Notes under the pieces: generated by a model
What the model was told of the DNA's origin: nothing
The model's input: the letters and a program-made list of their open reading frames with translations, nothing else
The model's database searches: none
In this document: piece by piece, positions 1-64,000 of the stretch
How positions within the stretch are numbered: position 1 is the first letter of the stretch
Layout of the letters: each line of letters starts with the position of its first letter
DNA from: Colwellia sp. PAMC 21821
GTDB taxonomy: Bacteria > Pseudomonadota > Gammaproteobacteria > Enterobacterales > Alteromonadaceae
Reading direction: 5' to 3'
Assembly (NCBI RefSeq): GCF_002077175.1
Contig: NZ_CP014943.1
Location: 1,178,001-1,242,000, forward strand
DNA length: 64,000 nucleotides
Made by a program: the position numbers and the translations under genes

Positions 1-583
1 CGGCATTAATATATTGAATAAAATCACCGATATCCTCTTTACGCTCTTGTCGTGAAGCCCCCATGATATAACTGGCAAGTTGCAGGTTATTGTCTTGCTG
101 CTTCACTTTAATATCCGCTGCATAGTTAGCTAAAACTACTTGCTGCTCTTGAGCGAAACTTTGCAACCGTTCATCGACTAACTTAGCTAGTTTTTGCTCC
201 TGTAACTGAGTACTGTTACCTGCAAAACTTAATAAAACGCCATTGTCTTGCACCACAAGCTCAACTTTAAACAGCACTAATGCGATAGCAAAAATAGAGA
301 ATGCCAGCGATAACGCAGGTAACCATTGCCATTGCCAAAGCGATTTTTTATTGTTTTCAAAGCCGCTAGCACGATCCCATGCTGGGACCTTTTCGTCAGA
401 AGACATTGCTACTTGATGTTCAATAGCATTGACGGTATTTTTACGTTGTTGCCATTGTGTTTCACCCGTTAACGAACAGTCTTCTGACTTACCATCAAGC
501 CAATCAGCAAAGGCTTGCTCTTGCTTCAATTCAGCTTTGTCTATGTCTTTATCTGTTGCTTTATCTGACTCTTTATTTGACAT
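1..583 (-). CDS. Putative anti-sigma factor / single-pass membrane partner of the adjacent sigma factor (partial)
   Basis: Open frame on the minus strand starting at ATG 581-583 and running off the left window edge, so the C-terminus is missing. It overlaps the 3' end of the upstream sigma factor by 11 bases, so the two are translationally linked. The visible 194 residues have a hydrophilic, acidic N-terminus (about 1-93), one hydrophobic segment at roughly 95-116 (after a WQWQWLP stretch), then a polar helical region rich in Gln and Lys that would be periplasmic. A cytoplasmic head, one membrane pass and an extracytoplasmic domain directly downstream of an ECF sigma gene is the usual arrangement of a membrane anti-sigma factor. 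I recognise no named domain, so the function is inferred from context and topology. Confidence 0.6.
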   Translation of the reverse strand, partial: MSNKESDKATDKDIDKAELKQEQAFADWLDGKSEDCSLTGETQWQQRKNTVNAIEHQVAMSSDEKVPAWDRASGFENNKKSLWQWQWLPALSLAFSIFAIALVLFKVELVVQDNGVLLSFAGNSTQLQEQKLAKLVDERLQSFAQEQQVVLANYAADIKVKQQDNNLQLASYIMGASRQERKEDIGDFIQYINA

Positions 584-1124
584 TGTCCAACTCCAAATGA
601 TCTTTTAATTTATCTAAAGCACTGTACAAACGCGATTTTACTGTATTCACAGATATGCCAAGCTGTTTAGCAATATCATCAAAAGTACAGTGTTGAAAAA
701 ACTTCAACTCCACCACTAATTTTTGATTGACCGGTAAAGTGTGTATCGCTTTATTTAATAGGCTGGCTTGTTGACCAGAAAATAAATGCGCCTCAGGGCA
801 GGCATCGCTACTTTGCTCTTCTTGCTCAGGTGTATCATCGAGTGATTGCGTCGGTTTTTTACGGCGATAAAATTCAATACACCGATAATGAGCAATTTTA
901 AACATCCAACCTTTAAAAGGACTGTCGCCACGAAATGACGCTAAGTTACGAAAAACCGCCATAAATACATCTTGCATCAAATCTAAGGCGTCATCGGGAT
1001 TACTCACCATACGCAGAGTGTAGTTGTATAAGTTTTTCTCATACCGTTTTACTAAGGTAACCCAAGCTGATTTCTTACCTTTCAGCGCTTGTTTTACTAG
1101 CGTTTCATCGCTTCGTTCAAACAC
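573..1124 (-). CDS. ECF-type RNA polymerase sigma-70 family sigma factor
   Basis: A 183-residue protein with the two domains of group 4 (ECF) sigma factors. Region 2 lies at about 22-90 and includes DALDLMQDVF and the FKGWMFKIAHYRCIEFYRR stretch that contacts the -10 element. Region 4 lies at about 125-178 and includes LPVNQKLVVELKFF and the helix-turn-helix FDDIAKQLGISVNTVKSRL. Sigma region 3 is absent, as expected. It directs RNA polymerase to a dedicated promoter set and is probably restrained by the membrane protein whose gene overlaps its 3' end. The target genes cannot be read from this window. Confidence 0.9.
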   Translation of the reverse strand: MFERSDETLVKQALKGKKSAWVTLVKRYEKNLYNYTLRMVSNPDDALDLMQDVFMAVFRNLASFRGDSPFKGWMFKIAHYRCIEFYRRKKPTQSLDDTPEQEEQSSDACPEAHLFSGQQASLLNKAIHTLPVNQKLVVELKFFQHCTFDDIAKQLGISVNTVKSRLYSALDKLKDHLELDNVK

Positions 1125-1197
1125 GCATTTTCCTATTAATTTACTTTCTTATATTAAAGGTAGAGTTGAGGATTAAAATAGTTTGAAAATTTTCAAA

Positions 1198-2091
1198 TTA
1201 TTTTAATAAATTTATTAATATCGCTGATAGCTTTTGGTATATCGGCGTTTCTGCACTCGTTGAACGTCGCATCAAGGCAATTTCTCGATAAACATTACCT
1301 GAGAGTTTCTCTATCGTTAAACCCTCGGCTTTAGAAAAGCCTTTTTTAACCGCCATTTCAGGTAAAAAAGTAAACCCTTGATGATAAGCTGTCATCTGTA
1401 CCAAAGTTGCTAAACTCGAGGCAGAAAAGGCGTTAATGCGACTGGTATCCGCTAATTTGCAGGCAGATAATGCATGCTTAGTTAAACAATGTTCATTTGA
1501 AAGCAGAAAAACACTATGTTCAGGTAAACATTGATAATCTTGTTTTTCACTAAACTTTGCCATTAATTTTGGCTCGCCGGCGGCGAAGAAGTGATCTTTG
1601 CCAACCACTAAACTTTCAAAGCCTCTTTGTGCAATAGGTAAAGCAAGAATAACCACATCAAGTTCGCCATTTTTAAGCATATGTAATAAATTATCTGTGG
1701 TGTCTTCTCGAAAATAAATCCGTAAGTTTTTTAACGCTTGCTGACATGCCGGCACTAAATCAGTTAATAAATATGGCGCTATGGTCGGTATACAACCAAT
1801 ATTAAATACACCACCATCGGTTTGACCTTGTTGCTTAGCACTATTAACTAAGTCATTAGCATCAACCAGTAACTTGCGAGCTTTTTCAACAAATTCACTC
1901 CCCTGACTAGTAAATAAAAATGACTTATTGTCACGTTCAATTAATTGACAGCCCAGTTGTTGCTCTAGCTTTAAAATTGCACTACTCAAGGTTGACTGAC
2001 TAACAAAACAAGCTTGTGCGGCTTTATGGAAGTGTTGATGTTGATGTAGCGCCACTAAATAGCGTAAATGTTTTAAATTAGGTAGGTACAT
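1198..2091 (-). CDS. OxyR-like LysR-family transcriptional regulator
   Basis: A 297-residue LysR-type regulator. The N-terminal winged helix-turn-helix (about 5-64) reads AAQACFVSQSTLSSAILKLE, and a periplasmic-binding-like effector domain follows (about 92-295). By recalled comparison the whole chain resembles E. coli OxyR (HFHKAA, GCIPTIAPYLL, ELDVVILAL, FLPEMAV). The two redox cysteines of OxyR appear conserved: C202 in NEHCLTKHALSAC and C211, separated by nine positions as in E. coli C199/C208. A peroxide-sensing activator is therefore likely. The usual OxyR partners (katG, ahpC, a divergent peroxidase) are not adjacent; the nearest gene across the 286-bp gap is the divergent ppiC. It could be a second OxyR-type paralogue rather than the principal one. 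Confidence 0.85.
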   Translation of the reverse strand: MYLPNLKHLRYLVALHQHQHFHKAAQACFVSQSTLSSAILKLEQQLGCQLIERDNKSFLFTSQGSEFVEKARKLLVDANDLVNSAKQQGQTDGGVFNIGCIPTIAPYLLTDLVPACQQALKNLRIYFREDTTDNLLHMLKNGELDVVILALPIAQRGFESLVVGKDHFFAAGEPKLMAKFSEKQDYQCLPEHSVFLLSNEHCLTKHALSACKLADTSRINAFSASSLATLVQMTAYHQGFTFLPEMAVKKGFSKAEGLTIEKLSGNVYREIALMRRSTSAETPIYQKLSAILINLLK

Positions 2092-2377
2092 GCCAGGCTC
2101 ATTAATTTATTAGATTGAAGAATGTATTTTCATGAGGCTATTAGCTCACCCAATTAACTTAACTTATTAAGAAGGTGAATTTCAATTAATTAAAACGATA
2201 AGTAATCAAAATAAATACATCAACAGCCAGCGTTGAAATTTAAAGCAGATTTTTATACAAGTATTACCTGTACGCTTTGTAAAGATATGTAAAATATTTA
2301 ATTGTAATGACAGTGTTATTCTCAAAAAAAATACGTTAAAGTCCTTCAGGATGTAAAAATAAATCAGAGGTAATAAA

Positions 2378-2659
2378 ATGTTAAGAGCGTCAGCACGTCA
2401 TATACTGGTAGATACTGAAGAGCAATGTCTAACATTAAAGCAACAAATCGCAGCGGGTGAAGATTTTACAGCAATCGCACAAGCACACTCAAATTGCCCT
2501 TCAAAAGCGCAAGGTGGGGCATTAGGTTCTTTTGGTCGCGGCCAAATGGTACAAGAGTTTGATGAGGTTGTATTTACAGCGCCATTAAATGAAGTGCAAG
2601 GACCGGTTAAAACCCAGTTTGGTTATCACTTACTAGAAGTAACTTCTAGAGGCGAATAA
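2378..2659 (+). CDS. ppiC: Parvulin-type peptidyl-prolyl cis-trans isomerase
   Basis: A single-domain parvulin of 93 residues, the length of E. coli PpiC. The family signatures are in order: ASARHILV at the start, the CPS...GGALGSFGRGQM loop at about 40-57, FDEVVFTAP, and the C-terminal TQFGYHLLEV with the conserved active-site histidine. No signal peptide is present, so it is cytoplasmic and catalyses cis-trans isomerisation of X-Pro bonds. A purine-rich ribosome site (AGAGGTAA) sits 5 bases before the ATG. It is a single-gene unit closed by the hairpin just downstream. Confidence 0.95.
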   Translation: MLRASARHILVDTEEQCLTLKQQIAAGEDFTAIAQAHSNCPSKAQGGALGSFGRGQMVQEFDEVVFTAPLNEVQGPVKTQFGYHLLEVTSRGE

Positions 2660-2697
2660 TAACGAATATATTGATAACTAAACTAATAGTTAAATTG

Positions 2698-2727
2698 AAA
2701 GCGAAGGGTAATGCCTTCGCTTTTTTG
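2698..2727. terminator. Rho-independent terminator between ppiC and msrQ
   Basis: A 10-bp stem, AAAGCGAAGG pairing with CCTTCGCTTT around a short loop, is followed on the plus strand by a T-run. It lies in the convergent gap between ppiC (+) and msrQ (-). The A-rich left arm gives a weaker U-tract on the minus strand, so it may serve both genes. Confidence 0.85.
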
Positions 2728-2743
2728 TATCTATTGAACAACG

Positions 2744-3385
2744 CTATCTTTTAAACCATCGCTTAATTTTATCTTTGCGCAGGCTTAATAAAAATACGGC
2801 CATAGCAACATAAATCATTGGCTCGACAATGTCAGACTTCACTGACCAAAAAAAGTGTAATGAAATCAGTAATACGGCAACATACACCCAGTTATGTAAC
2901 TTTTGCCACTTTTTACCCATTTTCCGTCTGATGGCGGTTATTGATGTTATTGCTAAAGACAAAAGAATAATTAATGCGGCCATTCCTACGGTAATATATG
3001 GCCTGTCAATTATCTCATCAAAAAATAGCGCAAGATCAAACTGTACTTCAAAAGCTAAAAAATTCAGTAAGTGAAATAATGCATAGGTAAAACTATACAA
3101 GCCAAGTAAGCGTCTTGTTTGTAATAAATAGCCTTGGCGATATTTTTTCGCCACAGGGGTTATGAGCAAGGAAATAAGTAATAAATTAAAGGCGCCAATG
3201 CCGGTAAAATGAATAACGTCCTCAACAGGATCTGCGCCAAGTTGATCAGTAAAGGCCAATAAATAAAGTGCCAATAGCGGTAAAAAAGCCATCATATGAA
3301 TAGTAATTTTTAGTAGCAATACCCGATTACGTAAAAAAACACTTTTAAAAGATACTTTACCCGCCGTGTTTGCATCTGCTTGCAC
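2744..3385 (-). CDS. msrQ: MsrQ, heme b-containing membrane subunit of the periplasmic methionine sulfoxide reductase
   Basis: A 213-residue polytopic membrane protein of the ferric-reductase-like (YedZ) family, with about six hydrophobic helices. Histidines in ITIHMMAFLP, LFHLLNF and the KLHNWVYVAVLLISLHFF segment are candidate heme b ligands. MsrQ passes electrons from the quinone pool to MsrP, which repairs oxidised methionines in envelope proteins. The start codon is GTG (3383-3385), and its last-read base overlaps the TAG stop of msrP by one nucleotide, so translation is coupled. The partner gene immediately upstream makes the assignment firm. Confidence 0.93.
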   Translation of the reverse strand: MQADANTAGKVSFKSVFLRNRVLLLKITIHMMAFLPLLALYLLAFTDQLGADPVEDVIHFTGIGAFNLLLISLLITPVAKKYRQGYLLQTRRLLGLYSFTYALFHLLNFLAFEVQFDLALFFDEIIDRPYITVGMAALIILLSLAITSITAIRRKMGKKWQKLHNWVYVAVLLISLHFFWSVKSDIVEPMIYVAMAVFLLSLRKDKIKRWFKR

Positions 3386-4395
3386 TAATAGCTTTTCCTT
3401 AAGTTCATACCTTTATACATGGCTGCAACTTCTTCACCATAACCATTAAAGGGTAAAGTGGCAATGCGATTACGAGCAAATAAGCCACCGGTTGTTATGC
3501 GTCTTTCACTGGCTTGACTCCAACGGGGATGATCTACTTCAGGATTTACATTGGCATAAAAACCGTATTCATTATCGGCTAATCTATTCCATGTGGTGGG
3601 TGGTTTGTGCTCAACTAATTTAATACCAACAATTGATTTGATACTTTTAAAACCATATTTCCACGGCACAACTAATCGAATAGGCGCACCATTTTGTGCT
3701 GGTAGGGTTTTACCGTATAAACCGACACTCATAAAGGTGAGTGGGTTCATGGCTTCATCAATACGTAAACCTTCAACATAAGGATATTCAACACCGCCAC
3801 CAATGCGCCGGCTATCTTGTCCTGGCATCTGTTTTGGATCATATAAGGTTTCAAAGGCGACATATTTTGCCCGAGAGTTAGGCGCAGCTTTTTTAATTAG
3901 CTCTGCCAACCCAAAACCTACCCAAGGAATAACCATTGACCATGCTTCAACACAGCGCAGGCGATATATACGTTCTTCTAAGGGAAAGCGTTTAAATAGA
4001 TCATCGTAATCAAGGGTGTAAGGTTTATCGACTTCACCAGAAATACTTAATTGCCAAGGGTTAACGTTAAATTCTTGGGCATTTTCTAGAGGGTCGCCCT
4101 TGTTGGTCCCAAATTCATAAAAATTATTATGAGAGGTAACTTTAGCTTCAGGGGTTAATATTTGCGACGATTCGCCAGCTTGTACATACTTTAAGGCTTG
4201 ACGCTGAAACAATACTTCTTTTTTACTGTTAAAAAAATCTAGTGCACCGGCATTAGCCGAAACTGATTGCGCCAGTAAACTTCCGGCCCCAAGGTATCCA
4301 AGTTTTTTTAAAAGATCACGCCTAGAATGATAAACGGCTTCATCGGTAACTTGCTGTTCAGACAGTTGATAATTTTTTTTAGTTTTGATTAACAT
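3385..4395 (-). CDS. msrP: MsrP, molybdopterin catalytic subunit of protein-methionine-sulfoxide reductase
   Basis: A 336-residue YedY/MsrP protein, close to the E. coli length. The N-terminus carries a twin-arginine signal ([10 protein letters not shown], Arg25-Arg26, followed by [16 protein letters not shown]), so it is exported folded. The sulfite-oxidase-type molybdopterin domain holds the Mo-ligating cysteine C148 in [17 protein letters not shown]. Other family blocks are [31 protein letters not shown] and [10 protein letters not shown]. It reduces methionine sulfoxide in periplasmic proteins using electrons from MsrQ, whose gene follows with a one-base overlap. Confidence 0.96.
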
Positions 4396-4541
4396 ATTTA
4401 CCTCTTATAAGGATAATTATACTAATCGGATTAAATAATAGATCACTTACTTAATTGATTTGGTATAACTTATGATAAGAAGACCCATAAAGAGGTAAAA
4501 AAATTCTTAAGAAAACCAAATCAATAAAATAAAAGCGCAGC

Positions 4542-4922
4542 TTAACTTGAGAATTTATTTAAGTAGTTAATTATCTCACTTGATTCATACATCCAAGTAA
4601 TAGATTGATCTGCATTAGTAATTTTTAAACAAGGCACCGTTCTTTTACCACCCTCGCGAATTAATTCTTCACGAAATTGTTCATTTTGATTGATATTTCG
4701 TAACTCAATATTCAAGCCTAATCGCTTCATAGCACGACGGGTTTTCACACAAAATGGACAAGCAGGTAGCTGATATAAGCTTAAGTGTGCTGTGCTTGCA
4801 TCAACTTCTTTTTGTAGCTGTGGCGTGCGCTTTGGTGCACTCGGAGAAAATATAAAATTTAATAACAAAATTAAACGGCCAATCGGCCAACGAATTAAAA
4901 ACATAGTAGGGTTTGTGCTCAC
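4542..4922 (-). CDS. Membrane-anchored glutaredoxin-like protein
   Basis: A 126-residue protein with an N-terminal hydrophobic segment (about 8-27, FLIRWPIGRLILLLNFIF) followed by a glutaredoxin fold. The dithiol active site is C55-PF-C58 in LPACPFCVKTRRAM, and the cis-proline loop is TVPCLKI. The anchor with positively charged flanks suggests the thioredoxin fold faces the cytoplasm. It probably reduces disulfides or glutathione-mixed disulfides near the membrane. The start is uncertain: GTG at 4920-4922 gives the stated length, while an ATG six codons later (MFLIRW) would remove only MSTNPT, and neither has a convincing Shine-Dalgarno sequence. It lies between msrP and the yaiL-like gene on the same strand, with gaps of 146 and 37 bp. 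Confidence 0.85.
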   Translation of the reverse strand: MSTNPTMFLIRWPIGRLILLLNFIFSPSAPKRTPQLQKEVDASTAHLSLYQLPACPFCVKTRRAMKRLGLNIELRNINQNEQFREELIREGGKRTVPCLKITNADQSITWMYESSEIINYLNKFSS

Positions 4923-4959
4923 GGTTAAGTAAATAAACTAAAAGAATAAAATGATTGAA

Positions 4960-5511
4960 TTACCACATCATATCATCAGGAATTTGAAATTCTGCATAAG
5001 GGTCATCTTCAGCAATAATATCTTCAGCAACTTTAGTGTTTTGCACCAAAATAACGCTTTTATCTAAACTCGCGACTTTCTCTGCTGTTTCTGAGGTGAC
5101 AATATAAGTCTTATCGTCAATACCACATAATGCTAAACGACCATTAACTAAGGCTTTATGCGTTACACCATCAACAAATAACTTCTTAATTTTACTATTA
5201 AAGGTGTAATTATATTCTGCTTCACCATTAACATTAGTCACTTGATGATGTTGCAAGATTTGTAAAATTCTCAGCTGTTGTTCTTTGGCAATTAATGCTG
5301 ATTTTTTCTCATTATTTAAAGCGGTATCGCGCGCTAGCTTTTCTTTTTTCGCCAACTCAAGTTCTTGCTTTACTTGCTCTTGTAAACTGGCATCAACCTT
5401 CACGCCGCTGCGCTTTTGTTTGCCGGTTTTGCGTTTATCACTGTTTGCTTGTCGTGCTTTTTGCTTGGTGGTTAAACCTGCTTTTAGCAACTGCTCTTGT
5501 AAAGAAGCCAT
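4960..5511 (-). CDS. DUF2058 / YaiL-like protein
   Basis: A 183-residue protein of the YaiL family (DUF2058). It begins with MASLQEQLLKAGL, close to the E. coli YaiL start, and a basic Lys/Arg-rich segment (about 15-40) follows. Next comes a charged helical stretch likely to be coiled coil (about 42-85), then a compact C-terminal domain ending in the signature DDPYAEFQIPDDMMW. The family has been described as nucleoprotein or polynucleotide-associated, but its biochemical role is not established. The glutaredoxin-like gene lies 37 bp downstream on the same strand and may be co-transcribed. Confidence 0.85.
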   Translation of the reverse strand: MASLQEQLLKAGLTTKQKARQANSDKRKTGKQKRSGVKVDASLQEQVKQELELAKKEKLARDTALNNEKKSALIAKEQQLRILQILQHHQVTNVNGEAEYNYTFNSKIKKLFVDGVTHKALVNGRLALCGIDDKTYIVTSETAEKVASLDKSVILVQNTKVAEDIIAEDDPYAEFQIPDDMMW

Positions 5512-5595
5512 CTATATTTCCTGCTGTAGAATGCTAATTAAGTATCTATATGGGAGCTATTTTATCAGGTCATTTGCTATTTAACACCATTCAAT

Positions 5596-5623
5596 AAAAA
5601 AGCAGCATAAATTGCTGCTTTTT
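5596..5623 (-). terminator. Rho-independent terminator of the molybdenum hydroxylase operon
   Basis: AAAAAGCAGCA pairs with TGCTGCTTTTT around a 6-nt loop (11-bp stem). It lies 58 bp beyond the stop of the large hydroxylase subunit on the minus strand; the A-rich left arm becomes the U-tract. Confidence 0.85.
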
Positions 5624-5680
5624 AAAGTATTTAACAATGATATCTATGTGCTACACCTAGGCTACTAAGCCATTATTTAG

Positions 5681-7936
5681 TTAAACAATGCCATATTGCT
5701 TCAATGGTAGTTCTCGATAACGCTTGCCTGTAGCATTAAAAATAGCATTACAAATAGCGGGCGCAATGGGTGGAACACCCGGTTCACCCACACCACCAGG
5801 AGGTGCGTCACTGTCAATTATTTCTACATGCGTGGTTGGCGCATCGCCAATTCGAGCGACTTGATAACTGTCAAAGTTATTTTGCTCAATAACACCGTTT
5901 TTCGCGGTTAGCTCACTGAAGAAGGTTAACGATAAAGCAAAAATAGCCGCGCCTTCCATTTGCGATCGAATGCGTTCAGGATTTACCGCTAATCCACAAT
6001 CTACCGCCATCCATACATCGTCGACTTTAATTTTCCCGTCACTATTTTCTGACACCTCAACAACACAGGCAACGTAACTAACAAAGCTTCGATGCATCGC
6101 AATGCCAAGACCACGGCCTTTAGGGAGTTTTCTGCCCCATTTTGCCATCGTACTGACTTTTTCAATCACGGCTTTCATGCGTGCGGTATCAACAGGGAAC
6201 TTCTCTAGTGTTTCCCCATAATTTCCGTATTCAGCATTTTCTTTCGAAAAATCAATTTTTCGATCGGCGCCGAGCATGGCTAATAGGTTGTCTTTACTGT
6301 CCAAGCCTTTTGCCTGGGCAAGCTCATCAATAAATGAACTCACTGCAAAAGCATGGTTTATGTTGGTTACAGAGCGCATCCAACCGATACGGGTATGTGC
6401 AGGTGCTTTACCGATAGCACAGCTAACATTTGCAATATCGTAAGGCATATCTATAAAGCCCAAACTTGCTTCTGAGCCAATTAAGTCTGCACCTTTACTA
6501 AAGGTTGAGCCGATAGTGGGCTCGGCAACATGGTGTTGCCACGCTGTAACCTTGCCAGCGTCGTCAATACCTGCCGCTAGTTTTTGATAACTTACCGCAT
6601 GATAATAGCCGTTTTGAATTTCATCTTCACGTGTCCACATCACCTTAATCGGTAGATTTAGCTGTTTAGATAAAATCGCAGCTTCAACAATAAAGTCTGG
6701 CTTAGACTTGCGACCAAAGCCTCCCCCAAGCAAGGTAACGTTAATATTAACTTTTTCGGGTGCAACTCCCATTATTTGTGCCACTGTGCCCTGTGCTGAT
6801 TGCGGTGTTTGCGTACAGGCCCAGATGTCGAAAATACCGTCATGAAAATGCGCAGTGGCGGCTGGCGGCTCCATCGGAACATGGATTAATTCTGGTACAT
6901 AATACGATGCGGTAATCACTTGTTTAGCATCAGTTAACGCTTTACTCACATTACCTTTACTGCGCAATACTTTCGCAGGATTATCACAACTGTCAGCTAA
7001 TGCTTTTTTGTATTCTGCACTGTTGTAACTTTTATGCTTACTTTCATGCCATTGAATGGCTAACGCTTCCCGACCTTTTATTGCTGCCCAAGTATTTTTA
7101 GCAATAACCGCAACACCACCCAATGGTTTAAATACCGCAGGCTCTTCTAGGTCAGGTAATTGCACAACATCAATAACACCCGCTATTGCTTTGGCAGCAT
7201 CGCCGTTGAATGATTTAACTTTTGCGCCTAATACTGGTGGTCTGGCGATAACAGCGTATTGCATGTTATCTAATTCAATATCAAACCCGTAAGTGGTATC
7301 ACCCGTTGCGATTTTTTCACCATCAACTAATGCCACATCAGATTTACCAATGAGGTTAAAGTCTTTTTTATCTTTTAAGACTAATGCAGATTGGGCTGGT
7401 ATGACTAACTTACTCGCGGCTGAAACTAAGCTACCAAATGATAATTCTCGGCCAGTTTTTTCATGCACAATAGTGCTATTTATGGCTGTTGTTTCACTAA
7501 CGTCTACTTGCCACTGTTTGGCTGCAGCCTCTTGCAACATCATGCGCGCCGCAGCGCCTGCTTCACGCAAGGGTTGATAAAAACGTCTTACTGAGCGTGA
7601 TCCATCAGTATTTTGACTGCCATATTTTTTATCTCCTAAGCCTTGAACAACCGCTATTTGTTGCCAATCAGCACCGAGTTCGTCGGCAACAATCATCGGA
7701 ATACTGGTTCTGATCCCTTGACCCATTTCCGAACGATGCACCACAATACTGACAATGTTATCAGCGCCTATTTGCACATAAACACTGGGTGAAAACTTAT
7801 CTGAACCTGTAACACCGGCCAAAGCTTTTGGAATAGTGAGCATTGCAGGTAATTGTACTCCAAGCACTAGCGCCGTAGAACTGATACCCAATTTTTTTAA
7901 GAAGCCGCGACGGCTAACATTTTCAATGTGTTTCAT
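5681..7936 (-). CDS. Molybdopterin-binding large subunit of a xanthine dehydrogenase-family hydroxylase (IorB-like)
   Basis: A 751-residue protein with a twin-arginine signal (SRRGFLKKLG near residue 9, then a hydrophobic stretch to about 40). Two aldehyde oxidase/xanthine dehydrogenase molybdopterin-binding domains follow. Visible motifs are GGGFGRKSKPDF (Mo-cofactor binding) and GGVGEPGVPPIAPA near the C-terminus, which carries the conserved catalytic glutamate. The fused order and Tat signal fit the isoquinoline 1-oxidoreductase beta-subunit/membrane aldehyde dehydrogenase branch rather than true xanthine dehydrogenase. The [2Fe-2S] subunit lies 2 bp upstream and the Mo-cofactor nucleotidyltransferase upstream of that. 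The substrate (aldehyde or N-heterocycle) cannot be told from sequence. Confidence 0.92.
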   Translation of the reverse strand: MKHIENVSRRGFLKKLGISSTALVLGVQLPAMLTIPKALAGVTGSDKFSPSVYVQIGADNIVSIVVHRSEMGQGIRTSIPMIVADELGADWQQIAVVQGLGDKKYGSQNTDGSRSVRRFYQPLREAGAAARMMLQEAAAKQWQVDVSETTAINSTIVHEKTGRELSFGSLVSAASKLVIPAQSALVLKDKKDFNLIGKSDVALVDGEKIATGDTTYGFDIELDNMQYAVIARPPVLGAKVKSFNGDAAKAIAGVIDVVQLPDLEEPAVFKPLGGVAVIAKNTWAAIKGREALAIQWHESKHKSYNSAEYKKALADSCDNPAKVLRSKGNVSKALTDAKQVITASYYVPELIHVPMEPPAATAHFHDGIFDIWACTQTPQSAQGTVAQIMGVAPEKVNINVTLLGGGFGRKSKPDFIVEAAILSKQLNLPIKVMWTREDEIQNGYYHAVSYQKLAAGIDDAGKVTAWQHHVAEPTIGSTFSKGADLIGSEASLGFIDMPYDIANVSCAIGKAPAHTRIGWMRSVTNINHAFAVSSFIDELAQAKGLDSKDNLLAMLGADRKIDFSKENAEYGNYGETLEKFPVDTARMKAVIEKVSTMAKWGRKLPKGRGLGIAMHRSFVSYVACVVEVSENSDGKIKVDDVWMAVDCGLAVNPERIRSQMEGAAIFALSLTFFSELTAKNGVIEQNNFDSYQVARIGDAPTTHVEIIDSDAPPGGVGEPGVPPIAPAICNAIFNATGKRYRELPLKQYGIV

Positions 7937-7938
7937 GA

Positions 7939-8409
7939 TCAGCTTCCTTTTACTTCAGTGGCTAAGTCTGCGGCTAAATGAATCGCTTCTTTGATTCGTT
8001 GATACGTACCACAGCGACAAATATTACCACTCATGGCAAGCTCGATATCTTTATCGCTTGGATGAGGTTCGCGTTCTAATAAAGCGACTGCGGACATAAT
8101 TTGGCCCGACTGACAATAACCACACTGAGGCACATTTAAATCTTGCCAAGCTTGTTGAACAGGATGTTCACCCTGCTCTGAAAGCCCTTCAATAGTCGTA
8201 ATTTTCTGATTAGCGACCGCCGATACAGGCATGACGCATGAGCGTACAGGTTGGCCATCAACATGCACAGTACATGCACCACATAAGCCTTTACCGCAGC
8301 CATATTTAGTACCGGTATATTTTAAAATATCTCTCAGTACCCACAACAATGGCATATCGCCATCATCATTAAATTGATGTTCTTTACCGTTGATAGTTAG
8401 GGTGATCAT
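7939..8409 (-). CDS. (2Fe-2S)-binding small subunit of the molybdenum hydroxylase (IorA-like)
   Basis: A 156-residue electron-transfer subunit. The N-terminal plant-ferredoxin-type cluster site is [17 protein letters not shown] with a later C in VRSC. The C-terminal [2Fe-2S]-binding helical domain has CGYCQSGQ and [11 protein letters not shown]. It carries electrons from the molybdenum centre of the large subunit encoded 2 bp downstream. It has no signal peptide, so it probably reaches the periplasm by riding with the Tat-exported large subunit. A c-type cytochrome acceptor, common in this enzyme type, is not encoded nearby. Confidence 0.94.
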
Positions 8410-8487
8410 GCAATCGTTTCCTTTCGTTTATTTAACGTTGCTTTCGTTAGCACAGTTTTAAATTAACCTTTTTTCATGCGAGTTACG

Positions 8488-9120
8488 TTATGTTTTAATG
8501 CCGAGTTTTTTATACATATCGTTCAATTGTTCAGGCGTATCTATATCGAAAAACGCATGTGCCAGTGGTACTTTTAATAAATTATCTTGGTATTTTTCTA
8601 GTAATGGCTTTGCGCCTTGTGTACCTGTTAACTGTGTTAAATCTGCAAAATAATGTTGTGAAAATATTACCGGCGGACCAATTTTAGCACTATTGACTGC
8701 CGCTGCCATATTTGTGTCTTGTGCAACAACAATAGCGTTAGGTGATTCTTGCCAAAAATTTTGATGCCGAATCAAATCTTTTTCGGTTAACTGCCATTGG
8801 TCAACTAACACGATCATAACCGCTTTTATATCCGCTGTTAGCGCGGCAACACCTGCGGCAATCGATGAGCCCATGCCACCTGAGAATTTTTTATTAATAA
8901 TAGTATTTATGGGTAAATGGTCAATTCGGGCTTTAACTTCACTTGCATTAAAACCTAACACACAATAAACCTTGCTAGACACCTTTAACGCTTGCTCTAA
9001 TTGCCATTCAACCAAGCTTTTTTCTTTAATAGTGATTAATTGTTTCATTTGTCCTAAGCGAGAAGACTGCCCTGCAGCTAACACAATAATAGCAACATTA
9101 TTATTTAAGTGACTTGTCAT
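8488..9120 (-). CDS. MocA-like molybdenum cofactor nucleotidyltransferase (NTP transferase family)
   Basis: About 210 residues with a MobA/MocA-type nucleotidyltransferase fold. The N-terminal signature is IIVLAAGQSSRLGQMKQL, and later blocks are GGMGSSIAAGV, VDQWQL (metal/nucleotide region), GPPVIFSQHYF and FDIDTPEQL. Its position just before a molybdenum hydroxylase points to formation of the cytosine-dinucleotide cofactor used by such enzymes. I chose ATG 9118-9120 because a strong ribosome site (AGGGAGAGG) lies just upstream; the frame stays open for 24 more codons to 9192, but that extension has no family-like sequence. The hydroxylase small subunit begins 78 bp downstream. Confidence 0.85.
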   Translation of the reverse strand: MTSHLNNNVAIIVLAAGQSSRLGQMKQLITIKEKSLVEWQLEQALKVSSKVYCVLGFNASEVKARIDHLPINTIINKKFSGGMGSSIAAGVAALTADIKAVMIVLVDQWQLTEKDLIRHQNFWQESPNAIVVAQDTNMAAAVNSAKIGPPVIFSQHYFADLTQLTGTQGAKPLLEKYQDNLLKVPLAHAFFDIDTPEQLNDMYKKLGIKT

Positions 9121-9400
9121 TGCCTCTCCCTCTAAACCATTAAGTTGATTAATTAGCTGCTCATTTTTAATGGTTAAAATGAATAACTTCAACTTAACCT
9201 GCTGATTATAAGCACCCTAAAGTGTAACAGCCTATTGGTCCAATCAGGTAATTTCAATTGATATCAGCCATAACTATTCAAATAATATCAATAAAACATG
9301 ACAAAAAAATATTGATATTATTAGGATGGCCTTCAGGATTCAAACTTCTTTTGTTTTAAGGTACTCTAACTTATCTATAATTGTTACTTTGTTTACCTTA

Positions 9401-11836
9401 ATGAAACTTTTAAAAACTACTTTGATCAGCATATTATTTATTCTCTTCTTAGTAATGGCCACTTTAAGTACATGGATATACAGCCAAATTGATAGTGCAT
9501 TACCGCAATTAGACGGTAAACAAACACTCTATGGCTTATCTGATAACGCCACCATAGAGCGTGACCAACAAGGTATTGCCACCATCAAAGCAAATAATCG
9601 CTTAGATATAGCGCTGGCAACAGGCTTTGTTCATGCCCAAGAACGCTTTTTTCAAATGGATTTATTACGCCGAAATTCAGCAGGAGAACTCGCCAGCTTA
9701 TTTGGTGCCGCTGCCATAGACTATGATAGTAAAATCCGACGTCACCGTTTTAGAGAAAGAGCTTCTGCCATAATTTCACAAATGTCTGCAACCGACTCAG
9801 CGCTTTTAAAATCCTACACCCGTGGGGTAAATCAAGGACTAAAATATCTCAAGGCCGCCCCTTTTGAGTATTTACTGCTACGCCAAGCGCCCGTTGAATG
9901 GCAAGAAGAAGATACGATATTAACAGTGCTCAGTATGTATATAGACTTGCAATATCAAGAGGGTAAACGCGAACGCACTTTAGGTTTATTACACTCAGTA
10001 TTAAGCCCTGAGGTGTTTTCATTCCTCAACCCTAAGGGCAGTCGTTGGGATGCTGCGATTGATGGCACAGAGTTTCCATCATCACCATTACCCCAAGCAC
10101 CTTGGCCATCGGCTTCTAGCGAAAAGTTGGCAGCGCAGCTAAATTATCAACCACTAAACAAAGCTTTAATTAACCTAACTCCATCGTCACTTACCAGAGC
10201 GAAGTCAGCACAAAGTGAAGAGTTCCCCGGTTCTAACAACTGGGCCGTAGGTGGAGCTATAAGCGCCACTGGCAGCGCAATAGTTGCTAACGACATGCAT
10301 TTAGGTATTCGCGTACCAAACACTTGGTTTAGAGCATCTTTCGAATATAAAAGTGCGGCTAATACTAATGTAAAAGTAACTGGCGCAACGCTACCCGGCA
10401 CACCCAACATTATTATTGGTAGCAATGGTCATATTGCTTGGGGTTTTACTAACAGTTATGGTGATTGGAGCGATGTTATCGTGCTTGAAACTAATGCTGA
10501 CAAAAGCCAATACTTAACCCCTAACGGCTATCAACGTTTTATTAAACGCAAACAGATTATTGCGGTAAAAGGTCAAGAAGCTGTCGACATTACCGTTACG
10601 GACACTATTTGGGGCCCCGTTATTGGTGAAAACGCTCAAGGGGATTTACTGGCATACCGCTGGGTTGCTCATGACAAAGCGGCGGTTAACATGGTGATCA
10701 CTGAGTTTGAAACAGCAGAAAATGTTCAACAAGCCATTGCTATTGCAGCACGTGCCGGCATGCCAGCACAAAACTTAGTGGTGGGCGATAAACAAGGTAA
10801 TATTGGCTGGACCATTATGGGGCCGATACCGCAACGCAGCGCAATGTTTGGTGAAACACCAACCTCTTGGGCTAACGGCGAAAATAAATGGCTAGGTTTT
10901 TTACCTGCGAAAGATTACCCGAAAGTGATCAACCCTAAAAATTCACGCTTATGGACGGCTAATTCTCGCGTTATCGGTGCCGATATGCTGAAAAAAGTGG
11001 GAAATGGCGGCTATGCCATTGGCGCACGGTCTGCTCAAATAAAGCAAAACCTAGAAGCTAAAACTTCGTTTGATGAACAAGCATTACTTAATATTGCCCT
11101 TGATGATAGCGCCAAATTTTTACTACGATGGCAAAGCTTTATCTTGTCTGACGTACTCACTGACATTATGTTAGCTAAGCACCAGGAATGGCATGAAGTG
11201 AAAGAGATTATCAAGGATAATAACTTATATGCCAGTACAGATTCTGTTGCCTACCGCTTGATCAGAAATTTTAGACTAAATGTTAGAGATCAAGTTTTCG
11301 ATATCTTCAATGAAAATATGACCAAGCTTGATGACAACTACAGTTTTAATACCATACGACACCAAATAGAAACACCTTTATGGCAGTTGATTAACCAGCA
11401 GCCAGAAAACTTTCTCTGGCGCAGCCACGATAGCTGGGCTGCTTTATTCGAAGAAAGCCTAGAAAAAACACTTACAGAAATGACCGAGTCAACCACACTG
11501 GCAAATGCCACTTGGGGTAAACAGAATACCAGTAAAATACAGCACCCTTTGAGCCGTGCGGTGCCATTTATTGGTCAATGGCTCGATATGCCTGAAGTAG
11601 CATTACCCGGCGATAGCTATATGCCAAGAGTTCAAGGACAATCATTTGGTGCATCGCAGCGTATGTCTGTTTCTCCTGGCCATGAAGAAAATGGTATTTT
11701 TCATATGCCGACCAGTCAGTCTGGCCACCCGTGGAGCCCATATTATGGTTTAGGCCATGAAAGCTGGATCAAAGGCGAAGCTTCTCCATTCTTACCCGGA
11801 GCAAGCAAATACAAGCTTACTTTACTAAATTACTAG
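9401..11836 (+). CDS. Penicillin acylase-family (S45) N-terminal-nucleophile amidohydrolase
   Basis: About 811 residues from ATG 9401; the frame is open back to 9326, adding 25 residues unlike a normal start. A hydrophobic N-terminal segment (LLKTTLISILFILFLVMATL) is a signal peptide or anchor. The acylase alpha part follows (FVHAQERFFQMDLLRR), then a spacer and the beta part beginning at the nucleophile in PGSNNWAVGG, Ser278 from the chosen start. In this family the precursor cleaves itself before that serine. Further blocks are NDMHLGIRVP, NIIIGSNGHIAWGFTN and the C-terminal SQSGHPWSPYYG. Substrates in the family include beta-lactams, acyl-homoserine lactones and other amides, so the substrate here is unknown. 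The MAPEG gene follows 38 bp downstream. Confidence 0.9.
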   Translation: MKLLKTTLISILFILFLVMATLSTWIYSQIDSALPQLDGKQTLYGLSDNATIERDQQGIATIKANNRLDIALATGFVHAQERFFQMDLLRRNSAGELASLFGAAAIDYDSKIRRHRFRERASAIISQMSATDSALLKSYTRGVNQGLKYLKAAPFEYLLLRQAPVEWQEEDTILTVLSMYIDLQYQEGKRERTLGLLHSVLSPEVFSFLNPKGSRWDAAIDGTEFPSSPLPQAPWPSASSEKLAAQLNYQPLNKALINLTPSSLTRAKSAQSEEFPGSNNWAVGGAISATGSAIVANDMHLGIRVPNTWFRASFEYKSAANTNVKVTGATLPGTPNIIIGSNGHIAWGFTNSYGDWSDVIVLETNADKSQYLTPNGYQRFIKRKQIIAVKGQEAVDITVTDTIWGPVIGENAQGDLLAYRWVAHDKAAVNMVITEFETAENVQQAIAIAARAGMPAQNLVVGDKQGNIGWTIMGPIPQRSAMFGETPTSWANGENKWLGFLPAKDYPKVINPKNSRLWTANSRVIGADMLKKVGNGGYAIGARSAQIKQNLEAKTSFDEQALLNIALDDSAKFLLRWQSFILSDVLTDIMLAKHQEWHEVKEIIKDNNLYASTDSVAYRLIRNFRLNVRDQVFDIFNENMTKLDDNYSFNTIRHQIETPLWQLINQQPENFLWRSHDSWAALFEESLEKTLTEMTESTTLANATWGKQNTSKIQHPLSRAVPFIGQWLDMPEVALPGDSYMPRVQGQSFGASQRMSVSPGHEENGIFHMPTSQSGHPWSPYYGLGHESWIKGEASPFLPGASKYKLTLLNY

Positions 11837-11874
11837 CGAATCAACCAAACACTATCACAAACTAAGGAATGATT

Positions 11875-12258
11875 ATGACCACTTTGATTATTTGTTTATT
11901 TATCGCCGCTATACTGCCTTATTTCGCCAAAATTCCAGTTGCCATCGCCATGAATAAATTAGGTGGTTACGACAATAATCATCCACGTGCACAACAGGCA
12001 GAGCTTACCGGCTTTGGTGCCAGGGCTTTTGCCGCACATCAAAATGCCTTCGAATCACTGGTTATATTTGCCCCTGCAGTTTTGTTAGCGATAGCCACTC
12101 AAAATACTGGCGCTTTTATCGAACAGCTTGCTATAACACACGTTGTCGCACGCGTGCTTTATCATATTGCTTATCTAATCAATATTGGCGTTATTCGCAG
12201 CTTAATATGGGCCGTGGGTATTTTAAGTGCTTTTGCTATTATCTACCTGTGTATCTAG
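11875..12258 (+). CDS. MAPEG-family membrane protein
   Basis: A small integral membrane protein of about 127 residues with four hydrophobic helices. The family pattern is visible: an early Pro-containing helix (IAAILPYFAKIPVA), the conserved polar stretch RAQQAELTGFGARAFAAHQNAFESLVIF, and VVARVLYHIAYLINIGVIRS near the C-terminus. MAPEG proteins are glutathione-dependent membrane enzymes in eukaryotes; the role of bacterial members is mostly unknown. Two in-frame ATGs exist, at 11869 and 11875. The AAGGA ribosome site at 11864-11868 abuts the first but is well spaced for the second, which I chose. It may be co-transcribed with the upstream acylase gene. Confidence 0.85.
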   Translation: MTTLIICLFIAAILPYFAKIPVAIAMNKLGGYDNNHPRAQQAELTGFGARAFAAHQNAFESLVIFAPAVLLAIATQNTGAFIEQLAITHVVARVLYHIAYLINIGVIRSLIWAVGILSAFAIIYLCI

Positions 12259-12424
12259 ATTAAGCCAAACAAGTGATAAATAAGACCTGCACTCCGATAA
12301 AAAGGCTAAAGATGTTAAGTTATTTGTAGCTAAATTCACGCTATAAGCCTTTTTTATAGGTTTAGAGAGAAATCGGCATAAAGAAACAGTTGTACTCTTG
12401 CGTGATGGTGGCTAAAGTAAAGCC

Positions 12425-12481
12425 ATGCAAATGACAAAACCACATTTTTTCTTTAACGCTTTCTTTATCTCATTTCTCTGA
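12425..12481 (+). CDS. pheL: Phe-rich leader peptide of pheA (PheL-like)
   Basis: An 18-codon frame reading MQMTKPHFFFNAFFISFL and ending in TGA, about 150 bp before pheA. Six of its 18 residues are phenylalanine, in a run of three, a run of two and a single. The sequence differs from the E. coli PheL peptide but the design is the same: ribosome stalling at Phe codons reports scarce charged tRNA-Phe. The hairpins that would convert stalling into read-through lie just downstream. No strong Shine-Dalgarno is visible, and the second Met could be the start. Confidence 0.8.
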   Translation: MQMTKPHFFFNAFFISFL

Positions 12482-12533
12482 GCGCGCTTTAGGTTTTGGC
12501 ATTCAATAAAACCTCCATACGGAGGTTTTTTAA
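12435..12533 (+). promoter_or_regulatory. Transcription attenuator of pheA
   Basis: Three mutually exclusive pairings can be drawn. Pair 1:2 is CAAAACC (12435-12441, inside the leader frame) with GGTTTTG (12492-12498). Pair 2:3 (antiterminator) is AGGTTTT (12491-12497) with AAAACCT (12508-12514). Pair 3:4 (terminator) is AAAACCTCC (12508-12516) with GGAGGTTTT (12521-12529), followed by a T-run. A ribosome stalled on the Phe codons (12446-12475) would mask segment 1, free segment 2 to trap segment 3, and allow transcription into pheA. Rapid translation would favour the terminator. Confidence 0.82.
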
Positions 12534-12627
12534 TTTTAGTGATAGCAACAAGTCACCATGAATAAAATACGCTACTAAAACATCATATTTGCAGCCATTA
12601 AACTCATAACATTATTAGGAAAACGCG

Positions 12628-13806
12628 GTGAACGAAGCATTAGATTTAAATAAAATACGTGAAAAAATTACCCATCTCGATCAGCAATTGCTCGCACTAT
12701 TTGCTGAGCGCCGCGCCCTGACGTTAAATGTTGCGAAAAGCAAAGCACATCTAATTCGCCCAGTTCGAGACCAACAGCGCGAACAAGAGTTACTTATTCG
12801 CCTGATCACGCAAGGTAAAAAACTAGGCTTAGATGCGCATTACGTGACCAGTGTTTTTCAAACTATTATTGAAGACTCAGTACTCAATCAGCAAGCTTAC
12901 TTACAAACATTAGCCAATCCTAATATGCAGGAGCCAGCAGTAAGTGTTGCATTTCTTGGAGATAAAGGTAGTTATAGCTACTTAGCAAGCCATCGTTACT
13001 TTTCTCGCCGTGCAGAGAAAATTATAGAAAGCGGTTGCCAAAGTTTTGCTGAAATTATGCAGCAAGTTGAATCTGGATCGGTTGACTATGGCATGTTGCC
13101 AATAGAGAACACCAGTTCAGGCAGTATTAATGAAGTCTATGACATACTCCAACATACCAACTTGTCGATTGTTGGTGAAATTACGCAACCTATTGAGCAC
13201 TGTTTACTGACGGCCGTGAATACAAAGCTTAATAACATTAAAACTATTTATGCTCATGGCCAACCGTTCGCACAATGTAGTAACTTTCTTGATAAACAAA
13301 GCGATATTCGTATCGAATACTGTGAAAGTACGGCCGACGCCATGGCAAAGGTCTATGAATTACAAGACGATAGTGTGGCTGTAATTGGAAGTGAAGAAGG
13401 CGGTAATTTATATCAATTACATGCCTTGGAAAAGTCTATAGCTAACCAAGCTGAAAACCACAGCCGCTTTATTTTAGTGGCTCGTAAACCCATTGACGTT
13501 GCTGAGCAAATCCCTGCAAAAACCACGTTAATAATTGCTACAGGCCAAAAACCTGGTGCGCTAGTTGAGTGCCTTTTGGTCTTGAAAAACAAAGGCATTA
13601 ACATGTGTAAACTTGAGTCTCGCCCTATTCAAGGACGCCCATGGGAAGAAATGTTCTATGTAGATGTGGAAGCTAATTTGAAGCACTTAGCGTTACAAGA
13701 AGCTATTAGTCAAATCACTGAACAAACAAATTTCATTAAAATTTTAGGCTGCTACCCTATTGAACACATTAGCCCAACTAATGTCCCGAGTAGCGCACTA
13801 CTATAA
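12628..13806 (+). CDS. pheA: Bifunctional chorismate mutase / prephenate dehydratase
   Basis: A 392-residue P-protein that converts chorismate to prephenate and then phenylpyruvate for phenylalanine synthesis. The AroQ-type mutase domain is at about 5-90 (IREKITHLDQQLLALFAERR). The dehydratase domain is at about 104-285, with PIENTSSGSI at 158-167 and HSRF at 278-281. The C-terminal ACT regulatory domain (about 297-380) holds the ESRP motif at 330-333, the phenylalanine-binding site for feedback inhibition. The start is GTG at 12628 behind AGGAAAA. Expression appears controlled by the Phe attenuator upstream. Confidence 0.97.
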   Translation: MNEALDLNKIREKITHLDQQLLALFAERRALTLNVAKSKAHLIRPVRDQQREQELLIRLITQGKKLGLDAHYVTSVFQTIIEDSVLNQQAYLQTLANPNMQEPAVSVAFLGDKGSYSYLASHRYFSRRAEKIIESGCQSFAEIMQQVESGSVDYGMLPIENTSSGSINEVYDILQHTNLSIVGEITQPIEHCLLTAVNTKLNNIKTIYAHGQPFAQCSNFLDKQSDIRIEYCESTADAMAKVYELQDDSVAVIGSEEGGNLYQLHALEKSIANQAENHSRFILVARKPIDVAEQIPAKTTLIIATGQKPGALVECLLVLKNKGINMCKLESRPIQGRPWEEMFYVDVEANLKHLALQEAISQITEQTNFIKILGCYPIEHISPTNVPSSALL

Positions 13807-13824
13807 TCCATGCTTAATATCATT

Positions 13825-13849
13825 AAGGGCAGTGTAAACTGCCCTTTTT
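13825..13849 (+). terminator. Rho-independent terminator of pheA
   Basis: A 9-bp perfect stem, AAGGGCAGT with ACTGCCCTT around a GTAA tetraloop, followed by Ts, 19 bp past the pheA stop. Confidence 0.9.
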
Positions 13850-14097
13850 AATACCTACAAACGACTAAGCAACTTTGAACGTTAGTTCGGACAACATCTG
13901 CTATATTTTATAACAAGCTCAAACTACGCTAACTTACGAATAAGTAACAAATAAAAACGCAATCACAGGCTGTTTTAATCAGTAAAAATGTATAACTACT
14001 GACTACATTTTATGCCTTGTCATTATCCATTTTTCCTGATGAAAAAGTAGATCACTGAATTAATCAAATTGGTATAATTGATACCAGTTAACTTCTT

Positions 14098-14502
14098 TTA
14101 AATATCTAGGTTGTGTCTATTTTTCAAGCGAAAAACAATAGCACTGAATGTTAGAACAAATAAAATTGGCACTGCCGCAAACATTAGCGATGAAAACATA
14201 AGCTGACCAATGAACAAGGCTAAAGTAATAAAACACATCGTTGGTAACAACAGCCAAAAGGTATGTTCACTGGCACATAACTTAAAACCCTTACGCATAA
14301 AGGCCAGCATTAATAAACTCACAATACTGGCGGAAATAGCTGTAACTGAACCAGGGTAGTAATCAAGAATAAAATCTGTATGGGGGTGAAGTATACTTGG
14401 TACAGGGGCTAAGTTACCAATATGTACTAACCAAACTAATGAACCGGCGATTAGGCAACCAAAATTAAAAGACCAAAGTTTTTTATTAACGTTGAACATC
14501 AA
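14098..14502 (-). CDS. Hypothetical four-helix membrane protein
   Basis: A 134-residue protein with four hydrophobic segments, roughly at residues 10-30, 52-69, 82-101 and 104-123, ending in a basic tail (RLKNRHNLDI). I recognise no family motif. It stands alone: pheA lies upstream on the opposite strand, and the same-strand RND operon ends 325 bp away with its own terminator. The coding call rests on length, a clean ATG start and the strongly membrane-like composition. Confidence 0.6.
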   Translation of the reverse strand: MMFNVNKKLWSFNFGCLIAGSLVWLVHIGNLAPVPSILHPHTDFILDYYPGSVTAISASIVSLLMLAFMRKGFKLCASEHTFWLLLPTMCFITLALFIGQLMFSSLMFAAVPILFVLTFSAIVFRLKNRHNLDI

Positions 14503-14769
14503 TATTTTCCATATTTATTATTATTATTTTTCCTCTTTATATCTCAAGTATACTTTTTAATCAAGATGTCTATTTTTTGCTCGCACCATGATTGTGGCAT
14601 TATTGTGGTATTTACATTTATTAGGTGACTTATACCAATAATAAAAAACCCCACACAAAACCGCACTTAATTAACTATAGTTACAATGAACAAAGAATGA
14701 ATTCCAATCGCTTTATCCATTAAAATTATTCAGATCATGAAATCAATTGAAATTAATATTATAGGTATA
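14503..14769. other. Gene-free, AT-rich gap
   Basis: No open frame with coding character, RNA gene or repeat is apparent. It should contain the promoter of the four-helix membrane protein; the RND operon terminator lies at its right edge. Confidence 0.4.
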
Positions 14770-14803
14770 AAAAAGCCCATAAAACATCGTTGTTTTATGG
14801 GCT
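14770..14803 (-). terminator. Rho-independent terminator of the RND efflux operon
   Basis: A 13-bp stem, AGCCCATAAAACA with TGTTTTATGGGCT around TCGT, with an A-run on its left that becomes the U-tract on the minus strand. It lies 24 bp past the RND pump stop. Confidence 0.9.
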
Positions 14804-14826
14804 GATACGTTTGGTAGCAATTCGTA

Positions 14827-17800
14827 CTACAACGTTTTATTCATCGCAACTTGAGCCTGTTGCTTTTCAATTTCTTGGCTGATCATTTGAGGTGAACCCG
14901 TATTTCTACATAGCCAATAATAAGCGCCCGGCACAACAAACAAAGTAAAAACACTCGCCAGTGATACACCAGCAAAAATTACCACACCAATAACCATTCT
15001 GCTTTCAGCGCCAGGTCCTACAGCTAATACCAACGGAATTGCACTGGTTACAGTCGTAAAAGTGGTCATAACAATAGGTCTTAAACGTTGTGTAGCTGCA
15101 CCAATTAATGCTTCTTCAAAAGCTATACCTTTGTCACGTAATTGATTCGCAAATTCAACAATTAAAATGCCATTTTTTGCGGCTAAACCAATCAACATAA
15201 CAATACCAATTTGACTGTAAATATTGAGGCTCATCCCCATCAACTTAAGGCCTGCTAAAGCGCCAACTAACGCTAAAGGCACGGTTAACATAATAACAAA
15301 AGGATGTATAAAGCTTTCAAATTGAGCCGACAAAACTAAGTAGGTTATAACCAAAGCTAAAACAAAAATAAAGGCAATTGAGTTACCAGACTCTTGTAAT
15401 AATTGTGATTGCCCTTTGTAAGCCACTTGTGCTTCTTGAGGCAAATGTTCAGCAACTGCATTATTTAGAAAACTTAAAGCATCGCCAAGCGCATAACCGT
15501 CAGCTAAATTGGCGCTAATGGTGACACTGCGCAGCCGATTGAAGCGATTGAGTTGTGATGATGTAGCACTTTCTTCAATCGTGATCAGGTTCGATAATGG
15601 TACTAATTTCTGACTAACCGTGGAACGAACAAAAATATTATCAATGTCTTTAGGGTTAGAGAAGTCGGTTTTTTCACCTCGTACCACCACATAATACTCT
15701 TCACCGCGTTCGACAAAGTTAGTCACGCGGCGTTGTCCAAGCATAGTCTCAAGCGTGCGGCCAATATCGCCCACAGAAACACCTAAGTCGAATGATCGGT
15801 TATGATCAATCTTCACTAGTAATTGCGGGTAGGTCTCTTTGTAGTCACTATCAATGCCGTGAAAATTTGGATTTTCTTGCGCTTTAGCAATTATAATATC
15901 ACGCCATTTTGCTAATTCTTCATAAGTATTACCTTGTAATACAAACTCAACCGGCGATGAAGATCCACCACCGCCCAAGCCTCGGCGCATCATTGCAAAA
16001 GCCCTAACATCCGTTACCTGTGATAGCTCACCGTTCATTTTATTAATAAATTCAAAAGTATTGGTAATACGATCTTCCCAAGCTGGCATACCAACAATGG
16101 CAATACCACCCGCGCCACCAAAACCCGGCACTCGGACAATGACTCGGTCTAGCTCACCACTTTGTTGATGCACCAATAATTTCTCTTCAATTTGCTGCAT
16201 ATTTTTGACGTTATTTTCATAACTTGCCCCTTCAGCACCCCGCATCATTACAAAGAAGTTTCCTCTGTCTTCTTTGGGTGTATATTCTGAAGGCAACTGA
16301 TTAAATAAACCGTAAACAGCAAATAACGATAAAATAATGACAATGAGTATCATAAATGGCTGATGAATACTGGCTTTTAAGGAACGTCCATAAGCTGCTT
16401 CTAACTTAGCAAAGCCTTTATCTAACTTTTGGCCAAAAGACGAGCTGCGCTCCTTATGCTTTAACATTTTTGAACACAACATTGGGGTTAATGAGAGTGC
16501 GGTTAAACTTGAGAAAATTACTGCTGCAGCGATGGCGATAGCAAACTCTGTGAACAACTGCCCGATATTGCCCGATAAAAAAATCAAAGGTATAAACACT
16601 GCAACCAACACTAATGTGGTCGCAATCACCGCAAAGGCAACTTCACGACCGCCTTCATAGGCGGCAAGCAATGGCGTTTGGCCACGTTCAATACGACGGT
16701 AAATATTTTCCAACACAACAATAGCGTCATCGACAACTAAACCGATAGCTAACACCATGGCCAGTAGGGTTAACAAATTTATTGAAAAACCAAGCCACGA
16801 CAGCACCATCATAGAGCCGATTAACGCTACGGGTACCGTTACTGCTGGAATAAGTGTTGCTCTAACATTGCCCAAAAATAAGAAAATAACCAATACCACC
16901 ATTAACATGGCAATACCTAGCGTACTGTAAACTTCGTCAATTGAGCCTTGTATAAAAACTGAAGAGTCGTAACTATTGGTAATTGTTGTGCCTATTGGCA
17001 GCCCGCCTCGAATAGCTTCCATCTCTTTTCTAGCCGCTTTTACCACTTCGAGAGTATTAGCTTTTGACTGTTTAATAATGCCTAAACCAACCATGTTTTT
17101 GCCATTACCACGAAACATGTTTTCTTCATTTTCTGCCGTTAAAGCAATTTTGGCAACATCACCCAGGTAGACCAATGACTTGCTATCATTACGTGCCACC
17201 ACCATAGTGGAAAAATCATCCTCAGTTAAATAACTTCGTTCAACCCGAATTGAAAAATCTCGATCGATTGATTCAACTTTACCGGCCGGTAATTCAACAT
17301 TTTCAGCACGTAACGTTTGCTCAATATCATTAACGGTAACGCCTCTAGCAGCCATTGCTTTTCGATTTAGCAGTACATTCAAGGCATAAGTTCTACCGCC
17401 TCCAACCTGCACACGCGCTACGCCATCCACCACTGAAAAGCGGTCAACAATATAGCGTTCTGCGTAGTCGGTCAGCTGCAACGTACTCATAGCGTCACTT
17501 TGCAAAACAAACCAGACAATGGCACTTTCGTCATCATTTGCCTTAAAAACCTCAGGCGGTTCAGCTTGTTCTGGCAGATTATTCAACGCTCTTGAAATTC
17601 GGTCTCGCACATCATTAGTCGCGGCATCAATATCGCGGTCAAGTTCAAATTCAATGGAGATATTAGAGCGACCAACTCGGCTATTAGAGTTAATTGACTT
17701 AACACCTTCAATACCGCTAATTCTATCTTCAAGTATTTGCGTTATTTTACTTTCAACTATTGCTGCTGCCGCGCCAGGATACGAGGTATTAATACTCACT

Positions 17801-17931
17801 ACCGGAGGATCAATATCTGGATATTCCCGAAGTGGTAAAGTTAAGAATGCGACAATACCAAAAGTGATCAGCAGTAAATTTATGACGGTAGCAAAAACAG
17901 GACGTTTAACTGAAAGGTCAGATAAAATCAC
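14827..17931 (-). CDS. RND-family efflux pump, inner-membrane permease (AcrB/HAE1 type)
   Basis: A 1034-residue hydrophobe/amphiphile efflux transporter. It has the standard RND plan: one N-terminal helix, a large periplasmic porter loop (about 30-335), six helices, a second loop (about 555-860) and the last helices. The proton-relay aspartates are D401-D402 in MVLAIGLVVDDAIVVLENIYRR. Other signatures are REYPDIDPPVVSI near the start and GLAAKNGILIVEFANQLRDKG in the second half. It would form a trimer and export drugs, detergents or metabolites by proton antiport with the adaptor encoded 3 bp upstream. No outer-membrane TolC-type gene is adjacent, so a shared one is probably used. Confidence 0.95.
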   Translation of the reverse strand: MILSDLSVKRPVFATVINLLLITFGIVAFLTLPLREYPDIDPPVVSINTSYPGAAAAIVESKITQILEDRISGIEGVKSINSNSRVGRSNISIEFELDRDIDAATNDVRDRISRALNNLPEQAEPPEVFKANDDESAIVWFVLQSDAMSTLQLTDYAERYIVDRFSVVDGVARVQVGGGRTYALNVLLNRKAMAARGVTVNDIEQTLRAENVELPAGKVESIDRDFSIRVERSYLTEDDFSTMVVARNDSKSLVYLGDVAKIALTAENEENMFRGNGKNMVGLGIIKQSKANTLEVVKAARKEMEAIRGGLPIGTTITNSYDSSVFIQGSIDEVYSTLGIAMLMVVLVIFLFLGNVRATLIPAVTVPVALIGSMMVLSWLGFSINLLTLLAMVLAIGLVVDDAIVVLENIYRRIERGQTPLLAAYEGGREVAFAVIATTLVLVAVFIPLIFLSGNIGQLFTEFAIAIAAAVIFSSLTALSLTPMLCSKMLKHKERSSSFGQKLDKGFAKLEAAYGRSLKASIHQPFMILIVIILSLFAVYGLFNQLPSEYTPKEDRGNFFVMMRGAEGASYENNVKNMQQIEEKLLVHQQSGELDRVIVRVPGFGGAGGIAIVGMPAWEDRITNTFEFINKMNGELSQVTDVRAFAMMRRGLGGGGSSSPVEFVLQGNTYEELAKWRDIIIAKAQENPNFHGIDSDYKETYPQLLVKIDHNRSFDLGVSVGDIGRTLETMLGQRRVTNFVERGEEYYVVVRGEKTDFSNPKDIDNIFVRSTVSQKLVPLSNLITIEESATSSQLNRFNRLRSVTISANLADGYALGDALSFLNNAVAEHLPQEAQVAYKGQSQLLQESGNSIAFIFVLALVITYLVLSAQFESFIHPFVIMLTVPLALVGALAGLKLMGMSLNIYSQIGIVMLIGLAAKNGILIVEFANQLRDKGIAFEEALIGAATQRLRPIVMTTFTTVTSAIPLVLAVGPGAESRMVIGVVIFAGVSLASVFTLFVVPGAYYWLCRNTGSPQMISQEIEKQQAQVAMNKTL

Positions 17932-17934
17932 AAC

Positions 17935-18987
17935 TTACTCTCCCTGCGCATTTACAGCGGTACCATCGCGTAATTTTAAGGCACCTTCAATGACTACTTC
18001 GGTACCAATTTCAACACCCGCAACAACTTCAACAAAACCACGATGACGACGGCCAATTTCTAACTTTTTCTTTATGGCTTTATCTGCTTCTACAATAAAA
18101 ATAAAATGTTCGTCTTCAATTGGAATAACAGCACTTTCAGGAACTTGCAGTATTTGCTCAACGTTGCGAACCACTTGCAGGTTTAACAACATACCCGCAC
18201 GTAGTTTATGGTCAGCATTAGGAATTTCGGCTCTTACTTTTAAGGTACGAGTAACGCTATCGATACGAGAATCTATCGAAGAAATTTTCCCTATAAATAC
18301 TTTTTCTTTGTAAGCTGTATTTGTCGCCTCTATACGTTGGCCAATTGAAACAGTCGTTAGGTAGCGCTCTGGAATTGAAAAATCAACTTTAATAGTACTA
18401 AGATCATCTAAACTGGTAATCACATCTCCCACATTTATTAACGCACCAAGGCTAATTTCGCGAAAACCTAACATGCCGGAAAATGGCGCTTTAATCGTAA
18501 ATTCAGCGAGTTTTATTTTGGCACTTAAAAGTTGTGCTGAAATGGCTTTAGTTTTTGCTTCTTGTTGATCAACGAGTGACTGAGATGTTGCTTTTTGTTT
18601 ATACAAATCTTGAAAACGATTGAGTTGAGCTACTGATTCAGCAAGGTTTGCCTGAAGCTCTTTAACCTTAGCTCCTTCCTCTTTACTATTAAGGCGGACT
18701 AAAATATCACCTTTTTGAACAGTTTCACCATCTTGGAATAGCACTTCATCAACTAAATCTGAATACTTACTGGTAATGAACACTTGCTCATTGGCCCTAG
18801 AAGTACCGACAGCTTCGACAGAGTCTTTAAACTCAGCTAACGCTATTTGGGTCGTTTTTACTGATACAACTCGTTGATGTTGTTCTTGCTTGATAGCTTT
18901 TTCAGGCCATTGCAAATAGATAACTAAGGCAATTAATACTCCAACGAGCAATAACAAAGGTAAACGACGACTAATAGCAGCAAACAT
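17935..18987 (-). CDS. RND efflux periplasmic adaptor (membrane fusion protein)
   Basis: About 350 residues. An N-terminal anchor (RRLPLLLLVGVLIALVIYL) is followed by the adaptor domains: a lipoyl half (FITSKYSDLVDEVLFQDGETVQKGDILVRL), an alpha-helical hairpin (about 100-150), the second lipoyl half (TIKAPFSGMLGFREISLGALINVGD) and a beta-barrel/membrane-proximal part. It bridges the inner-membrane pump and an outer-membrane channel. I chose ATG 18985-18987; the frame extends two codons to a TTG at 18993. The pump gene starts 3 bp downstream, so the two are one operon. No linked regulator is visible. Confidence 0.94.
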   Translation of the reverse strand: MFAAISRRLPLLLLVGVLIALVIYLQWPEKAIKQEQHQRVVSVKTTQIALAEFKDSVEAVGTSRANEQVFITSKYSDLVDEVLFQDGETVQKGDILVRLNSKEEGAKVKELQANLAESVAQLNRFQDLYKQKATSQSLVDQQEAKTKAISAQLLSAKIKLAEFTIKAPFSGMLGFREISLGALINVGDVITSLDDLSTIKVDFSIPERYLTTVSIGQRIEATNTAYKEKVFIGKISSIDSRIDSVTRTLKVRAEIPNADHKLRAGMLLNLQVVRNVEQILQVPESAVIPIEDEHFIFIVEADKAIKKKLEIGRRHRGFVEVVAGVEIGTEVVIEGALKLRDGTAVNAQGE

Positions 18988-19211
18988 AAACAAAATTCTC
19001 TAAATTTATAAAAAATTACAGTACTATTATTATAACTTAGTTATGAAGGACGCTCGATACAACTTAGCCTAGGATTTAAGGCTTTGGTCGCAAATTATAA
19101 AAAATAATTAACTTTGTGATTATTAAGATATAATTTAATGATACCTACGCTAAATGAAGAATAGCTTGTATTCGCCATTACTTCATATTTTACATTTTAA
19201 GGATTGAACAC

Positions 19212-19946
19212 GTGAAAATTATTGCCTCAATTATTGTCGTTCTATTATTGCTCAGTGGTGGTGCCCTTTGGTTTTTAGCCAACGGCTCATTAAATGACTA
19301 TGTTAAAAAACAAATTGAAACGGTTGGTTCTCAAGTAACTGAACAGTCGGTAACAGTTAAAGCTGTGGATATTAAGCTTACAAGCGGTGCTGGTAGTATT
19401 TTAGGGATTAACTTAGCTAATCCTAAGACTTATAGCCAACCGAACGCCTTTGCTTTAGAAGAAATGACGCTTGATATTAATTTAGAAAGTCTAACTTCAT
19501 CACCAATTATTATCGACGCTATCGTCATCAAGTCACCACAAGCTTTTATTCAGTTTACCCAAACTGGCGGCTCTAATATTCAAGATATTTTAGATGCCAT
19601 AGAGCGTAACGCACCTAAAGCTGATGCCAAGTCGGCCGATAAGACAAGTGGCGATGAGCCAAAAATTAAAGTCAGTAAAATTATTCTGGCAGGTACTGCG
19701 CTAACAATTGATTTAAGCGCGTTTGGCAATAAAGAGCATAGTGCAACGTTACCTGATATTACCTTAAACAACGTTGGCGGGGATGCAGGCTTGCCAGCAA
19801 GTCAACTGGGTAGTGAAATAGTAAAACAAGCATTATCTAAAATTTGGCAACAAGCGAAAGCAACACAAAAGAAAAAATTAACCGATGACGCTAAAGAAAA
19901 ACTAAAAGAAAAAGCCAAGAAAAAATTAACTGACTTATTCGGTTAA
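19212..19946 (+). CDS. AsmA-like membrane-anchored protein
   Basis: A 244-residue protein with an N-terminal hydrophobic anchor (IIASIIVVLLLLSGGALWFL, about 3-23). A periplasmic region follows that resembles AsmA/DUF748-type proteins: repeated short beta-strands such as LEEMTLDINLESLTSSPIIIDAIVIKSPQAFIQF and KVSKIILAGTALTIDL. The C-terminal 40 residues are very lysine-rich and helical (KKKLTDDAKEKLKEKAKKKL). AsmA-type proteins act in envelope lipid transport or assembly; this one is far shorter than true AsmA. The start is GTG at 19212, about 8 bases after an AAGGA site. A single gene, not in a clear operon. Confidence 0.75.
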   Translation: MKIIASIIVVLLLLSGGALWFLANGSLNDYVKKQIETVGSQVTEQSVTVKAVDIKLTSGAGSILGINLANPKTYSQPNAFALEEMTLDINLESLTSSPIIIDAIVIKSPQAFIQFTQTGGSNIQDILDAIERNAPKADAKSADKTSGDEPKIKVSKIILAGTALTIDLSAFGNKEHSATLPDITLNNVGGDAGLPASQLGSEIVKQALSKIWQQAKATQKKKLTDDAKEKLKEKAKKKLTDLFG

Positions 19947-19966
19947 ATTTAATTTTAGTGCGATGA

Positions 19967-20006
19967 AAACCTAGCTAAAGTGACCAATTGCATTTGGCTA
20001 GGTTTA
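19967..20006 (+). terminator. Possible terminator after the AsmA-like gene
   Basis: AAACCTAGC pairs with GCTAGGTTT (9 bp) across a 21-nt loop, followed by only a short T stretch. Placed correctly past the stop, but the loop is long and the tail weak. Confidence 0.45.
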
Positions 20007-20036
20007 TAACAATAACAAATCATAGGACACGTTGTA

Positions 20037-20633
20037 ATGAAAGTGAAAAATCCATTAAAACCACTCGCAATTCTCTGCACTTTGTTATGCTCAAACGCGG
20101 CTCTAGCAGAGCAATACGAAATCAGCGTTATGGTTGGGCAAATGTACGGCTCTGACTTAGTTGCCAGTGATGATGGCGATATTAATGTTGATTCAGGTAG
20201 TAATATTTCTGTTGGATTGGCGTGGCAAGAGAATGTTAATGGTCTTGGGCAAATACTATTGAACCGTGTTAGCCATGATTTTACCGACCAAAATGAAGCT
20301 AAAAATACCTTAGATATAACTTATGCACACTTTAATGGCGTGGCTTTATTTCGCCAGCAAAATTATGTAACAACGATGAGCTTAGGTTTCGGTGGTGCTT
20401 ATTTTGATGCTGAACAAGGTAGTGAAGAGTTATACCCTTCGGCAAGCATTGCTTTTGGTACTCGTTACGAGTTTTCACAGCGGATGGCTTTAGTGACAGA
20501 GCTGCGCGCCTACGCGACTTTAATTGACGAAGATGACGCCATTTTTTGCCTACAAGATACTTGTGGTGCAAGTTTTACCGATTCATTATGGATAGATAGT
20601 TCAATTACGGTCGGTATTGCTATTAAATTTTAG
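20037..20633 (+). CDS. Small outer-membrane beta-barrel protein
   Basis: A 198-residue protein with a Sec signal peptide (cleavage likely after A24, NAALA-EQYEIS). The mature chain of alternating polar and hydrophobic residues ends in phenylalanine (SITVGIAIKF), the usual outer-membrane insertion signal. Strand-like repeats (NISVGLAWQE, TMSLGFGGAYFD, ASIAFGTRYEF, MALVTELRAYATL) suggest an eight-stranded Ail/OmpW-size barrel. Two cysteines in one loop (IFCLQDTC) may form a disulfide. I cannot assign a ligand or function. Confidence 0.8.
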   Translation: MKVKNPLKPLAILCTLLCSNAALAEQYEISVMVGQMYGSDLVASDDGDINVDSGSNISVGLAWQENVNGLGQILLNRVSHDFTDQNEAKNTLDITYAHFNGVALFRQQNYVTTMSLGFGGAYFDAEQGSEELYPSASIAFGTRYEFSQRMALVTELRAYATLIDEDDAIFCLQDTCGASFTDSLWIDSSITVGIAIKF

Positions 20634-20677
20634 CCCATTTATGACAAGTTCAACTATCACTATCAGTCTGAATTATC

Positions 20678-20761
20678 TTAAAACCATTATTTTGATCAAT
20701 GTAAGTACTTTACAAAATAATGGTTAACTTTGACCACACATAAATTAAAACCATTATTTTG
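20678..20761. repeat. Three copies of a 13-bp motif in alternating orientation
   Basis: AACCATTATTTTG occurs at 20682-20694 and 20749-20761. Its exact reverse complement CAAAATAATGGTT lies between them at 20713-20725. The middle copy can pair with either neighbour, giving two alternative hairpins. The array fills the convergent gap between the barrel gene (+) and the thioredoxin-like lipoprotein gene (-). It may act as a two-way terminator or a protein-binding site. Confidence 0.75.
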
Positions 20762-20777
20762 TTTAGCGTAAAGTCGG

Positions 20778-21251
20778 CTATAACATAGCTGAGATATCAG
20801 CAATTAAAGACACTTTAGGACGCTCGATAATACGACCAATTTCTCTATTATTTTGATAAACAATAAAAGTCGGCGTATATTTAATATCGTGAATTTTTGC
20901 TCTACCACTTGGCTCTGACTTAGTATAGTCGAGCCCAAATAAGCGAGAGGATATAGTAGAATTTTCAGCCAAAATCTTTAAAAACTTGGGGACTTCTCGC
21001 TGACTGTCATGGCACCAAGTGCCAAAGTAAACTTCTACTTGTAAATCTCTTGGCCAAGTATTGATTTCAGTAATTTCAGCATCAGACAACTTTGCTATCA
21101 AGTAACTTTGTTGGAAAGATGAATGATCCTGCATTAATTGCTGTTGGCTTATTTCACCAATAGCGATACTTTTGTTATCTGCCTGACTATTGGCGCAAGC
21201 AGACACGAAAATCAGAATAATACTTATTAAAATAGCTGAAAACCTGTTCAT
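20778..21251 (-). CDS. Thioredoxin-family lipoprotein with a single active-site cysteine
   Basis: A 157-residue protein with a lipoprotein signal (IFVSAC, lipidated Cys19) and a thioredoxin-like fold. The active-site position reads FGTWCHDSQREVPKF, that is W79-C80-H-D-S82 rather than CxxC, so a dithiol/disulfide cycle at that site is unlikely. A cis-proline region is visible at IKYTPTFIVY. Possible roles are glutathionylation-type chemistry or a chaperone or periplasmic reductase with one thiol. It starts 25 bp after tyrA on the same strand and is probably read through from aroF-tyrA. Confidence 0.8.
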   Translation of the reverse strand: MNRFSAILISIILIFVSACANSQADNKSIAIGEISQQQLMQDHSSFQQSYLIAKLSDAEITEINTWPRDLQVEVYFGTWCHDSQREVPKFLKILAENSTISSRLFGLDYTKSEPSGRAKIHDIKYTPTFIVYQNNREIGRIIERPKVSLIADISAML

Positions 21252-21276
21252 TGTGAGCCTTTTTTGACTTGCTTAT

Positions 21277-22419
21277 TTAGTGTTTCTTTAGTTGATCAGC
21301 TTTTATTAACATTACTTTGCTTTCCTGCATGAAAATATCGGCGTAGTCACCGAACCAATCAGCAACTTGGGTAAACATTTTTGTAAACGCTTCTTTGTCA
21401 TTTAATTGTACGTCTTCAAGTAATTCTAAGAACCGATAGGCAAAGCGCTTCATCATAGCAATGTTATCTTGATTGGCAAAAATAATATCGGTATAAAGTA
21501 TTGGATTCTGGGCAAATAAACGCCCTACCATAATTAACTCTAAGCGATAAATTGGCGAGCTCATCTCAACTAACTGCGCTATATCAGCCCCTTCAGACAT
21601 TAAATGATAACCATAGGCAATCGTCGAGAAATGTCTCATAACTTGTACCATAGACATCGCTTGATCATGAGTATGTGCTTCAACAGGGTGAATTTTTGCT
21701 CCCCAGACACGAAATTGCGCTAGTAGCCAATTATATTCTTGAGGTAAACGCCCTTCACAAGCAATAATAGTTTGTTTGACTAAACCGGTAACATCAGGCC
21801 CAAACATTGGATGTAAGCCCACAACGGGACCAGCATGTACCTTCATCATTTCATACAACGGCGCTTCTTTAATACTGGTCACATCTGCCAAAATACAGTC
21901 TTCAGGCAATGATCCTAATTTTTGGATCACCATAGCTGTCAATCGAATAGGTACCGCCACAATAACCAAACTCGCATCGGCTAAAATTTCAGTACTATTT
22001 GGCCAATCTGCTTGCTCTAAAGATTGTACTTGATAGTGAGAACGGTTAAATAAATCGACAAAAATTCGACCCAATTGACCTTCACCACCAATAACAACAA
22101 CTTTTTTACAATCAGGATTTACACATCGGTAACCACTTGCATCTTGACTGATATAGGAGTCTTGCATCAAACGACGAAGTATATCTTCGATTAACTCTGG
22201 TGACAGCCCAACATCTATAGCTTGTTGCCGACGTAACTTTAATAAATCAGCTTCACGTTCAGGAGCAAAAATTGGCATTCCGGCTTCACTTTTTAATAAA
22301 CCAACTTTCGTGGTTACAGCACGTCGCCGAGCTAATAACGCAACGAGTTGACTATCAATATCATCAATTTCATTGCGTAATTCACCTAATTGTTGCTCAA
22401 ATGTAAGTTCGTTATTCAT
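21277..22419 (-). CDS. tyrA: Bifunctional chorismate mutase / prephenate dehydrogenase
   Basis: A 380-residue T-protein of the enteric TyrA type. The AroQ chorismate mutase domain is at about 8-92 (LRNEIDDIDSQLVALLARRRAVTTKVGLLK). The NAD-binding prephenate dehydrogenase domain begins at about 105 (VVIGGEGQLGRIFVDLFNRSHYQV) and continues with VGLHPMFGPDV. It makes 4-hydroxyphenylpyruvate for tyrosine synthesis. It follows aroF by 29 bp on the same strand, forming the classical aroF-tyrA operon, so control by the TyrR-like site upstream of aroF is likely. Confidence 0.97.
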   Translation of the reverse strand: MNNELTFEQQLGELRNEIDDIDSQLVALLARRRAVTTKVGLLKSEAGMPIFAPEREADLLKLRRQQAIDVGLSPELIEDILRRLMQDSYISQDASGYRCVNPDCKKVVVIGGEGQLGRIFVDLFNRSHYQVQSLEQADWPNSTEILADASLVIVAVPIRLTAMVIQKLGSLPEDCILADVTSIKEAPLYEMMKVHAGPVVGLHPMFGPDVTGLVKQTIIACEGRLPQEYNWLLAQFRVWGAKIHPVEAHTHDQAMSMVQVMRHFSTIAYGYHLMSEGADIAQLVEMSSPIYRLELIMVGRLFAQNPILYTDIIFANQDNIAMMKRFAYRFLELLEDVQLNDKEAFTKMFTQVADWFGDYADIFMQESKVMLIKADQLKKH

Positions 22420-22448
22420 TACTGGCGATTATTCCTATTCAATAACGG

Positions 22449-23558
22449 TTAATTAATACGTTGCTTTAAAGCTGCTTCAAGTTTAGCACTAGCCGCTGAA
22501 ATAAGTTGCTCAGTAGTATCAAAATCGATACAAGCGTCAGTGACAGAAACGCCATATTCAAGCTGATCAAATGGTAAATCAGAACTCTGATTACCTGAGT
22601 TAATATTACTTTCTAGCATAATACCAATAATTGTCTTGTTACCTGCACAAATTTGATCGAAAACATTATCTGCCACAATAGGTTGACGGCGGTAGTCTTT
22701 ATTAGAGTTACCATGAGAGCAATCGACTACGATACCTGGCTCTAGATTTTGCTTGGCTAACTCTTCTTCACATAAGGCAACATTTTCCGCATCATAGTTC
22801 GGTTTTTTACCGCCACGCAATATTACATGGCCATCTGGGTTACCAGACGTTTTAATTAAGGCCACTTGCCCTAAACGATTGATACCCATAAAACGATGCG
22901 AAGACGCTGCTGACTGTAAGGCATTAATCGCAACACCAAGTCCACCACTTGTGCCATTTTTAAAGCCAATAGGCATTGATAGGCCACTAGCCATTTCACG
23001 ATGTGTTTGTGACTCTGTAGTGCGCGCGCCAATCGCCGACCAACTAAATAGCTCAGCTAAGTATTGCGGGCTGATAGGGTCAAGAGCTTCAGTTGCTAAT
23101 GGTAAGCCTAATTCCGTTAAGTAAATTAATAATTCACGGGCTTTACGAAGGCCACTTTCTACATCAAATGAACCATCCATATGCGGGTCATTAATCAGGC
23201 CTTTCCAGCCAACGGTTGTGCGAGGTTTTTCAAAATAAACTCGCATAACGATGTATAAACTATCCTGATATTTATCGTGCAATACCTTCAGTTTCCTTGC
23301 ATAAGCTTTTGCAGCTTCAAGATCATGAACAGAACAAGGACCCGCAATAACTAATAAGCGATGATCTTGTTTGTGAATAATATTAGCGATGATATTACGA
23401 GCGTTTTTAACAAAAACACGTCCTGCTTCTGGTAGGGGTAATTCTTCTCGTAAAGCATTAGGGGTAATTAAGACTTCTTCGGCATTTACGTGGATGTCAT
23501 TGAGTCTGCTTTTAGGTATTTCGATTGCGTCGGACGCAGTTAATGTTGTGTTTGACAT
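22449..23558 (-). CDS. aroF: 3-deoxy-7-phosphoheptulonate synthase (class I DAHP synthase, probably Tyr-sensitive)
   Basis: About 369 residues of class I (AroFGH) DAHP synthase, the first enzyme of the shikimate pathway, condensing PEP and erythrose 4-phosphate. Visible blocks are LLVIAGPCSVHD, VYFEKPRTTVGWKGLINDP, SWSAIGARTTESQTHR, FKNGTSGG, VDCSHGNSNKD and GIMLESNI. I chose ATG 23556-23558 because AGGAAAG lies 5 bases upstream; the frame extends 8 codons further to 23582. Linkage to tyrA suggests the tyrosine-inhibited isozyme, although feedback specificity is not proven by sequence alone. Confidence 0.95.
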   Translation of the reverse strand: MSNTTLTASDAIEIPKSRLNDIHVNAEEVLITPNALREELPLPEAGRVFVKNARNIIANIIHKQDHRLLVIAGPCSVHDLEAAKAYARKLKVLHDKYQDSLYIVMRVYFEKPRTTVGWKGLINDPHMDGSFDVESGLRKARELLIYLTELGLPLATEALDPISPQYLAELFSWSAIGARTTESQTHREMASGLSMPIGFKNGTSGGLGVAINALQSAASSHRFMGINRLGQVALIKTSGNPDGHVILRGGKKPNYDAENVALCEEELAKQNLEPGIVVDCSHGNSNKDYRRQPIVADNVFDQICAGNKTIIGIMLESNINSGNQSSDLPFDQLEYGVSVTDACIDFDTTEQLISAASAKLEAALKQRIN

Positions 23559-23724
23559 AATTCTTTCCTGAATGTAGAGCAATTAATGTAAGTAGTTAAG
23601 TAAAGTATTTTTGGCTAGCAGTTATTGTCTGCTAATAACTAGGTCGCGATAAATGCGACTAGATAAAGTATGGGAGGTAATAATATCGGCATTGCAGATT
23701 GAACACTTTTTACGCCCTTCTAGC

Positions 23725-23742
23725 TGTAAATTTAAGTTTACT
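23725..23742. promoter_or_regulatory. TyrR-box-like operator upstream of aroF-tyrA
   Basis: The palindrome TGTAAA-TTTAAG-TTTACT matches the TyrR consensus TGTAAA-N6-TTTACA at 11 of 12 conserved positions. It lies 167 bp upstream of the aroF start. TyrR represses aroF-tyrA in enterics, so the placement is sensible. No tyrR gene is in the window. Confidence 0.6.
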
Positions 23743-23810
23743 TAATTCGTATCGTTTATATTACACTATAATTTAATTACGTACAGCCCTATTTCAAATA
23801 ATAGTTGGAT

Positions 23811-23836
23811 AAAAAAAAGCGCCTTTCGGCGCTTTT
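23811..23836 (-). terminator. Rho-independent terminator of acs
   Basis: AAAAGCGCC pairs with GGCGCTTTT around TTTC, with a further A-run on the left giving a U-tract on the minus strand; 18 bp past the acs stop. Confidence 0.92.
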
Positions 23837-23854
23837 AGCTCAATAGCATAAAAT

Positions 23855-25798
23855 TTAGCTATGCACGATACGATTACTGACTAAGTTATCAACAACCGCA
23901 GGGTCTGCCAATGTAGAAGTATCACCTAAGGTATCAAGATCATTCTCGGCAATTTTACGCAGAATTCGACGCATAATTTTTCCTGAACGTGTTTTAGGTA
24001 AGCCAGGTGCATATTGAATGTAATCCGGCTTAGCAAAACGACCTAACTCTTTAGCAACAAACTCTGTTAATTCTTTTAGTAGCTCATCAGACTCAGTCGC
24101 ATTATTCATTAGGGTCACGTAAGCGTAAACACCTTGACCTTTAATTTCATGCGGATAACCGACTACAGCAGCTTCAGCAACAGCCGGATGCAATACAAGG
24201 GCACTTTCAATTTCAGCAGTACCTAATCGATGACCCGAGACATTTAAAACATCATCAACACGGCCAGTGATCCAATAAAAGCCATCTTCATCTCTTCTAG
24301 CACCATCACCGGTAAAGTAATTTCCCGGATATTGGCTTAAATATGTTTGATAGAAACGTTCATGATCACCATAAACACTGCGTAATTGACCCGGCCAGCT
24401 ACCTGTTATCATTAATAAGCCTTGGTTTTCACCCTCTAAGGTATTGCCATCTTTATCAAATAGCGCCGGCTTAACACCGAAAAATGGTTTGCCAGCCGCA
24501 CCCGGTTTCATATCAACCGCTCCTGGCAGCGATGTAATTAATATACCGCCAGTTTCAGTTTGCCACCACGTATCAACAATAGGACAATTATTTTTACCAA
24601 CAACTTCATAATACCAATGCCAGGCCTCAGGGTTTATCGGTTCTCCAACGGTACCTAAAAGGCGTAACGATGATAAGTCTGCTTTTTCAACAAAGCTATC
24701 ACCAACACTCATGAGTGCACGTATAGCTGTAGGTGCGGTGTAAAAAACATTAACTTGATGCTTATCACATACTTGCCAAAAACGGCCAGCATCTGGATAA
24801 GTAGGAACACCTTCAAAAACAAGCGTTGTCGCGCCGTTCGCTAATGGTCCATAAAAGATATACGAATGACCAGTGATCCAACCAGCATCAGCTGTACACC
24901 AATAAATTTCGCCTTCTTTATAATCGAAAACATATTTATGGGTCATGGCAGCGTAAAGTAAATAACCACCACAAGTATGCAGAACGCCTTTTGGTGTACC
25001 TGTCGATCCTGAGGTATATAAAATAAACAGTGGATCTTCAGCATCCATTACTTCAGGCTCACAAGCAGCGGTCAGTTTGGCTACTTCTTCTTGGTAATTA
25101 ACATCTATTTTGTCATTCCAAGCCACATTGCCACCCGTACGTTGTACAACAATAACGGAATGAACACCTGGGCAATCGGCAACAGCGGCATCAACATTAA
25201 CCTTTAACGGTATAACACGGCCACCACGGAGACTTTCATCTGAAGTCACCACAACTTTACAGTCAGCATCAATAATACGTGAACGTATCGCTTCAGTAGA
25301 GAAGCCACCAAATACTACTGAATGTACGGCACCTATTCGAGCGCAGGCTAACATAGCGTAGCCAATTTCTGGGATCATCGGCATATAAATACAAACACGA
25401 TCACCTTTTTTCACGCCACGTGCTTTTAATAAATTAGCAAAACGGCAAACATGATCATGTAACTCTTGATAAGTTATTTTTTTATCATCGCTAGGGTCGT
25501 CACCTTCCCAAATAATTGCGGTATCGTTGGCTTTACTGACTAAGTGACGATCAATACAGTTATAACTAACATTTAATTTGCCACCAGAAAACCATTTAAT
25601 ATCAGCCGTTTTCAAGTCGACATCTGAGACACTATCCCAAGGTTTATACCAATCAAGAAACTCTTCTGCTTGTTCAGCCCAGAAGACATCGGGTTGCTCA
25701 ATCGACTGCTTATACATAGCGTCATATTTATCTGAATTAATATAAGTGTGAGCTTTTGCCTGCTCTAATACGGGATAACTGCTTTTGAGTTCTTTCAT
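23855..25798 (-). CDS. acs: Acetyl-CoA synthetase (AMP-forming acetate-CoA ligase)
   Basis: About 647 residues, similar in length to E. coli Acs. The AMP-binding signature [14 protein letters not shown], the acetate-pocket block [11 protein letters not shown], and the C-terminal [11 protein letters not shown] are all present. The lysine in the last motif is the acetylation-controlled catalytic lysine of the family. The enzyme activates acetate to acetyl-CoA through acetyl-AMP. ATG 25796-25798 (MKELKSS) is preferred because AGGATTAAGC precedes it; the frame continues 13 codons upstream. A single-gene unit. Confidence 0.97.
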
Positions 25799-26202
25799 GC
25801 TTAATCCTTGAAATCTAAATATTGAATGGCTGAACACACGTATAATTATAGACTGAGCCTAACTATCATGCTGTTTTACTTACCAACATCATAGCCTAAG
25901 TTTAAGTGCTGGAACACACCACTAAAGTCGAATATTCGTAAATCTTTTAGATTAGTTTTATCAATGTATATGGCAATAGGTATTTAAAAAGTGCATTTTT
26001 GTCGTTACAAAATATCAAGGAACGAATTTCGTAATCTAGAAAAATAAGAAATAAGATAAGTCAGCACGGCTGAAGTAAATACAGGCAGCAGTTTTCTCAT
26101 TACATAAAACAGAATGTAATGATAATAGATATTACAAAAAAACCAGATAAAATACGATAAAACAATAACTTGAGTTGGAATAAAGCTATATTATCTAGTT
26201 TG
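25799..26202. other. Gene-free region between acs and the PEP-CTERM-like gene
   Basis: Holds the upstream region of acs; a TATAAT lies at about 25842 on the minus strand, but no convincing -35 is visible. I see no coding frame, structured RNA or repeat in the rest of this AT-rich stretch. Confidence 0.4.
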
Positions 26203-26901
26203 TTAGTTTTTAAATTTACGGATACCTAGAAGACACAAAAACATAGAAAACAGCCCAATAGTTACCGGTTCGGTTACTGTTATGGCAGAAAGTGTTGTTG
26301 CTTGTAGGGTTGTTGAAGCGGGTTGAAAAGCGACTGCTTCTCGATAGGTAAAGAATGATTCAAAAATTTTCCCACTCGGATTTCTTATAAAATCACCCGC
26401 AGAAACGACGCCGGTATTACCATTTAATTTGTAATAAGCCATATATTGTTCAAAATAATCTCCACGCATATCCCTCGTAAAGCCTTTGATACCATGATAT
26501 TCAGGGTATTCTAGCTCACCTAATATAGTCATTTGATTGACATGCTCAATAAAAATTTTATTCGGCTTGTTGTGTAAATAAAGCTCATTGTAGTCAATTA
26601 CTGAGCCATAGATATTAGTTTCACTCTTATCAAAAATGAAATCAAAATTAGTCAGCAATTCACTCACCAATTGACTACTAGCAAAAATCCAACCCGCATC
26701 TAAAACGGATAAATAGTCTTGATATTCAGCTAAGTTCAAACTACGAGTGAAGGTTAAATCAAGCCACTCAAAGTTGGTTTCATCATCATAAGTAATACCG
26801 CCAGAAACACCTAAATAATCACGTTCAATTAATGTAGCGGATGAAATTGGTGACCACAGAAAAAAAATTAATAAGCACTTAAAAAAAAGTAGGCCGCGCA
26901 T
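26203..26901 (-). CDS. Secreted protein with a PEP-CTERM-like sorting tail
   Basis: A 232-residue protein with an N-terminal signal peptide (LLFFKCLLIFFLWSPISSA). The C-terminal tripartite tail is a short motif (VTEPVTI, with TEP in place of the usual PEP), a hydrophobic helix (GLFSMFLCLLGI) and a basic end (RKFKN). This is the layout recognised by exosortase and seen in proteins exported with exopolysaccharide. The middle part (DETNFEWLDLTFTRSLNLAEY) resembles a domain often found N-terminal to PEP-CTERM tails, but I cannot name an activity. No exosortase or polysaccharide gene is in the window. Confidence 0.75.
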   Translation of the reverse strand: MRGLLFFKCLLIFFLWSPISSATLIERDYLGVSGGITYDDETNFEWLDLTFTRSLNLAEYQDYLSVLDAGWIFASSQLVSELLTNFDFIFDKSETNIYGSVIDYNELYLHNKPNKIFIEHVNQMTILGELEYPEYHGIKGFTRDMRGDYFEQYMAYYKLNGNTGVVSAGDFIRNPSGKIFESFFTYREAVAFQPASTTLQATTLSAITVTEPVTIGLFSMFLCLLGIRKFKN

Positions 26902-27126
26902 GGATGTTCTTCCTCAATTATTATTATTATTTTTTAAACATTCAACGTTGAGAAACACTTAGTCCATTAACATTTCGGTTACAAATTTACACAGATTCAG
27001 TTACATATGCAATATTTAATCATTTTTCGTATAATTAAAGTCCATAAGTAACATTAATTTAACTACTGGTATTACCAGTCTCTCTTATTTCCGGAAATTT
27101 GAGTATTAATAAAAAATCAGAAAACA

Positions 27127-27160
27127 CAAAAAAGCCTGTTTGGTTTCCCAAACAGGCTTT
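27127..27160 (-). terminator. Rho-independent terminator of the rpsP-rimM-trmD-rplS operon
   Basis: A 13-bp stem, AAAGCCTGTTTGG with CCAAACAGGCTTT around TTTC, preceded on the plus strand by an A-run that forms the U-tract. 57 bp past the rplS stop. Confidence 0.93.
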
Positions 27161-27216
27161 TCGCATCATCTTTCTTTACTAAAAAATTAGCAGATATTAC
27201 TCTAATTAAAGAGGAA

Positions 27217-27570
27217 TTATCTTTTGCCCAATTTCTCTTTAATACGCGCAGAACGACCTGAACGCTCACGAAGATAGTAAAGCTTAGCTTGACGTACATC
27301 ACCGCGACGTTTGATTTCAATTGAATCAACGATTGGGCTATGTGTCTGGAATACACGCTCTACACCAACACCGTTCGAGATTTTACGAACAGTGAATGCA
27401 GAATTGATGCCGCGGTTTTTAATAGCAATTACAACACCTTCAAATGCTTGAAGACGTGATTTATCACCTTCTGTAACTTTTACTTGTACAACAACAGTAT
27501 CGCCTGGGCGGTATGCTGGTACATCTTGCTTCATTTGCTCAGCTTCAAGCTGCTTAATAATATTACTCAT
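27217..27570 (-). CDS. rplS: 50S ribosomal protein L19
   Basis: A 117-residue bL19 protein with the expected FRPGDT-like motif ([16 protein letters not shown]), [15 protein letters not shown], and the basic C-terminus [19 protein letters not shown]. It sits at the 30S-50S interface. Last gene of the four-gene operon, 12 bp after trmD and followed by a strong terminator. Confidence 0.98.
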
Positions 27571-27582
27571 AATACCTTCTTC

Positions 27583-28434
27583 CTAGGGTTCACAGTCATC
27601 AGTAGCATTTTTGTTATCAGCTTTTATAGCTGTTAACATTTTTTGCTGCTCTGCTGTCAGAGCTAGGTTAGTTAATAATTCTGGTCTTCTAGTCCACGTT
27701 CTTTCTAACGACTGATATTGGCGCCATTGCCTAATATGTTCGTGATTACCACTTAATAGCACTTTAGGAACAGACTTTGCCTCGTTATCCGAAACGTCCA
27801 TAACCTCTGGCCTAGTGTAATGTGGACAGTCTAATAAACCGTCAGAAAATGAATCCTGCTCAGCCGATTGTTGATGTCCTAATACTCCGGGCACAAAGCG
27901 TGCTACGGCATCAATTACGTTCATAGCAGGTAATTCCCCACCACTTAATACGTAATCTCCGACCGACCATTCTTCGTCAATTTCTGACTCAATAAGTCGC
28001 TCGTCTATACCTTCATAACGTCCTGCTATAAATATCAGTCGGTCATGTTGTGCTAATTCACGTACACCAGCTTGGTCCAATTTCCGTCCTTGCGGCGACA
28101 AATATATAACCTTCGCTCTTCCCTTTTCTTTAATAAGATCAGGGCTGCTATCTTCATCTGCAGCTTTTCTTGCAGCTTGAATAGCATCACGTAATGGTTG
28201 CACCATCATAAGCATCCCAGGTCCGCCGCCGTAAGGTCGGTCGTCCACTGTACGATGTTTATCATGTGTAAACTCTCTTGGGTTCCACGTGTGAAACTCA
28301 ATTAAGCCATTACGAATCGCTCGGCCTGTCACCCCATACTCAGTAATGGCGTCAAACATCTCAGGAAAAAGGCTTATCACCCCAATCCAGATTTTCTTAT
28401 TGCTAAGCTTGTTTGTTGATACACTATTACTCAA
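27583..28434 (-). CDS. trmD: tRNA (guanine-37-N1)-methyltransferase
   Basis: A SPOUT-fold methyltransferase that makes m1G37 in tRNAs reading CNN and GGN codons, preventing +1 frameshifting. Family blocks are [20 protein letters not shown], the knot loops [14 protein letters not shown] and [15 protein letters not shown], and [14 protein letters not shown]. The start is uncertain. The core begins at [17 protein letters not shown] at 28432-28434 lies one base past the rimM stop with CCAGG suitably spaced, and I prefer it. GTG at 28461 would overlap rimM by 26 bases and lacks a ribosome site. Confidence 0.93.
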
Positions 28435-28435
28435 G

Positions 28436-28966
28436 TTAGAAACCTGGGTCCCAGTCAACACAAATTTGTTTATCTTCAGCGCTGATCGAAAGTATAACTT
28501 GGTCCATTAAGTAAGGGATTAACCTTTCTTTCTTCCCAAAGCCATCTTTCAGATTAGCTTTAACAACCAGTACGTCGTTAGCGCCCGTTTCCATTATGTC
28601 GGAAACCTGACCAAGGTCGTAACCTTTATCAGTAACTACCGCCATGCCGATTAGATCACGCCAATAAAACTCACCTTCAGGTAAGTCTGATAACGCGTCT
28701 TCGCTGACAAAAATTTCAGAACCAACAAGCTTTTGGGCTATATCGCGATCATCAATTCCTGCAACTTTAACAACAAGACCATTGTTATGTTTGCGCCAAT
28801 CGGTAATTTCTACTGATTGAATCTTATTTCCTAATTTTAAAGACCAAGGAAAATAGTCTAGTATGGCTTCTTGGTCATCTGTGAATGAATGAATTTTCAA
28901 CCAACCCTTGATACCGTAGACAGCGCCTACTTTACCTAAAGTGACATCTTTACCTATTACTTCCAC
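28436..28966 (-). CDS. rimM: Ribosome maturation factor RimM
   Basis: A 176-residue protein with the RimM N-terminal beta-barrel ([23 protein letters not shown]) and the PRC-barrel C-terminal domain ([36 protein letters not shown], ending [11 protein letters not shown]). It assists 30S head assembly with uS19. It lies 29 bp after rpsP and one base before the preferred trmD start. Confidence 0.97.
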
Positions 28967-28995
28967 AACAAACTCCTAAAACCTACCAATTTAAT

Positions 28996-29244
28996 TTAAG
29001 CTGCTTTTTGAGCATCTTTAACTAATTTGGCCACACGATCAGATACAGTTGCACCTTGACCAACCCAATGGTTGACACGGTCTAGGTCTAAACGTAATTT
29101 TTCCGCTTGACCTTGCGCTGTAGGGTTGAAGAAACCAACTTTCTCGATGAAACGACCATCGCGAGAGTTACGGCTATCTGCAACAACAACCTGATAGAAT
29201 GGACGCTTCTTTGCGCCGCCACGAGCTAAACGAATGGTAACCAT
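28996..29244 (-). CDS. rpsP: 30S ribosomal protein S16
   Basis: An 82-residue bS16 protein with the standard opening [20 protein letters not shown], followed by [20 protein letters not shown] and [17 protein letters not shown]. First gene of the rpsP-rimM-trmD-rplS operon. An AGAGGA ribosome site lies a few bases before the ATG. In many gammaproteobacteria ffh directly precedes this operon; here a transporter gene and a repeat separate them. Confidence 0.98.
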
Positions 29245-29486
29245 ATCGTCCTCTATATAATTTAAGTGTTAAAACGAATTTTCCAGACATTTCCATCGCC
29301 TCAGCGACAGAAAAGCTCGCGTATTTTACGCTTTCCTGCTGATAAAGCAACCTAAAGCTAGTGTTAGATTAATTATTTCGTAAATTAGTTACTGCTAATA
29401 TTAATATAATGGGTATAATCAACGCCTGCAAAACTAAGCGCCATAACAGCTGCGCTACAAATTAGCCCACTCTGGCTGGATAAAAA

Positions 29487-30467
29487 ATGACTCAAGTCGC
29501 AAATAATAGTGTAAAAGGATTAATACTGGCAATGACCACGGCAATTATGTGGGGAATACTGCCTTTGGCGTTGAAATCTGTTTTAGTATTAATGGACGCT
29601 TATACCATTACTTGGTATCGCTTTGTCTTCGCGGCATTTTTCGTTACTTTATTACTGTCTACCAAAAGAAAGATACCCAGCTCAGTGTTACAAAGTTCCA
29701 GTATAATGAAGCAACTCTTTTTTGCTGCCATACTTTTAAGCCTAAATTACATACTTTACTTAGTTGCTTTACATTACATACCGGCAGAAACAGCACAAAT
29801 GCTCATTCAAATGGCGCCTTTCTTCATGTTATTGGGTAGTGTAATTTTAATGAAAGAGCACTTTAGTCGTGGCCAAATGGTCGGTTCATTTGTGCTTATT
29901 TTAGGTTTAATATTATTTTTCAATCAACAGTTCATTAAAAATAGTGGGATTGATAACCATGCATTTTTAATTGGTTTTATTATTATGTTTGGTGCAGCAG
30001 TCACATGGGCGGCCTATGCCATCATTCAAAAGCAAATGTTACGTTATTACAGCTCTAACCAAGTAATGTGGTGTATATACCTACTAAGCGCACTGTTTTT
30101 TTTACCGCTAGCAAGCCCACAACAAATAACAACATTAGATGATACCGCTTTACTGTTATTGTTTTTTTGCTGTGCGAATACGCTAATTGCCTACGGTACT
30201 TTTGCTAAGTCATTAGAGTATTTATCAACGGCTAAAGTAAGCGCAACGCTGGCTATAACACCATTATTAACCGTGATTTTTGCCACTATAGCAGAACAAA
30301 TTTGGCCACAAACATTTCAAGCACAACATTTAAATACTTTGGCTTATATAGGTGCAGGGTTTGTTGTTTTGGGCTCAATGCTTACCGCGCTAGGTGAAAG
30401 AATACTTAACAAGAAGAATATAAATTCACTTAAAGCGTACTTAGGCTTCAAAAATAAAAGCGCTTAA
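29487..30467 (+). CDS. EamA-family (DMT superfamily) membrane transporter
   Basis: A 326-residue protein with ten hydrophobic helices in two EamA repeats of about five helices each (about 10-145 and 160-300). The first begins GLILAMTTAIMWGILPLALKSVL and the second GFIIMFGAAVTWAAYAIIQKQML. Members export or import small metabolites such as amino acids; the substrate is not evident. Transcribed opposite to ffh and the rpsP operon on either side, so an independent unit. A TATAAT preceded by GGG at about 29412 could be its -10 element. Confidence 0.88.
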   Translation: MTQVANNSVKGLILAMTTAIMWGILPLALKSVLVLMDAYTITWYRFVFAAFFVTLLLSTKRKIPSSVLQSSSIMKQLFFAAILLSLNYILYLVALHYIPAETAQMLIQMAPFFMLLGSVILMKEHFSRGQMVGSFVLILGLILFFNQQFIKNSGIDNHAFLIGFIIMFGAAVTWAAYAIIQKQMLRYYSSNQVMWCIYLLSALFFLPLASPQQITTLDDTALLLLFFCCANTLIAYGTFAKSLEYLSTAKVSATLAITPLLTVIFATIAEQIWPQTFQAQHLNTLAYIGAGFVVLGSMLTALGERILNKKNINSLKAYLGFKNKSA

Positions 30468-30470
30468 TAA

Positions 30471-30727
30471 TACCAAATGTAATAAGTTATTGACCAACTT
30501 TAAGCGAGGATAAATTGTTCAAGAATACATGTTTATTGTTCCAGACTAAACATAAGTACCTGCATCCCTGCAGGCAAGGCGTTTGATTGATTAGGGCATG
30601 GATGCCCGTAAGTAGAACAATGCAGGAGCAATTGTCGAGTAATAGCGGGCTATTAGGATTGAAAACAACGCAGTTATTGACGATTTAAACCGCCTTAAAA
30701 TGATCGATTATTTATTTCAATTGGTAT
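30471..30727. repeat. MITE-like repeat, copy A, unoccupied
   Basis: A 257-bp repeat bounded by TACCAA and TTGGTA. The outer 26 bp of the two ends match at 20 positions as inverted repeats. It is nearly the same sequence that surrounds both IS copies, but with no insertion: it reads GTACCTGC-AT-CCCTGCAGG across 30556-30573, with the AT core at 30564-30565. It is therefore the empty-site reference. It also differs from the two occupied copies by a short patch near 30652-30658. No coding sequence. Confidence 0.9.
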
Positions 30728-30811
30728 AACACAATTATGGGAATATGTATTACCGATACAATTCGATTCCCTCCGTTGATTTAACTTAACTTTCCTCACG
30801 GTTCAGAATAC

Positions 30812-30840
30812 AAAAAAGGTAGCTAGACGCTACCTTTTTT
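30812..30840 (-). terminator. Rho-independent terminator of ffh
   Basis: A 12-bp stem, AAAAAAGGTAGC with GCTACCTTTTTT around TAGAC, 30 bp past the ffh stop on the minus strand. Confidence 0.93.
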
Positions 30841-30869
30841 AGTGCTAAAAAATGCCTTAGACAGAAAAA

Positions 30870-32252
30870 TTAACGACCAAACGGACCGCCGCCCATGCCA
30901 CCACCGGGAGGCATCATGCCCTTCATTGAGCGCATCATTTTTTGCATGCCGCCTTTACCTGACATTTTTTTCATCATTTTTTGCATTTGAGTAAATTGTT
31001 TTAGCAGCTTATTTACATCTTGTATTTGTGTACCAGAACCTGCAGCAATACGACGCTTGCGTGAGCCTTTAATAATATCAGGGCGTTGTCGTTCAGCTTT
31101 TGTCATGGAGTTAATCATAGCTTCCATACGGATAGTGACTTTATCATCCATTTGGCCTTTAACTTGCTCCGACATATTACCCATACCAGGCAATTTATCC
31201 ATTAGACCCATCATGCCACCCATACTTTTCATTTGTACAAGTTGATCACGAAAATCTTCTAAATCAAAACCTTTACCACTTTTTACTTTTTTCGCTAGTC
31301 TTTCGGCTTGTTTGCGGTCAACCTTTTGCTCTACTTCTTCAATTAAAGAAAGTACATCACCCATGCCTAATATACGAGAGGCGATTCTGTCTGGATGAAA
31401 AGGCTCTAACGCTTCAATTTTCTCACCAACACCCATAAACTTGATTGGCTTGCCGGTAATATGGCGAATAGACAACGCCGCACCACCGCGAGCATCACCA
31501 TCGGTTTTAGTTAAGATAATACCGGTTAGTGGTAAAGCATCATTAAATGCTTTTGCCGTATTCGCAGCATCTTGACCTGTCATAGCGTCAACGGTGAACA
31601 AAGTTTCAATCGGATTAATGGCAGCATGAAGCTGTTGGATTTCAGCCATCATTTCACCGTCGATATGCAAACGACCGGCAGTATCAACAATCACTACATC
31701 AAAAAAGTTTTTCTTCGCGTGGTCAATTGCAGCATTAGCAATATCGATAGGTTTTTGTTTAATGTCACTTGGGAAGAAACCAACGTTAATTTCTGTCGCC
31801 AACATTTCCAGTTGTTTTATCGCAGCAGGTCGATAAACATCGGCACTCACCACTAAAACTTTCTTCTTTTCACGCTCAGTTAAAAATTTCGCTAGCTTAG
31901 CAACAGAGGTGGTTTTACCCGCACCTTGTAAACCGGCCATTAGCACAACCGCTGGCGGTGCTGTTTTTAGGTTAAGGGCTTCATTAACTTCACCCATTGC
32001 CACTTCAAGTTCTGTACGAACGATTTTTACAAAAACCTGACCTGGCGTTAAGCTTTTCGAAACATCTTGTCCAACCGCACTTTCTTTAACTTTAGCGATA
32101 AATTCACGAATAACGGGCAAAGCAACGTCGGCTTCTAATAAGGCCATCCGTACTTCACGTAAAGTATCTTTTATATTGTCTTCAGTTAAGCGACCACGGC
32201 CACTGATATTTTTTAGTGTTTTTGTTAAACGATCGGAAAGATTCTCAAACAT
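30870..32252 (-). CDS. ffh: Signal recognition particle protein
   Basis: A 460-residue SRP54-type GTPase that binds signal sequences of nascent inner-membrane proteins and docks with FtsY. The N domain (1-85) is followed by the G domain with GLQGAGKTTSVAK (G1), DTAGRLHID (G3) and TKTDGDARGG (G4). The C-terminal methionine-rich M domain (about 325-440, e.g. QFTQMQKMMKKMSGKGGMQKMM) binds 4.5S RNA and signal peptides. The chain ends in a Gly/Pro/Met-rich tail. A single-gene unit with its own terminator. Confidence 0.97.
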   Translation of the reverse strand: MFENLSDRLTKTLKNISGRGRLTEDNIKDTLREVRMALLEADVALPVIREFIAKVKESAVGQDVSKSLTPGQVFVKIVRTELEVAMGEVNEALNLKTAPPAVVLMAGLQGAGKTTSVAKLAKFLTEREKKKVLVVSADVYRPAAIKQLEMLATEINVGFFPSDIKQKPIDIANAAIDHAKKNFFDVVIVDTAGRLHIDGEMMAEIQQLHAAINPIETLFTVDAMTGQDAANTAKAFNDALPLTGIILTKTDGDARGGAALSIRHITGKPIKFMGVGEKIEALEPFHPDRIASRILGMGDVLSLIEEVEQKVDRKQAERLAKKVKSGKGFDLEDFRDQLVQMKSMGGMMGLMDKLPGMGNMSEQVKGQMDDKVTIRMEAMINSMTKAERQRPDIIKGSRKRRIAAGSGTQIQDVNKLLKQFTQMQKMMKKMSGKGGMQKMMRSMKGMMPPGGGMGGGPFGR

Positions 32253-32292
32253 AAATGACTCAAATATTAACTTTGCGCAAAAAATTAGCTCT

Positions 32293-32320
32293 ATTATACC
32301 CGTACAAATAATTAGCGAAA
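32293..32320 (-). promoter_or_regulatory. Candidate promoter of ffh
   Basis: On the minus strand a perfect TATAAT (-10) at 32293-32298 lies 40 bp before the ffh ATG. A weak -35 (TTTCGC) is 16 bp further upstream. The call rests mainly on the -10 match and position. Confidence 0.4.
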
Positions 32321-32600
32321 GTAGAAGTTATGCTTTTAAGCTAATGGCATACCTTAATAAAGAAAACACAAAGCAGGAATACAGTTCAATAAGAAGGTAA
32401 AATATTATGATAAACTGCCGTAAAGATGCCAACTTGGCTTTAGGTTGACAGATACTTATATTCTATAATTTTTAGGCCTTAAACCTACACGTAAACTGTT
32501 GATATAAAATAAGCAATAGTTATGGAGTATGATGGCTATTCTGCTAGAATCGCATCATTAGCTAGCTTATGAACAGTTTTTAATTTTTTCGGAGCTCTTT

Positions 32601-33401
32601 GTGGAATTTTCAAGTATCACTTCATTTACTGCCTTTGTGTGTTATAGCGTGGCGACAATATCAATTTTATCTCGCTTGTTTCACCCTAAAGGGCCGAATT
32701 TAATTATTACTTTAATTTTTGCCTGCTTGGCGATAATTTTTCATGTTTTAAGCAGTTCACAATTTTTAAATACGCATAATCATCTTAACTTTTCGCTTCC
32801 TAATGTAGTGTCGTTAGTCAGTCTAATTATTACTTTAGTTATTTCTGCGGTCGCTTTGCGCTTTAAAGTTAATTTATTATTACCAGGGATCTACGGTTTT
32901 GCTGGCCTTTGGCAACTCGCTATGATTTTTATTGCCCCCGTCGGTAATATGGAAATTGTTTCAGATAAAATTGCGATGTTAAGCCATATTACATTTGCCA
33001 TAATCGCCTATTGTGTTCTCGTTATTGCTACGCTATATGCCTTCCAAGTAGCCTATATTAATACCAAATTAAAGAGCAAAAACTTCCAGGCGGTTCATCA
33101 CTTGCCGCCTTTAATGCAAGTGGAACAGCAGCTATTTATTATTCTGTTATTTGGTAGTGTCTGTTTATTGCTTAGCCAAGTGTTAGGTTTTTTGTTTCTT
33201 GATGGTATGATCTCAAAAGAAAATGCTCATAAAACAATTTTATCTTTAATTGCCTGCGCAATTTATTTCGTTACGCTATGGGGACATTTTAAACAAGGTT
33301 GGCGTGGCCAACGGGTGCTGACATTAACAGTAATCGCGACATTTATACTTACTTTGGCTTATTTTGGTAGTCGATTTGTGAAAGAATTTCTCTTATTATA
33401 A
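32601..33401 (+). CDS. YpjD/CcsA-like inner-membrane protein (cytochrome c assembly family)
   Basis: A 266-residue polytopic protein with about eight hydrophobic helices. It resembles E. coli YpjD, a relative of the CcsA/CcmC heme-handling family. Conserved-looking segments are LSHITFAIIAYCVLVIATLYAFQ, PPLMQVEQQLFIILLFGSVCLLLSQVLGF, AHKTILSLIACAIYFVTLWGHFKQGWRGQR. Histidines in the first and last could bind heme. The start is GTG 32601 behind CGGAGC. The downstream CorB-like gene follows by 84 bp, and the ffh-ypjD-corB neighbourhood is common in gammaproteobacteria. The precise function is unknown. Confidence 0.85.
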   Translation: MEFSSITSFTAFVCYSVATISILSRLFHPKGPNLIITLIFACLAIIFHVLSSSQFLNTHNHLNFSLPNVVSLVSLIITLVISAVALRFKVNLLLPGIYGFAGLWQLAMIFIAPVGNMEIVSDKIAMLSHITFAIIAYCVLVIATLYAFQVAYINTKLKSKNFQAVHHLPPLMQVEQQLFIILLFGSVCLLLSQVLGFLFLDGMISKENAHKTILSLIACAIYFVTLWGHFKQGWRGQRVLTLTVIATFILTLAYFGSRFVKEFLLL

Positions 33402-33485
33402 ATTTTAGCGTATAAGTTAACTTTGTATTACTTTTCCTACTTGGCGCTGTAATACCACTCGCAATTAATATATAGGATCCCTTTT

Positions 33486-34763
33486 TTGGATAACATCTCT
33501 ACCGATATGCTGTTTGTCGTGCTTGGCATTCTCATATTCATATCAGCTTATTTCTCTGGCTCTGAAACTGGCATGATGTCAATCAACCGATATCGGTTAA
33601 AGCACTTAGAAAAGCAGAACCATCGTGGCGCCAAACGGGTCAGTAAATTACTGGCAAAACCAGATAAATTAATCGGCTTGATCCTGATTGGTAATAACTT
33701 AGTCAATATTTTTGCGACGCTGATTACTGGCATAATAGCGCAAAGACTCTATGGCGACGCAGGTGTATTTTATTCAGGTTTGTTGTTAACGTTAGTTATC
33801 TTAATTTTTGCTGAAATAACGCCAAAAACCTTGGCGGCTCTGTATCCAGAAAAAGTCGCTTTCCCGAGTTCATTAATCCTCACTTTATTATTAAAGCTTT
33901 TATACCCTTTCGTTATAGCGGTAAATTGGATCACCAATGGCATATTAGCCATGTTAGGCATTAGCTCAGAACAAAGAGAGCAACACAGTTTAAGCTCTGA
34001 AGAGTTACGCACCGTGGTAAACGAGTCTGGTGCTTTATTGAAATCTCAAGATCAAGATATGCTAGTGGGTATACTCGATTTAGAAAATGTCACTGTTGAA
34101 GATATTATGATCCCTCGTAATGAGCTTGTGGGCATTGATATTAACAACGAATGGAAGCGCATCCAAAAACAACTTACGCAATCGAACCATACTCGGGTTT
34201 TATTATATCGTGACAATATCGACGACGTTGTCGGCTATGTACATGTGCGTGATGCTTTAAGATTAGTGTCGAAAGAACAATTTACCAAAGCAACTTTGTT
34301 ACGTGCTGTTCGGGAGATATACTTTATTCCTGAGGGCACTCCTCTCAATGTGCAGTTACTCAAGTTTCAACACGCTAAAGAGCGCTTAGGATTAGTAGTT
34401 GATGAATACGGTGATATTCAAGGCTTAGTAACATTAGAAGATATTCTGGAAGAAATTGTCGGTGACTTCACCACCACAATGACACCAACAACCAGTGATG
34501 AAGTCAACATTCAACCTGACGGAAGCTATTTAGTGGATGGCAGTGCAACTGTACGTGACGTGAATAAAGAAATGACCTGGAGCTTTCCAACTGATGGCCC
34601 TAAAACGATTAATGGCTTAATTTTGGAGTACCTTGAAGATATTCCAGAGGCGAACTTAAGCGTAAGAATATCCGGTTATCCGCTCGAAATTATCGAAGTA
34701 AAAGACAACATGATCAAAACGGTTAGAATATTACCCGATTTTTATGATGGTATAAAAACATAG
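33486..34763 (+). CDS. CorB/YfjD-like CNNM-family transporter with CBS domains
   Basis: A 425-residue protein. The N-terminal DUF21/CNNM membrane domain (about 1-185) contains SAYFSGSETGMMSINRYRL and LIGNNLVNIFATL. A CBS pair (about 200-330) includes VEDIMIPRNELVGID and the acidic GLVVDEYGDIQGLVTLEDILEEIVGDF. The C-terminal CorC/HlyC domain (about 345-420) ends the chain. CNNM proteins transport Mg2+ and often exchange it with Na+. The start is a TTG at 33486, which fits the family start (E. coli YfjD begins MEHIST; here DNIST). Confidence 0.92.
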   Translation: MDNISTDMLFVVLGILIFISAYFSGSETGMMSINRYRLKHLEKQNHRGAKRVSKLLAKPDKLIGLILIGNNLVNIFATLITGIIAQRLYGDAGVFYSGLLLTLVILIFAEITPKTLAALYPEKVAFPSSLILTLLLKLLYPFVIAVNWITNGILAMLGISSEQREQHSLSSEELRTVVNESGALLKSQDQDMLVGILDLENVTVEDIMIPRNELVGIDINNEWKRIQKQLTQSNHTRVLLYRDNIDDVVGYVHVRDALRLVSKEQFTKATLLRAVREIYFIPEGTPLNVQLLKFQHAKERLGLVVDEYGDIQGLVTLEDILEEIVGDFTTTMTPTTSDEVNIQPDGSYLVDGSATVRDVNKEMTWSFPTDGPKTINGLILEYLEDIPEANLSVRISGYPLEIIEVKDNMIKTVRILPDFYDGIKT

Positions 34764-34792
34764 TAATGTAACGGTTAGAGATTAATTATGAG

Positions 34793-34828
34793 AAAGGCAC
34801 AGTTAATAATATATTAACTGTGCCTTTT
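34793..34828 (+). terminator. Rho-independent terminator of the corB-like gene
   Basis: A 16-bp stem, AAAGGCACAGTTAATA with TATTAACTGTGCCTTT around a 3-nt loop, followed by a short T-run. Confidence 0.88.
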
Positions 34829-35168
34829 GCATTATAGCTTCGGTAATAGTCGCAACTGAGTCTTCAACTGGCCTGCTTTTCAGGCATAGAAACCTTCAAA
34901 CATAAGGTACATCAGTGAATCATTAGTTGATAACTAATCGATAACTAATTGATCAAATTAATACCTCCTGCAATGTCCAATAAGCTGCATTCAACCTGCG
35001 ATAACCATTCAATGTGAAAGTAGTGTCGACTGCTTTAATCAGTTGAAAAGCTCTGATAGTTAATGAGACTGATAGTTAGGGCAACGGGTACCAATGACCT
35101 ACCATAAAGTTATTTCTCTAAAATTTAAATGATGACTGAACATGAAAATTTACTTAAATGACATTTAA
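34829..35168. other. Gene-free gap before repeat copy B
   Basis: No credible coding frame. Short direct repeats of the type TTGATAACTAATCGATAACTAA occur near 34927-34950 (TGATAACTAA units). I see no structured RNA. Confidence 0.4.
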
Positions 35169-35284
35169 TACCAAATGTATTAAGTTATTGACCAATTTTA
35201 AGCGAGGATAAATTGTTCAAGAATACATGTTTATTGTTCCAGACTAAACATAAGTACCTGCATATATGGACCCACTCCGTTTGC

Positions 35285-35559
35285 AAGACATTTAATCGTT
35301 ATGTAAGAGAAAATCATTGCTCTCATATATCCGGCCTGTTTATGAAGGATTTTTACCTTCTGGCCCCGATGGTTGTTTGCGCTCACACTCCTCATCATCC
35401 CTCCGGCTTTTTTATTAGCCAATGCAGGTACCAGGTTTTGTGCAAGCCAGTCTGACTATCTTACCATCCGATTAATTTATCTTTTGCAACTGAAGTAAAA
35501 GGGTTTTACTGTTATCTCATCACTGAAACCAATCTAACTTGCTTCAGTTTTGAGCTTTA
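35285..35559 (-). ncRNA. Candidate bridge RNA (seekRNA) of IS copy 1
   Basis: Non-coding tail after the transposase gene. On the minus strand the guide-like GTACCTGCAT is at 35422-35431 and AGGGAT at 35397-35402, on opposite strands of an internal loop as in copy 2. The apical loop between them has one extra base here. The boundaries are approximate. The structural reasoning is given in the copy 2 entry. Confidence 0.65.
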
Positions 35560-36576
35560 TTATATAGCCGGGCGATAACTTTCCCCCTTCGCCATTATTA
35601 CCCAAGCCATTCTTGCTATTTTATTCGCCACAGCAACGCATGCTTTGTTGTGTCCTCGTCGGGATTTTAACGCTTGTGCCCACAAACTAAATCGGTCAGT
35701 TTTGTTTTCACTGTGCCTTAATACTGCCCGGGCCCCGTGGATGTATAGTGTTCTTAAATAACTATTACCGCGTTTACTTATACCGAGTAAGGTGGCCTTT
35801 CCACCCGTTGAATGCTGCCCAGGAACAAGCCCAAGCCATGCCGAAAAATGTCGACCATTTACAAAGTCTTTTCCATCTCCTGCAGCTGCATAAGTAGCGC
35901 TAGCTGTGATTGCTCCAATACCTAATATTTCATCTAAGCGAACACATATTTCATTTTCTTTATTCATCGTGTTTAAGCGAACTTCACACGCTTTAAACTT
36001 CACTTCTGTGACTTGAAATTCAAGCCATAACTCATTAAATATCTCCCGACTTAAATACGTTAACTCATTTGTCGCATCCTCTAAAATATCCGGCAGTTCA
36101 TTGCGAATTGCAGAAATACCTTTATTGATGACAATGCCATATTCTCCTAACAAGCCTCGTATCTGACTTGCTAATGCTTTACGTTCTTTCTTTATGCGTT
36201 CACGTTGTCGATGGAAGTTTTGAATATCTTGTTGTTCTATCGATTTAATTGGCACAAACCTCATGGTCGGGCGTTGCGCTGCCTCTGCAATACCTTCGGC
36301 ATCGTTATAATCATTTTTATTGCCTTTAACGAAGGGTTTTACATATTGAGGCGCAATAAGTTTTACTTGGTGCCCCAATTCAATAAATTTTCTAGCCCAG
36401 TAGTTCGCACTGCCACAAGCTTCCATTACAATTAGGCAAGGCTCTAATGTTGCCATGAAACTCAACACTTGTTTTCTTCTTAATTGTTTCTTTTTTACAA
36501 ATCGCCCATTTTTATTCACAGCGAACATGTGAAAAATTGATTTTGCAATGTCTAAACCGATTGTAGTAATCTTCAT
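35560..36576 (-). CDS. IS110-family DEDD transposase (IS1111 group), copy 1
   Basis: A 338-residue recombinase, identical in sequence to the copy at 46.4 kb. The N-terminal RuvC-like domain has the DEDD set D9 (GLDIAKS), E52 (VMEACGS), D89 and D92 (KNDYNDAEGIAEA). After a helical middle (about 110-205), the C-terminal Tnp domain carries GIGAITASATYAAAGDG, LGLVPGQHSTGGK (candidate catalytic Ser256) and GISKRGNSYLRTLYIHGARAV. IS110 enzymes recombine a circular donor with target DNA under guidance of an element-encoded RNA. Intact, so probably active. Confidence 0.95.
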   Translation of the reverse strand: MKITTIGLDIAKSIFHMFAVNKNGRFVKKKQLRRKQVLSFMATLEPCLIVMEACGSANYWARKFIELGHQVKLIAPQYVKPFVKGNKNDYNDAEGIAEAAQRPTMRFVPIKSIEQQDIQNFHRQRERIKKERKALASQIRGLLGEYGIVINKGISAIRNELPDILEDATNELTYLSREIFNELWLEFQVTEVKFKACEVRLNTMNKENEICVRLDEILGIGAITASATYAAAGDGKDFVNGRHFSAWLGLVPGQHSTGGKATLLGISKRGNSYLRTLYIHGARAVLRHSENKTDRFSLWAQALKSRRGHNKACVAVANKIARMAWVIMAKGESYRPAI

Positions 36577-36852
36577 GTTGATCCACTCCGCTTTTATAAA
36601 TGATTGTTATCACTTTCATTTTGGCCCTAAAGAGGCCGGAAATAAAGTTGGAGTGGGTCCATACCATTATCCCTGCAGGCAAGGCGTTTGATTGATTAGG
36701 GCATGGATGCCCGTAAGTAGAACAATGCAGGAGCAATTGTCGAGTAATAGCGGGCGTGTGTGATTGAAAACAACGCAGTTATTGACGATTTAAACCGCCT
36801 TAAAATGATCGATTATTTATTTCAATTGGTATAAGCCATCTTCCGACCATTT

Positions 36853-36943
36853 TGTGGATAGAATAATCCTCACTTAAAGTTAATAACAAAGTTATACACA
36901 GCATTAGATCTGAAGTACAAGTTTCCACAATTTCTGTGGATAA
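36853..36943. promoter_or_regulatory. Group of DnaA-box-like sequences
   Basis: Three 9-mers lie within 91 bp. TGTGGATAA (36935-36943) is the exact complement of the consensus TTATCCACA. TTATACACA (36892-36900) fits the looser TTWTNCACA. TGTGGATAG (36853-36861) has one mismatch. A weaker GTTTCCACA lies at 36921-36929. AT-rich DNA follows, including a T-run near 37010. This may be a DnaA-binding or titration site. Confidence 0.5.
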
Positions 36944-37497
36944 CAAATGCAAGCCCTATTGAAATTAGACTTTGTATTTTGCAATCAATTTTTCTTCAAA
37001 TAATGCTCTTTTTTTTAAAAATATTGCTTGTGTATTTCCTAGCCCTTACACAGACTGAATTACTAAAAAATAATGAAAATTTTATTCACGTTGGCAAGAA
37101 CTATGCTACCCATAACTTCTGAAAAGTCAGTTGAAAAGCTGACCAAATAATAAAGGCAGATAATACTAATTTAGGAACAGATATTGCGTGATAATAGTGC
37201 TATAAATTTATTTCGTGTATTTTTAGGTCTTAGACGAATAAAATTTTTAGCCATGCTAAAGAGAGCCTGCTCACGATGTAAAATGTGAAAAACTGCGCAT
37301 AAAATAACGCTATTAATATTGTAAAACTATAAATATCGTGTTGTTAATTGGCTACATTTAGGGAGATAAATCATAGCTTAAGTTTGTTGGCTTTACTGAG
37401 GATAAAGCTGACAAAAAAATGAAAAATTAATGAAGGTAGGTATTGAAAATACACAGCTTGAGACTAAAACGGGTTAACCTCAAGCTGTCGATAAGCA
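36944..37497. other. Gene-free AT-rich gap after the DnaA-box group
   Basis: About 550 bp with no frame that looks coding and no recognisable RNA or repeat. Several A/T tracts are present (36999-37025, 37060-37085). The lipoprotein gene at its right edge points into it, with no clear hairpin terminator. Confidence 0.4.
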
Positions 37498-38121
37498 CTA
37501 GTCACCAAAGAATAAGCGCCATAACCAACCATGGTTAAGTTCTTCTTCACAACTTTTAAGCTGACCAGAGTAACGTTTAGCGCGATTATCTACTTTTCGA
37601 GCAACCTTACTTAACCAAGCTTTTTTCTTGTAGGTTTTACGCTTAAAGCCGCCCCATCCTTCATGATAATTTAAATACTGGTTGTAGGCGTCCCACTTCG
37701 ATACTTTATTGATTTTTTGAGTTTTGAAAATAAACCAGCCCATAAAGTCAATCGCATCTTCAAAGTCATCGCGATCGGCACCAGAGTTATCGGTTTCTCT
37801 GATGTAGTCTTCCCAGGTCATGGTTTTTGCCTGTGAATAGCCATAAGCAGTGCTAACACGCCCCCAAGGTATAAACCCTAGCAGATAGTCTCTAGGAGGC
37901 AATGCACCCGCTTTAAATGAGCTTTCCTGATACATCATACTCATGGGCACATGAATAGGTACCCCCCAACGTTCGCGCATATCTTTTGCGGCAAAATACC
38001 AACTTCTGTGTTCACGAAATATTTCACAGAGGTTTTCAGGATTTTTGGGTGGACTCGTCGCGCAACTCGATAAGGTTAAGCAGGCTAACGCAGAAGTAAT
38101 TAATGTTTTAAAAAAAGTCAT
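37498..38121 (-). CDS. Lipoprotein with a transglycosylase SLT-like (lysozyme-fold) domain
   Basis: A 207-residue protein with a lipoprotein signal peptide (ACLTLSSC, lipidated Cys20). The domain resembles soluble lytic transglycosylases: VPMSMMYQESSFKAGA with the likely catalytic Glu66, the AYGYSQAKTMTW block corresponding to the usual GLMQ-type segment, and YNQYLNYHEGWGGF. Such enzymes cleave the glycan strands of peptidoglycan, here from a membrane-tethered position. The C-terminal part is basic and ends in WLWRLFFGD. A stand-alone gene between the DnaA-box gap and gshA. Confidence 0.85.
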   Translation of the reverse strand: MTFFKTLITSALACLTLSSCATSPPKNPENLCEIFREHRSWYFAAKDMRERWGVPIHVPMSMMYQESSFKAGALPPRDYLLGFIPWGRVSTAYGYSQAKTMTWEDYIRETDNSGADRDDFEDAIDFMGWFIFKTQKINKVSKWDAYNQYLNYHEGWGGFKRKTYKKKAWLSKVARKVDNRAKRYSGQLKSCEEELNHGWLWRLFFGD

Positions 38122-38401
38122 GAACGCTGTTACTTAGTGTTGAGTTGTTAATATAATGCCAGAATACTTGCTGCTTTTCAGGTTAAAGTCATCATATATT
38201 TCACTTTTATCTCGCAGACCTTCGATTACTCATTTAAATCTATAAGCGAAAAACAAACTCAGTTTAACATTTCTATTAAAGGCCTTTAAAAGCCACCGGT
38301 GCTTGGGAACTCATTTTCATTTTAGGCTACGCATAGTTTATAGAACGTTGTTTCCCGGTAGTGTTTTTTATATTGGTAGTGTTTTAGATTAAATTGCAGG
38401 C
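38122..38401. other. Gene-free gap upstream of the transglycosylase lipoprotein gene
   Basis: No coding frame or RNA is evident. It should hold the promoter of the lipoprotein gene; no strong -35/-10 pair stands out. Confidence 0.35.
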
Positions 38402-38440
38402 AAAAAAAAGCACCTTTATTATTTAATAACGGTGCTTTTT
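38402..38440 (-). terminator. Rho-independent terminator of gshA
   Basis: AAAAAGCACC pairs with GGTGCTTTTT, and the stem can extend inward by TTATT/AATAA-type pairing. The A-run on the left provides the U-tract on the minus strand. Confidence 0.88.
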
Positions 38441-38476
38441 ATTCGCGGTAATTTAAGCGATAAAACTAAACTCTAA

Positions 38477-40057
38477 TTAGGAGAAGTATTCTTGGAGAAA
38501 AGTATCGAAGTCAACGGTATCACTTTCTTCGATAGCTGACTGTTTCTGCAACGATTCAGCTACTGTTTTTTTAAAGTACGCTTCATTAAACTCTTGATAA
38601 TTATTTGCTAAAAGCTGTTCACGATAATCAACAGCTCTATTCAATGCCAACGTAGTTAACGATTTATTTTCCTTAACTACTGCCGTTAACACTTGTGCTG
38701 AAGGCGTTAAACTAGCATCGTTAATTTTGGCTGCTTCTGTGGCAAGTACTTGGCTGTATAATTGACTATCGTTGGCTTTATCTAATAACGTCGCAATATC
38801 AGCCATTTTTGCAAAAATCTCTCCGCCCCATTGTGGTACTGACTTACTTTCTGGATTTTCCCCTGAGATATCACGTAACAATAATGTCGGATCCCGTCCT
38901 CGTACAACGACAGCATCCATATTTTCTTCACTGATTTCTTGTGAATTACAATCCAGTATTGGGCTAGGTTCGAGCATACAAAAAGTAAGAAAGGTATCTA
39001 AGAATCGAACTTGCTCGACCGTAATGCCTGTGGCGGAGAAAGGGTTTACATCAAGGGCCCTAACTTCAATATATTCAACGCCTCTGTTTCTTAAAGCTTC
39101 AGATGGCTTTTCGCCCGCTTTAGCCACACATTTAGGTCGAACTGGCGCGTATAACTCATTCTCTATTTGTAAAACATTACTGTTTAGCTGCTGATATTGA
39201 CCATCAACTTTAATACCGATTTTTTCAAATTTTTTCGATGGTAAATTTATGGCGTTTTTAACCCCATCTAAATAACCCGATAAATTGTTATAACAAATTT
39301 GTAACGATGACTGTTCGCTATTGGTATAACCCAAATCACTCATACGTAAAGACGTTGCATGTTCGAGGTAAAGATAGCCTTTGCCGGTTTTTTTAAACGG
39401 TAAATCAGTAGGTTTATTTTTTAAAAACGAACCACAAATAGCGGGTGAACTTCCGTATAGATAAGGAATAAGCCAACAAAAGCGCTTATAGTTTCTTAGT
39501 AGAGCAAAATATTTATCAGAAATATAATCATCTAGTGCATCAGTATTGTTCTCAATTTCTTGCAATGACTGAAAAAAACTTTTTGGAAATGAAAAATTAA
39601 AGTGTATACCAGAAATAACCTGCATCATGCTGCCATAGCGATTTTTAAGGCCCTGGCGATAAACAGTTTTCATTCGACCAATGTTAGATTTACCGAATTG
39701 AGCCAAGGGTATTTTATCGTCGTCATCAACAAAACACGGCATACTCATCGGCCACAATAGCTCGCCATCAAGCTGACTTAAGGTAAATTTTTGTACATCT
39801 TCTAGTTGGGCAATCACCGTTTCCGGTTTATGACTAACTGGAGTAATAAACTCCATCAGTGTTTCGGAGTAATCAGTGGTAATGTTGGGGTGTGTTAAAG
39901 CCGCGCCTAATAGCTCACTGTGCCCGCGTTCAGACAAACGTCCTTGTGGCAGCACTCGAAGTGCTTCACGTTCTATACCTCGACCAAATTGGCTCAAAGA
40001 AGTTTGATGCTTTTTTTCGGTAAAAGCCGAGATATATTCGTTTAATGATAGTGTCAA
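38477..40057 (-). CDS. gshA: Glutamate-cysteine ligase
   Basis: A 526-residue class 1 (enterobacterial-type) glutamate-cysteine ligase, the ATP-dependent first step of glutathione synthesis. The chain shows FGRGIEREALRV near the start, DYSETLMEFITP (metal/glutamate site), VISGIHFNFSFP and GVEYIEVRALDVNPFS. The length is close to the 518 residues of E. coli GshA. A single-gene unit with its own terminator; gshB is not nearby. Confidence 0.97.
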   Translation of the reverse strand: MTLSLNEYISAFTEKKHQTSLSQFGRGIEREALRVLPQGRLSERGHSELLGAALTHPNITTDYSETLMEFITPVSHKPETVIAQLEDVQKFTLSQLDGELLWPMSMPCFVDDDDKIPLAQFGKSNIGRMKTVYRQGLKNRYGSMMQVISGIHFNFSFPKSFFQSLQEIENNTDALDDYISDKYFALLRNYKRFCWLIPYLYGSSPAICGSFLKNKPTDLPFKKTGKGYLYLEHATSLRMSDLGYTNSEQSSLQICYNNLSGYLDGVKNAINLPSKKFEKIGIKVDGQYQQLNSNVLQIENELYAPVRPKCVAKAGEKPSEALRNRGVEYIEVRALDVNPFSATGITVEQVRFLDTFLTFCMLEPSPILDCNSQEISEENMDAVVVRGRDPTLLLRDISGENPESKSVPQWGGEIFAKMADIATLLDKANDSQLYSQVLATEAAKINDASLTPSAQVLTAVVKENKSLTTLALNRAVDYREQLLANNYQEFNEAYFKKTVAESLQKQSAIEESDTVDFDTFLQEYFS

Positions 40058-40441
40058 AATGATTCCTGATGCGTTACGCCAGCTAGTAACTGTTATTTAA
40101 GGGTGAAATGTCAATTTTCAATGGCTACAGTGATTTATTATCATCTAAATATCAGTTAGATCTAACAATAAAGGAAGTAAGCGAGTTGTCAATATTGAAT
40201 AACTCACTTTCAACTCACAATCTTACACTGATAAAATATACCTTATATTGCAATATTTATCCTTATCGACTCAGGTATTGACCTGACTTATTCAAAGTAT
40301 ATTTCTTTTTTTGAGTTTTTTATCATGATGTCGGCTAGCATTCAGTTTCTTATTACATAAGCTTACGGTAAAGTTAGGGGCTTTTAAGTTATAGCCAAAA
40401 GATCAAAGCCCTCTGACATAAAATAATAAAAAAGGTTTACT
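40058..40441. other. Divergent gap between gshA and the nhaC-like gene
   Basis: Promoter region for two divergent genes. AT-rich; no coding frame, repeat or structured RNA is apparent. Clear promoter hexamers are not obvious by eye. Confidence 0.35.
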
Positions 40442-41800
40442 ATGCAAGACAGTGTTTTTAGCTTACTTCCCCCACTTGTTGCTATTATCATTGCCATATG
40501 GCGAAAAAATGCACTTTTCGCGCTTTTGTGTGGCGTAATACTTTGTTATTTAATGGCAGAAAATGGCAACCCTATTAACGGTTTAATCGCCACAACCTTT
40601 GGTATCACAGGCGTATTTTCTTCTATAGGTAACGTTTACATTGTCAGTTTTAGCTTGTTAATTGGCGCATTAGTGACGCTTATGAATCAATCGGGCGCAG
40701 TAAACGGCTTTATTAACCATCTTGCTTCATTAAACTTGGTTAAAAATAGCCGACAAGCCAGTATTTTACCTACCGTGATAGGTACCTCTATTTTTACCGA
40801 TACTAATTTGAGTATGTTTACTGCCGGCATGGCGAGTCAAAAGTTATTTGACCACCATGGCCTTAGCCGCGCTAGATTGGCTTATTTAGTTGATTCAACT
40901 TGCGCACCTATCAGCATTTTATTTTTGGTTAATGGTTGGGGCGCTTATGTTCTAGGCTTACTAGATGGTTACTCATTTGATGACCCTGTGGGTATTTTAA
41001 TTGGCACAATCGGATACAACTTTTACGCTATAATTGCTGTAGCACTGGCATATTACACCGCTTTTAGTGGCAGAGTTTTCGGGCCCCTTAAGCATGCTGA
41101 CTCATTGGTCAAAGAAAAACAAAAAGACACGGTAGAACATGTTGCTCCCGCACATATGATGTGGCTGCCTATGCTAACGCTTTTAATCGGCACTTTTGTT
41201 CTACTCTGGTATACAGGTGACGGTGATATACGTCGTGGCTCAGGCGCTTTCTCGGTATTTTGGTCGGTGGTTACAGCCTTAGTATTTTTAGTGCTGCTAA
41301 TAATGAGTCAAAAATTGATGTCACTTAGTACTATCTTTAAAACTATCATTACCGGTATTAAATACATGTCACCTGCCGTGGCGATTTTGGTGTTATCATT
41401 TGCCTTTGGCGACGCCATTAAAGCCCTAGGTACTGGTATGTATGTCAGCCAGTTAATTAACGTTGAAGTGCCGTTGTTTTTAATGGCGCCTATTTTGTTT
41501 ATTGCGGCTGCCATTATGGCATTTGCCACGGGTACATCATGGGGCACCTTTGCGATACTTATTCCCATCGCCGTGCCCATTGCGCAACAAAGCGGCTTGC
41601 CTATCGAGTTTTTAGTGGCTGCCGTACTCGGTGGCGGTATCTTTGGTGACCATGCTTCACCCATTTCAGATACCACAGTGGTTGCGTCTATTGCCAGTGG
41701 CTGCGATCACTTTGAGCACGTTAAAACACAATTACCGTACGCCTTAGTTGGCGGCATAGTAACGTTAATCATTTATGTCATTATCGGACTTAACTTTTAA
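40442..41800 (+). CDS. NhaC-family Na+/H+ antiporter-type transporter
   Basis: A 452-residue membrane protein with about eleven hydrophobic helices. The family signatures are the conserved segments SILPTVIGTSIFTDTNLSMFTAGMA, DSTCAPISILFLVNGWGAYVLG, FATGTSWGTFAILIPIAVPIA and LGGGIFGDHASPISDTTVVASIASGCDHFEHVKTQLPYA. NhaC-family proteins exchange sodium for protons or couple sodium to substrate movement, which fits a marine host. The stop codon overlaps the start of the downstream pseudouridine synthase gene by one base (TAATG). Confidence 0.92.
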   Translation: MQDSVFSLLPPLVAIIIAIWRKNALFALLCGVILCYLMAENGNPINGLIATTFGITGVFSSIGNVYIVSFSLLIGALVTLMNQSGAVNGFINHLASLNLVKNSRQASILPTVIGTSIFTDTNLSMFTAGMASQKLFDHHGLSRARLAYLVDSTCAPISILFLVNGWGAYVLGLLDGYSFDDPVGILIGTIGYNFYAIIAVALAYYTAFSGRVFGPLKHADSLVKEKQKDTVEHVAPAHMMWLPMLTLLIGTFVLLWYTGDGDIRRGSGAFSVFWSVVTALVFLVLLIMSQKLMSLSTIFKTIITGIKYMSPAVAILVLSFAFGDAIKALGTGMYVSQLINVEVPLFLMAPILFIAAAIMAFATGTSWGTFAILIPIAVPIAQQSGLPIEFLVAAVLGGGIFGDHASPISDTTVVASIASGCDHFEHVKTQLPYALVGGIVTLIIYVIIGLNF

Positions 41801-42504
41801 TGACGAAGCAACTGTTAGCCGTTATTGATCATCAAGCTGACTTTGTCGTGCTTGATAAACCTCAAAACATCAGTTTTCATGACGAAGATAATATTGGTTG
41901 TGGCTTATTTTCACAAATAAAAGCCCAACTAAAAGCGCAGTTTTCATTAGCTGAACTTTATCCCGTGCATCGTTTAGACAAGATGACTTCAGGACTTATC
42001 ATTGTTGCTAAAAATAGTGCCACAGCTAGGGCTTTTCAACAGTTATTCGAACAACATCAAGTTGAAAAATATTACCTAGCAATCGCTGAAGGTAAGCCGA
42101 AAAGAAAACAAGGCTTAATTAAAGGTGATATGGAAAAAAGTCGAAGAGGCATGTGGAAGTTGCTACGTACTTTAGAAAATCCAGCGATTAGCCAGTTTTT
42201 ATCTTACACTATAGCGCCAAAACAGCGACTATATTTGATCAAACCTCATTCGGGTAAAACCCATCAAATAAGAGTGGCACTTAACAGCATAGGTGTGCCG
42301 ATACTGGGTGATCCGCTTTACAACAGTACTATAGTTGCTGACCGAGGTTATTTACACGCTTTTGCGTTAAACTTTAGCTTGAACAATAAACAATATCAGT
42401 ACTGCCTGCCGCCGAGCACTGGCTCAGTTTTCAATACGTCATCAACCCTTGAGGTTATAGAGCAACTAACACCGCCTTGGCAGCAGCAATGGCCTAAGCT
42501 ATAA
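41800..42504 (+). CDS. RluA-family RNA pseudouridine synthase
   Basis: A 234-residue protein with the catalytic motif HRLDKMTSGLIIVAK, whose aspartate is the nucleophile, and the family blocks KYYLAIAEGKPKRKQG and PHSGKTHQIRVALNSIGVPILGDPLY. There is no N-terminal S4 domain. It isomerises uridine in tRNA or rRNA; the target base is not evident. It is translationally coupled to the antiporter gene by a one-base overlap, although the two functions look unrelated. Confidence 0.92.
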   Translation: MTKQLLAVIDHQADFVVLDKPQNISFHDEDNIGCGLFSQIKAQLKAQFSLAELYPVHRLDKMTSGLIIVAKNSATARAFQQLFEQHQVEKYYLAIAEGKPKRKQGLIKGDMEKSRRGMWKLLRTLENPAISQFLSYTIAPKQRLYLIKPHSGKTHQIRVALNSIGVPILGDPLYNSTIVADRGYLHAFALNFSLNNKQYQYCLPPSTGSVFNTSSTLEVIEQLTPPWQQQWPKL

Positions 42505-42541
42505 AGCCCCAAAACTTAAGTTCGTATAAATTATCAAAAAG

Positions 42542-42567
42542 AAAGGGAGCTAATCAGCTCCCTTTTT
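42542..42567. terminator. Rho-independent terminator, convergent gap
   Basis: A 10-bp stem, AAAGGGAGCT with AGCTCCCTTT around AATC, followed by Ts on the plus strand and flanked by As on the left. It serves the pseudouridine synthase gene and possibly the NSS transporter gene from the other side. Confidence 0.9.
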
Positions 42568-42589
42568 ACTTATTTATCTTCCAGTAACT

Positions 42590-43936
42590 TTACAGCGAAT
42601 GCCAGAACACAATCGCTATTGCCGTCGGGCAAACAAACTTAGTATACCAAGGCCAAATTTTCCAAAACAAGGAATGCTCAACCATATCATTTCCTTGTTT
42701 AAGTTCATTTAAAATATCGTTACGAAACCAAATCCAACCAACAAAAACACAACACAACATAGCAATGAGCGGCTGACCATAAACGGTAGAAATTGAAATA
42801 GCTAAACCAAAGAGCACATCAAAATTAAGCACGATTAATGCGCTTATCATGAAAATACCTATACCAATAAAGGTCGTCGCTTTTTTGCGGGCAATATTGT
42901 GGCGCTCAACAACAAAAGAAACAGGCCCTTCTAGCATTGAAATACTCGATGTTAGCGCGGCAATAGACATTAATATAAAGAAGCCAAAGCCAACAAATAA
43001 ACCAATAGACCCCATACCATTAAATAAAGTAGGTAGAACATCAAAAACTAGATTAGGTCCAGAAATAAGCCCGCCCTCAGCATCGAAAATAGCAACACCT
43101 TGTGCCTGAGCAACATACATTGATGGAATGATTAACAAACCAGCTAAAAATGCGATTGATACATCAATAAGGGTAACTTGTGCGCCTAAGGTAACTAAAT
43201 TTTCTTTCTTAGAAATATAAGAACCATAAATCACCATGACACTTGTCCCGAGCGACAACGAGAAGAATGCCTGCCCTAAAGCGCTGATCAATAAGTCGGG
43301 CTCAAATACCCGAGAGATATCAGGATTTAAATAAGCCTCAAAACCTTCTTTTGACCCGTCTAAAGTGAAGACATAGATAATGAGCAACACTAACAAGCCT
43401 ATCAACATTGGCATTAAGCGCTTAGACCATTTTTCAATACCTTGCTCTACGCCTCGACGAATAATCGATATAGTCAGCATCATAAATAAAGCGGTGAAAA
43501 CTAAGTTACGTTCCATCGATTGTGACGTAAGCCAGCTTGACGCTTCATTAAAGCCCAATAAAGTGGTGATGGGTTCAATCGCGAACGACATCATCCAACC
43601 AGCTAAAATACCATAAAAGCTTAAAATTAAGGCCGCACAAATAATACCGCCAAAACCGACAACAAAAGCAAAGCGTTTGTGGAATATATTTCGAGATATT
43701 TTTTGTAGTGACGTCACCGCATTGGCCTGGCCATAACGCCCAATTAGCAACTCAGCCATAAAAGCGGGATATGCTAAACAAAAAGCCAGCACTAAGTAAA
43801 CCAGCACAAAAGCGGCACCGCCATTGCTTGCTGTTTGTGTTGGAAAACCCCATATATTACCTAACCCCACGGCAGAACCCGCAGCAGCCATGATAAAACC
43901 TATACGAGAACTGAACGCACCTCTAGAAGCAGCCAT
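42590..43936 (-). CDS. Sodium-dependent transporter of the NSS (SNF) family
   Basis: A 448-residue protein with about eleven helices and a LeuT-type fold. Helix 1 contains GFIMAAAGSAVGLGNIWGFPTQTASNGGAAF, the unwound sodium/substrate-binding segment of the family. FFSLSLGTSVMVIYGSYI is the conserved helix 6 region. It probably imports an amino acid or related solute with Na+. It shares a terminator gap with the convergent pseudouridine synthase gene. Confidence 0.93.
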   Translation of the reverse strand: MAASRGAFSSRIGFIMAAAGSAVGLGNIWGFPTQTASNGGAAFVLVYLVLAFCLAYPAFMAELLIGRYGQANAVTSLQKISRNIFHKRFAFVVGFGGIICAALILSFYGILAGWMMSFAIEPITTLLGFNEASSWLTSQSMERNLVFTALFMMLTISIIRRGVEQGIEKWSKRLMPMLIGLLVLLIIYVFTLDGSKEGFEAYLNPDISRVFEPDLLISALGQAFFSLSLGTSVMVIYGSYISKKENLVTLGAQVTLIDVSIAFLAGLLIIPSMYVAQAQGVAIFDAEGGLISGPNLVFDVLPTLFNGMGSIGLFVGFGFFILMSIAALTSSISMLEGPVSFVVERHNIARKKATTFIGIGIFMISALIVLNFDVLFGLAISISTVYGQPLIAMLCCVFVGWIWFRNDILNELKQGNDMVEHSLFWKIWPWYTKFVCPTAIAIVFWHSL

Positions 43937-44125
43937 TTATAATCATCATTATTATTATTTGAATAAGTTAATTTACTTAAAGTATTAAGAAAAAAACAGC
44001 GTTTATTAGTAAAAATCATCATGAAAGTGCTTTAATCGATGCTTTCATCGTAAACATTTCATTACTGGTTAAATTACAGTCGACTTATATTCACTCGCTA
44101 TACCGCTATTTATGACATTAAAAAC

Positions 44126-44150
44126 AAAAAAGAGGCTAAGGCCTCTTTTT
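44126..44150 (-). terminator. Rho-independent terminator of yajQ
   Basis: AAAAAAGAGGC pairs with GCCTCTTTTT around a 4-nt loop; the A-rich left arm gives the minus-strand U-tract. 33 bp past the yajQ stop. Confidence 0.9.
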
Positions 44151-44182
44151 AAATTAGACATTAATGATAAATAATAGTCGAA

Positions 44183-44665
44183 TTAATCTCTAAAATTATT
44201 ATACTGAAATGACTGCTCTAACTCTGTCTCTCTCAGTAACTGCATTACGGCTTGTAAGTCGTCACGTTTTTTACCGGTAACACGCACTTGTTCACCTTGA
44301 ATAGAGGCTTGCACTTTTAACTTGCTGTCTTTTATTAATTTAACCACTTTTTTGGCCACAGGTTGCTCTATTCCTTCTTTAAAAGTCGCATCCTGGCTAA
44401 AGTTTTTACCTGTGTGCTCAATACTACTAAGAGTTAACGCTTTGGCGTCAATATTTCTTTTGGCTAACTGGCTGCGCAGCACATCAGCCATTTGCTTTAA
44501 TTGAAAATCTGAATCGCCCTTCATCGTAACGGTTGGAGTTTTCCAAACAAAGCTTGCGTCTACACCTCGAAAGTCAAATCGAGTCGACAACTCACGGTTG
44601 GCATTTTCAGTTGCGTTTCTAACTTCTTCCAAATTAATTTCGGAAACAATATCCATTGAAGGCAT
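44183..44665 (-). CDS. yajQ: YajQ-family nucleotide-binding protein
   Basis: A 160-residue protein with the invariant opening [18 protein letters not shown] and the blocks [13 protein letters not shown] and [32 protein letters not shown], ending FQYNNFRD. YajQ proteins have two RNA-recognition-like folds and bind nucleotides; some members are reported as cyclic di-GMP effectors. The role here is unknown. A single gene with its own terminator. Confidence 0.96.
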
Positions 44666-44889
44666 GGTGACTCTCTATCTAGCAAAAATTGAGCATATAT
44701 TATCAATATATGAAATTAATACCAATGCTGAAGATGACAAATAACTCGCTTTAGCTGAGAAAAACGCTTCGGACTCAATAATTGACTTGTTGCAAAGCAT
44801 TTAGCACAAAGAACAGTGATAGTTTTACTTGCTGAGCCCTGATATGATTAATGCCATCTAATTTCGGCAAGTACACTAAAAACACCTCA

Positions 44890-45258
44890 ATGAAAAGTCG
44901 CTATCATTTATCAATTCTAGCTATTATTATCCTACTATTTTTCTGCCTTTACTTTAGCTCTACCGATTTTAGGCGCATAGTTTTTCGCAGTACAGAAATC
45001 GACTCTATTGGCCATATTATTAGCTTTTTTTGTTTAACTTGGGTATTGCACAGTATTTTGAAGTTACCATTATTTAATACTATGTTAACCGTTGCTTTTT
45101 ATGGTGTACTAACGGAATTAGGGCAATATTACTTAGGCTTTCGAAGTGCTCAGGTTAGTGACTTTATTTCTGATTTGATCGGTATAGCACTGTTTGGCAT
45201 TATAAGATGGTCGATATTGATGTACCGCAACCGTTCTAGTAATAAGTCAGTAAAATGA
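44890..45258 (+). CDS. VanZ-like membrane protein
   Basis: About 122 residues from ATG 44890, with three or four hydrophobic helices. The frame is open 13 codons further to ATG 44851; neither start has a clear ribosome site. The VanZ pattern is visible: STEIDSIGHIISFFCLTWVL, then LTELGQYYLGFRSAQVSDFISDLIGIALFGII. The function of chromosomal VanZ-like proteins is unknown. It overlaps the panE start by four bases (ATGA), so the two are coupled. Confidence 0.8.
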   Translation: MKSRYHLSILAIIILLFFCLYFSSTDFRRIVFRSTEIDSIGHIISFFCLTWVLHSILKLPLFNTMLTVAFYGVLTELGQYYLGFRSAQVSDFISDLIGIALFGIIRWSILMYRNRSSNKSVK

Positions 45259-46157
45259 ATATTGTTATTATTGGTCAAGGTGCTATCGGCTTGCTTTGGT
45301 ATCATCATTTGGCAAAGTCTTCGAAAAATGCAGTCAGCTTATTTTGTTCATCAAGAACAACATTTATCCCAAGCCATTATGGCTTTACTGATATAAACCT
45401 GCAAAGCGATGAGCTTGCATTAACGGTCGCTGATAACGCGGCGTTTACTGATGCAGAATTAATACTAATTTGCGTAAAGTCGTATCAAGTAAAAGCCGTT
45501 ATAGAAGCATTAAAAAGCAAAATATCAGCTCATGTCATCATTGTTTTTTGTCATAACGGTATGGGTGCATGCCATAATTTAGCAGATCTCCAGCAATCTT
45601 GCTTAACGCTACTGACCACTCATGGTTGTAAAATCAATAGCCCTTTTCATGCGCAACATACCGGGTTAGGCCACTGTGATTTAGGCTCGATACATGGAAA
45701 AATTTCACCATTAATGCGCGCTAATATCACTTCTACACTTGAACAAGCGTTACCAACATTAACATTTACCAATGACATCAAAACAAAGCAATGGCTTAAA
45801 TTAGCGATAAACTGTGTTATTAACCCGCTAACCGCTGTTGAGAATATTGATAACGGACAGCTACTTGATGAAAGATTCACCCCCATAATTACAGAATTAA
45901 TTTCAGAGATTATTACTGTTGCAGTTTATGAAGATGTTAAATTTAACTTTGATGAGTTACAAGAGAAAATAATGCAGGTAGCGAAAAACACGGCCAAAAA
46001 TTGCTCTTCAATGCGCAGTGATATGTTACAGCAACGTAAAACTGAGATTGACTATATTAATGGCTATATCGTCAGTTTGGCTAAAAAATCAGGCATCCCT
46101 GTACCTAAAAATGAAAAGCTAGTGCAGCTAGTTAAAGCGTTATCCCAAGTTGATTAA
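45255..46157 (+). CDS. panE: 2-dehydropantoate 2-reductase (ketopantoate reductase)
   Basis: A 300-residue NADPH-dependent reductase of the pantothenate pathway. The N-terminal Rossmann site is IVIIGQGAIGLLWYHHLA, the ICVKSYQ block follows at about 75, and the C-terminal domain has WLKLAINCVINPLTAVENI with the catalytic lysine. It reduces ketopantoate to pantoate. The start overlaps the VanZ-like gene. Repeat copy C starts 9 bp after the stop. Confidence 0.92.
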   Translation: MNIVIIGQGAIGLLWYHHLAKSSKNAVSLFCSSRTTFIPSHYGFTDINLQSDELALTVADNAAFTDAELILICVKSYQVKAVIEALKSKISAHVIIVFCHNGMGACHNLADLQQSCLTLLTTHGCKINSPFHAQHTGLGHCDLGSIHGKISPLMRANITSTLEQALPTLTFTNDIKTKQWLKLAINCVINPLTAVENIDNGQLLDERFTPIITELISEIITVAVYEDVKFNFDELQEKIMQVAKNTAKNCSSMRSDMLQQRKTEIDYINGYIVSLAKKSGIPVPKNEKLVQLVKALSQVD

Positions 46158-46420
46158 TGGTATTATACCAATTGAAATAAATAATCGATCATTTTAAGGC
46201 GGTTTAAATCGTCAATAACTGCGTTGTTTTCAATCACACACGCCCGCTATTACTCGACAATTGCTCCTGCATTGTTCTACTTACGGGCATCCATGCCCTA
46301 ATCAATCAAACGCCTTGCCTGCAGGGATAATGGTATGGACCCACTCCAACTTTATTTCAGGCCTCTTTAGGGCCAAAATGAAAGTGACAACAATCATTTA
46401 TAAAAGCGGAGTGGATCAAC

Positions 46421-47437
46421 ATGAAGATTACTACAATCGGTTTAGACATTGCAAAATCAATTTTTCACATGTTCGCTGTGAATAAAAATGGGCGATTTGT
46501 AAAAAAGAAACAATTAAGAAGAAAACAAGTGTTGAGTTTCATGGCAACATTAGAGCCTTGCCTAATTGTAATGGAAGCTTGTGGCAGTGCGAACTACTGG
46601 GCTAGAAAATTTATTGAATTGGGGCACCAAGTAAAACTTATTGCGCCTCAATATGTAAAACCCTTCGTTAAAGGCAATAAAAATGATTATAACGATGCCG
46701 AAGGTATTGCAGAGGCAGCGCAACGCCCGACCATGAGGTTTGTGCCAATTAAATCGATAGAACAACAAGATATTCAAAACTTCCATCGACAACGTGAACG
46801 CATAAAGAAAGAACGTAAAGCATTAGCAAGTCAGATACGAGGCTTGTTAGGAGAATATGGCATTGTCATCAATAAAGGTATTTCTGCAATTCGCAATGAA
46901 CTGCCGGATATTTTAGAGGATGCGACAAATGAGTTAACGTATTTAAGTCGGGAGATATTTAATGAGTTATGGCTTGAATTTCAAGTCACAGAAGTGAAGT
47001 TTAAAGCGTGTGAAGTTCGCTTAAACACGATGAATAAAGAAAATGAAATATGTGTTCGCTTAGATGAAATATTAGGTATTGGAGCAATCACAGCTAGCGC
47101 TACTTATGCAGCTGCAGGAGATGGAAAAGACTTTGTAAATGGTCGACATTTTTCGGCATGGCTTGGGCTTGTTCCTGGGCAGCATTCAACGGGTGGAAAG
47201 GCCACCTTACTCGGTATAAGTAAACGCGGTAATAGTTATTTAAGAACACTATACATCCACGGGGCCCGGGCAGTATTAAGGCACAGTGAAAACAAAACTG
47301 ACCGATTTAGTTTGTGGGCACAAGCGTTAAAATCCCGACGAGGACACAACAAAGCATGCGTTGCTGTGGCGAATAAAATAGCAAGAATGGCTTGGGTAAT
47401 AATGGCGAAGGGGGAAAGTTATCGCCCGGCTATATAA
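46421..47437 (+). CDS. IS110-family DEDD transposase (IS1111 group), copy 2
   Basis: A 338-residue recombinase, the same protein as the copy at 35.6 kb. The DEDD residues are D9, E52, D89 and D92, and the likely nucleophile is Ser256 in GQHSTGGK. The frame is intact, with GTGGATC shortly before the ATG as a weak ribosome site. Because the two proteins are identical, one copy must be recent or the copies are homogenised. Confidence 0.95.
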   Translation: MKITTIGLDIAKSIFHMFAVNKNGRFVKKKQLRRKQVLSFMATLEPCLIVMEACGSANYWARKFIELGHQVKLIAPQYVKPFVKGNKNDYNDAEGIAEAAQRPTMRFVPIKSIEQQDIQNFHRQRERIKKERKALASQIRGLLGEYGIVINKGISAIRNELPDILEDATNELTYLSREIFNELWLEFQVTEVKFKACEVRLNTMNKENEICVRLDEILGIGAITASATYAAAGDGKDFVNGRHFSAWLGLVPGQHSTGGKATLLGISKRGNSYLRTLYIHGARAVLRHSENKTDRFSLWAQALKSRRGHNKACVAVANKIARMAWVIMAKGESYRPAI

Positions 47438-47440
47438 ATA

Positions 47441-47705
47441 AAGCTCAAAACTGAAGCAAGTTAGATTGGTTTCAGTGATGAGATAACAGTAAAACCCTTT
47501 TACTTCAGTTGCAAAAGATAAATTAATCGGATGGTAAGATAGTCAGACTGGCTTGCACAAAACCTGGTACCTGCATTGGCTAATAAAAAGCCGGAGGGAT
47601 GATGAGGAGTGTGAGCGCAAACAACCATCGGGGCCAGAAGGTAAAAATCCTTCATAAACAGGCCGGATATATGAGAGCAATGATTTTCTCTTACATAACG
47701 ATTAA
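47441..47705 (+). ncRNA. Candidate bridge RNA (seekRNA) of IS copy 2
   Basis: A first hairpin has ACTGAA (47450-47455) with TTCAGT (47471-47476). The target-loop candidate has an outer stem GCTTGCAC (47551-47558) with GTGTGAGC (47609-47616), plus CCT/AGG (47563-47565, 47605-47607). Its inner stem is TGGCT (47577-47581) with AGCCG (47589-47593). The internal loop between them carries GTACCTGCAT (47567-47576) on the 5' side and AGGGAT (47595-47600) on the 3' side. The first equals one target half plus AT core; the second is complementary to the other half plus core. A further hairpin GAAGG/CCTTC near 47637-47654 may belong to the donor loop, which I could not match convincingly. The ends are approximate. 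Confidence 0.7.
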
Positions 47706-47857
47706 ATGTCTTGCAAACGGAGTGGGTCCATATATGCAGGTACTTATGTTTAGTCTGGAACAATAAACATGTATTCTTGAACAATTTATCCTCGCTTAAA
47801 ATGGGTCAATAACTTATTACATTTGGTATTACAAATCATAACAATAATTTTCAGCAT

Positions 47858-47896
47858 TAAAAAAGCCCATAAACAATTGCTTGTTATGGGCTTTTT
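47858..47896 (-). terminator. Rho-independent terminator of thiI
   Basis: AAAGCCCATAA.CAA pairs with TTGTTATGGGCTTTTT around a short loop, with an A-run on the left forming the U-tract on the minus strand. Confidence 0.88.
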
Positions 47897-47918
47897 AGTT
47901 TTAAATACGTGCTATGAC

Positions 47919-49373
47919 TTAAGGGCGATATACTTTAACATTGGTAAAGCCTGCGCCTAATAAATACAGCGCCTGTAGTTTACTCATTACACCTTGGTCG
48001 CAATAAAGTAAGTAATCTTTAGACTTATCTAAGTCTCCAAACTGAGTCGTTAGCTTGTAAAAAGGTAAGTGCACCACTTCTACCCCTTCTAGGTCTAATG
48101 GATTATCATCTTCTTCTTCAGGGCTACGAATGTCGAGTACTACCGCATTGGCAGGAATATTATCCAAGGTGTCAACAGCATGAATCTCGGCTTCGCTTTC
48201 TTTACCAATGTCACGAATATCAAAGATACGAGTCTCAGCAATGACTTTATCGAGCACTGCAAAATCAAAATTAGCTTCTTCTGCCTCAACTTTTGACAAT
48301 ACCGCTTTTACTGTGGGTTTTTTAGAAATAACACCACAGTATTCTGGGATAGTTTTAGCAAAATCTTCAGTCCCAATTTGGCGTGCTATATCAATAATAT
48401 CTTGTTTGTCGTATGCAACTAATGGTCGTAGAATCAAGGTTTCGGTAACACGGTCAATCACATTCAAGTTAGTTAATGTTTGACTAGATACTTGCCCTAC
48501 GGCTTCTCCAGTGACTAGCGCTTGAATACCCATTTTTGCAGCTATTTTTTCAGCTGCTCGCATCATCATGCGTTTAAGCACAACGCCCATCAGGCCATTT
48601 TCTATGTTTTCTAAAATTTCAGCGACGACAGGTTCAAAATCTACAGCAAAAAACTTCACTCGGTGAGAAGCACCAAACTTATCCCATAAATAATAGCTAA
48701 CCTGCTTAACACCAACTTCGTGCGCGTCACCACCCAAGTTAAAAAAGCAATAATGGGTACGTGCACCTTTTTTTATCATTTGGTAACTAGCAACACCAGA
48801 ATCAAAACCACCAGACATAAGCGATAAAACATCTTCTTGTGTGGCAATAGGGAAGCCGCCCATACCTTTATGACGTTCAGTCACTATAAATAAATTTTCA
48901 TTTTTAATTTCTAGATAAACCGTAACATCAGGTTTGGTCAATTTAACTCGGGCAGACTCAACTTGCTGATTTAAGCCTCCTCCAACATATTGTTCCACTT
49001 TTATAGAATTAAAATCGTGCTTACCGGTTCGTTTTACTCGCACACAAAAGGTTTTATTCTCAATGTTTTTAGCATGCACAGCTAAGGTTTTTTCATAAAT
49101 ATCGTGCAAATCGGTAAAATCTGTTTGTTGCACTTCAAGAAACATCGGAATACCTGGAATTGACTTTAACGTTTCGATCAATTTCAAACGGTTTTCGGGT
49201 GTATTGTTGGCTGTATTTACTTCAATATTGTCCCAGTTCATGCGCGTTGTAACTTGATCATCAACACGTCGTAAAACATTTTTCACACTCGATTCTAAAA
49301 TCTTAGTAAAACGCTTACGCACCGGACGGCTTTTAATCGTAATTTCAGCCTGTAACTTAACAATAAATTTCAT
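47919..49373 (-). CDS. thiI: tRNA 4-thiouridine synthase / thiamine thiazole sulfurtransferase
   Basis: About 484 residues, the E. coli-type ThiI with a C-terminal rhodanese domain. The order is an N-terminal ferredoxin-like domain, THUMP (about 60-165), the PP-loop adenylation site [17 protein letters not shown], the catalytic [10 protein letters not shown] cysteine, and the rhodanese [15 protein letters not shown] with Cys458. The chain ends NVKVYRP as in E. coli. It transfers sulfur to U8 of tRNA and to ThiS. I chose ATG 49371-49373 behind AGGTG; the frame extends four codons to a GTG. Confidence 0.97.
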
Positions 49374-49426
49374 TAACAATAACACCTACACCTAGAATGG
49401 CGCGCATTATATATTAAGCACAGCCA

Positions 49427-49456
49427 TAAAAAAAGGAGTACATCATTTGTACTCCT
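49427..49456 (-). terminator. Rho-independent terminator of pomA-pomB
   Basis: AGGAGTACA pairs with TGTACTCCT (9 bp), with an A-run on the left that becomes the U-tract. It separates pomB from thiI. Confidence 0.85.
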
Positions 49457-49494
49457 CACTTAAGCTTGCGTCTATGCAAGGTGGTTAATTATAG

Positions 49495-50430
49495 TTAACG
49501 GATAGAAATTGGTTCTGTTTCTTTCGCTTTACCTTGATTAATCGCAATTTCAACACGACGATTACGACGGCGATTAAGGCGATTATTATTCGGCACTAAA
49601 GGTCGTGTATCGGCATGGCCAACAACAAGTAAACGTGATTGATCAAATCCAGGTACTTTAATAATTTCATGTGCTATAGCTACTGCACGTTTACTTGATA
49701 AGTCCCAATTAGAGGTAAATAGCTCAGAGCTGATACCTTGATTATCGGTATTACCAGAAATCATTATTTCCCCCGGCACCGTATTTAATAACAAACCAAT
49801 TTCTCGCATAATAGGCTTAAATTGCGGCTGTAAAAATGCCGAACCTGATGGAAATGAACCATTTTCGCGTATTCTAATAATAACTTGCTGCCCCAATGAC
49901 TCTAGTTCAATGGCACCATCTTGTATTTGTTTTTCTAATTGTTCAGCTATTTTCTTCACTAGCTCATTCACTTCTTCTTGTGACGCTTGCTCTAGCTCTT
50001 CTTTAGCTTGTTGTATTGCCTGTTCTGCCATTTCATCAGCGGTACTTTGTGATTGACCACCGCGCTCTGCGCCACGCTGCTCTTGACGACCACCAGCTTC
50101 GGTTTCATCGCCCGCTTGAAACTCCAGCATTTGTTGGGTCATTTCCATCGTTTGTTGCTGAATAACTTCAATAGGCGTTGGTTCAGGTTTACCGGGACGA
50201 AATTCCTGAGCGATAATGCTGGTACCTTTAGGAATATCTTTCACTTCTATTTTGTTTTGCACACCAAAAGCAAACTTCATTGAGCCTGCAATTTGTTTGA
50301 ACTTTAAAACGTCCATTTCTGAAAACGATAAAAGTAAGACGAAAAAACACATCAACAGCGACATTAAGTCGGCGAATGTTCCCATCCATGCTGGTAGCCC
50401 TGGGGGTGGGCATTTACATTTATCTGCCAT
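49495..50430 (-). CDS. pomB: PomB/MotB-family flagellar stator protein
   Basis: A 311-residue stator subunit. A short Cys-containing N-terminus (MADKCKCPPPG) leads to a single membrane helix, FADLMSLLMCFFVLLLSF, whose Asp21 is the ion-binding residue of the stator channel. A Gln/Glu-rich linker (about 90-165) follows, then the OmpA-like peptidoglycan-binding domain (about 185-300, with SGNTDNQG and SSKRAVAIAHEI). Its resemblance and pairing with PomA point to the Na+-driven type. The C-terminus is basic (RLNRRRNRRVEIAIN). It follows pomA by 12 bp. Confidence 0.94.
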   Translation of the reverse strand: MADKCKCPPPGLPAWMGTFADLMSLLMCFFVLLLSFSEMDVLKFKQIAGSMKFAFGVQNKIEVKDIPKGTSIIAQEFRPGKPEPTPIEVIQQQTMEMTQQMLEFQAGDETEAGGRQEQRGAERGGQSQSTADEMAEQAIQQAKEELEQASQEEVNELVKKIAEQLEKQIQDGAIELESLGQQVIIRIRENGSFPSGSAFLQPQFKPIMREIGLLLNTVPGEIMISGNTDNQGISSELFTSNWDLSSKRAVAIAHEIIKVPGFDQSRLLVVGHADTRPLVPNNNRLNRRRNRRVEIAINQGKAKETEPISIR

Positions 50431-50442
50431 AAGTGACTCCCG

Positions 50443-51207
50443 CTACTCTTCGGTGGTATTAACGGCTCGCTTACCTTCAGCAAGGTAATTTTTCAATAAA
50501 CCTTCAATAACACGCGGGTTTTGGCCATCTTGAATACCTAAAACAGCATCAAGCACTAATTCTTGATTCATCTTTTCTTCGGCTAAACGTAGCTTTAATT
50601 TCGACGCAATAGGGATCGCAATGACATTCGCTAAAAACGCGCCGTATAAGGTAGTTAAAAGTGCAACCGCCATTGCGGGACCAATCGCTTTTGGGTCATC
50701 CATATTAGATAACATAGCAACCAAGCCAATCAAAGTTCCTATCATGCCCATTGCAGGTGCGACATCGGCTAGTGCCATCATCATATTTGAGCCGGTTTCA
50801 TGACGTTCGGTCGTAAGGTCGATATCTTTTTGCATGGTCGCCCTTACGACATCTGCATCATGGCCATCAACTAACATGTCGACACCCTTTTGCATAAATG
50901 CATTTGAGATTTCAGCTTCTTCTAAGGCTAAAAATCCACCTTTGCGGGCTGCATCAGCCATTTCAACTGATTTTTCAATTAACTCTTCAGGCTTTTCTAA
51001 TTTAAACATGAAGGATTTGCCGATAATTTTCCCGATCCCGAAGAACTGGCCTAAATTATAATTGGATAAAACAATAAAAATTGAACCACCAAATACAATG
51101 ATCACCGACTGAGCATCTATAAACATGCCAATGTCACCAGCGAGTAACATCGCCATAACCAGTAACCCTATTGCACCGACTATGCCTATTAACGTTGCTA
51201 AATCCAC
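50443..51207 (-). CDS. pomA: PomA/MotA-family flagellar stator protein
   Basis: A 254-residue protein with four membrane helices. It opens MDLATLIGIVGAIGLLVMAMLL, closely matching Vibrio PomA. The cytoplasmic loop carries ARKGGFLALEEAEISNAFMQKG and DGHDADVVR, and the later helices GDVAPAMGMIGTLIGLVAMLSNMDDPKAIGPAMAVALLTTLYGAFLAN. With PomB it forms the ion-conducting stator that turns the flagellar motor; the PomA-type sequence suggests Na+. First gene of the pomA-pomB operon. Confidence 0.95.
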   Translation of the reverse strand: MDLATLIGIVGAIGLLVMAMLLAGDIGMFIDAQSVIIVFGGSIFIVLSNYNLGQFFGIGKIIGKSFMFKLEKPEELIEKSVEMADAARKGGFLALEEAEISNAFMQKGVDMLVDGHDADVVRATMQKDIDLTTERHETGSNMMMALADVAPAMGMIGTLIGLVAMLSNMDDPKAIGPAMAVALLTTLYGAFLANVIAIPIASKLKLRLAEEKMNQELVLDAVLGIQDGQNPRVIEGLLKNYLAEGKRAVNTTEE

Positions 51208-51241
51208 AAATGCCTCCGATAAATTTTCTTATATATACTGA

Positions 51242-51444
51242 TACCAATTAAAATAAATAATCGAACATCCTAAAGTAACTTAAAGCGCCAACATCTGCGT
51301 TGCCTGCATGGATGCAGGTACTTATGTTGAGTCTGAAATCAACATGTACTTTCAATCCCAATAGCCCGCTATTGCTAATCAAACGCGTTAATCTTGAATA
51401 TTTATTATTACTTACAATTGCTCATTTACTTAGTTCAGTTGGTA
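51242..51444. repeat. MITE-like repeat, divergent copy E
   Basis: A 203-bp divergent member between the divergent genes pomA and xseB, bounded by TACCAA and TTGGTA. It keeps recognisable internal pieces of the family: GCAGGTACTTATGTT, CCCAATAGCCCGCTATT and ATCAAACGCG. The target region reads GGATGCAGGTAC, so one half of the IS target survives and the other (GCCTGCATGG) is altered. Confidence 0.75.
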
Positions 51445-51648
51445 TTACTATTCTGATAATACCTGATGAATAGGTCTTACGCGAATACTTATATTTTTAG
51501 TTATAGCTCTATTATCGCCCATATTGTCAATAACTTAAGAAGATAATAGGAATATTATCTAGATCAGCATAAATTCATCATTAATTGACCCAGCGCCCCA
51601 GCTAAGGTAAGTTTGCGCCTAGAGTTCATATCACGCTAAAAAAAGTCC

Positions 51649-51903
51649 ATGGCCAGAAAAAAAATTGAAAATTTAAGCTTTGAAGAATCATTAGTTGAAT
51701 TAGAAACAATTGTGCAAAATTTAGAGCAAGGGGATCTTAATCTTGAAGACTCAATGGCGTTGTTTGAACGTGGCCTACATCTGAGCCAACACAACCAAAA
51801 GAAACTTAAAGGTGCCGAACAGCAAATTAATATTTTGCTAGAAAAAAACGGCCAAGCCCAGTTAGAAAAATTTAATACCAACGAGACAAACAGCAGTGAC
51901 TAA
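51649..51903 (+). CDS. xseB: Exodeoxyribonuclease VII small subunit
   Basis: An 84-residue XseB protein with the conserved core LSFEESLVELETIVQNLEQGDLNLEDSMALFERGLHLS. Several copies bind the XseA large subunit to form exonuclease VII, which degrades single-stranded DNA. It overlaps ispA by 8 bases, the conserved xseB-ispA-dxs arrangement of gammaproteobacteria. Confidence 0.96.
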   Translation: MARKKIENLSFEESLVELETIVQNLEQGDLNLEDSMALFERGLHLSQHNQKKLKGAEQQINILLEKNGQAQLEKFNTNETNSSD

Positions 51904-52786
51904 ACTTGCATATATTGATGATGTACAAACTCGCATTAATGATTATCTTGGCAAAAAAATCGACAGTTTAGCCATTAATGATGAGAAGTTATTAGATGCC
52001 ATGCGTTACGGCTTACTCATTGGCGGCAAGCGCATGCGCCCTTATTTGGCGTATATCACTGGCGCAACTTTAGATGCTGAGCAAGGCGACATTGACGGTG
52101 TTGCAGCCGCTATAGAATGTATTCATGCATATTCACTGTTACATGACGACTTACCTGCGATGGACGACGATGATTTGCGCCGCGGCCAACCAACCTGTCA
52201 TAAAGCCTTTGATGAAGCGACAGCAATTCTCGCGGGTGATAGCTTACAAACGCTAGCTTTTGACATTATTGCCAACCACGACTTTTCAAACGCCGTTGCT
52301 GCCAAACGTATTAATTTATTGCGCTACTTAGTTAATGCCGCGGGTTATCAAGGTATGTGTGGTGGCCAAGCATTAGATCTAGCTGCAACCGATAAAGCGA
52401 TTACGCTGGCCGAATTAGAAAACTTACATTCTCTAAAAACTGGAGCTTTGCTTGAAGCTTCGGTAAAAATGGCTGCAGAGTGCAGTAATCACGCAACAGC
52501 ATTCGATAAAGAACAATTAGCACTTTATGCTAAATTTATGGGCTTAGCCTACCAAGTACGTGATGATATTATTGATATAACATCAACAGAAGAAGAGCTT
52601 GGCAAACCAGCAGGTTCCGACCTTGCCGCGAATAAAAGTACTTACCCTGCATTGCTAGGTTTACAAGGCGCACAAGAAAAAGCAGAAAACTTATATCAAC
52701 AAGCGCTTCAAGCTTTAGCCACTTTACCTTACAATACACAAAGCTTGTCCGACTTTGCGACTTTCATTGTCAGCCGCAAACATTAA
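51896..52786 (+). CDS. ispA: (2E,6E)-farnesyl diphosphate synthase
   Basis: A 296-residue short-chain prenyltransferase that condenses IPP with DMAPP and GPP to give farnesyl diphosphate. The first aspartate-rich motif is LHDDLPAMDDDDLRRG and the second is QVRDDIIDI; GGKRMRPYL binds IPP. The start is GTG at 51896, inside the end of xseB. The dxs gene follows by 22 bp. Confidence 0.97.
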   Translation: MTKLAYIDDVQTRINDYLGKKIDSLAINDEKLLDAMRYGLLIGGKRMRPYLAYITGATLDAEQGDIDGVAAAIECIHAYSLLHDDLPAMDDDDLRRGQPTCHKAFDEATAILAGDSLQTLAFDIIANHDFSNAVAAKRINLLRYLVNAAGYQGMCGGQALDLAATDKAITLAELENLHSLKTGALLEASVKMAAECSNHATAFDKEQLALYAKFMGLAYQVRDDIIDITSTEEELGKPAGSDLAANKSTYPALLGLQGAQEKAENLYQQALQALATLPYNTQSLSDFATFIVSRKH

Positions 52787-52808
52787 TTTATAAATTTAAT
52801 AGAATAAT

Positions 52809-54695
52809 ATGACTATAAACCTAGCTAAATACCCTTTACTGGCCAACATCAATTGTCCGGATGATTTACGAAAATTAGATCAAAAGCAATTAACCAAAAC
52901 CAGTGAAGAGTTAAGACGTTATCTGTTAAATTCTGTCAGTAAAAGTAGCGGTCACTTTGCCTCAGGCTTAGGCACAATTGAATTAACTGTCGCCTTACAT
53001 TACGTATATAACACACCATTTGACCACCTGCTTTGGGATGTTGGACACCAAGCATACCCGCACAAAATACTTACGGGTCGACGTGACCAATTACACACTA
53101 TTCGACAAAAAGACGGTTTGCACCCATTTCCATGGCGTGAAGAAAGTGAATACGACGTCCTCAGTGTTGGCCACTCAAGCACCTCAATTTCTGCCGCCTT
53201 AGGCTTAGCGGTTGCTGCTGAACAAGAAGCCAAAAATCGCAAGGTTGTCGCAGTCATAGGTGACGGAGCTATGACTGCAGGTATGGCATTTGAAGCATTA
53301 AATCACGCTGGTGACATCAATAAAGATATGTTGGTTATTTTAAACGATAACGAAATGTCTATTTCAGAAAATGTCGGTGCGCTGAATAATCATTTAGCAA
53401 AAATGCTTTCAGGAAGCCTATATACGGGTATTCGTGAAGGTAGTAAGCGCATACTTAAAAATATTCCACCGATCAAAGAATTAGCCAGCCGTGCAGAAGA
53501 ACACTTAAAAGGCATGGTCGTACCAAGTACCTTCTTTGAAGAATTGGGTTTTAACTATATTGGTCCAATTGATGGCCATGATGTTAATGGCTTGGTCGAT
53601 ACCATCACCAACATGCGCAATCTTAAAGGACCACAATTACTTCATATTGCGACTAAAAAAGGTAAAGGCTATCAACAGGCTGAGCAAGATCCGATAAAGT
53701 ACCATGCGGTGCCAAAATTTGATCACACAGAAACTAGCTTACCTAAAAGTGCGCCAAGCTTACCCACTTATTCGGCAATATTCGGCGATTGGTTATGTAA
53801 AGTTGCTGAACAAGATCCAAAGCTAGCGGCTATTACGCCAGCCATGCGTGAAGGTTCAGGTATGGTGCAGTTTAGCCAACGTTTCCCCAAACAATATTAT
53901 GACGTTGCTATCGCAGAGCAACATGCCGTGACGTTTGCAGCAGGTCTAGCTATTGGTGGACAAAAACCCGTTGTTGCTATTTATTCGAGCTTTTTACAAC
54001 GCGGATATGATCAATTTATTCATGACGTTGCGATTCAAAATTTGCCGGTTTTATTTGCCATCGATAGAGCTGGTATTGTCGGCGCAGATGGTGCGACTCA
54101 TCAAGGCGCATTTGATTTAAGTTTTATGCGCTGTATTCCTAATATGACGATCATGACGCCGTCTGACGAGCGTGAATGCCAACTCATGTTAAATACCGGT
54201 TATCAGTTAAATACACCTGCAGCCGTACGTTACCCTCGTGGTAGTGGCAATGGTGCTGAGTTACCAGGCATTAACGAAACTATCGCACTGGGTAAAGCTA
54301 ATGTTATTCGTGAAATTAACCAAGATAATGATGCTGCAGTTAACGTGGCAGTGCTCAATTTTGGTAGCACACTAGCACAAGCTAAAATAGCCGCTGACAC
54401 TCTAAACGTCACGTTAGTCGATATGCGATTTGTTAAACCGTTAGATCAAGACCTCATCAAAACATTATGTAACAGTCACGACTATATTGTTACGATTGAA
54501 GATAATGCTATCGCTGGTGGTGCTGGCTCTGGTGTAAATGAGTATATTTTAAGCCAAGGTATCGCGAAAAAAATTCTCAACATTGGTTTACCAGACAGCT
54601 TTATCAAACACGGTACGCAAGCAGAAATCCATCATGAACTTGGGCTAGATGCGAGTGGTATCATAGAGAAAATCAATCAATTTATTACGCTTTAA
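52809..54695 (+). CDS. dxs: 1-deoxy-D-xylulose-5-phosphate synthase
   Basis: A 628-residue thiamine-diphosphate enzyme that joins pyruvate and glyceraldehyde 3-phosphate at the head of the MEP isoprenoid pathway. The ThDP/Mg site is visible in [21 protein letters not shown]...NDNEMSIS. The pyrimidine-binding transketolase domain has [15 protein letters not shown] and [18 protein letters not shown], and the C-terminal domain has [16 protein letters not shown]. Last gene of xseB-ispA-dxs, followed by a terminator. Confidence 0.98.
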
Positions 54696-54726
54696 CAAAG
54701 GTTAATTAGCGTCTCGTAAGCTCACC

Positions 54727-54756
54727 AAGCCATTTGACAAACAAGTGGCTTTTTTC
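54727..54756 (+). terminator. Rho-independent terminator of xseB-ispA-dxs
   Basis: AAGCCATTTG pairs with CAAGTGGCTT (one G-U pair) around a 5-nt loop, followed by a T-run; 31 bp past the dxs stop. Confidence 0.88.
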
Positions 54757-54922
54757 TTTTTTAATGATGACTTTATTTATTATTAAATAGCCGCACGGCG
54801 TATATCGTCAAACATTGTTTGCGGATACTACCCAATCCTTACCACTAAGCTTTACCGCTAGACTAGACAAATTAGTTTTTTTCACGTTATATAAGTGCAC
54901 AAATAATAACAATAGAAACACC

Positions 54923-56458
54923 ATGAAAAACTTCCTAATATTTATAACGCTGGTATTGCTTTACCCTTTATCAGCCCACTCTCAAAATAACATGACATTC
55001 CACGACTTAACAGTGACTAAAGCTCATAACATGATGGCAGATAAACAGCTAACTAGTGAAGCCTTGGTCAACTATTACTTAGACCGAATAGCCAAAATTG
55101 ATCATCAAGGGCCACAGCTCAACGCTGTCGTCCAGCTCAATAAAAACGCGATAAAAAGAGCACAGGAACTTGATGTAATTTATAAAAAATCAGGAAAAGT
55201 AGGGCCCCTTCATGGCATTCCTGTGTTATTAAAAGATAACATCGATACGATTGACGGCATGGCCAATACGGCGGGCTCTTGGGCGTTAAAAAATAACTAC
55301 CCAAAAGATGATGCGTTTTTGGTTCAGCAACTTAAAAGTGCTGGTGCGATTATCTTAGGTAAAACAAATTTAAGTGAATGGGCAAACTTTCGCTCAACCT
55401 CTTCGTCAAGTGGCTGGAGTGGTCTGTGGGGACAAAGTAAAAACCCGTACGACATCACTACAAGCCCATGTGGTTCAAGTGCTGGCTCTGGCGTAGCTAT
55501 TGCAGCAGATTTAGCTTTACTGGCTGTAGGCACAGAAACTGACGGTTCTGTTACTTGCCCATCAGCAATAAATGGCATCGTGGGTATTAAGCCGACTTTA
55601 GGCACGGTCAGTCGCGACGGTATTATTCCTATCGCTCATAGTCAAGATACTGCTGGCCCGATGGCCCGTTCAGTAACTGACGCGGTAATGCTACTTTCAG
55701 CATTAACCGCTGTCGACGCTAATGATAACGCCGCTCTTGCTGCGCCTACTGATTATATGAGTCATTTAAAGCTAGACGGTATTAAAGGTAAGCGCATTGG
55801 TGTCGCACGTAACCTGATGGGGTATCACGGACAACTTGATGCGATATTTGAACAAGCTATTGTAGACTTAAAAGCTCAAGGGGCGATTATTGTCGATTCA
55901 ACTAACTTCACCAATACCGAGGTCTGGGGCGACGCTGAATTTGAAGTCCTGTTATACGAGTTTAAACATGGTTTAAATGCTTATCTTGCAGGTACTGATG
56001 ATAATACCCCAAAATCACTTGAAGCAGTAATCGCCTTTAATCTTGCTCACGCCGATAAAGAAATGCCTTATTTTAAACAAGAAATTTTTGACATGGCACA
56101 AGCTAAAGGACCGCTTACTGAAGATAGGTACCTCGCCGCTTTAGCATTGGCAAAAAAATCGACTCAAGCTGAGGGCATTGATGCTCTTTTGGCTAAACAT
56201 AAGCTTGATTTAATTATTGCACCAACAACGGGCCCAGCTTGGAAAACGGATTGGATAAACGGTGACCATTATTTAGGCGCGGCCTCTTCTGCTGCAGCCA
56301 TTTCTGGTTATCCTCATATTACAGTACCAATGGGATATGTTCATGGTTTACCTGTTGGCTTATCAATGTTTTCAGGTAAATTGCAAGAAGGTAAGCTAAT
56401 TGAAGTTGCTTACGGTTATGAACAATCGACATTACATAGAAGAGCGCCAACACTTTAA
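54923..56458 (+). CDS. Secreted amidase-signature-family hydrolase
   Basis: About 511 residues from ATG 54923, with a Sec signal peptide (FLIFITLVLLYPLSAHS) and an amidase-signature domain. The catalytic triad is visible: Lys104 (VLLKDNIDT), cis-Ser185 (SPCGSSAGSGVA) and nucleophile Ser209 (TETDGSVTCPSA). Next blocks are GIVGIKPTLG and AAAISGYPHITVPMGYVHGLPVGLSMF. An exported member probably hydrolyses amides of peptides or xenobiotics in the periplasm, unlike cytoplasmic GatA. The frame is open 36 codons further upstream, but that part lacks signal-peptide character. Confidence 0.9.
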   Translation: MKNFLIFITLVLLYPLSAHSQNNMTFHDLTVTKAHNMMADKQLTSEALVNYYLDRIAKIDHQGPQLNAVVQLNKNAIKRAQELDVIYKKSGKVGPLHGIPVLLKDNIDTIDGMANTAGSWALKNNYPKDDAFLVQQLKSAGAIILGKTNLSEWANFRSTSSSSGWSGLWGQSKNPYDITTSPCGSSAGSGVAIAADLALLAVGTETDGSVTCPSAINGIVGIKPTLGTVSRDGIIPIAHSQDTAGPMARSVTDAVMLLSALTAVDANDNAALAAPTDYMSHLKLDGIKGKRIGVARNLMGYHGQLDAIFEQAIVDLKAQGAIIVDSTNFTNTEVWGDAEFEVLLYEFKHGLNAYLAGTDDNTPKSLEAVIAFNLAHADKEMPYFKQEIFDMAQAKGPLTEDRYLAALALAKKSTQAEGIDALLAKHKLDLIIAPTTGPAWKTDWINGDHYLGAASSAAAISGYPHITVPMGYVHGLPVGLSMFSGKLQEGKLIEVAYGYEQSTLHRRAPTL

Positions 56459-56462
56459 TTAA

Positions 56463-56621
56463 TACCAATTGAAATAAATAATCGATCATTTTAAGGCGGT
56501 TTAAATCGTCAATAACTGCGTTGTTTTCAATCCCAATAGCCAGCTATTACTCAATCAAACGCCTTATTCTTGAACAATTTATCCTCGCTTAAAATTGGTC
56601 AATAACTTATTACATTTGGTA
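56463..56621. repeat. MITE-like repeat, short copy D
   Basis: A 159-bp member with both termini (TACCAA, TTGGTA) and the conserved arms, but missing about 98 internal bp relative to copy A. The missing part contains the IS target. It reads CAATCCCAATAGCCAGC where copies B and C have CAATCACACACGCCCGC. Lies between the amidase gene and its terminator. Confidence 0.88.
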
Positions 56622-56654
56622 TTATTTGGTTCTAATACCAACTTTACCTAGATC

Positions 56655-56690
56655 AAAAAAGCGATTTAAATGACTTCAAATCGCTTTTTT
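56655..56690. terminator. Bidirectional Rho-independent terminator
   Basis: A 13-bp stem, AAAAAAGCGATTT with AAATCGCTTTTTT, with T-runs on both strands. It ends the amidase gene (+) and the riboflavin operon (-). Confidence 0.9.
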
Positions 56691-56763
56691 TATTATTGCT
56701 TTGCAAAATAGTTCAGGAAAGTTAAGCTTGAAATAGTGTGCGTACTTCCTGCAAAAGTATGTC

Positions 56764-57873
56764 TTAATCAGCGATATATTCTACCACTTCCAAACCAAAG
56801 CCTGACAGTGAATGATATTTTGTTTGCGAGCTTAATAAGCGCATTTTACTGACACCTAAATTAGCCAAAATTTGCGAGCCTACGCCGACGTTGCGTGAGC
56901 CAACATGACGTTTAACTTCTTTCACTGATTCACCGGCGTCAAGTTTAGCGTACTTTTGCACTTGGGCGATAAGATCTAACGGTGACTCATGCTTGCCTAA
57001 TAAGACTAATACTCCACCTTCTTTACCAATTTTTTCTAAGGCACTAGCGATTGGCCATTTAGCAACGCTTTCACGCTGACTGCACAATAAATCTTTAAAG
57101 GTATTTTCTAAATGCACACGCACTAACGTCGGCTCTTCAGGCTTAATTTCACCTTTAGTTAAAGCAAAGTGTGCTTGACCGTCAATGGTGTCTTTAAATA
57201 CTGTTAAGTCAAAATCGCCAAATTCAGTTGGCAATTTACATTGTGATATGCGCTCTATAGTCGTTTCGTTAGCATTACGATATTCAATTAAATCGGCAAT
57301 AGTCCCCATTTTAATGCCATGTTTTTCAGCAATAATTTCTAGGTCTGGGCGACGTGCCATGGTGCCGTCTTCATTCAAAATTTCAACTATAACCGCAGCC
57401 GCTTCGAGGCCAGCTAAACGCGCTAAATCAACACTAGCTTCGGTGTGCCCAGCACGGTTTAGTACACCGCCATCTTTAGCAATCAAAGGAAAGATATGAC
57501 CTGGTTGTACAATCGAATGATGATCAGCATTTTTACCCACAGCCGCTAACACGGTTGTAGCACGATCAGCTGCAGAAATTCCTGTTGTAACCCCTTCAGC
57601 GGCTTCAATAGAAACAGTGAAATTGGTAGTGAACTGAGCATCATTTTTATCAACCATTAACGGTAATTTTAAAAGCTCACAACGCTCTGCCGACATTGGC
57701 ATACAAATTAAGCCACGACCGTGTGTTGCCATAAAATTAATGGCTTCTGGCGTAACTTTTTCTGCCGCCATGATGAAGTCACCTTCATTTTCGCGATCTT
57801 CATCATCCATTAAGATGACCATTTTACCTTGAGCTATATCGTCGATAATCTCTTCTGGCGTGTGTAAATTCAT
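56764..57873 (-). CDS. ribBA: 3,4-dihydroxy-2-butanone-4-phosphate synthase with a degenerate GTP cyclohydrolase II-like domain (RibBX type)
   Basis: A 369-residue two-domain protein. The RibB half (1-200) is intact: [42 protein letters not shown]. It makes dihydroxybutanone phosphate from ribulose 5-phosphate. The C-terminal half (about 205-365) aligns with GTP cyclohydrolase II ([25 protein letters not shown]) but lacks the zinc cysteines of the family: where active RibA has a CxxC-like set after the RVHSE block, this chain has [15 protein letters not shown]. It is therefore probably inactive as RibA, as in the RibBX variant known from Shewanella, and a separate ribA is expected elsewhere. 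It follows ribE by 11 bp. Confidence 0.93.
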
Positions 57874-57884
57874 GAAAACCTCTT

Positions 57885-58544
57885 TTATTTAATAAAACCG
57901 TTGCGCGCTAATAACGCATGCGTAACACCTGACTGTTCTTGTTTGTCGGCTGTTTGCTTGGTAAGTAATCTTTCTATATAGCGGGCAATTAAATCAACTT
58001 CAAGATTAACTTTAGTGCCTACCTGGTATTTACTGATAATTGTTTGGTCTGTGGTGTGTGGCACAATCGTTAAACGGAATTTATCATCGCTTAAACTATT
58101 TACCGTTAGGCTTGTGCCATCAATAGTCACTGAGCCTTTTTCGGCAATATATGCTGATAACTCTGCTGGCATAGTTAACCAATAATCGATGCTATTGCCT
58201 TTATGCTCAATAGCGCTAATTTCACTCACCGCATCAACATGACCCGAAACCATGTGACCACCAAATCGGGTTGTAGGTAACATCGCTTTTTCAAGATTGA
58301 CGCTATCACCCATTTTATAGTGTGCTAAACCAGTACGCGTTAAGGTTTCACTGGAAACATCGGCGCTAAAGCTAGCATTATCGAGCGCAACAACAGTAAG
58401 GCAAATACCATTGGTGGCAATTGAATCGCCTAATTTAACATCTGACAAGTCTAATGTTGCCGTATCAATGGTGACGCGCGCGCCGTCACCTGAGCTATTA
58501 ATCGCTCTTAAACGCCCTACGGCTTCTATTATCCCTGTAAACAT
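57885..58544 (-). CDS. ribE: Riboflavin synthase (alpha subunit)
   Basis: A 219-residue enzyme with two homologous lumazine-binding barrels. The first starts [12 protein letters not shown] with [12 protein letters not shown], and the second has [16 protein letters not shown] and [12 protein letters not shown]. It dismutates 6,7-dimethyl-8-ribityllumazine to riboflavin. Named ribC in E. coli and ribE in many genomes. It lies between ribD (77 bp upstream) and ribBA (11 bp downstream). Confidence 0.96.
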
Positions 58545-58621
58545 AATGTCTCTCGTCGTCTGTATAGCTTATGAATTATTATTTATACTGAAAATAGGTT
58601 TCCAATCAGTGCCTGTGCTTA

Positions 58622-59746
58622 TCAACTAAACTTTGCCGTTATCCTGATATCTTTACCCACCATACGTATATCACTAATATCAAGACGCTTAGCCTCTGAT
58701 AACTGTATTATTGATGGCATACTCACTAAACTTTTACCATCACTGCCGATCAACTTGGGCGCTTGATATAATATGAGCTCATCCACTAAGTTTGCGCTAA
58801 TAAACGCGCCCGCTAGCTTCGCTCCTGACTCTATTAATATGTCATTCAACCCTTGTTGGGCCAAATAAGCTAATAATAGGCTTAGATCAACATGTTCACT
58901 ATCTTCAGCTTTAGAAATTGTGACTTGTTCTACGAAATGCGGCCAAGTTTGGCTTTTTTCAATAGCATGTCGAATTAATAATATTTTACTTGTTGTTTTA
59001 AAGATAGCGAGATCAGGTGTTAAACGATTTTTACCATCAATAATAATCCGCACTGGCTGTCTAACATCAGCTTCTGCATAACTATTTTTAAGTGCCCCTA
59101 AAGCATCCCAACGGACATTCATTCTGGCATCGTCAAAAATAACAGACTCCGCGCCACAAATAACTGCACAGCTTTGCGCTCTGAGGCGTTGAACATCTGC
59201 GCGGGCTTCGGGAGACGTTATCCATTGGCTTTCACCACTGGCCATGGCAGTCTTTCCGTCGAGGCTTGCCGCTAACTTACAGCGCACAAAGGGTAACTTT
59301 TTAGTCATTAATTGAATGAAGCCTGGATTCAATGCGATAGCATCTTGTTCCAGCAAACCAAATTGTGTGGTTATGCCCGCGGCGGCTAATAGTTCAAGGC
59401 CACGACCTGATACTTTTGGATTGGGATCAACCATAGCGGCAATAACATGACTAACCTGCGCTTTAATCAATGCTTCTGCGCATGGAGGAGTTAAACCAAA
59501 GTGACTGCAAGGTTCAAGTGTGACATAAGCGGTTGCACCTTTAGCTTTGCTGCCTGCTTGTTTTAGCGCATGAACTTCGGCATGCCCTTGCCCTGCTTTT
59601 TTGTGAAAGCCTTCACCAACAATCTCGCCATTTAGTGCGATAACACAACCCACTCTTGGGTTCGGTGACGTAGTAAAGTGACCACGCTTTGCCAAGCAAA
59701 TAGCGCGCTGCATAAATTGATGATCTTTTAACGAAAAATTGCTCAT
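58622..59746 (-). CDS. ribD: Bifunctional riboflavin deaminase / reductase
   Basis: A 374-residue protein. The N-terminal deaminase domain has the zinc site GHAEVHAL and YVTLEPCSHFGLTPPCAEAL. The C-terminal reductase domain has RCKLAASLDGKTAM, VICGAESVIFDDARMNVR and LIESGAKLAGAFI. It carries out the second and third steps of riboflavin synthesis. It follows nrdR by 45 bp. Confidence 0.97.
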   Translation of the reverse strand: MSNFSLKDHQFMQRAICLAKRGHFTTSPNPRVGCVIALNGEIVGEGFHKKAGQGHAEVHALKQAGSKAKGATAYVTLEPCSHFGLTPPCAEALIKAQVSHVIAAMVDPNPKVSGRGLELLAAAGITTQFGLLEQDAIALNPGFIQLMTKKLPFVRCKLAASLDGKTAMASGESQWITSPEARADVQRLRAQSCAVICGAESVIFDDARMNVRWDALGALKNSYAEADVRQPVRIIIDGKNRLTPDLAIFKTTSKILLIRHAIEKSQTWPHFVEQVTISKAEDSEHVDLSLLLAYLAQQGLNDILIESGAKLAGAFISANLVDELILYQAPKLIGSDGKSLVSMPSIIQLSEAKRLDISDIRMVGKDIRITAKFS

Positions 59747-59791
59747 TAAGCCACTCTAGATTAAGTAATACCAAGTTGATTAATACGTTTA

Positions 59792-60247
59792 TTATTCATC
59801 ATCGCCTAAACGTGCGATTTCTTCACCAAATTCTTTAATGTCTTCAAATGAACGATATACAGAAGCAAAGCGAATATAGGCTACTTTGTCTAAACTCTTT
59901 AGTTGCTCCATGATAATAGTGCCGAGCATTTCACTCGACACCTCACGTTCGCCGGTTGCCCGCAGTTGTGATTTAAGTTTATTAATCGACAGCTCCATTT
60001 CTTCTGTGCTCACGGGTCTTTTTTCTAACGCGCGTAATAAGCCATTACGCATTTTATCTTCATTAAAAGGTTCGCGGGAACCATCTCGCTTAATAATGCG
60101 TGGCATCACTAATTCGGCACTTTCAAACGTGGTATATCTTTCATGGCATGCTAAGCATTCACGACGACGACGCACTTGATGACCATCTGACACTAAACGA
60201 GAGTCGATAACTTTAGTGTCGTTGGCTGAACAAAAGGGACAATACAT
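59792..60247 (-). CDS. nrdR: Transcriptional repressor NrdR
   Basis: A 151-residue repressor of ribonucleotide reductase genes. The N-terminal zinc ribbon is [17 protein letters not shown] with the second pair in [16 protein letters not shown], followed by an ATP-cone domain (about 49-139, [17 protein letters not shown] and [13 protein letters not shown]) that senses ATP/dATP. First gene of the nrdR-ribD-ribE-ribBA operon, a common gammaproteobacterial order. Confidence 0.97.
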
Positions 60248-60346
60248 TGATGAGTTCCGAAGTTAATGGGTCATGAATAATTTAATCACGATATTTTAAT
60301 TGAAAAAAGTGCATTTAGCGAAATATCTTACCAAATAAAAACCAGT

Positions 60347-60377
60347 TAAAAAAAATGGCCACAAAGGTGGCCATTTT
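60347..60377 (-). terminator. Rho-independent terminator of glyA
   Basis: An 11-bp stem, AAAATGGCCAC with GTGGCCATTTT around AAAG, with an A-run on the left that becomes the U-tract on the minus strand. Confidence 0.92.
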
Positions 60378-60434
60378 AAGGTTATTACTTGACGTTTAAT
60401 AAAGTAATAACAAGATTTTTAATGCTAAAACTTA

Positions 60435-61691
60435 TTACTTGTAAACAGGGAAACGAGCACAAAGTTCACTAACACCGGCGCGAACTTTAGCGATAACGTC
60501 TTCGTTTTCAATGTCATCCAAAATATCGCAAATCCAGCCAGTAGTTATTTTAGTTTCTTCAACACCAAAACCACGACGAGTAATTGCTGGAGTACCTAAA
60601 CGTAGGCCAGAAGTTACAAATGGTGAACGTGGGTCATTTGGCACAGAGTTTTTATTTACTGTGATATGAGCACGGCCTAACGCGGCATCTGCATCTTTAC
60701 CGGTAATATCTTTATCAATAAGATCAAGGAGTAACAAATGGTTTTCAGTGCTGTTAGAAACAACTTTATAACCACGCTCTTGTAATACTGCCACCATAGC
60801 TTTAGCGTTATCTAATACGTTTTGCTGATACACTTTAAACTCTGGCGCTAATGCTTCTTTAAATGCCACGGCTTTCGCAGCAATAATGTGCATTAAAGGT
60901 CCACCTTGACCACCAGGGAATACTGCGCTGTTCAATTTTTTATAAATTGCTTCATCATCACAAGCAGAAACGATTAAGCCACCACGTGGGCCAGCCAATG
61001 TTTTATGTGTAGTCGTCGTAACAACATGTGCGTGTGGCACCGGGTTAGGATATAAACCTGCGGCAACTAAGCCGGCAACATGTGCCATATCAACGAAAAA
61101 ATACGCCTCAACTTTGTCGGCAATTTTACGCATACGCGCCCAGTCAACAACACCAGAAAACGCTGAGAAACCACCAATAATCATCTCTGGCTTATGCTCT
61201 ATTGCTAAACGCTCTAATTCAACGTAATCAATATCGCCAGTTTCAGGGTGTAAACCGTACTGAATTGCTTCGTATGACTTACCTGAAAAGTTAACATGTG
61301 AGCCATGAGTTAAGTGACCACCATGCGCTAAGCTCATACCTAACACTTTCCCGCCAGGAGTAACTAAGGCTTGAAAAACAGCTGAGTTAGCTTGTGAACC
61401 TGCATGTGGTTGCACGTTGGCATAAGTAGCGCCAAATAATTCTTTTGCGCGATCAATCGCTAACTGTTCAGCGATATCAACATATTCACAACCACCGTAA
61501 TAACGCTTACCTGGGTAACCTTCGGCATATTTATTAGTCAGCTGTGAACCTTGAGCTTCGAGTACACGTGGACTACAGTAGTTTTCCGAAGCGATGAGTT
61601 CTATATGTTCTTCTTGGCGAACAACTTCATTGCTCATTGCTTGATAAAGTTCTGGATCAAAATCTGCAATATTCATATCACGTGTAAACAT
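60435..61691 (-). CDS. glyA: Serine hydroxymethyltransferase
   Basis: A 418-residue PLP enzyme that interconverts serine and glycine and supplies one-carbon units. The N-terminal block is [35 protein letters not shown]. The PLP lysine lies in [16 protein letters not shown], and the C-terminus has [27 protein letters not shown] ribosome site precedes the ATG. A long perfect palindrome lies about 145 bp upstream. Confidence 0.98.
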
Positions 61692-61834
61692 GTTTTATCC
61701 TCAAATAGTCTGCTATTAGCAATACTGGGGGTGGCGTTAGTTCAAAATTAATTGCGGCATATTCTGCCTGAACTTGAAGTATTTGTACACGCAAAAACCG
61801 TACTCTGTTAGTTCATTTTGCAATCAAATATACT

Positions 61835-61872
61835 TTGAAGTGAGTGATAAAAACTTTTATCACTCACTTCAA
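61835..61872. repeat. Perfect 18-bp inverted repeat with a 2-nt loop
   Basis: TTGAAGTGAGTGATAAAA is followed after two bases by its exact reverse complement TTTTATCACTCACTTCAA. It lies between the glyA start and the end of the upstream membrane-protein gene. It could terminate the sigma operon, although the U-tract is poor, or act as an operator. Confidence 0.8.
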
Positions 61873-61983
61873 TAAATAATTCAAACTAATATACCGCCTT
61901 GAAATCGCAATAACAACAAATTTAATGCGAACAAAAAACAATAAATTTGCATATTATTTCATAAAAACAAATAAACCTGATTT

Positions 61984-62664
61984 TTATGCTAACTTAGCTT
62001 TTAATAGCTGCTGGTATTCTTGTTTACGTTTTCGATGTAGGTAGTCAACGACGATATATACAACAACCATAAAGCCATTAGCCATTAAATATGCCGATAA
62101 AACTGCTTTGCTACTTGTTTGACTTACGGTATATACAAACCAATTAATCAGCGGTAAAAACGGTAAAAATGAAATTTTTGTAATCCACATGTATTGCATT
62201 GATGATTTACTGCTCGCTATCGCATTGTCTATAGCTTTTTCAGGACTGTCACAAAGCTGTGACCATGTTGCGACACGGATCTTAGTTTCAAAATAAACAA
62301 AAATTAGTGACAACAAGCTGCCGAGTCCAAGATAAATATTAAAAGGCTCTCCCCATTCGCCATTATATACACCGTATAAAAATGCAATAAATAAAGCGAT
62401 GGTTGCAACAATATTTAGTGCGAAACAAAATTTTGCGCCAATAGTTCTACGCCGTGTTCGCTTCACTAAAGCTAACACATCGGTTTTTATCGTCGGTTGT
62501 GTTTGCCAATCTTGAGTGAGCTCTGCCCAAGCATCATCCGGTAATTCAGGCATATCAGCACTTTGCTTTTCTCTATGAGACAGCAGTATTTCTGTAGAGA
62601 CATGTTCGCTGGTTGATTGCTCACTTTCGCTCGCCATTTTAATTTTATCGTTTTCTTCACTCAT
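61984..62664 (-). CDS. Membrane protein, putative partner of the adjacent sigma factor
   Basis: A 226-residue protein. An acidic, Ser/Glu-rich cytoplasmic N-terminus (about 1-70, with ELPDDAWAELTQDWQTQP) is followed by an RTRRR patch. Four hydrophobic helices follow at roughly 78-98, 105-125, 160-180 and 188-208, and the tail is basic. It overlaps the sigma gene by four bases (ATGA). The coupling and N-terminal charged region suggest an anti-sigma-type regulator. I recognise no family domain. Confidence 0.65.
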   Translation of the reverse strand: MSEENDKIKMASESEQSTSEHVSTEILLSHREKQSADMPELPDDAWAELTQDWQTQPTIKTDVLALVKRTRRRTIGAKFCFALNIVATIALFIAFLYGVYNGEWGEPFNIYLGLGSLLSLIFVYFETKIRVATWSQLCDSPEKAIDNAIASSKSSMQYMWITKISFLPFLPLINWFVYTVSQTSSKAVLSAYLMANGFMVVVYIVVDYLHRKRKQEYQQLLKAKLA

Positions 62665-63269
62665 ACTGCCTCCAACAATTGCATCAATTTTGCCTTTGCT
62701 CTTTGTAGCCTAACGCCAACTAAGTTAATAGATATTGCTAACACGTCAGCAATATCTTGATAACTCATCCCCTCAAGCGCCAAGGTTATGACTTGCTGCT
62801 GTTCAAGCTTCAGCTGACGAATGGCATGAGCAAGTCGCTGTTGTCTTTGGTTTTGATCTAGTGATTGATATGGTGTGAGTTGCGGACAAACTGAAGTATC
62901 ATTTATTACTGGTTCATAACTCGTGCTATCTACCGGCTGAAAACCTTGCTCTGTTTTTACCGTTTTAACGGCTTTAGCGACATGCGTTGCTAAAACATTA
63001 TGAGCAATTCGCGCAATAAAAGTTTTAACGGCTGAGTCGGCACGAAAGCTAGGTAAAGCTCGCCATATGTTTAAGGCAATTTCTTGAAAAAGCTCTTCTT
63101 GAATTGCAGGAATGGCTTCAAAGCCATTAATAATATGACGCAGGAGTTTCTCATGTTCAGAAATCCAGTTAATAAATATTGCTTGATTGCTCAATGAATA
63201 ACCCAGTTTATGTTTAGCCGTTTTAAAACAGTCTTGTTTTTGGATGACTAATTCTACTGGGTTATTCAT
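62661..63269 (-). CDS. ECF-type sigma-70 family sigma factor
   Basis: About 202 residues from ATG 63267-63269, which has AGGATTG upstream; the frame extends 7 codons to a TTG. Region 2 (about 37-100) includes QEELFQEIALNIWRALPSFRADSAVKTFIARIAHNVLATHV. Region 4 (about 145-200) includes LKLEQQQVITLALEGMSYQDIADVLAISINLVGVRLQRAKAKL. The linker is long and Pro/Thr-containing. It is coupled to the membrane-protein gene downstream, and the ABC permease gene ends 24 bp upstream of its start, so all three may be one transcript. Confidence 0.85.
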   Translation of the reverse strand: MNNPVELVIQKQDCFKTAKHKLGYSLSNQAIFINWISEHEKLLRHIINGFEAIPAIQEELFQEIALNIWRALPSFRADSAVKTFIARIAHNVLATHVAKAVKTVKTEQGFQPVDSTSYEPVINDTSVCPQLTPYQSLDQNQRQQRLAHAIRQLKLEQQQVITLALEGMSYQDIADVLAISINLVGVRLQRAKAKLMQLLEAV

Positions 63270-63293
63270 TTTATACAATCCTACTGACAATCT

Positions 63294-64000
63294 CTAACTC
63301 AACGACATCACTACTTTTTCAGAGGTTAAACGTTTGGCTAATATTAGCACCAATGCCACGGTTAAACCGATGGTCGCCATACTGGTAAATAATAAGGCGT
63401 TCCAATCTATCGGTAAGCCTTTAAATACATCTTCCATTAACAATGACTGACCCGAAATCGGCACCCATTCGACCCAAGCAGGTTTGTCATCCATCATCAT
63501 TAACGCAAATGGGATGAAGCTAGGCGCCATGATTAACATAGTCACCGTTGATTGCGCCTCTTTGAAACTCTTGGCCTGAAAAGCGAATAATAATTGTAGT
63601 GAAGCCGCCAGAAAGCAAATAGGTACCAATAACAACAATAAAATTGCAAAGGTACTGGCATCAATACTAAAACTTGCACCTATCTTGGTAAGGTCAACAA
63701 AGTTCATCGCAACGGAGGTAAGTACTAACATTAAGATAATGGAGATAATGGAAATTGAACTGGCGCAGCTCAACTTAGCTAACACTATTTTTAAGGTGCT
63801 AACAGGCTGGCACAATAACATTTCCAATACATTGCGCTCTCTTTCGCCAGCGCTGGAGTCAATCGCCACCGGTAAACCTGACATAAACGCAGCCATCATT
63901 AAATAGACTCCTAAAATTAGAGAGATCATCACCGCATTACTACTGGGCAGTGAAGTATCTTGCTCAAGTAGTTTAATGGGTTGCAATAATTTCGTATCAA
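63294..64000 (-). CDS. ABC-2 type transporter permease, NatB-like (partial)
   Basis: The frame stays open to the right window edge, so the N-terminus is missing. The visible 235 residues hold at least six hydrophobic helices. The stretch AIDSSAGERERNVLEMLLCQPVSTLKIVLAKL is typical of ABC-2 permeases of the NatB/YhaP type, and KPAWVEWVPISGQSLLMEDVFKG is a typical periplasmic segment. Such permeases pair with a separate ATPase to export sodium or other solutes. The ATPase gene probably lies beyond the window. Confidence 0.85.
   Translation of the reverse strand, partial: DTKLLQPIKLLEQDTSLPSSNAVMISLILGVYLMMAAFMSGLPVAIDSSAGERERNVLEMLLCQPVSTLKIVLAKLSCASSISIISIILMLVLTSVAMNFVDLTKIGASFSIDASTFAILLLLLVPICFLAASLQLLFAFQAKSFKEAQSTVTMLIMAPSFIPFALMMMDDKPAWVEWVPISGQSLLMEDVFKGLPIDWNALLFTSMATIGLTVALVLILAKRLTSEKVVMSLS

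Follow-up and report, generated by a model that had tools for sequence, protein, structure and literature searches.

The window analysed here, a stretch of 64,000 nucleotides from the 4.88-Mb, single-contig genome of Colwellia sp. PAMC 21821, contains a complete insertion sequence of the IS1111 group, a second copy of this element on the opposite strand, and an empty copy of the repeat that serves as its target. The features discussed below, in window coordinates, are the following.

30470..30728, + strand: empty MITE-like target repeat of about 259 bp
35264..36668, - strand: second copy of the element (locus L023), its low end derived from the element length of 1405 bp
46320..46328, + strand: left target half TGCAGGG and core AT, common to 24/25 copies
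46329..47733, + strand: complete IS1111-group element of 1405 bp, AT core excluded, its ends taken from the subterminal inverted repeats and the empty site at 30.5 kb
46329..46335, + strand: 7-bp left terminal extension AATGGTA, the right donor half
46336..46347, + strand: left subterminal inverted repeat TGGACCCACTCC
46421..47437, + strand: transposase, 338 aa, with DEDD_Tnp_IS110 and Transposase_20 domains (Pfam)
47499..47733, + strand: guide RNA region as aligned over 31 homologous tails (A1), the last 15 bases being inverted repeat and right extension; these are limits of the alignment
47551..47558, + strand: target-loop outer stem, 5' arm GCTTGCAC, pairing with 47609-47616
47567..47576, + strand: right target guide GTACCTGCAT, complement of the right target half and core (10/10 with its own site)
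47577..47593, + strand: target-loop inner hairpin, 3/4 counted pairs with compensatory change
47595..47600, + strand: left target guide AGGGAT, same strand as the left target half and core (6/6 with its own site)
47609..47616, + strand: target-loop outer stem, 3' arm GTGTGAGC, pairing with 47551-47558
47624..47629, + strand: candidate right donor guide ACCATC, in which ACCAT complements the left end AATGGTA
47632..47664, + strand: GGCC/GGCC stem bearing a hairpin, between the donor guides (helices 4 and 5, with 100% and 91.1% of cells paired)
47665..47673, + strand: left donor guide GGATATATG, in which TAT-AT (47668-47672) equals the right end and core
47711..47716, + strand: TTGCAA, predicted -35 box of the circular-form promoter, from the computed junction
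47719..47730, + strand: right subterminal inverted repeat GGAGTGGGTCCA
47731..47733, + strand: 3-bp right terminal extension TAT, the left donor half
47734..47743, + strand: core AT and right target half GCAGGTAC, 25/25 copies

Within the IS110 family, the element belongs to the IS1111-type insertion sequences, an assignment already made in the original prediction and now upheld by several features. Its transposase carries both the PF01548 and the PF02371 domain (a domain-level match), matches the NCBIfam model NF033542, "IS110 family RNA-guided transposase", with 346.2 bits against a cut-off of 140, and contains in its translation GLVPGQHSTG, which fits the C-terminal GL-P----S(T)G motif described for IS1111-group transposases (PMC11187229). 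Its similarity to the structurally solved transposases of ISCro4 (E 4.2e-6) and IS621 (E 6e-5) is weak. The 12-bp subterminal inverted repeat, with extensions of 7 bp and 3 bp, is present in 25/25 copies of the element, following the extension rule given for IS1111 elements (PMC11187229). A long non-coding region lies 3' of the gene; from the transposase stop codon to the end of the right core it measures 298 bases, the length first reported for this tail, and since the count runs through the right core, it includes the right inverted repeat. A single AT, common to the element junctions and the empty repeat at 30.5 kb, constitutes the core.

Where does the element insert? Mapping the guide/target matches at genomic insertion sites, a check proposed at the outset, placed all 25 full copies found at one point and in one orientation of one MITE-like repeat, whose ends read ATACCAAATG / CAATTGGTAT; the copy number is at least 25, a lower bound because only 40 of 72 candidates were scored. 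The 16-bp junction site is identical in 24 of these copies, and the exception, L022, carries CATGGAT instead of CAGGGAT, a change of one left-half base within a more diverged surrounding repeat. The empty target GTACCTGCATCCCTGCAGG, previously noted at 30.5 kb, is located at about 30557. Insertion occurs without target duplication beyond the core, as only AT is common on comparison with empty sites. The copies vary at 23 alignment columns, yet the guides are lost in none; a C-to-T change in the right target guide of L021 still permits a G-U pair. In L023, one base is missing at the transposase stop codon.

The counting of uninterrupted sites indicates how closely insertion follows this sequence. 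Allowing up to three mismatches to the 16-mer yields 37 uninterrupted matches in the genome, of which 11 are exact, 5 have a single mismatch, 1 has two and 20 have three; a reversed-pattern control yields 8. Exact sites are occupied in 24 of 35 cases, one-mismatch sites in 1 of 6, and sites with two or three mismatches in 0 of 21. The difference between exact and one-mismatch sites has a p value of 0.026, and that between exact sites and all those with 1-3 mismatches (1/27) a p value of 8e-8, which is generous because many of the three-mismatch matches probably arose by chance.

Matches to the repeat occur in at least 14 of the 16 further genomes from the genus. Among the matches listed, repeat positions 1-56 run straight into 106-259 at several places in genome G007, where the middle module with the element's target is thus absent. 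Half of one repeat copy, spanning positions 95-258, lies at C1:2339122-2339285, outside the 25 fetched occupied sites. Two empty repeats, L174 (C1:815723-815738) and L175 (C1:3059642-3059657), carry AT-AATGGTA in place of the target AT-GCAGGTA and, among 32 repeats compared, depart from the consensus only at AATGGTA. This heptamer equals the first seven left-end bases of the element; relative to the target, three bases differ and four are shared. These two sites could stem from a deletion at a 4-bp microhomology, from a strand exchange that was aborted, or from a single scar multiplied together with the repeat. For a related element, L051, no empty site was found in its genome with the one pattern tried. 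No title or abstract opening in the literature found names a MITE as an IS110 target, which is no proof of absence.

The tail of the element has a conserved RNA structure. Comparison over 31 homologous tails supports the stems of the original prediction, the coordinates of which proved exact: the outer stem of eight pairs, two of them G-U, shows compensatory change at 8/8 pairs with 94.8% of cells paired, and the inner stem joins TGGCT (47577-47581) with AGCCG (47589-47593). A third helix, CCT (47563-47565) with AGG (47605-47607), makes the target loop narrower. Over the five counted helices, 95.1% of 711 cells are paired, dropping to 33-45% when the structure is slid by 1-3 columns. Double-sided changes occur in 19 of 23 stem pairs, a figure reached by 0 of 500 shuffles, and number 138 in total, compared with a mean of 38.9 for shuffles and 20-33 for the slid structure. 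The double changes are the stronger evidence, because the paired percentage favours a structure derived from the same alignment. Folding of the single sequence gives evidence of modest weight (z -2.39, with 5 of 200 shuffles folding equally well). Outside the helix count lie two further RNAalifold proposals, a 2-bp helix and a pairing of the near-invariant GATG with CATC in the right donor slot; a third, pairing a 5'-side TTGC with the terminal TTGCAA, was omitted because TTGCAA suits the circle-junction promoter better. A search of Rfam returned no matching family, the sole listed entry, Atu_C9, falling outside the tail and far under the cut-off.

A lack of covariation between guides and insertion sites across relatives had been named beforehand as a refuting result; the comparison showed the opposite. 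We compared 173 loci, some fetched twice, with element ends recognised in 135 and not in 38. After removal of L154 for an N, the remaining 134 loci gave 90 distinct tails, which were aligned with MAFFT and from which the guide slots were read; five tails with short flanks were dropped, and clustering of the rest at 85% identity gave 64 clusters, with a single tail and a single site standing for each. Guide slots were compared both with the flanks, external to the element, and with its ends, and kinship was handled by 24 non-overlapping near-neighbour pairs and by a transposase tree of 126 branches. Both target slots covary with their own sites across the 64 clusters, with the expected polarity: the right target guide fits its own site at 7.22 of 10 positions and other sites at 4.57, and the left guide at 5.62 of 7 and 3.69, respectively, each unequalled in 20,000 permutations. 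The slots are those named in the original prediction, GTACCTGCAT at 47567-47576 and AGGGAT at 47595-47600, each matching a target half and core, with the top-strand complement first. In a scan of the whole tail, the right and left target matches are still prominent (z 10.5 and 8.3). Within the 24 sister pairs, the right guide fits its own site better in 17, worse in 4 and equally in 3 (p 0.007); for the left guide, the counts are 14 better, none worse, 7 ties and 3 identical (p 1e-4).

Individual cases illustrate both the agreement and its limits. L037 and L120 have the right guide in common and differ in the left, each left guide fitting its own left flank by eye. Within one genome, G482, two element types, L118, L140 and L184 as against L185 and L186, differ in both guides and correspondingly in their sites, with right-guide scores of 8/10, 8/10 and 9/10 for L184, L185 and L186. 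The right target guide matches fewer than 7 of 10 positions in 12 of the 64 clusters; of the low scores, that of L044 (4/10) is a true mismatch, that of L075 stems from truncation by the slot definition, and L026 reaches 7 only when its placement is shifted (4/10 in register, by eye). Later, 15 of the 38 loci without recognised ends were examined along with 8 newly fetched ones, and right-target-guide scores were obtained for 15 of these 23, among them several additional copies of elements within the 64; the guide scored above the mean of other targets in 14 of 15, but for 4 of the 15 its score was equalled or exceeded by over half of the other targets. Taken together, the tail almost certainly holds a target guide.

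Does the RNA also read the ends of the element? The original prediction had left the donor loop unmatched; comparison of relatives now places it, well for the left guide and more weakly for the right. The left donor guide fits its own end at 4.81 of 5 positions and others at 3.94, and the right donor guide at 5.22 of 7 and 4.39 (0/20,000 permutations each), figures that the permutation test overstates because donor ends track kinship, with 21 changes on the tree against 33.5 when shuffled. Wrong-strand controls stay at background level (z -2.0, 0.6 and 0.4) for all guides except the right donor guide, where the control is slightly raised (z 2.3); by the longest-run measure, the left-donor control has a z of 2.9. 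Among the 64 candidates, the own site fits better than any other in 26 clusters for the right target guide, 15 for the left target guide, 4 for the left donor guide and 2 for the right donor guide. ATGGTA near 47532, on the strand of the left end, was dropped as a donor guide because by eye it tracks the left end only in the near-invariant GATG, the candidate at 47624-47629 being better.

A target-only seekRNA, with the protein reading the donor ends through the inverted repeats and the donor-like RNA stretches without a base-pairing role, offers an alternative that we regard as unlikely. An 82-nt seekRNA with target matches supported transposition of ISEc11 and is described as sufficient, the role of the longer RNA being left open by that study (PMC11187229). 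The donor slots are moreover conserved, and sister pairs tell little, with donor ends identical in 16 pairs for the right guide (own better in 3, worse in 2, ties in 3) and in 17 of the 24 for the left (4 better, none worse, 3 ties). Against this alternative, the left donor slot equals the right end and core exactly in 54 of 64 clusters, rare variants included (TCTAT, TGTAT, TAGAT, TACAA and TAGGC), and on the transposase tree, with its 126 branches, 12 of the 14 changes in this slot share a branch with one of the 21 donor changes (p about 1e-9, treating all branches as alike). A protein binding the same motif in RNA and DNA could likewise produce this concordance. Nine of the 10 inexact clusters differ in the core dinucleotide only. 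Outside the 64, an uninterrupted site in G482, TCACAGAAGTGTTTGC, has the target core AA while the donor slot says AT, and the inserted copy L186 has AT on its left and AA on its right; a core mismatch is thus tolerated there. We consider it probable that the tail RNA of the IS1111 group is a full bispecific bridge RNA, with four guides covarying with both target halves and both element ends.

It is very improbable that the transposase itself reads a hairpin-prone DNA site and that the RNA match is secondary. When the two flanks are joined in the nearest 9 clusters (identity of 62% or more), inverted repeats appear, centred on ATGGAT- or AGGGAT-like sequences, with a mean arm of 5.3 bp in this clade compared with 3.3 bp permuted (0/5000, the core taken as AT), and L044 has such a flank hairpin though its right guide fits just 4/10. 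However, the 53 more distant of the 62 clusters (out of 64) taken into the palindrome test are without excess (2.96 against 2.86; 1065 of 5000 permutations as high), the guides covary over the whole set, and entry into a near-palindrome in a single orientation needs an asymmetric reader. Palindromic targets as a general rule were therefore rejected, being confined to the nearest clade and absent below 62% identity. The hairpin flanks of the nearest 9 clusters, even where the right guide is poor as in L044, hint at a preference for hairpin repeats besides pairing. As for a regulatory or antisense RNA for the transposase with coincidental matches, conserved structure by itself tells no function, but the permutation, strand and sister-pair tests and the covariation with flanking DNA outside the element contradict it and leave it scarcely credible.

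With the anatomy of the element, its insertion at a single site in a single orientation, the conserved RNA structure, and the covariation of guides with target and donor DNA shown, least firmly for the right donor guide, it is highly probable that this IS1111-type element carries a 3' tail encoding a bispecific guide RNA, donor guides included, and we propose the following model. The element would excise as a circle, whose joined ends would form a TTGCAA-16-TATAAT promoter. The computed junction of right end, core and left end reads TTGCAA-16-TATAAT, junctions over the 64 clusters score a mean of 9.28 of 12 as promoters, compared with 7.30 when base-shuffled, and circles of these families are described as creating a promoter (PMC11187229). 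From this junction promoter the transposase and tail would be transcribed. In the branched second part of the RNA, one donor guide would pair with the left end and the other with the right end and core, and a complex of transposase and RNA would bring the circle junction and the repeat together for recombination at the AT core, always in one orientation. We infer from the sequence comparisons that the tail RNA is expressed and directs insertion into the repeat; likewise, circle, transcription, complex formation and catalysis are steps that the sequence suggests.

How does this RNA relate to known systems? Judged by its sequence, it is a bridge RNA or seekRNA of the IS1111 type, a kind already known; what is added here are the donor guides and a statistical test of guide/DNA covariation. 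As in the seekRNA elements ISEc11, ISPa11, ISKpn4 and ISPst6, the RNA lies in a non-coding region downstream of the transposase gene; IS1111 seekRNA elements also have subterminal inverted repeats of 11-13 bp, extended by 7 bp and 3 bp, a top-strand-complementary guide 5' of the bottom-strand match, and natural re-direction between relatives, all as found here (PMC11187229). Known targets of such elements include REP and attC sequences (PMC11187229), whereas here both the element and its target, a MITE-like repeat, are new, and guides for the donor ends are also proposed. Donor-binding nucleotides in the multiloop of predicted IS1111 bridge RNAs have been assigned by manual inspection of single members (PMC11208160); our assignment, likewise donor-binding, rests on permutation and tree tests over 64 clusters. 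No systematic test of donor covariation in IS1111 elements is announced in the titles and abstract openings surveyed, a scope outside which most subscription papers and bioRxiv fall.

The bridge RNA of IS621, of the IS110 group, has two target and two donor guides, a paired core, and the same strand logic as the RNA described here (PMC11208160). Unlike that of IS621, which lies at the left end, the present RNA lies at the right end; its donor guides flank a stem with a hairpin, and the transposases are weakly similar in sequence. In IS621 itself, the order of the target guides is reversed relative to the IS1111 type. The same reversal is described between IS110-type and IS1111-type seekRNAs in general (PMC11187229).

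The insertion of IS110 and IS1111 elements under RNA guidance, described in 2024, is of interest for the development of DNA insertion tools. The Colwellia element offers a clean natural case: at least 25 copies share one site, the empty sites have been counted, and there are many relatives whose guides differ. Here one mobile element multiplies within another, probably mobile, repeat. Covariation of the donor guides makes it testable whether IS1111 RNAs read the element ends besides the target. If true, the four-guide reading would unite two accounts for the IS1111 group, that of the target-only seekRNA and that of the IS621 bridge, and one element family would let target, core and donor specificity be read from sequence.
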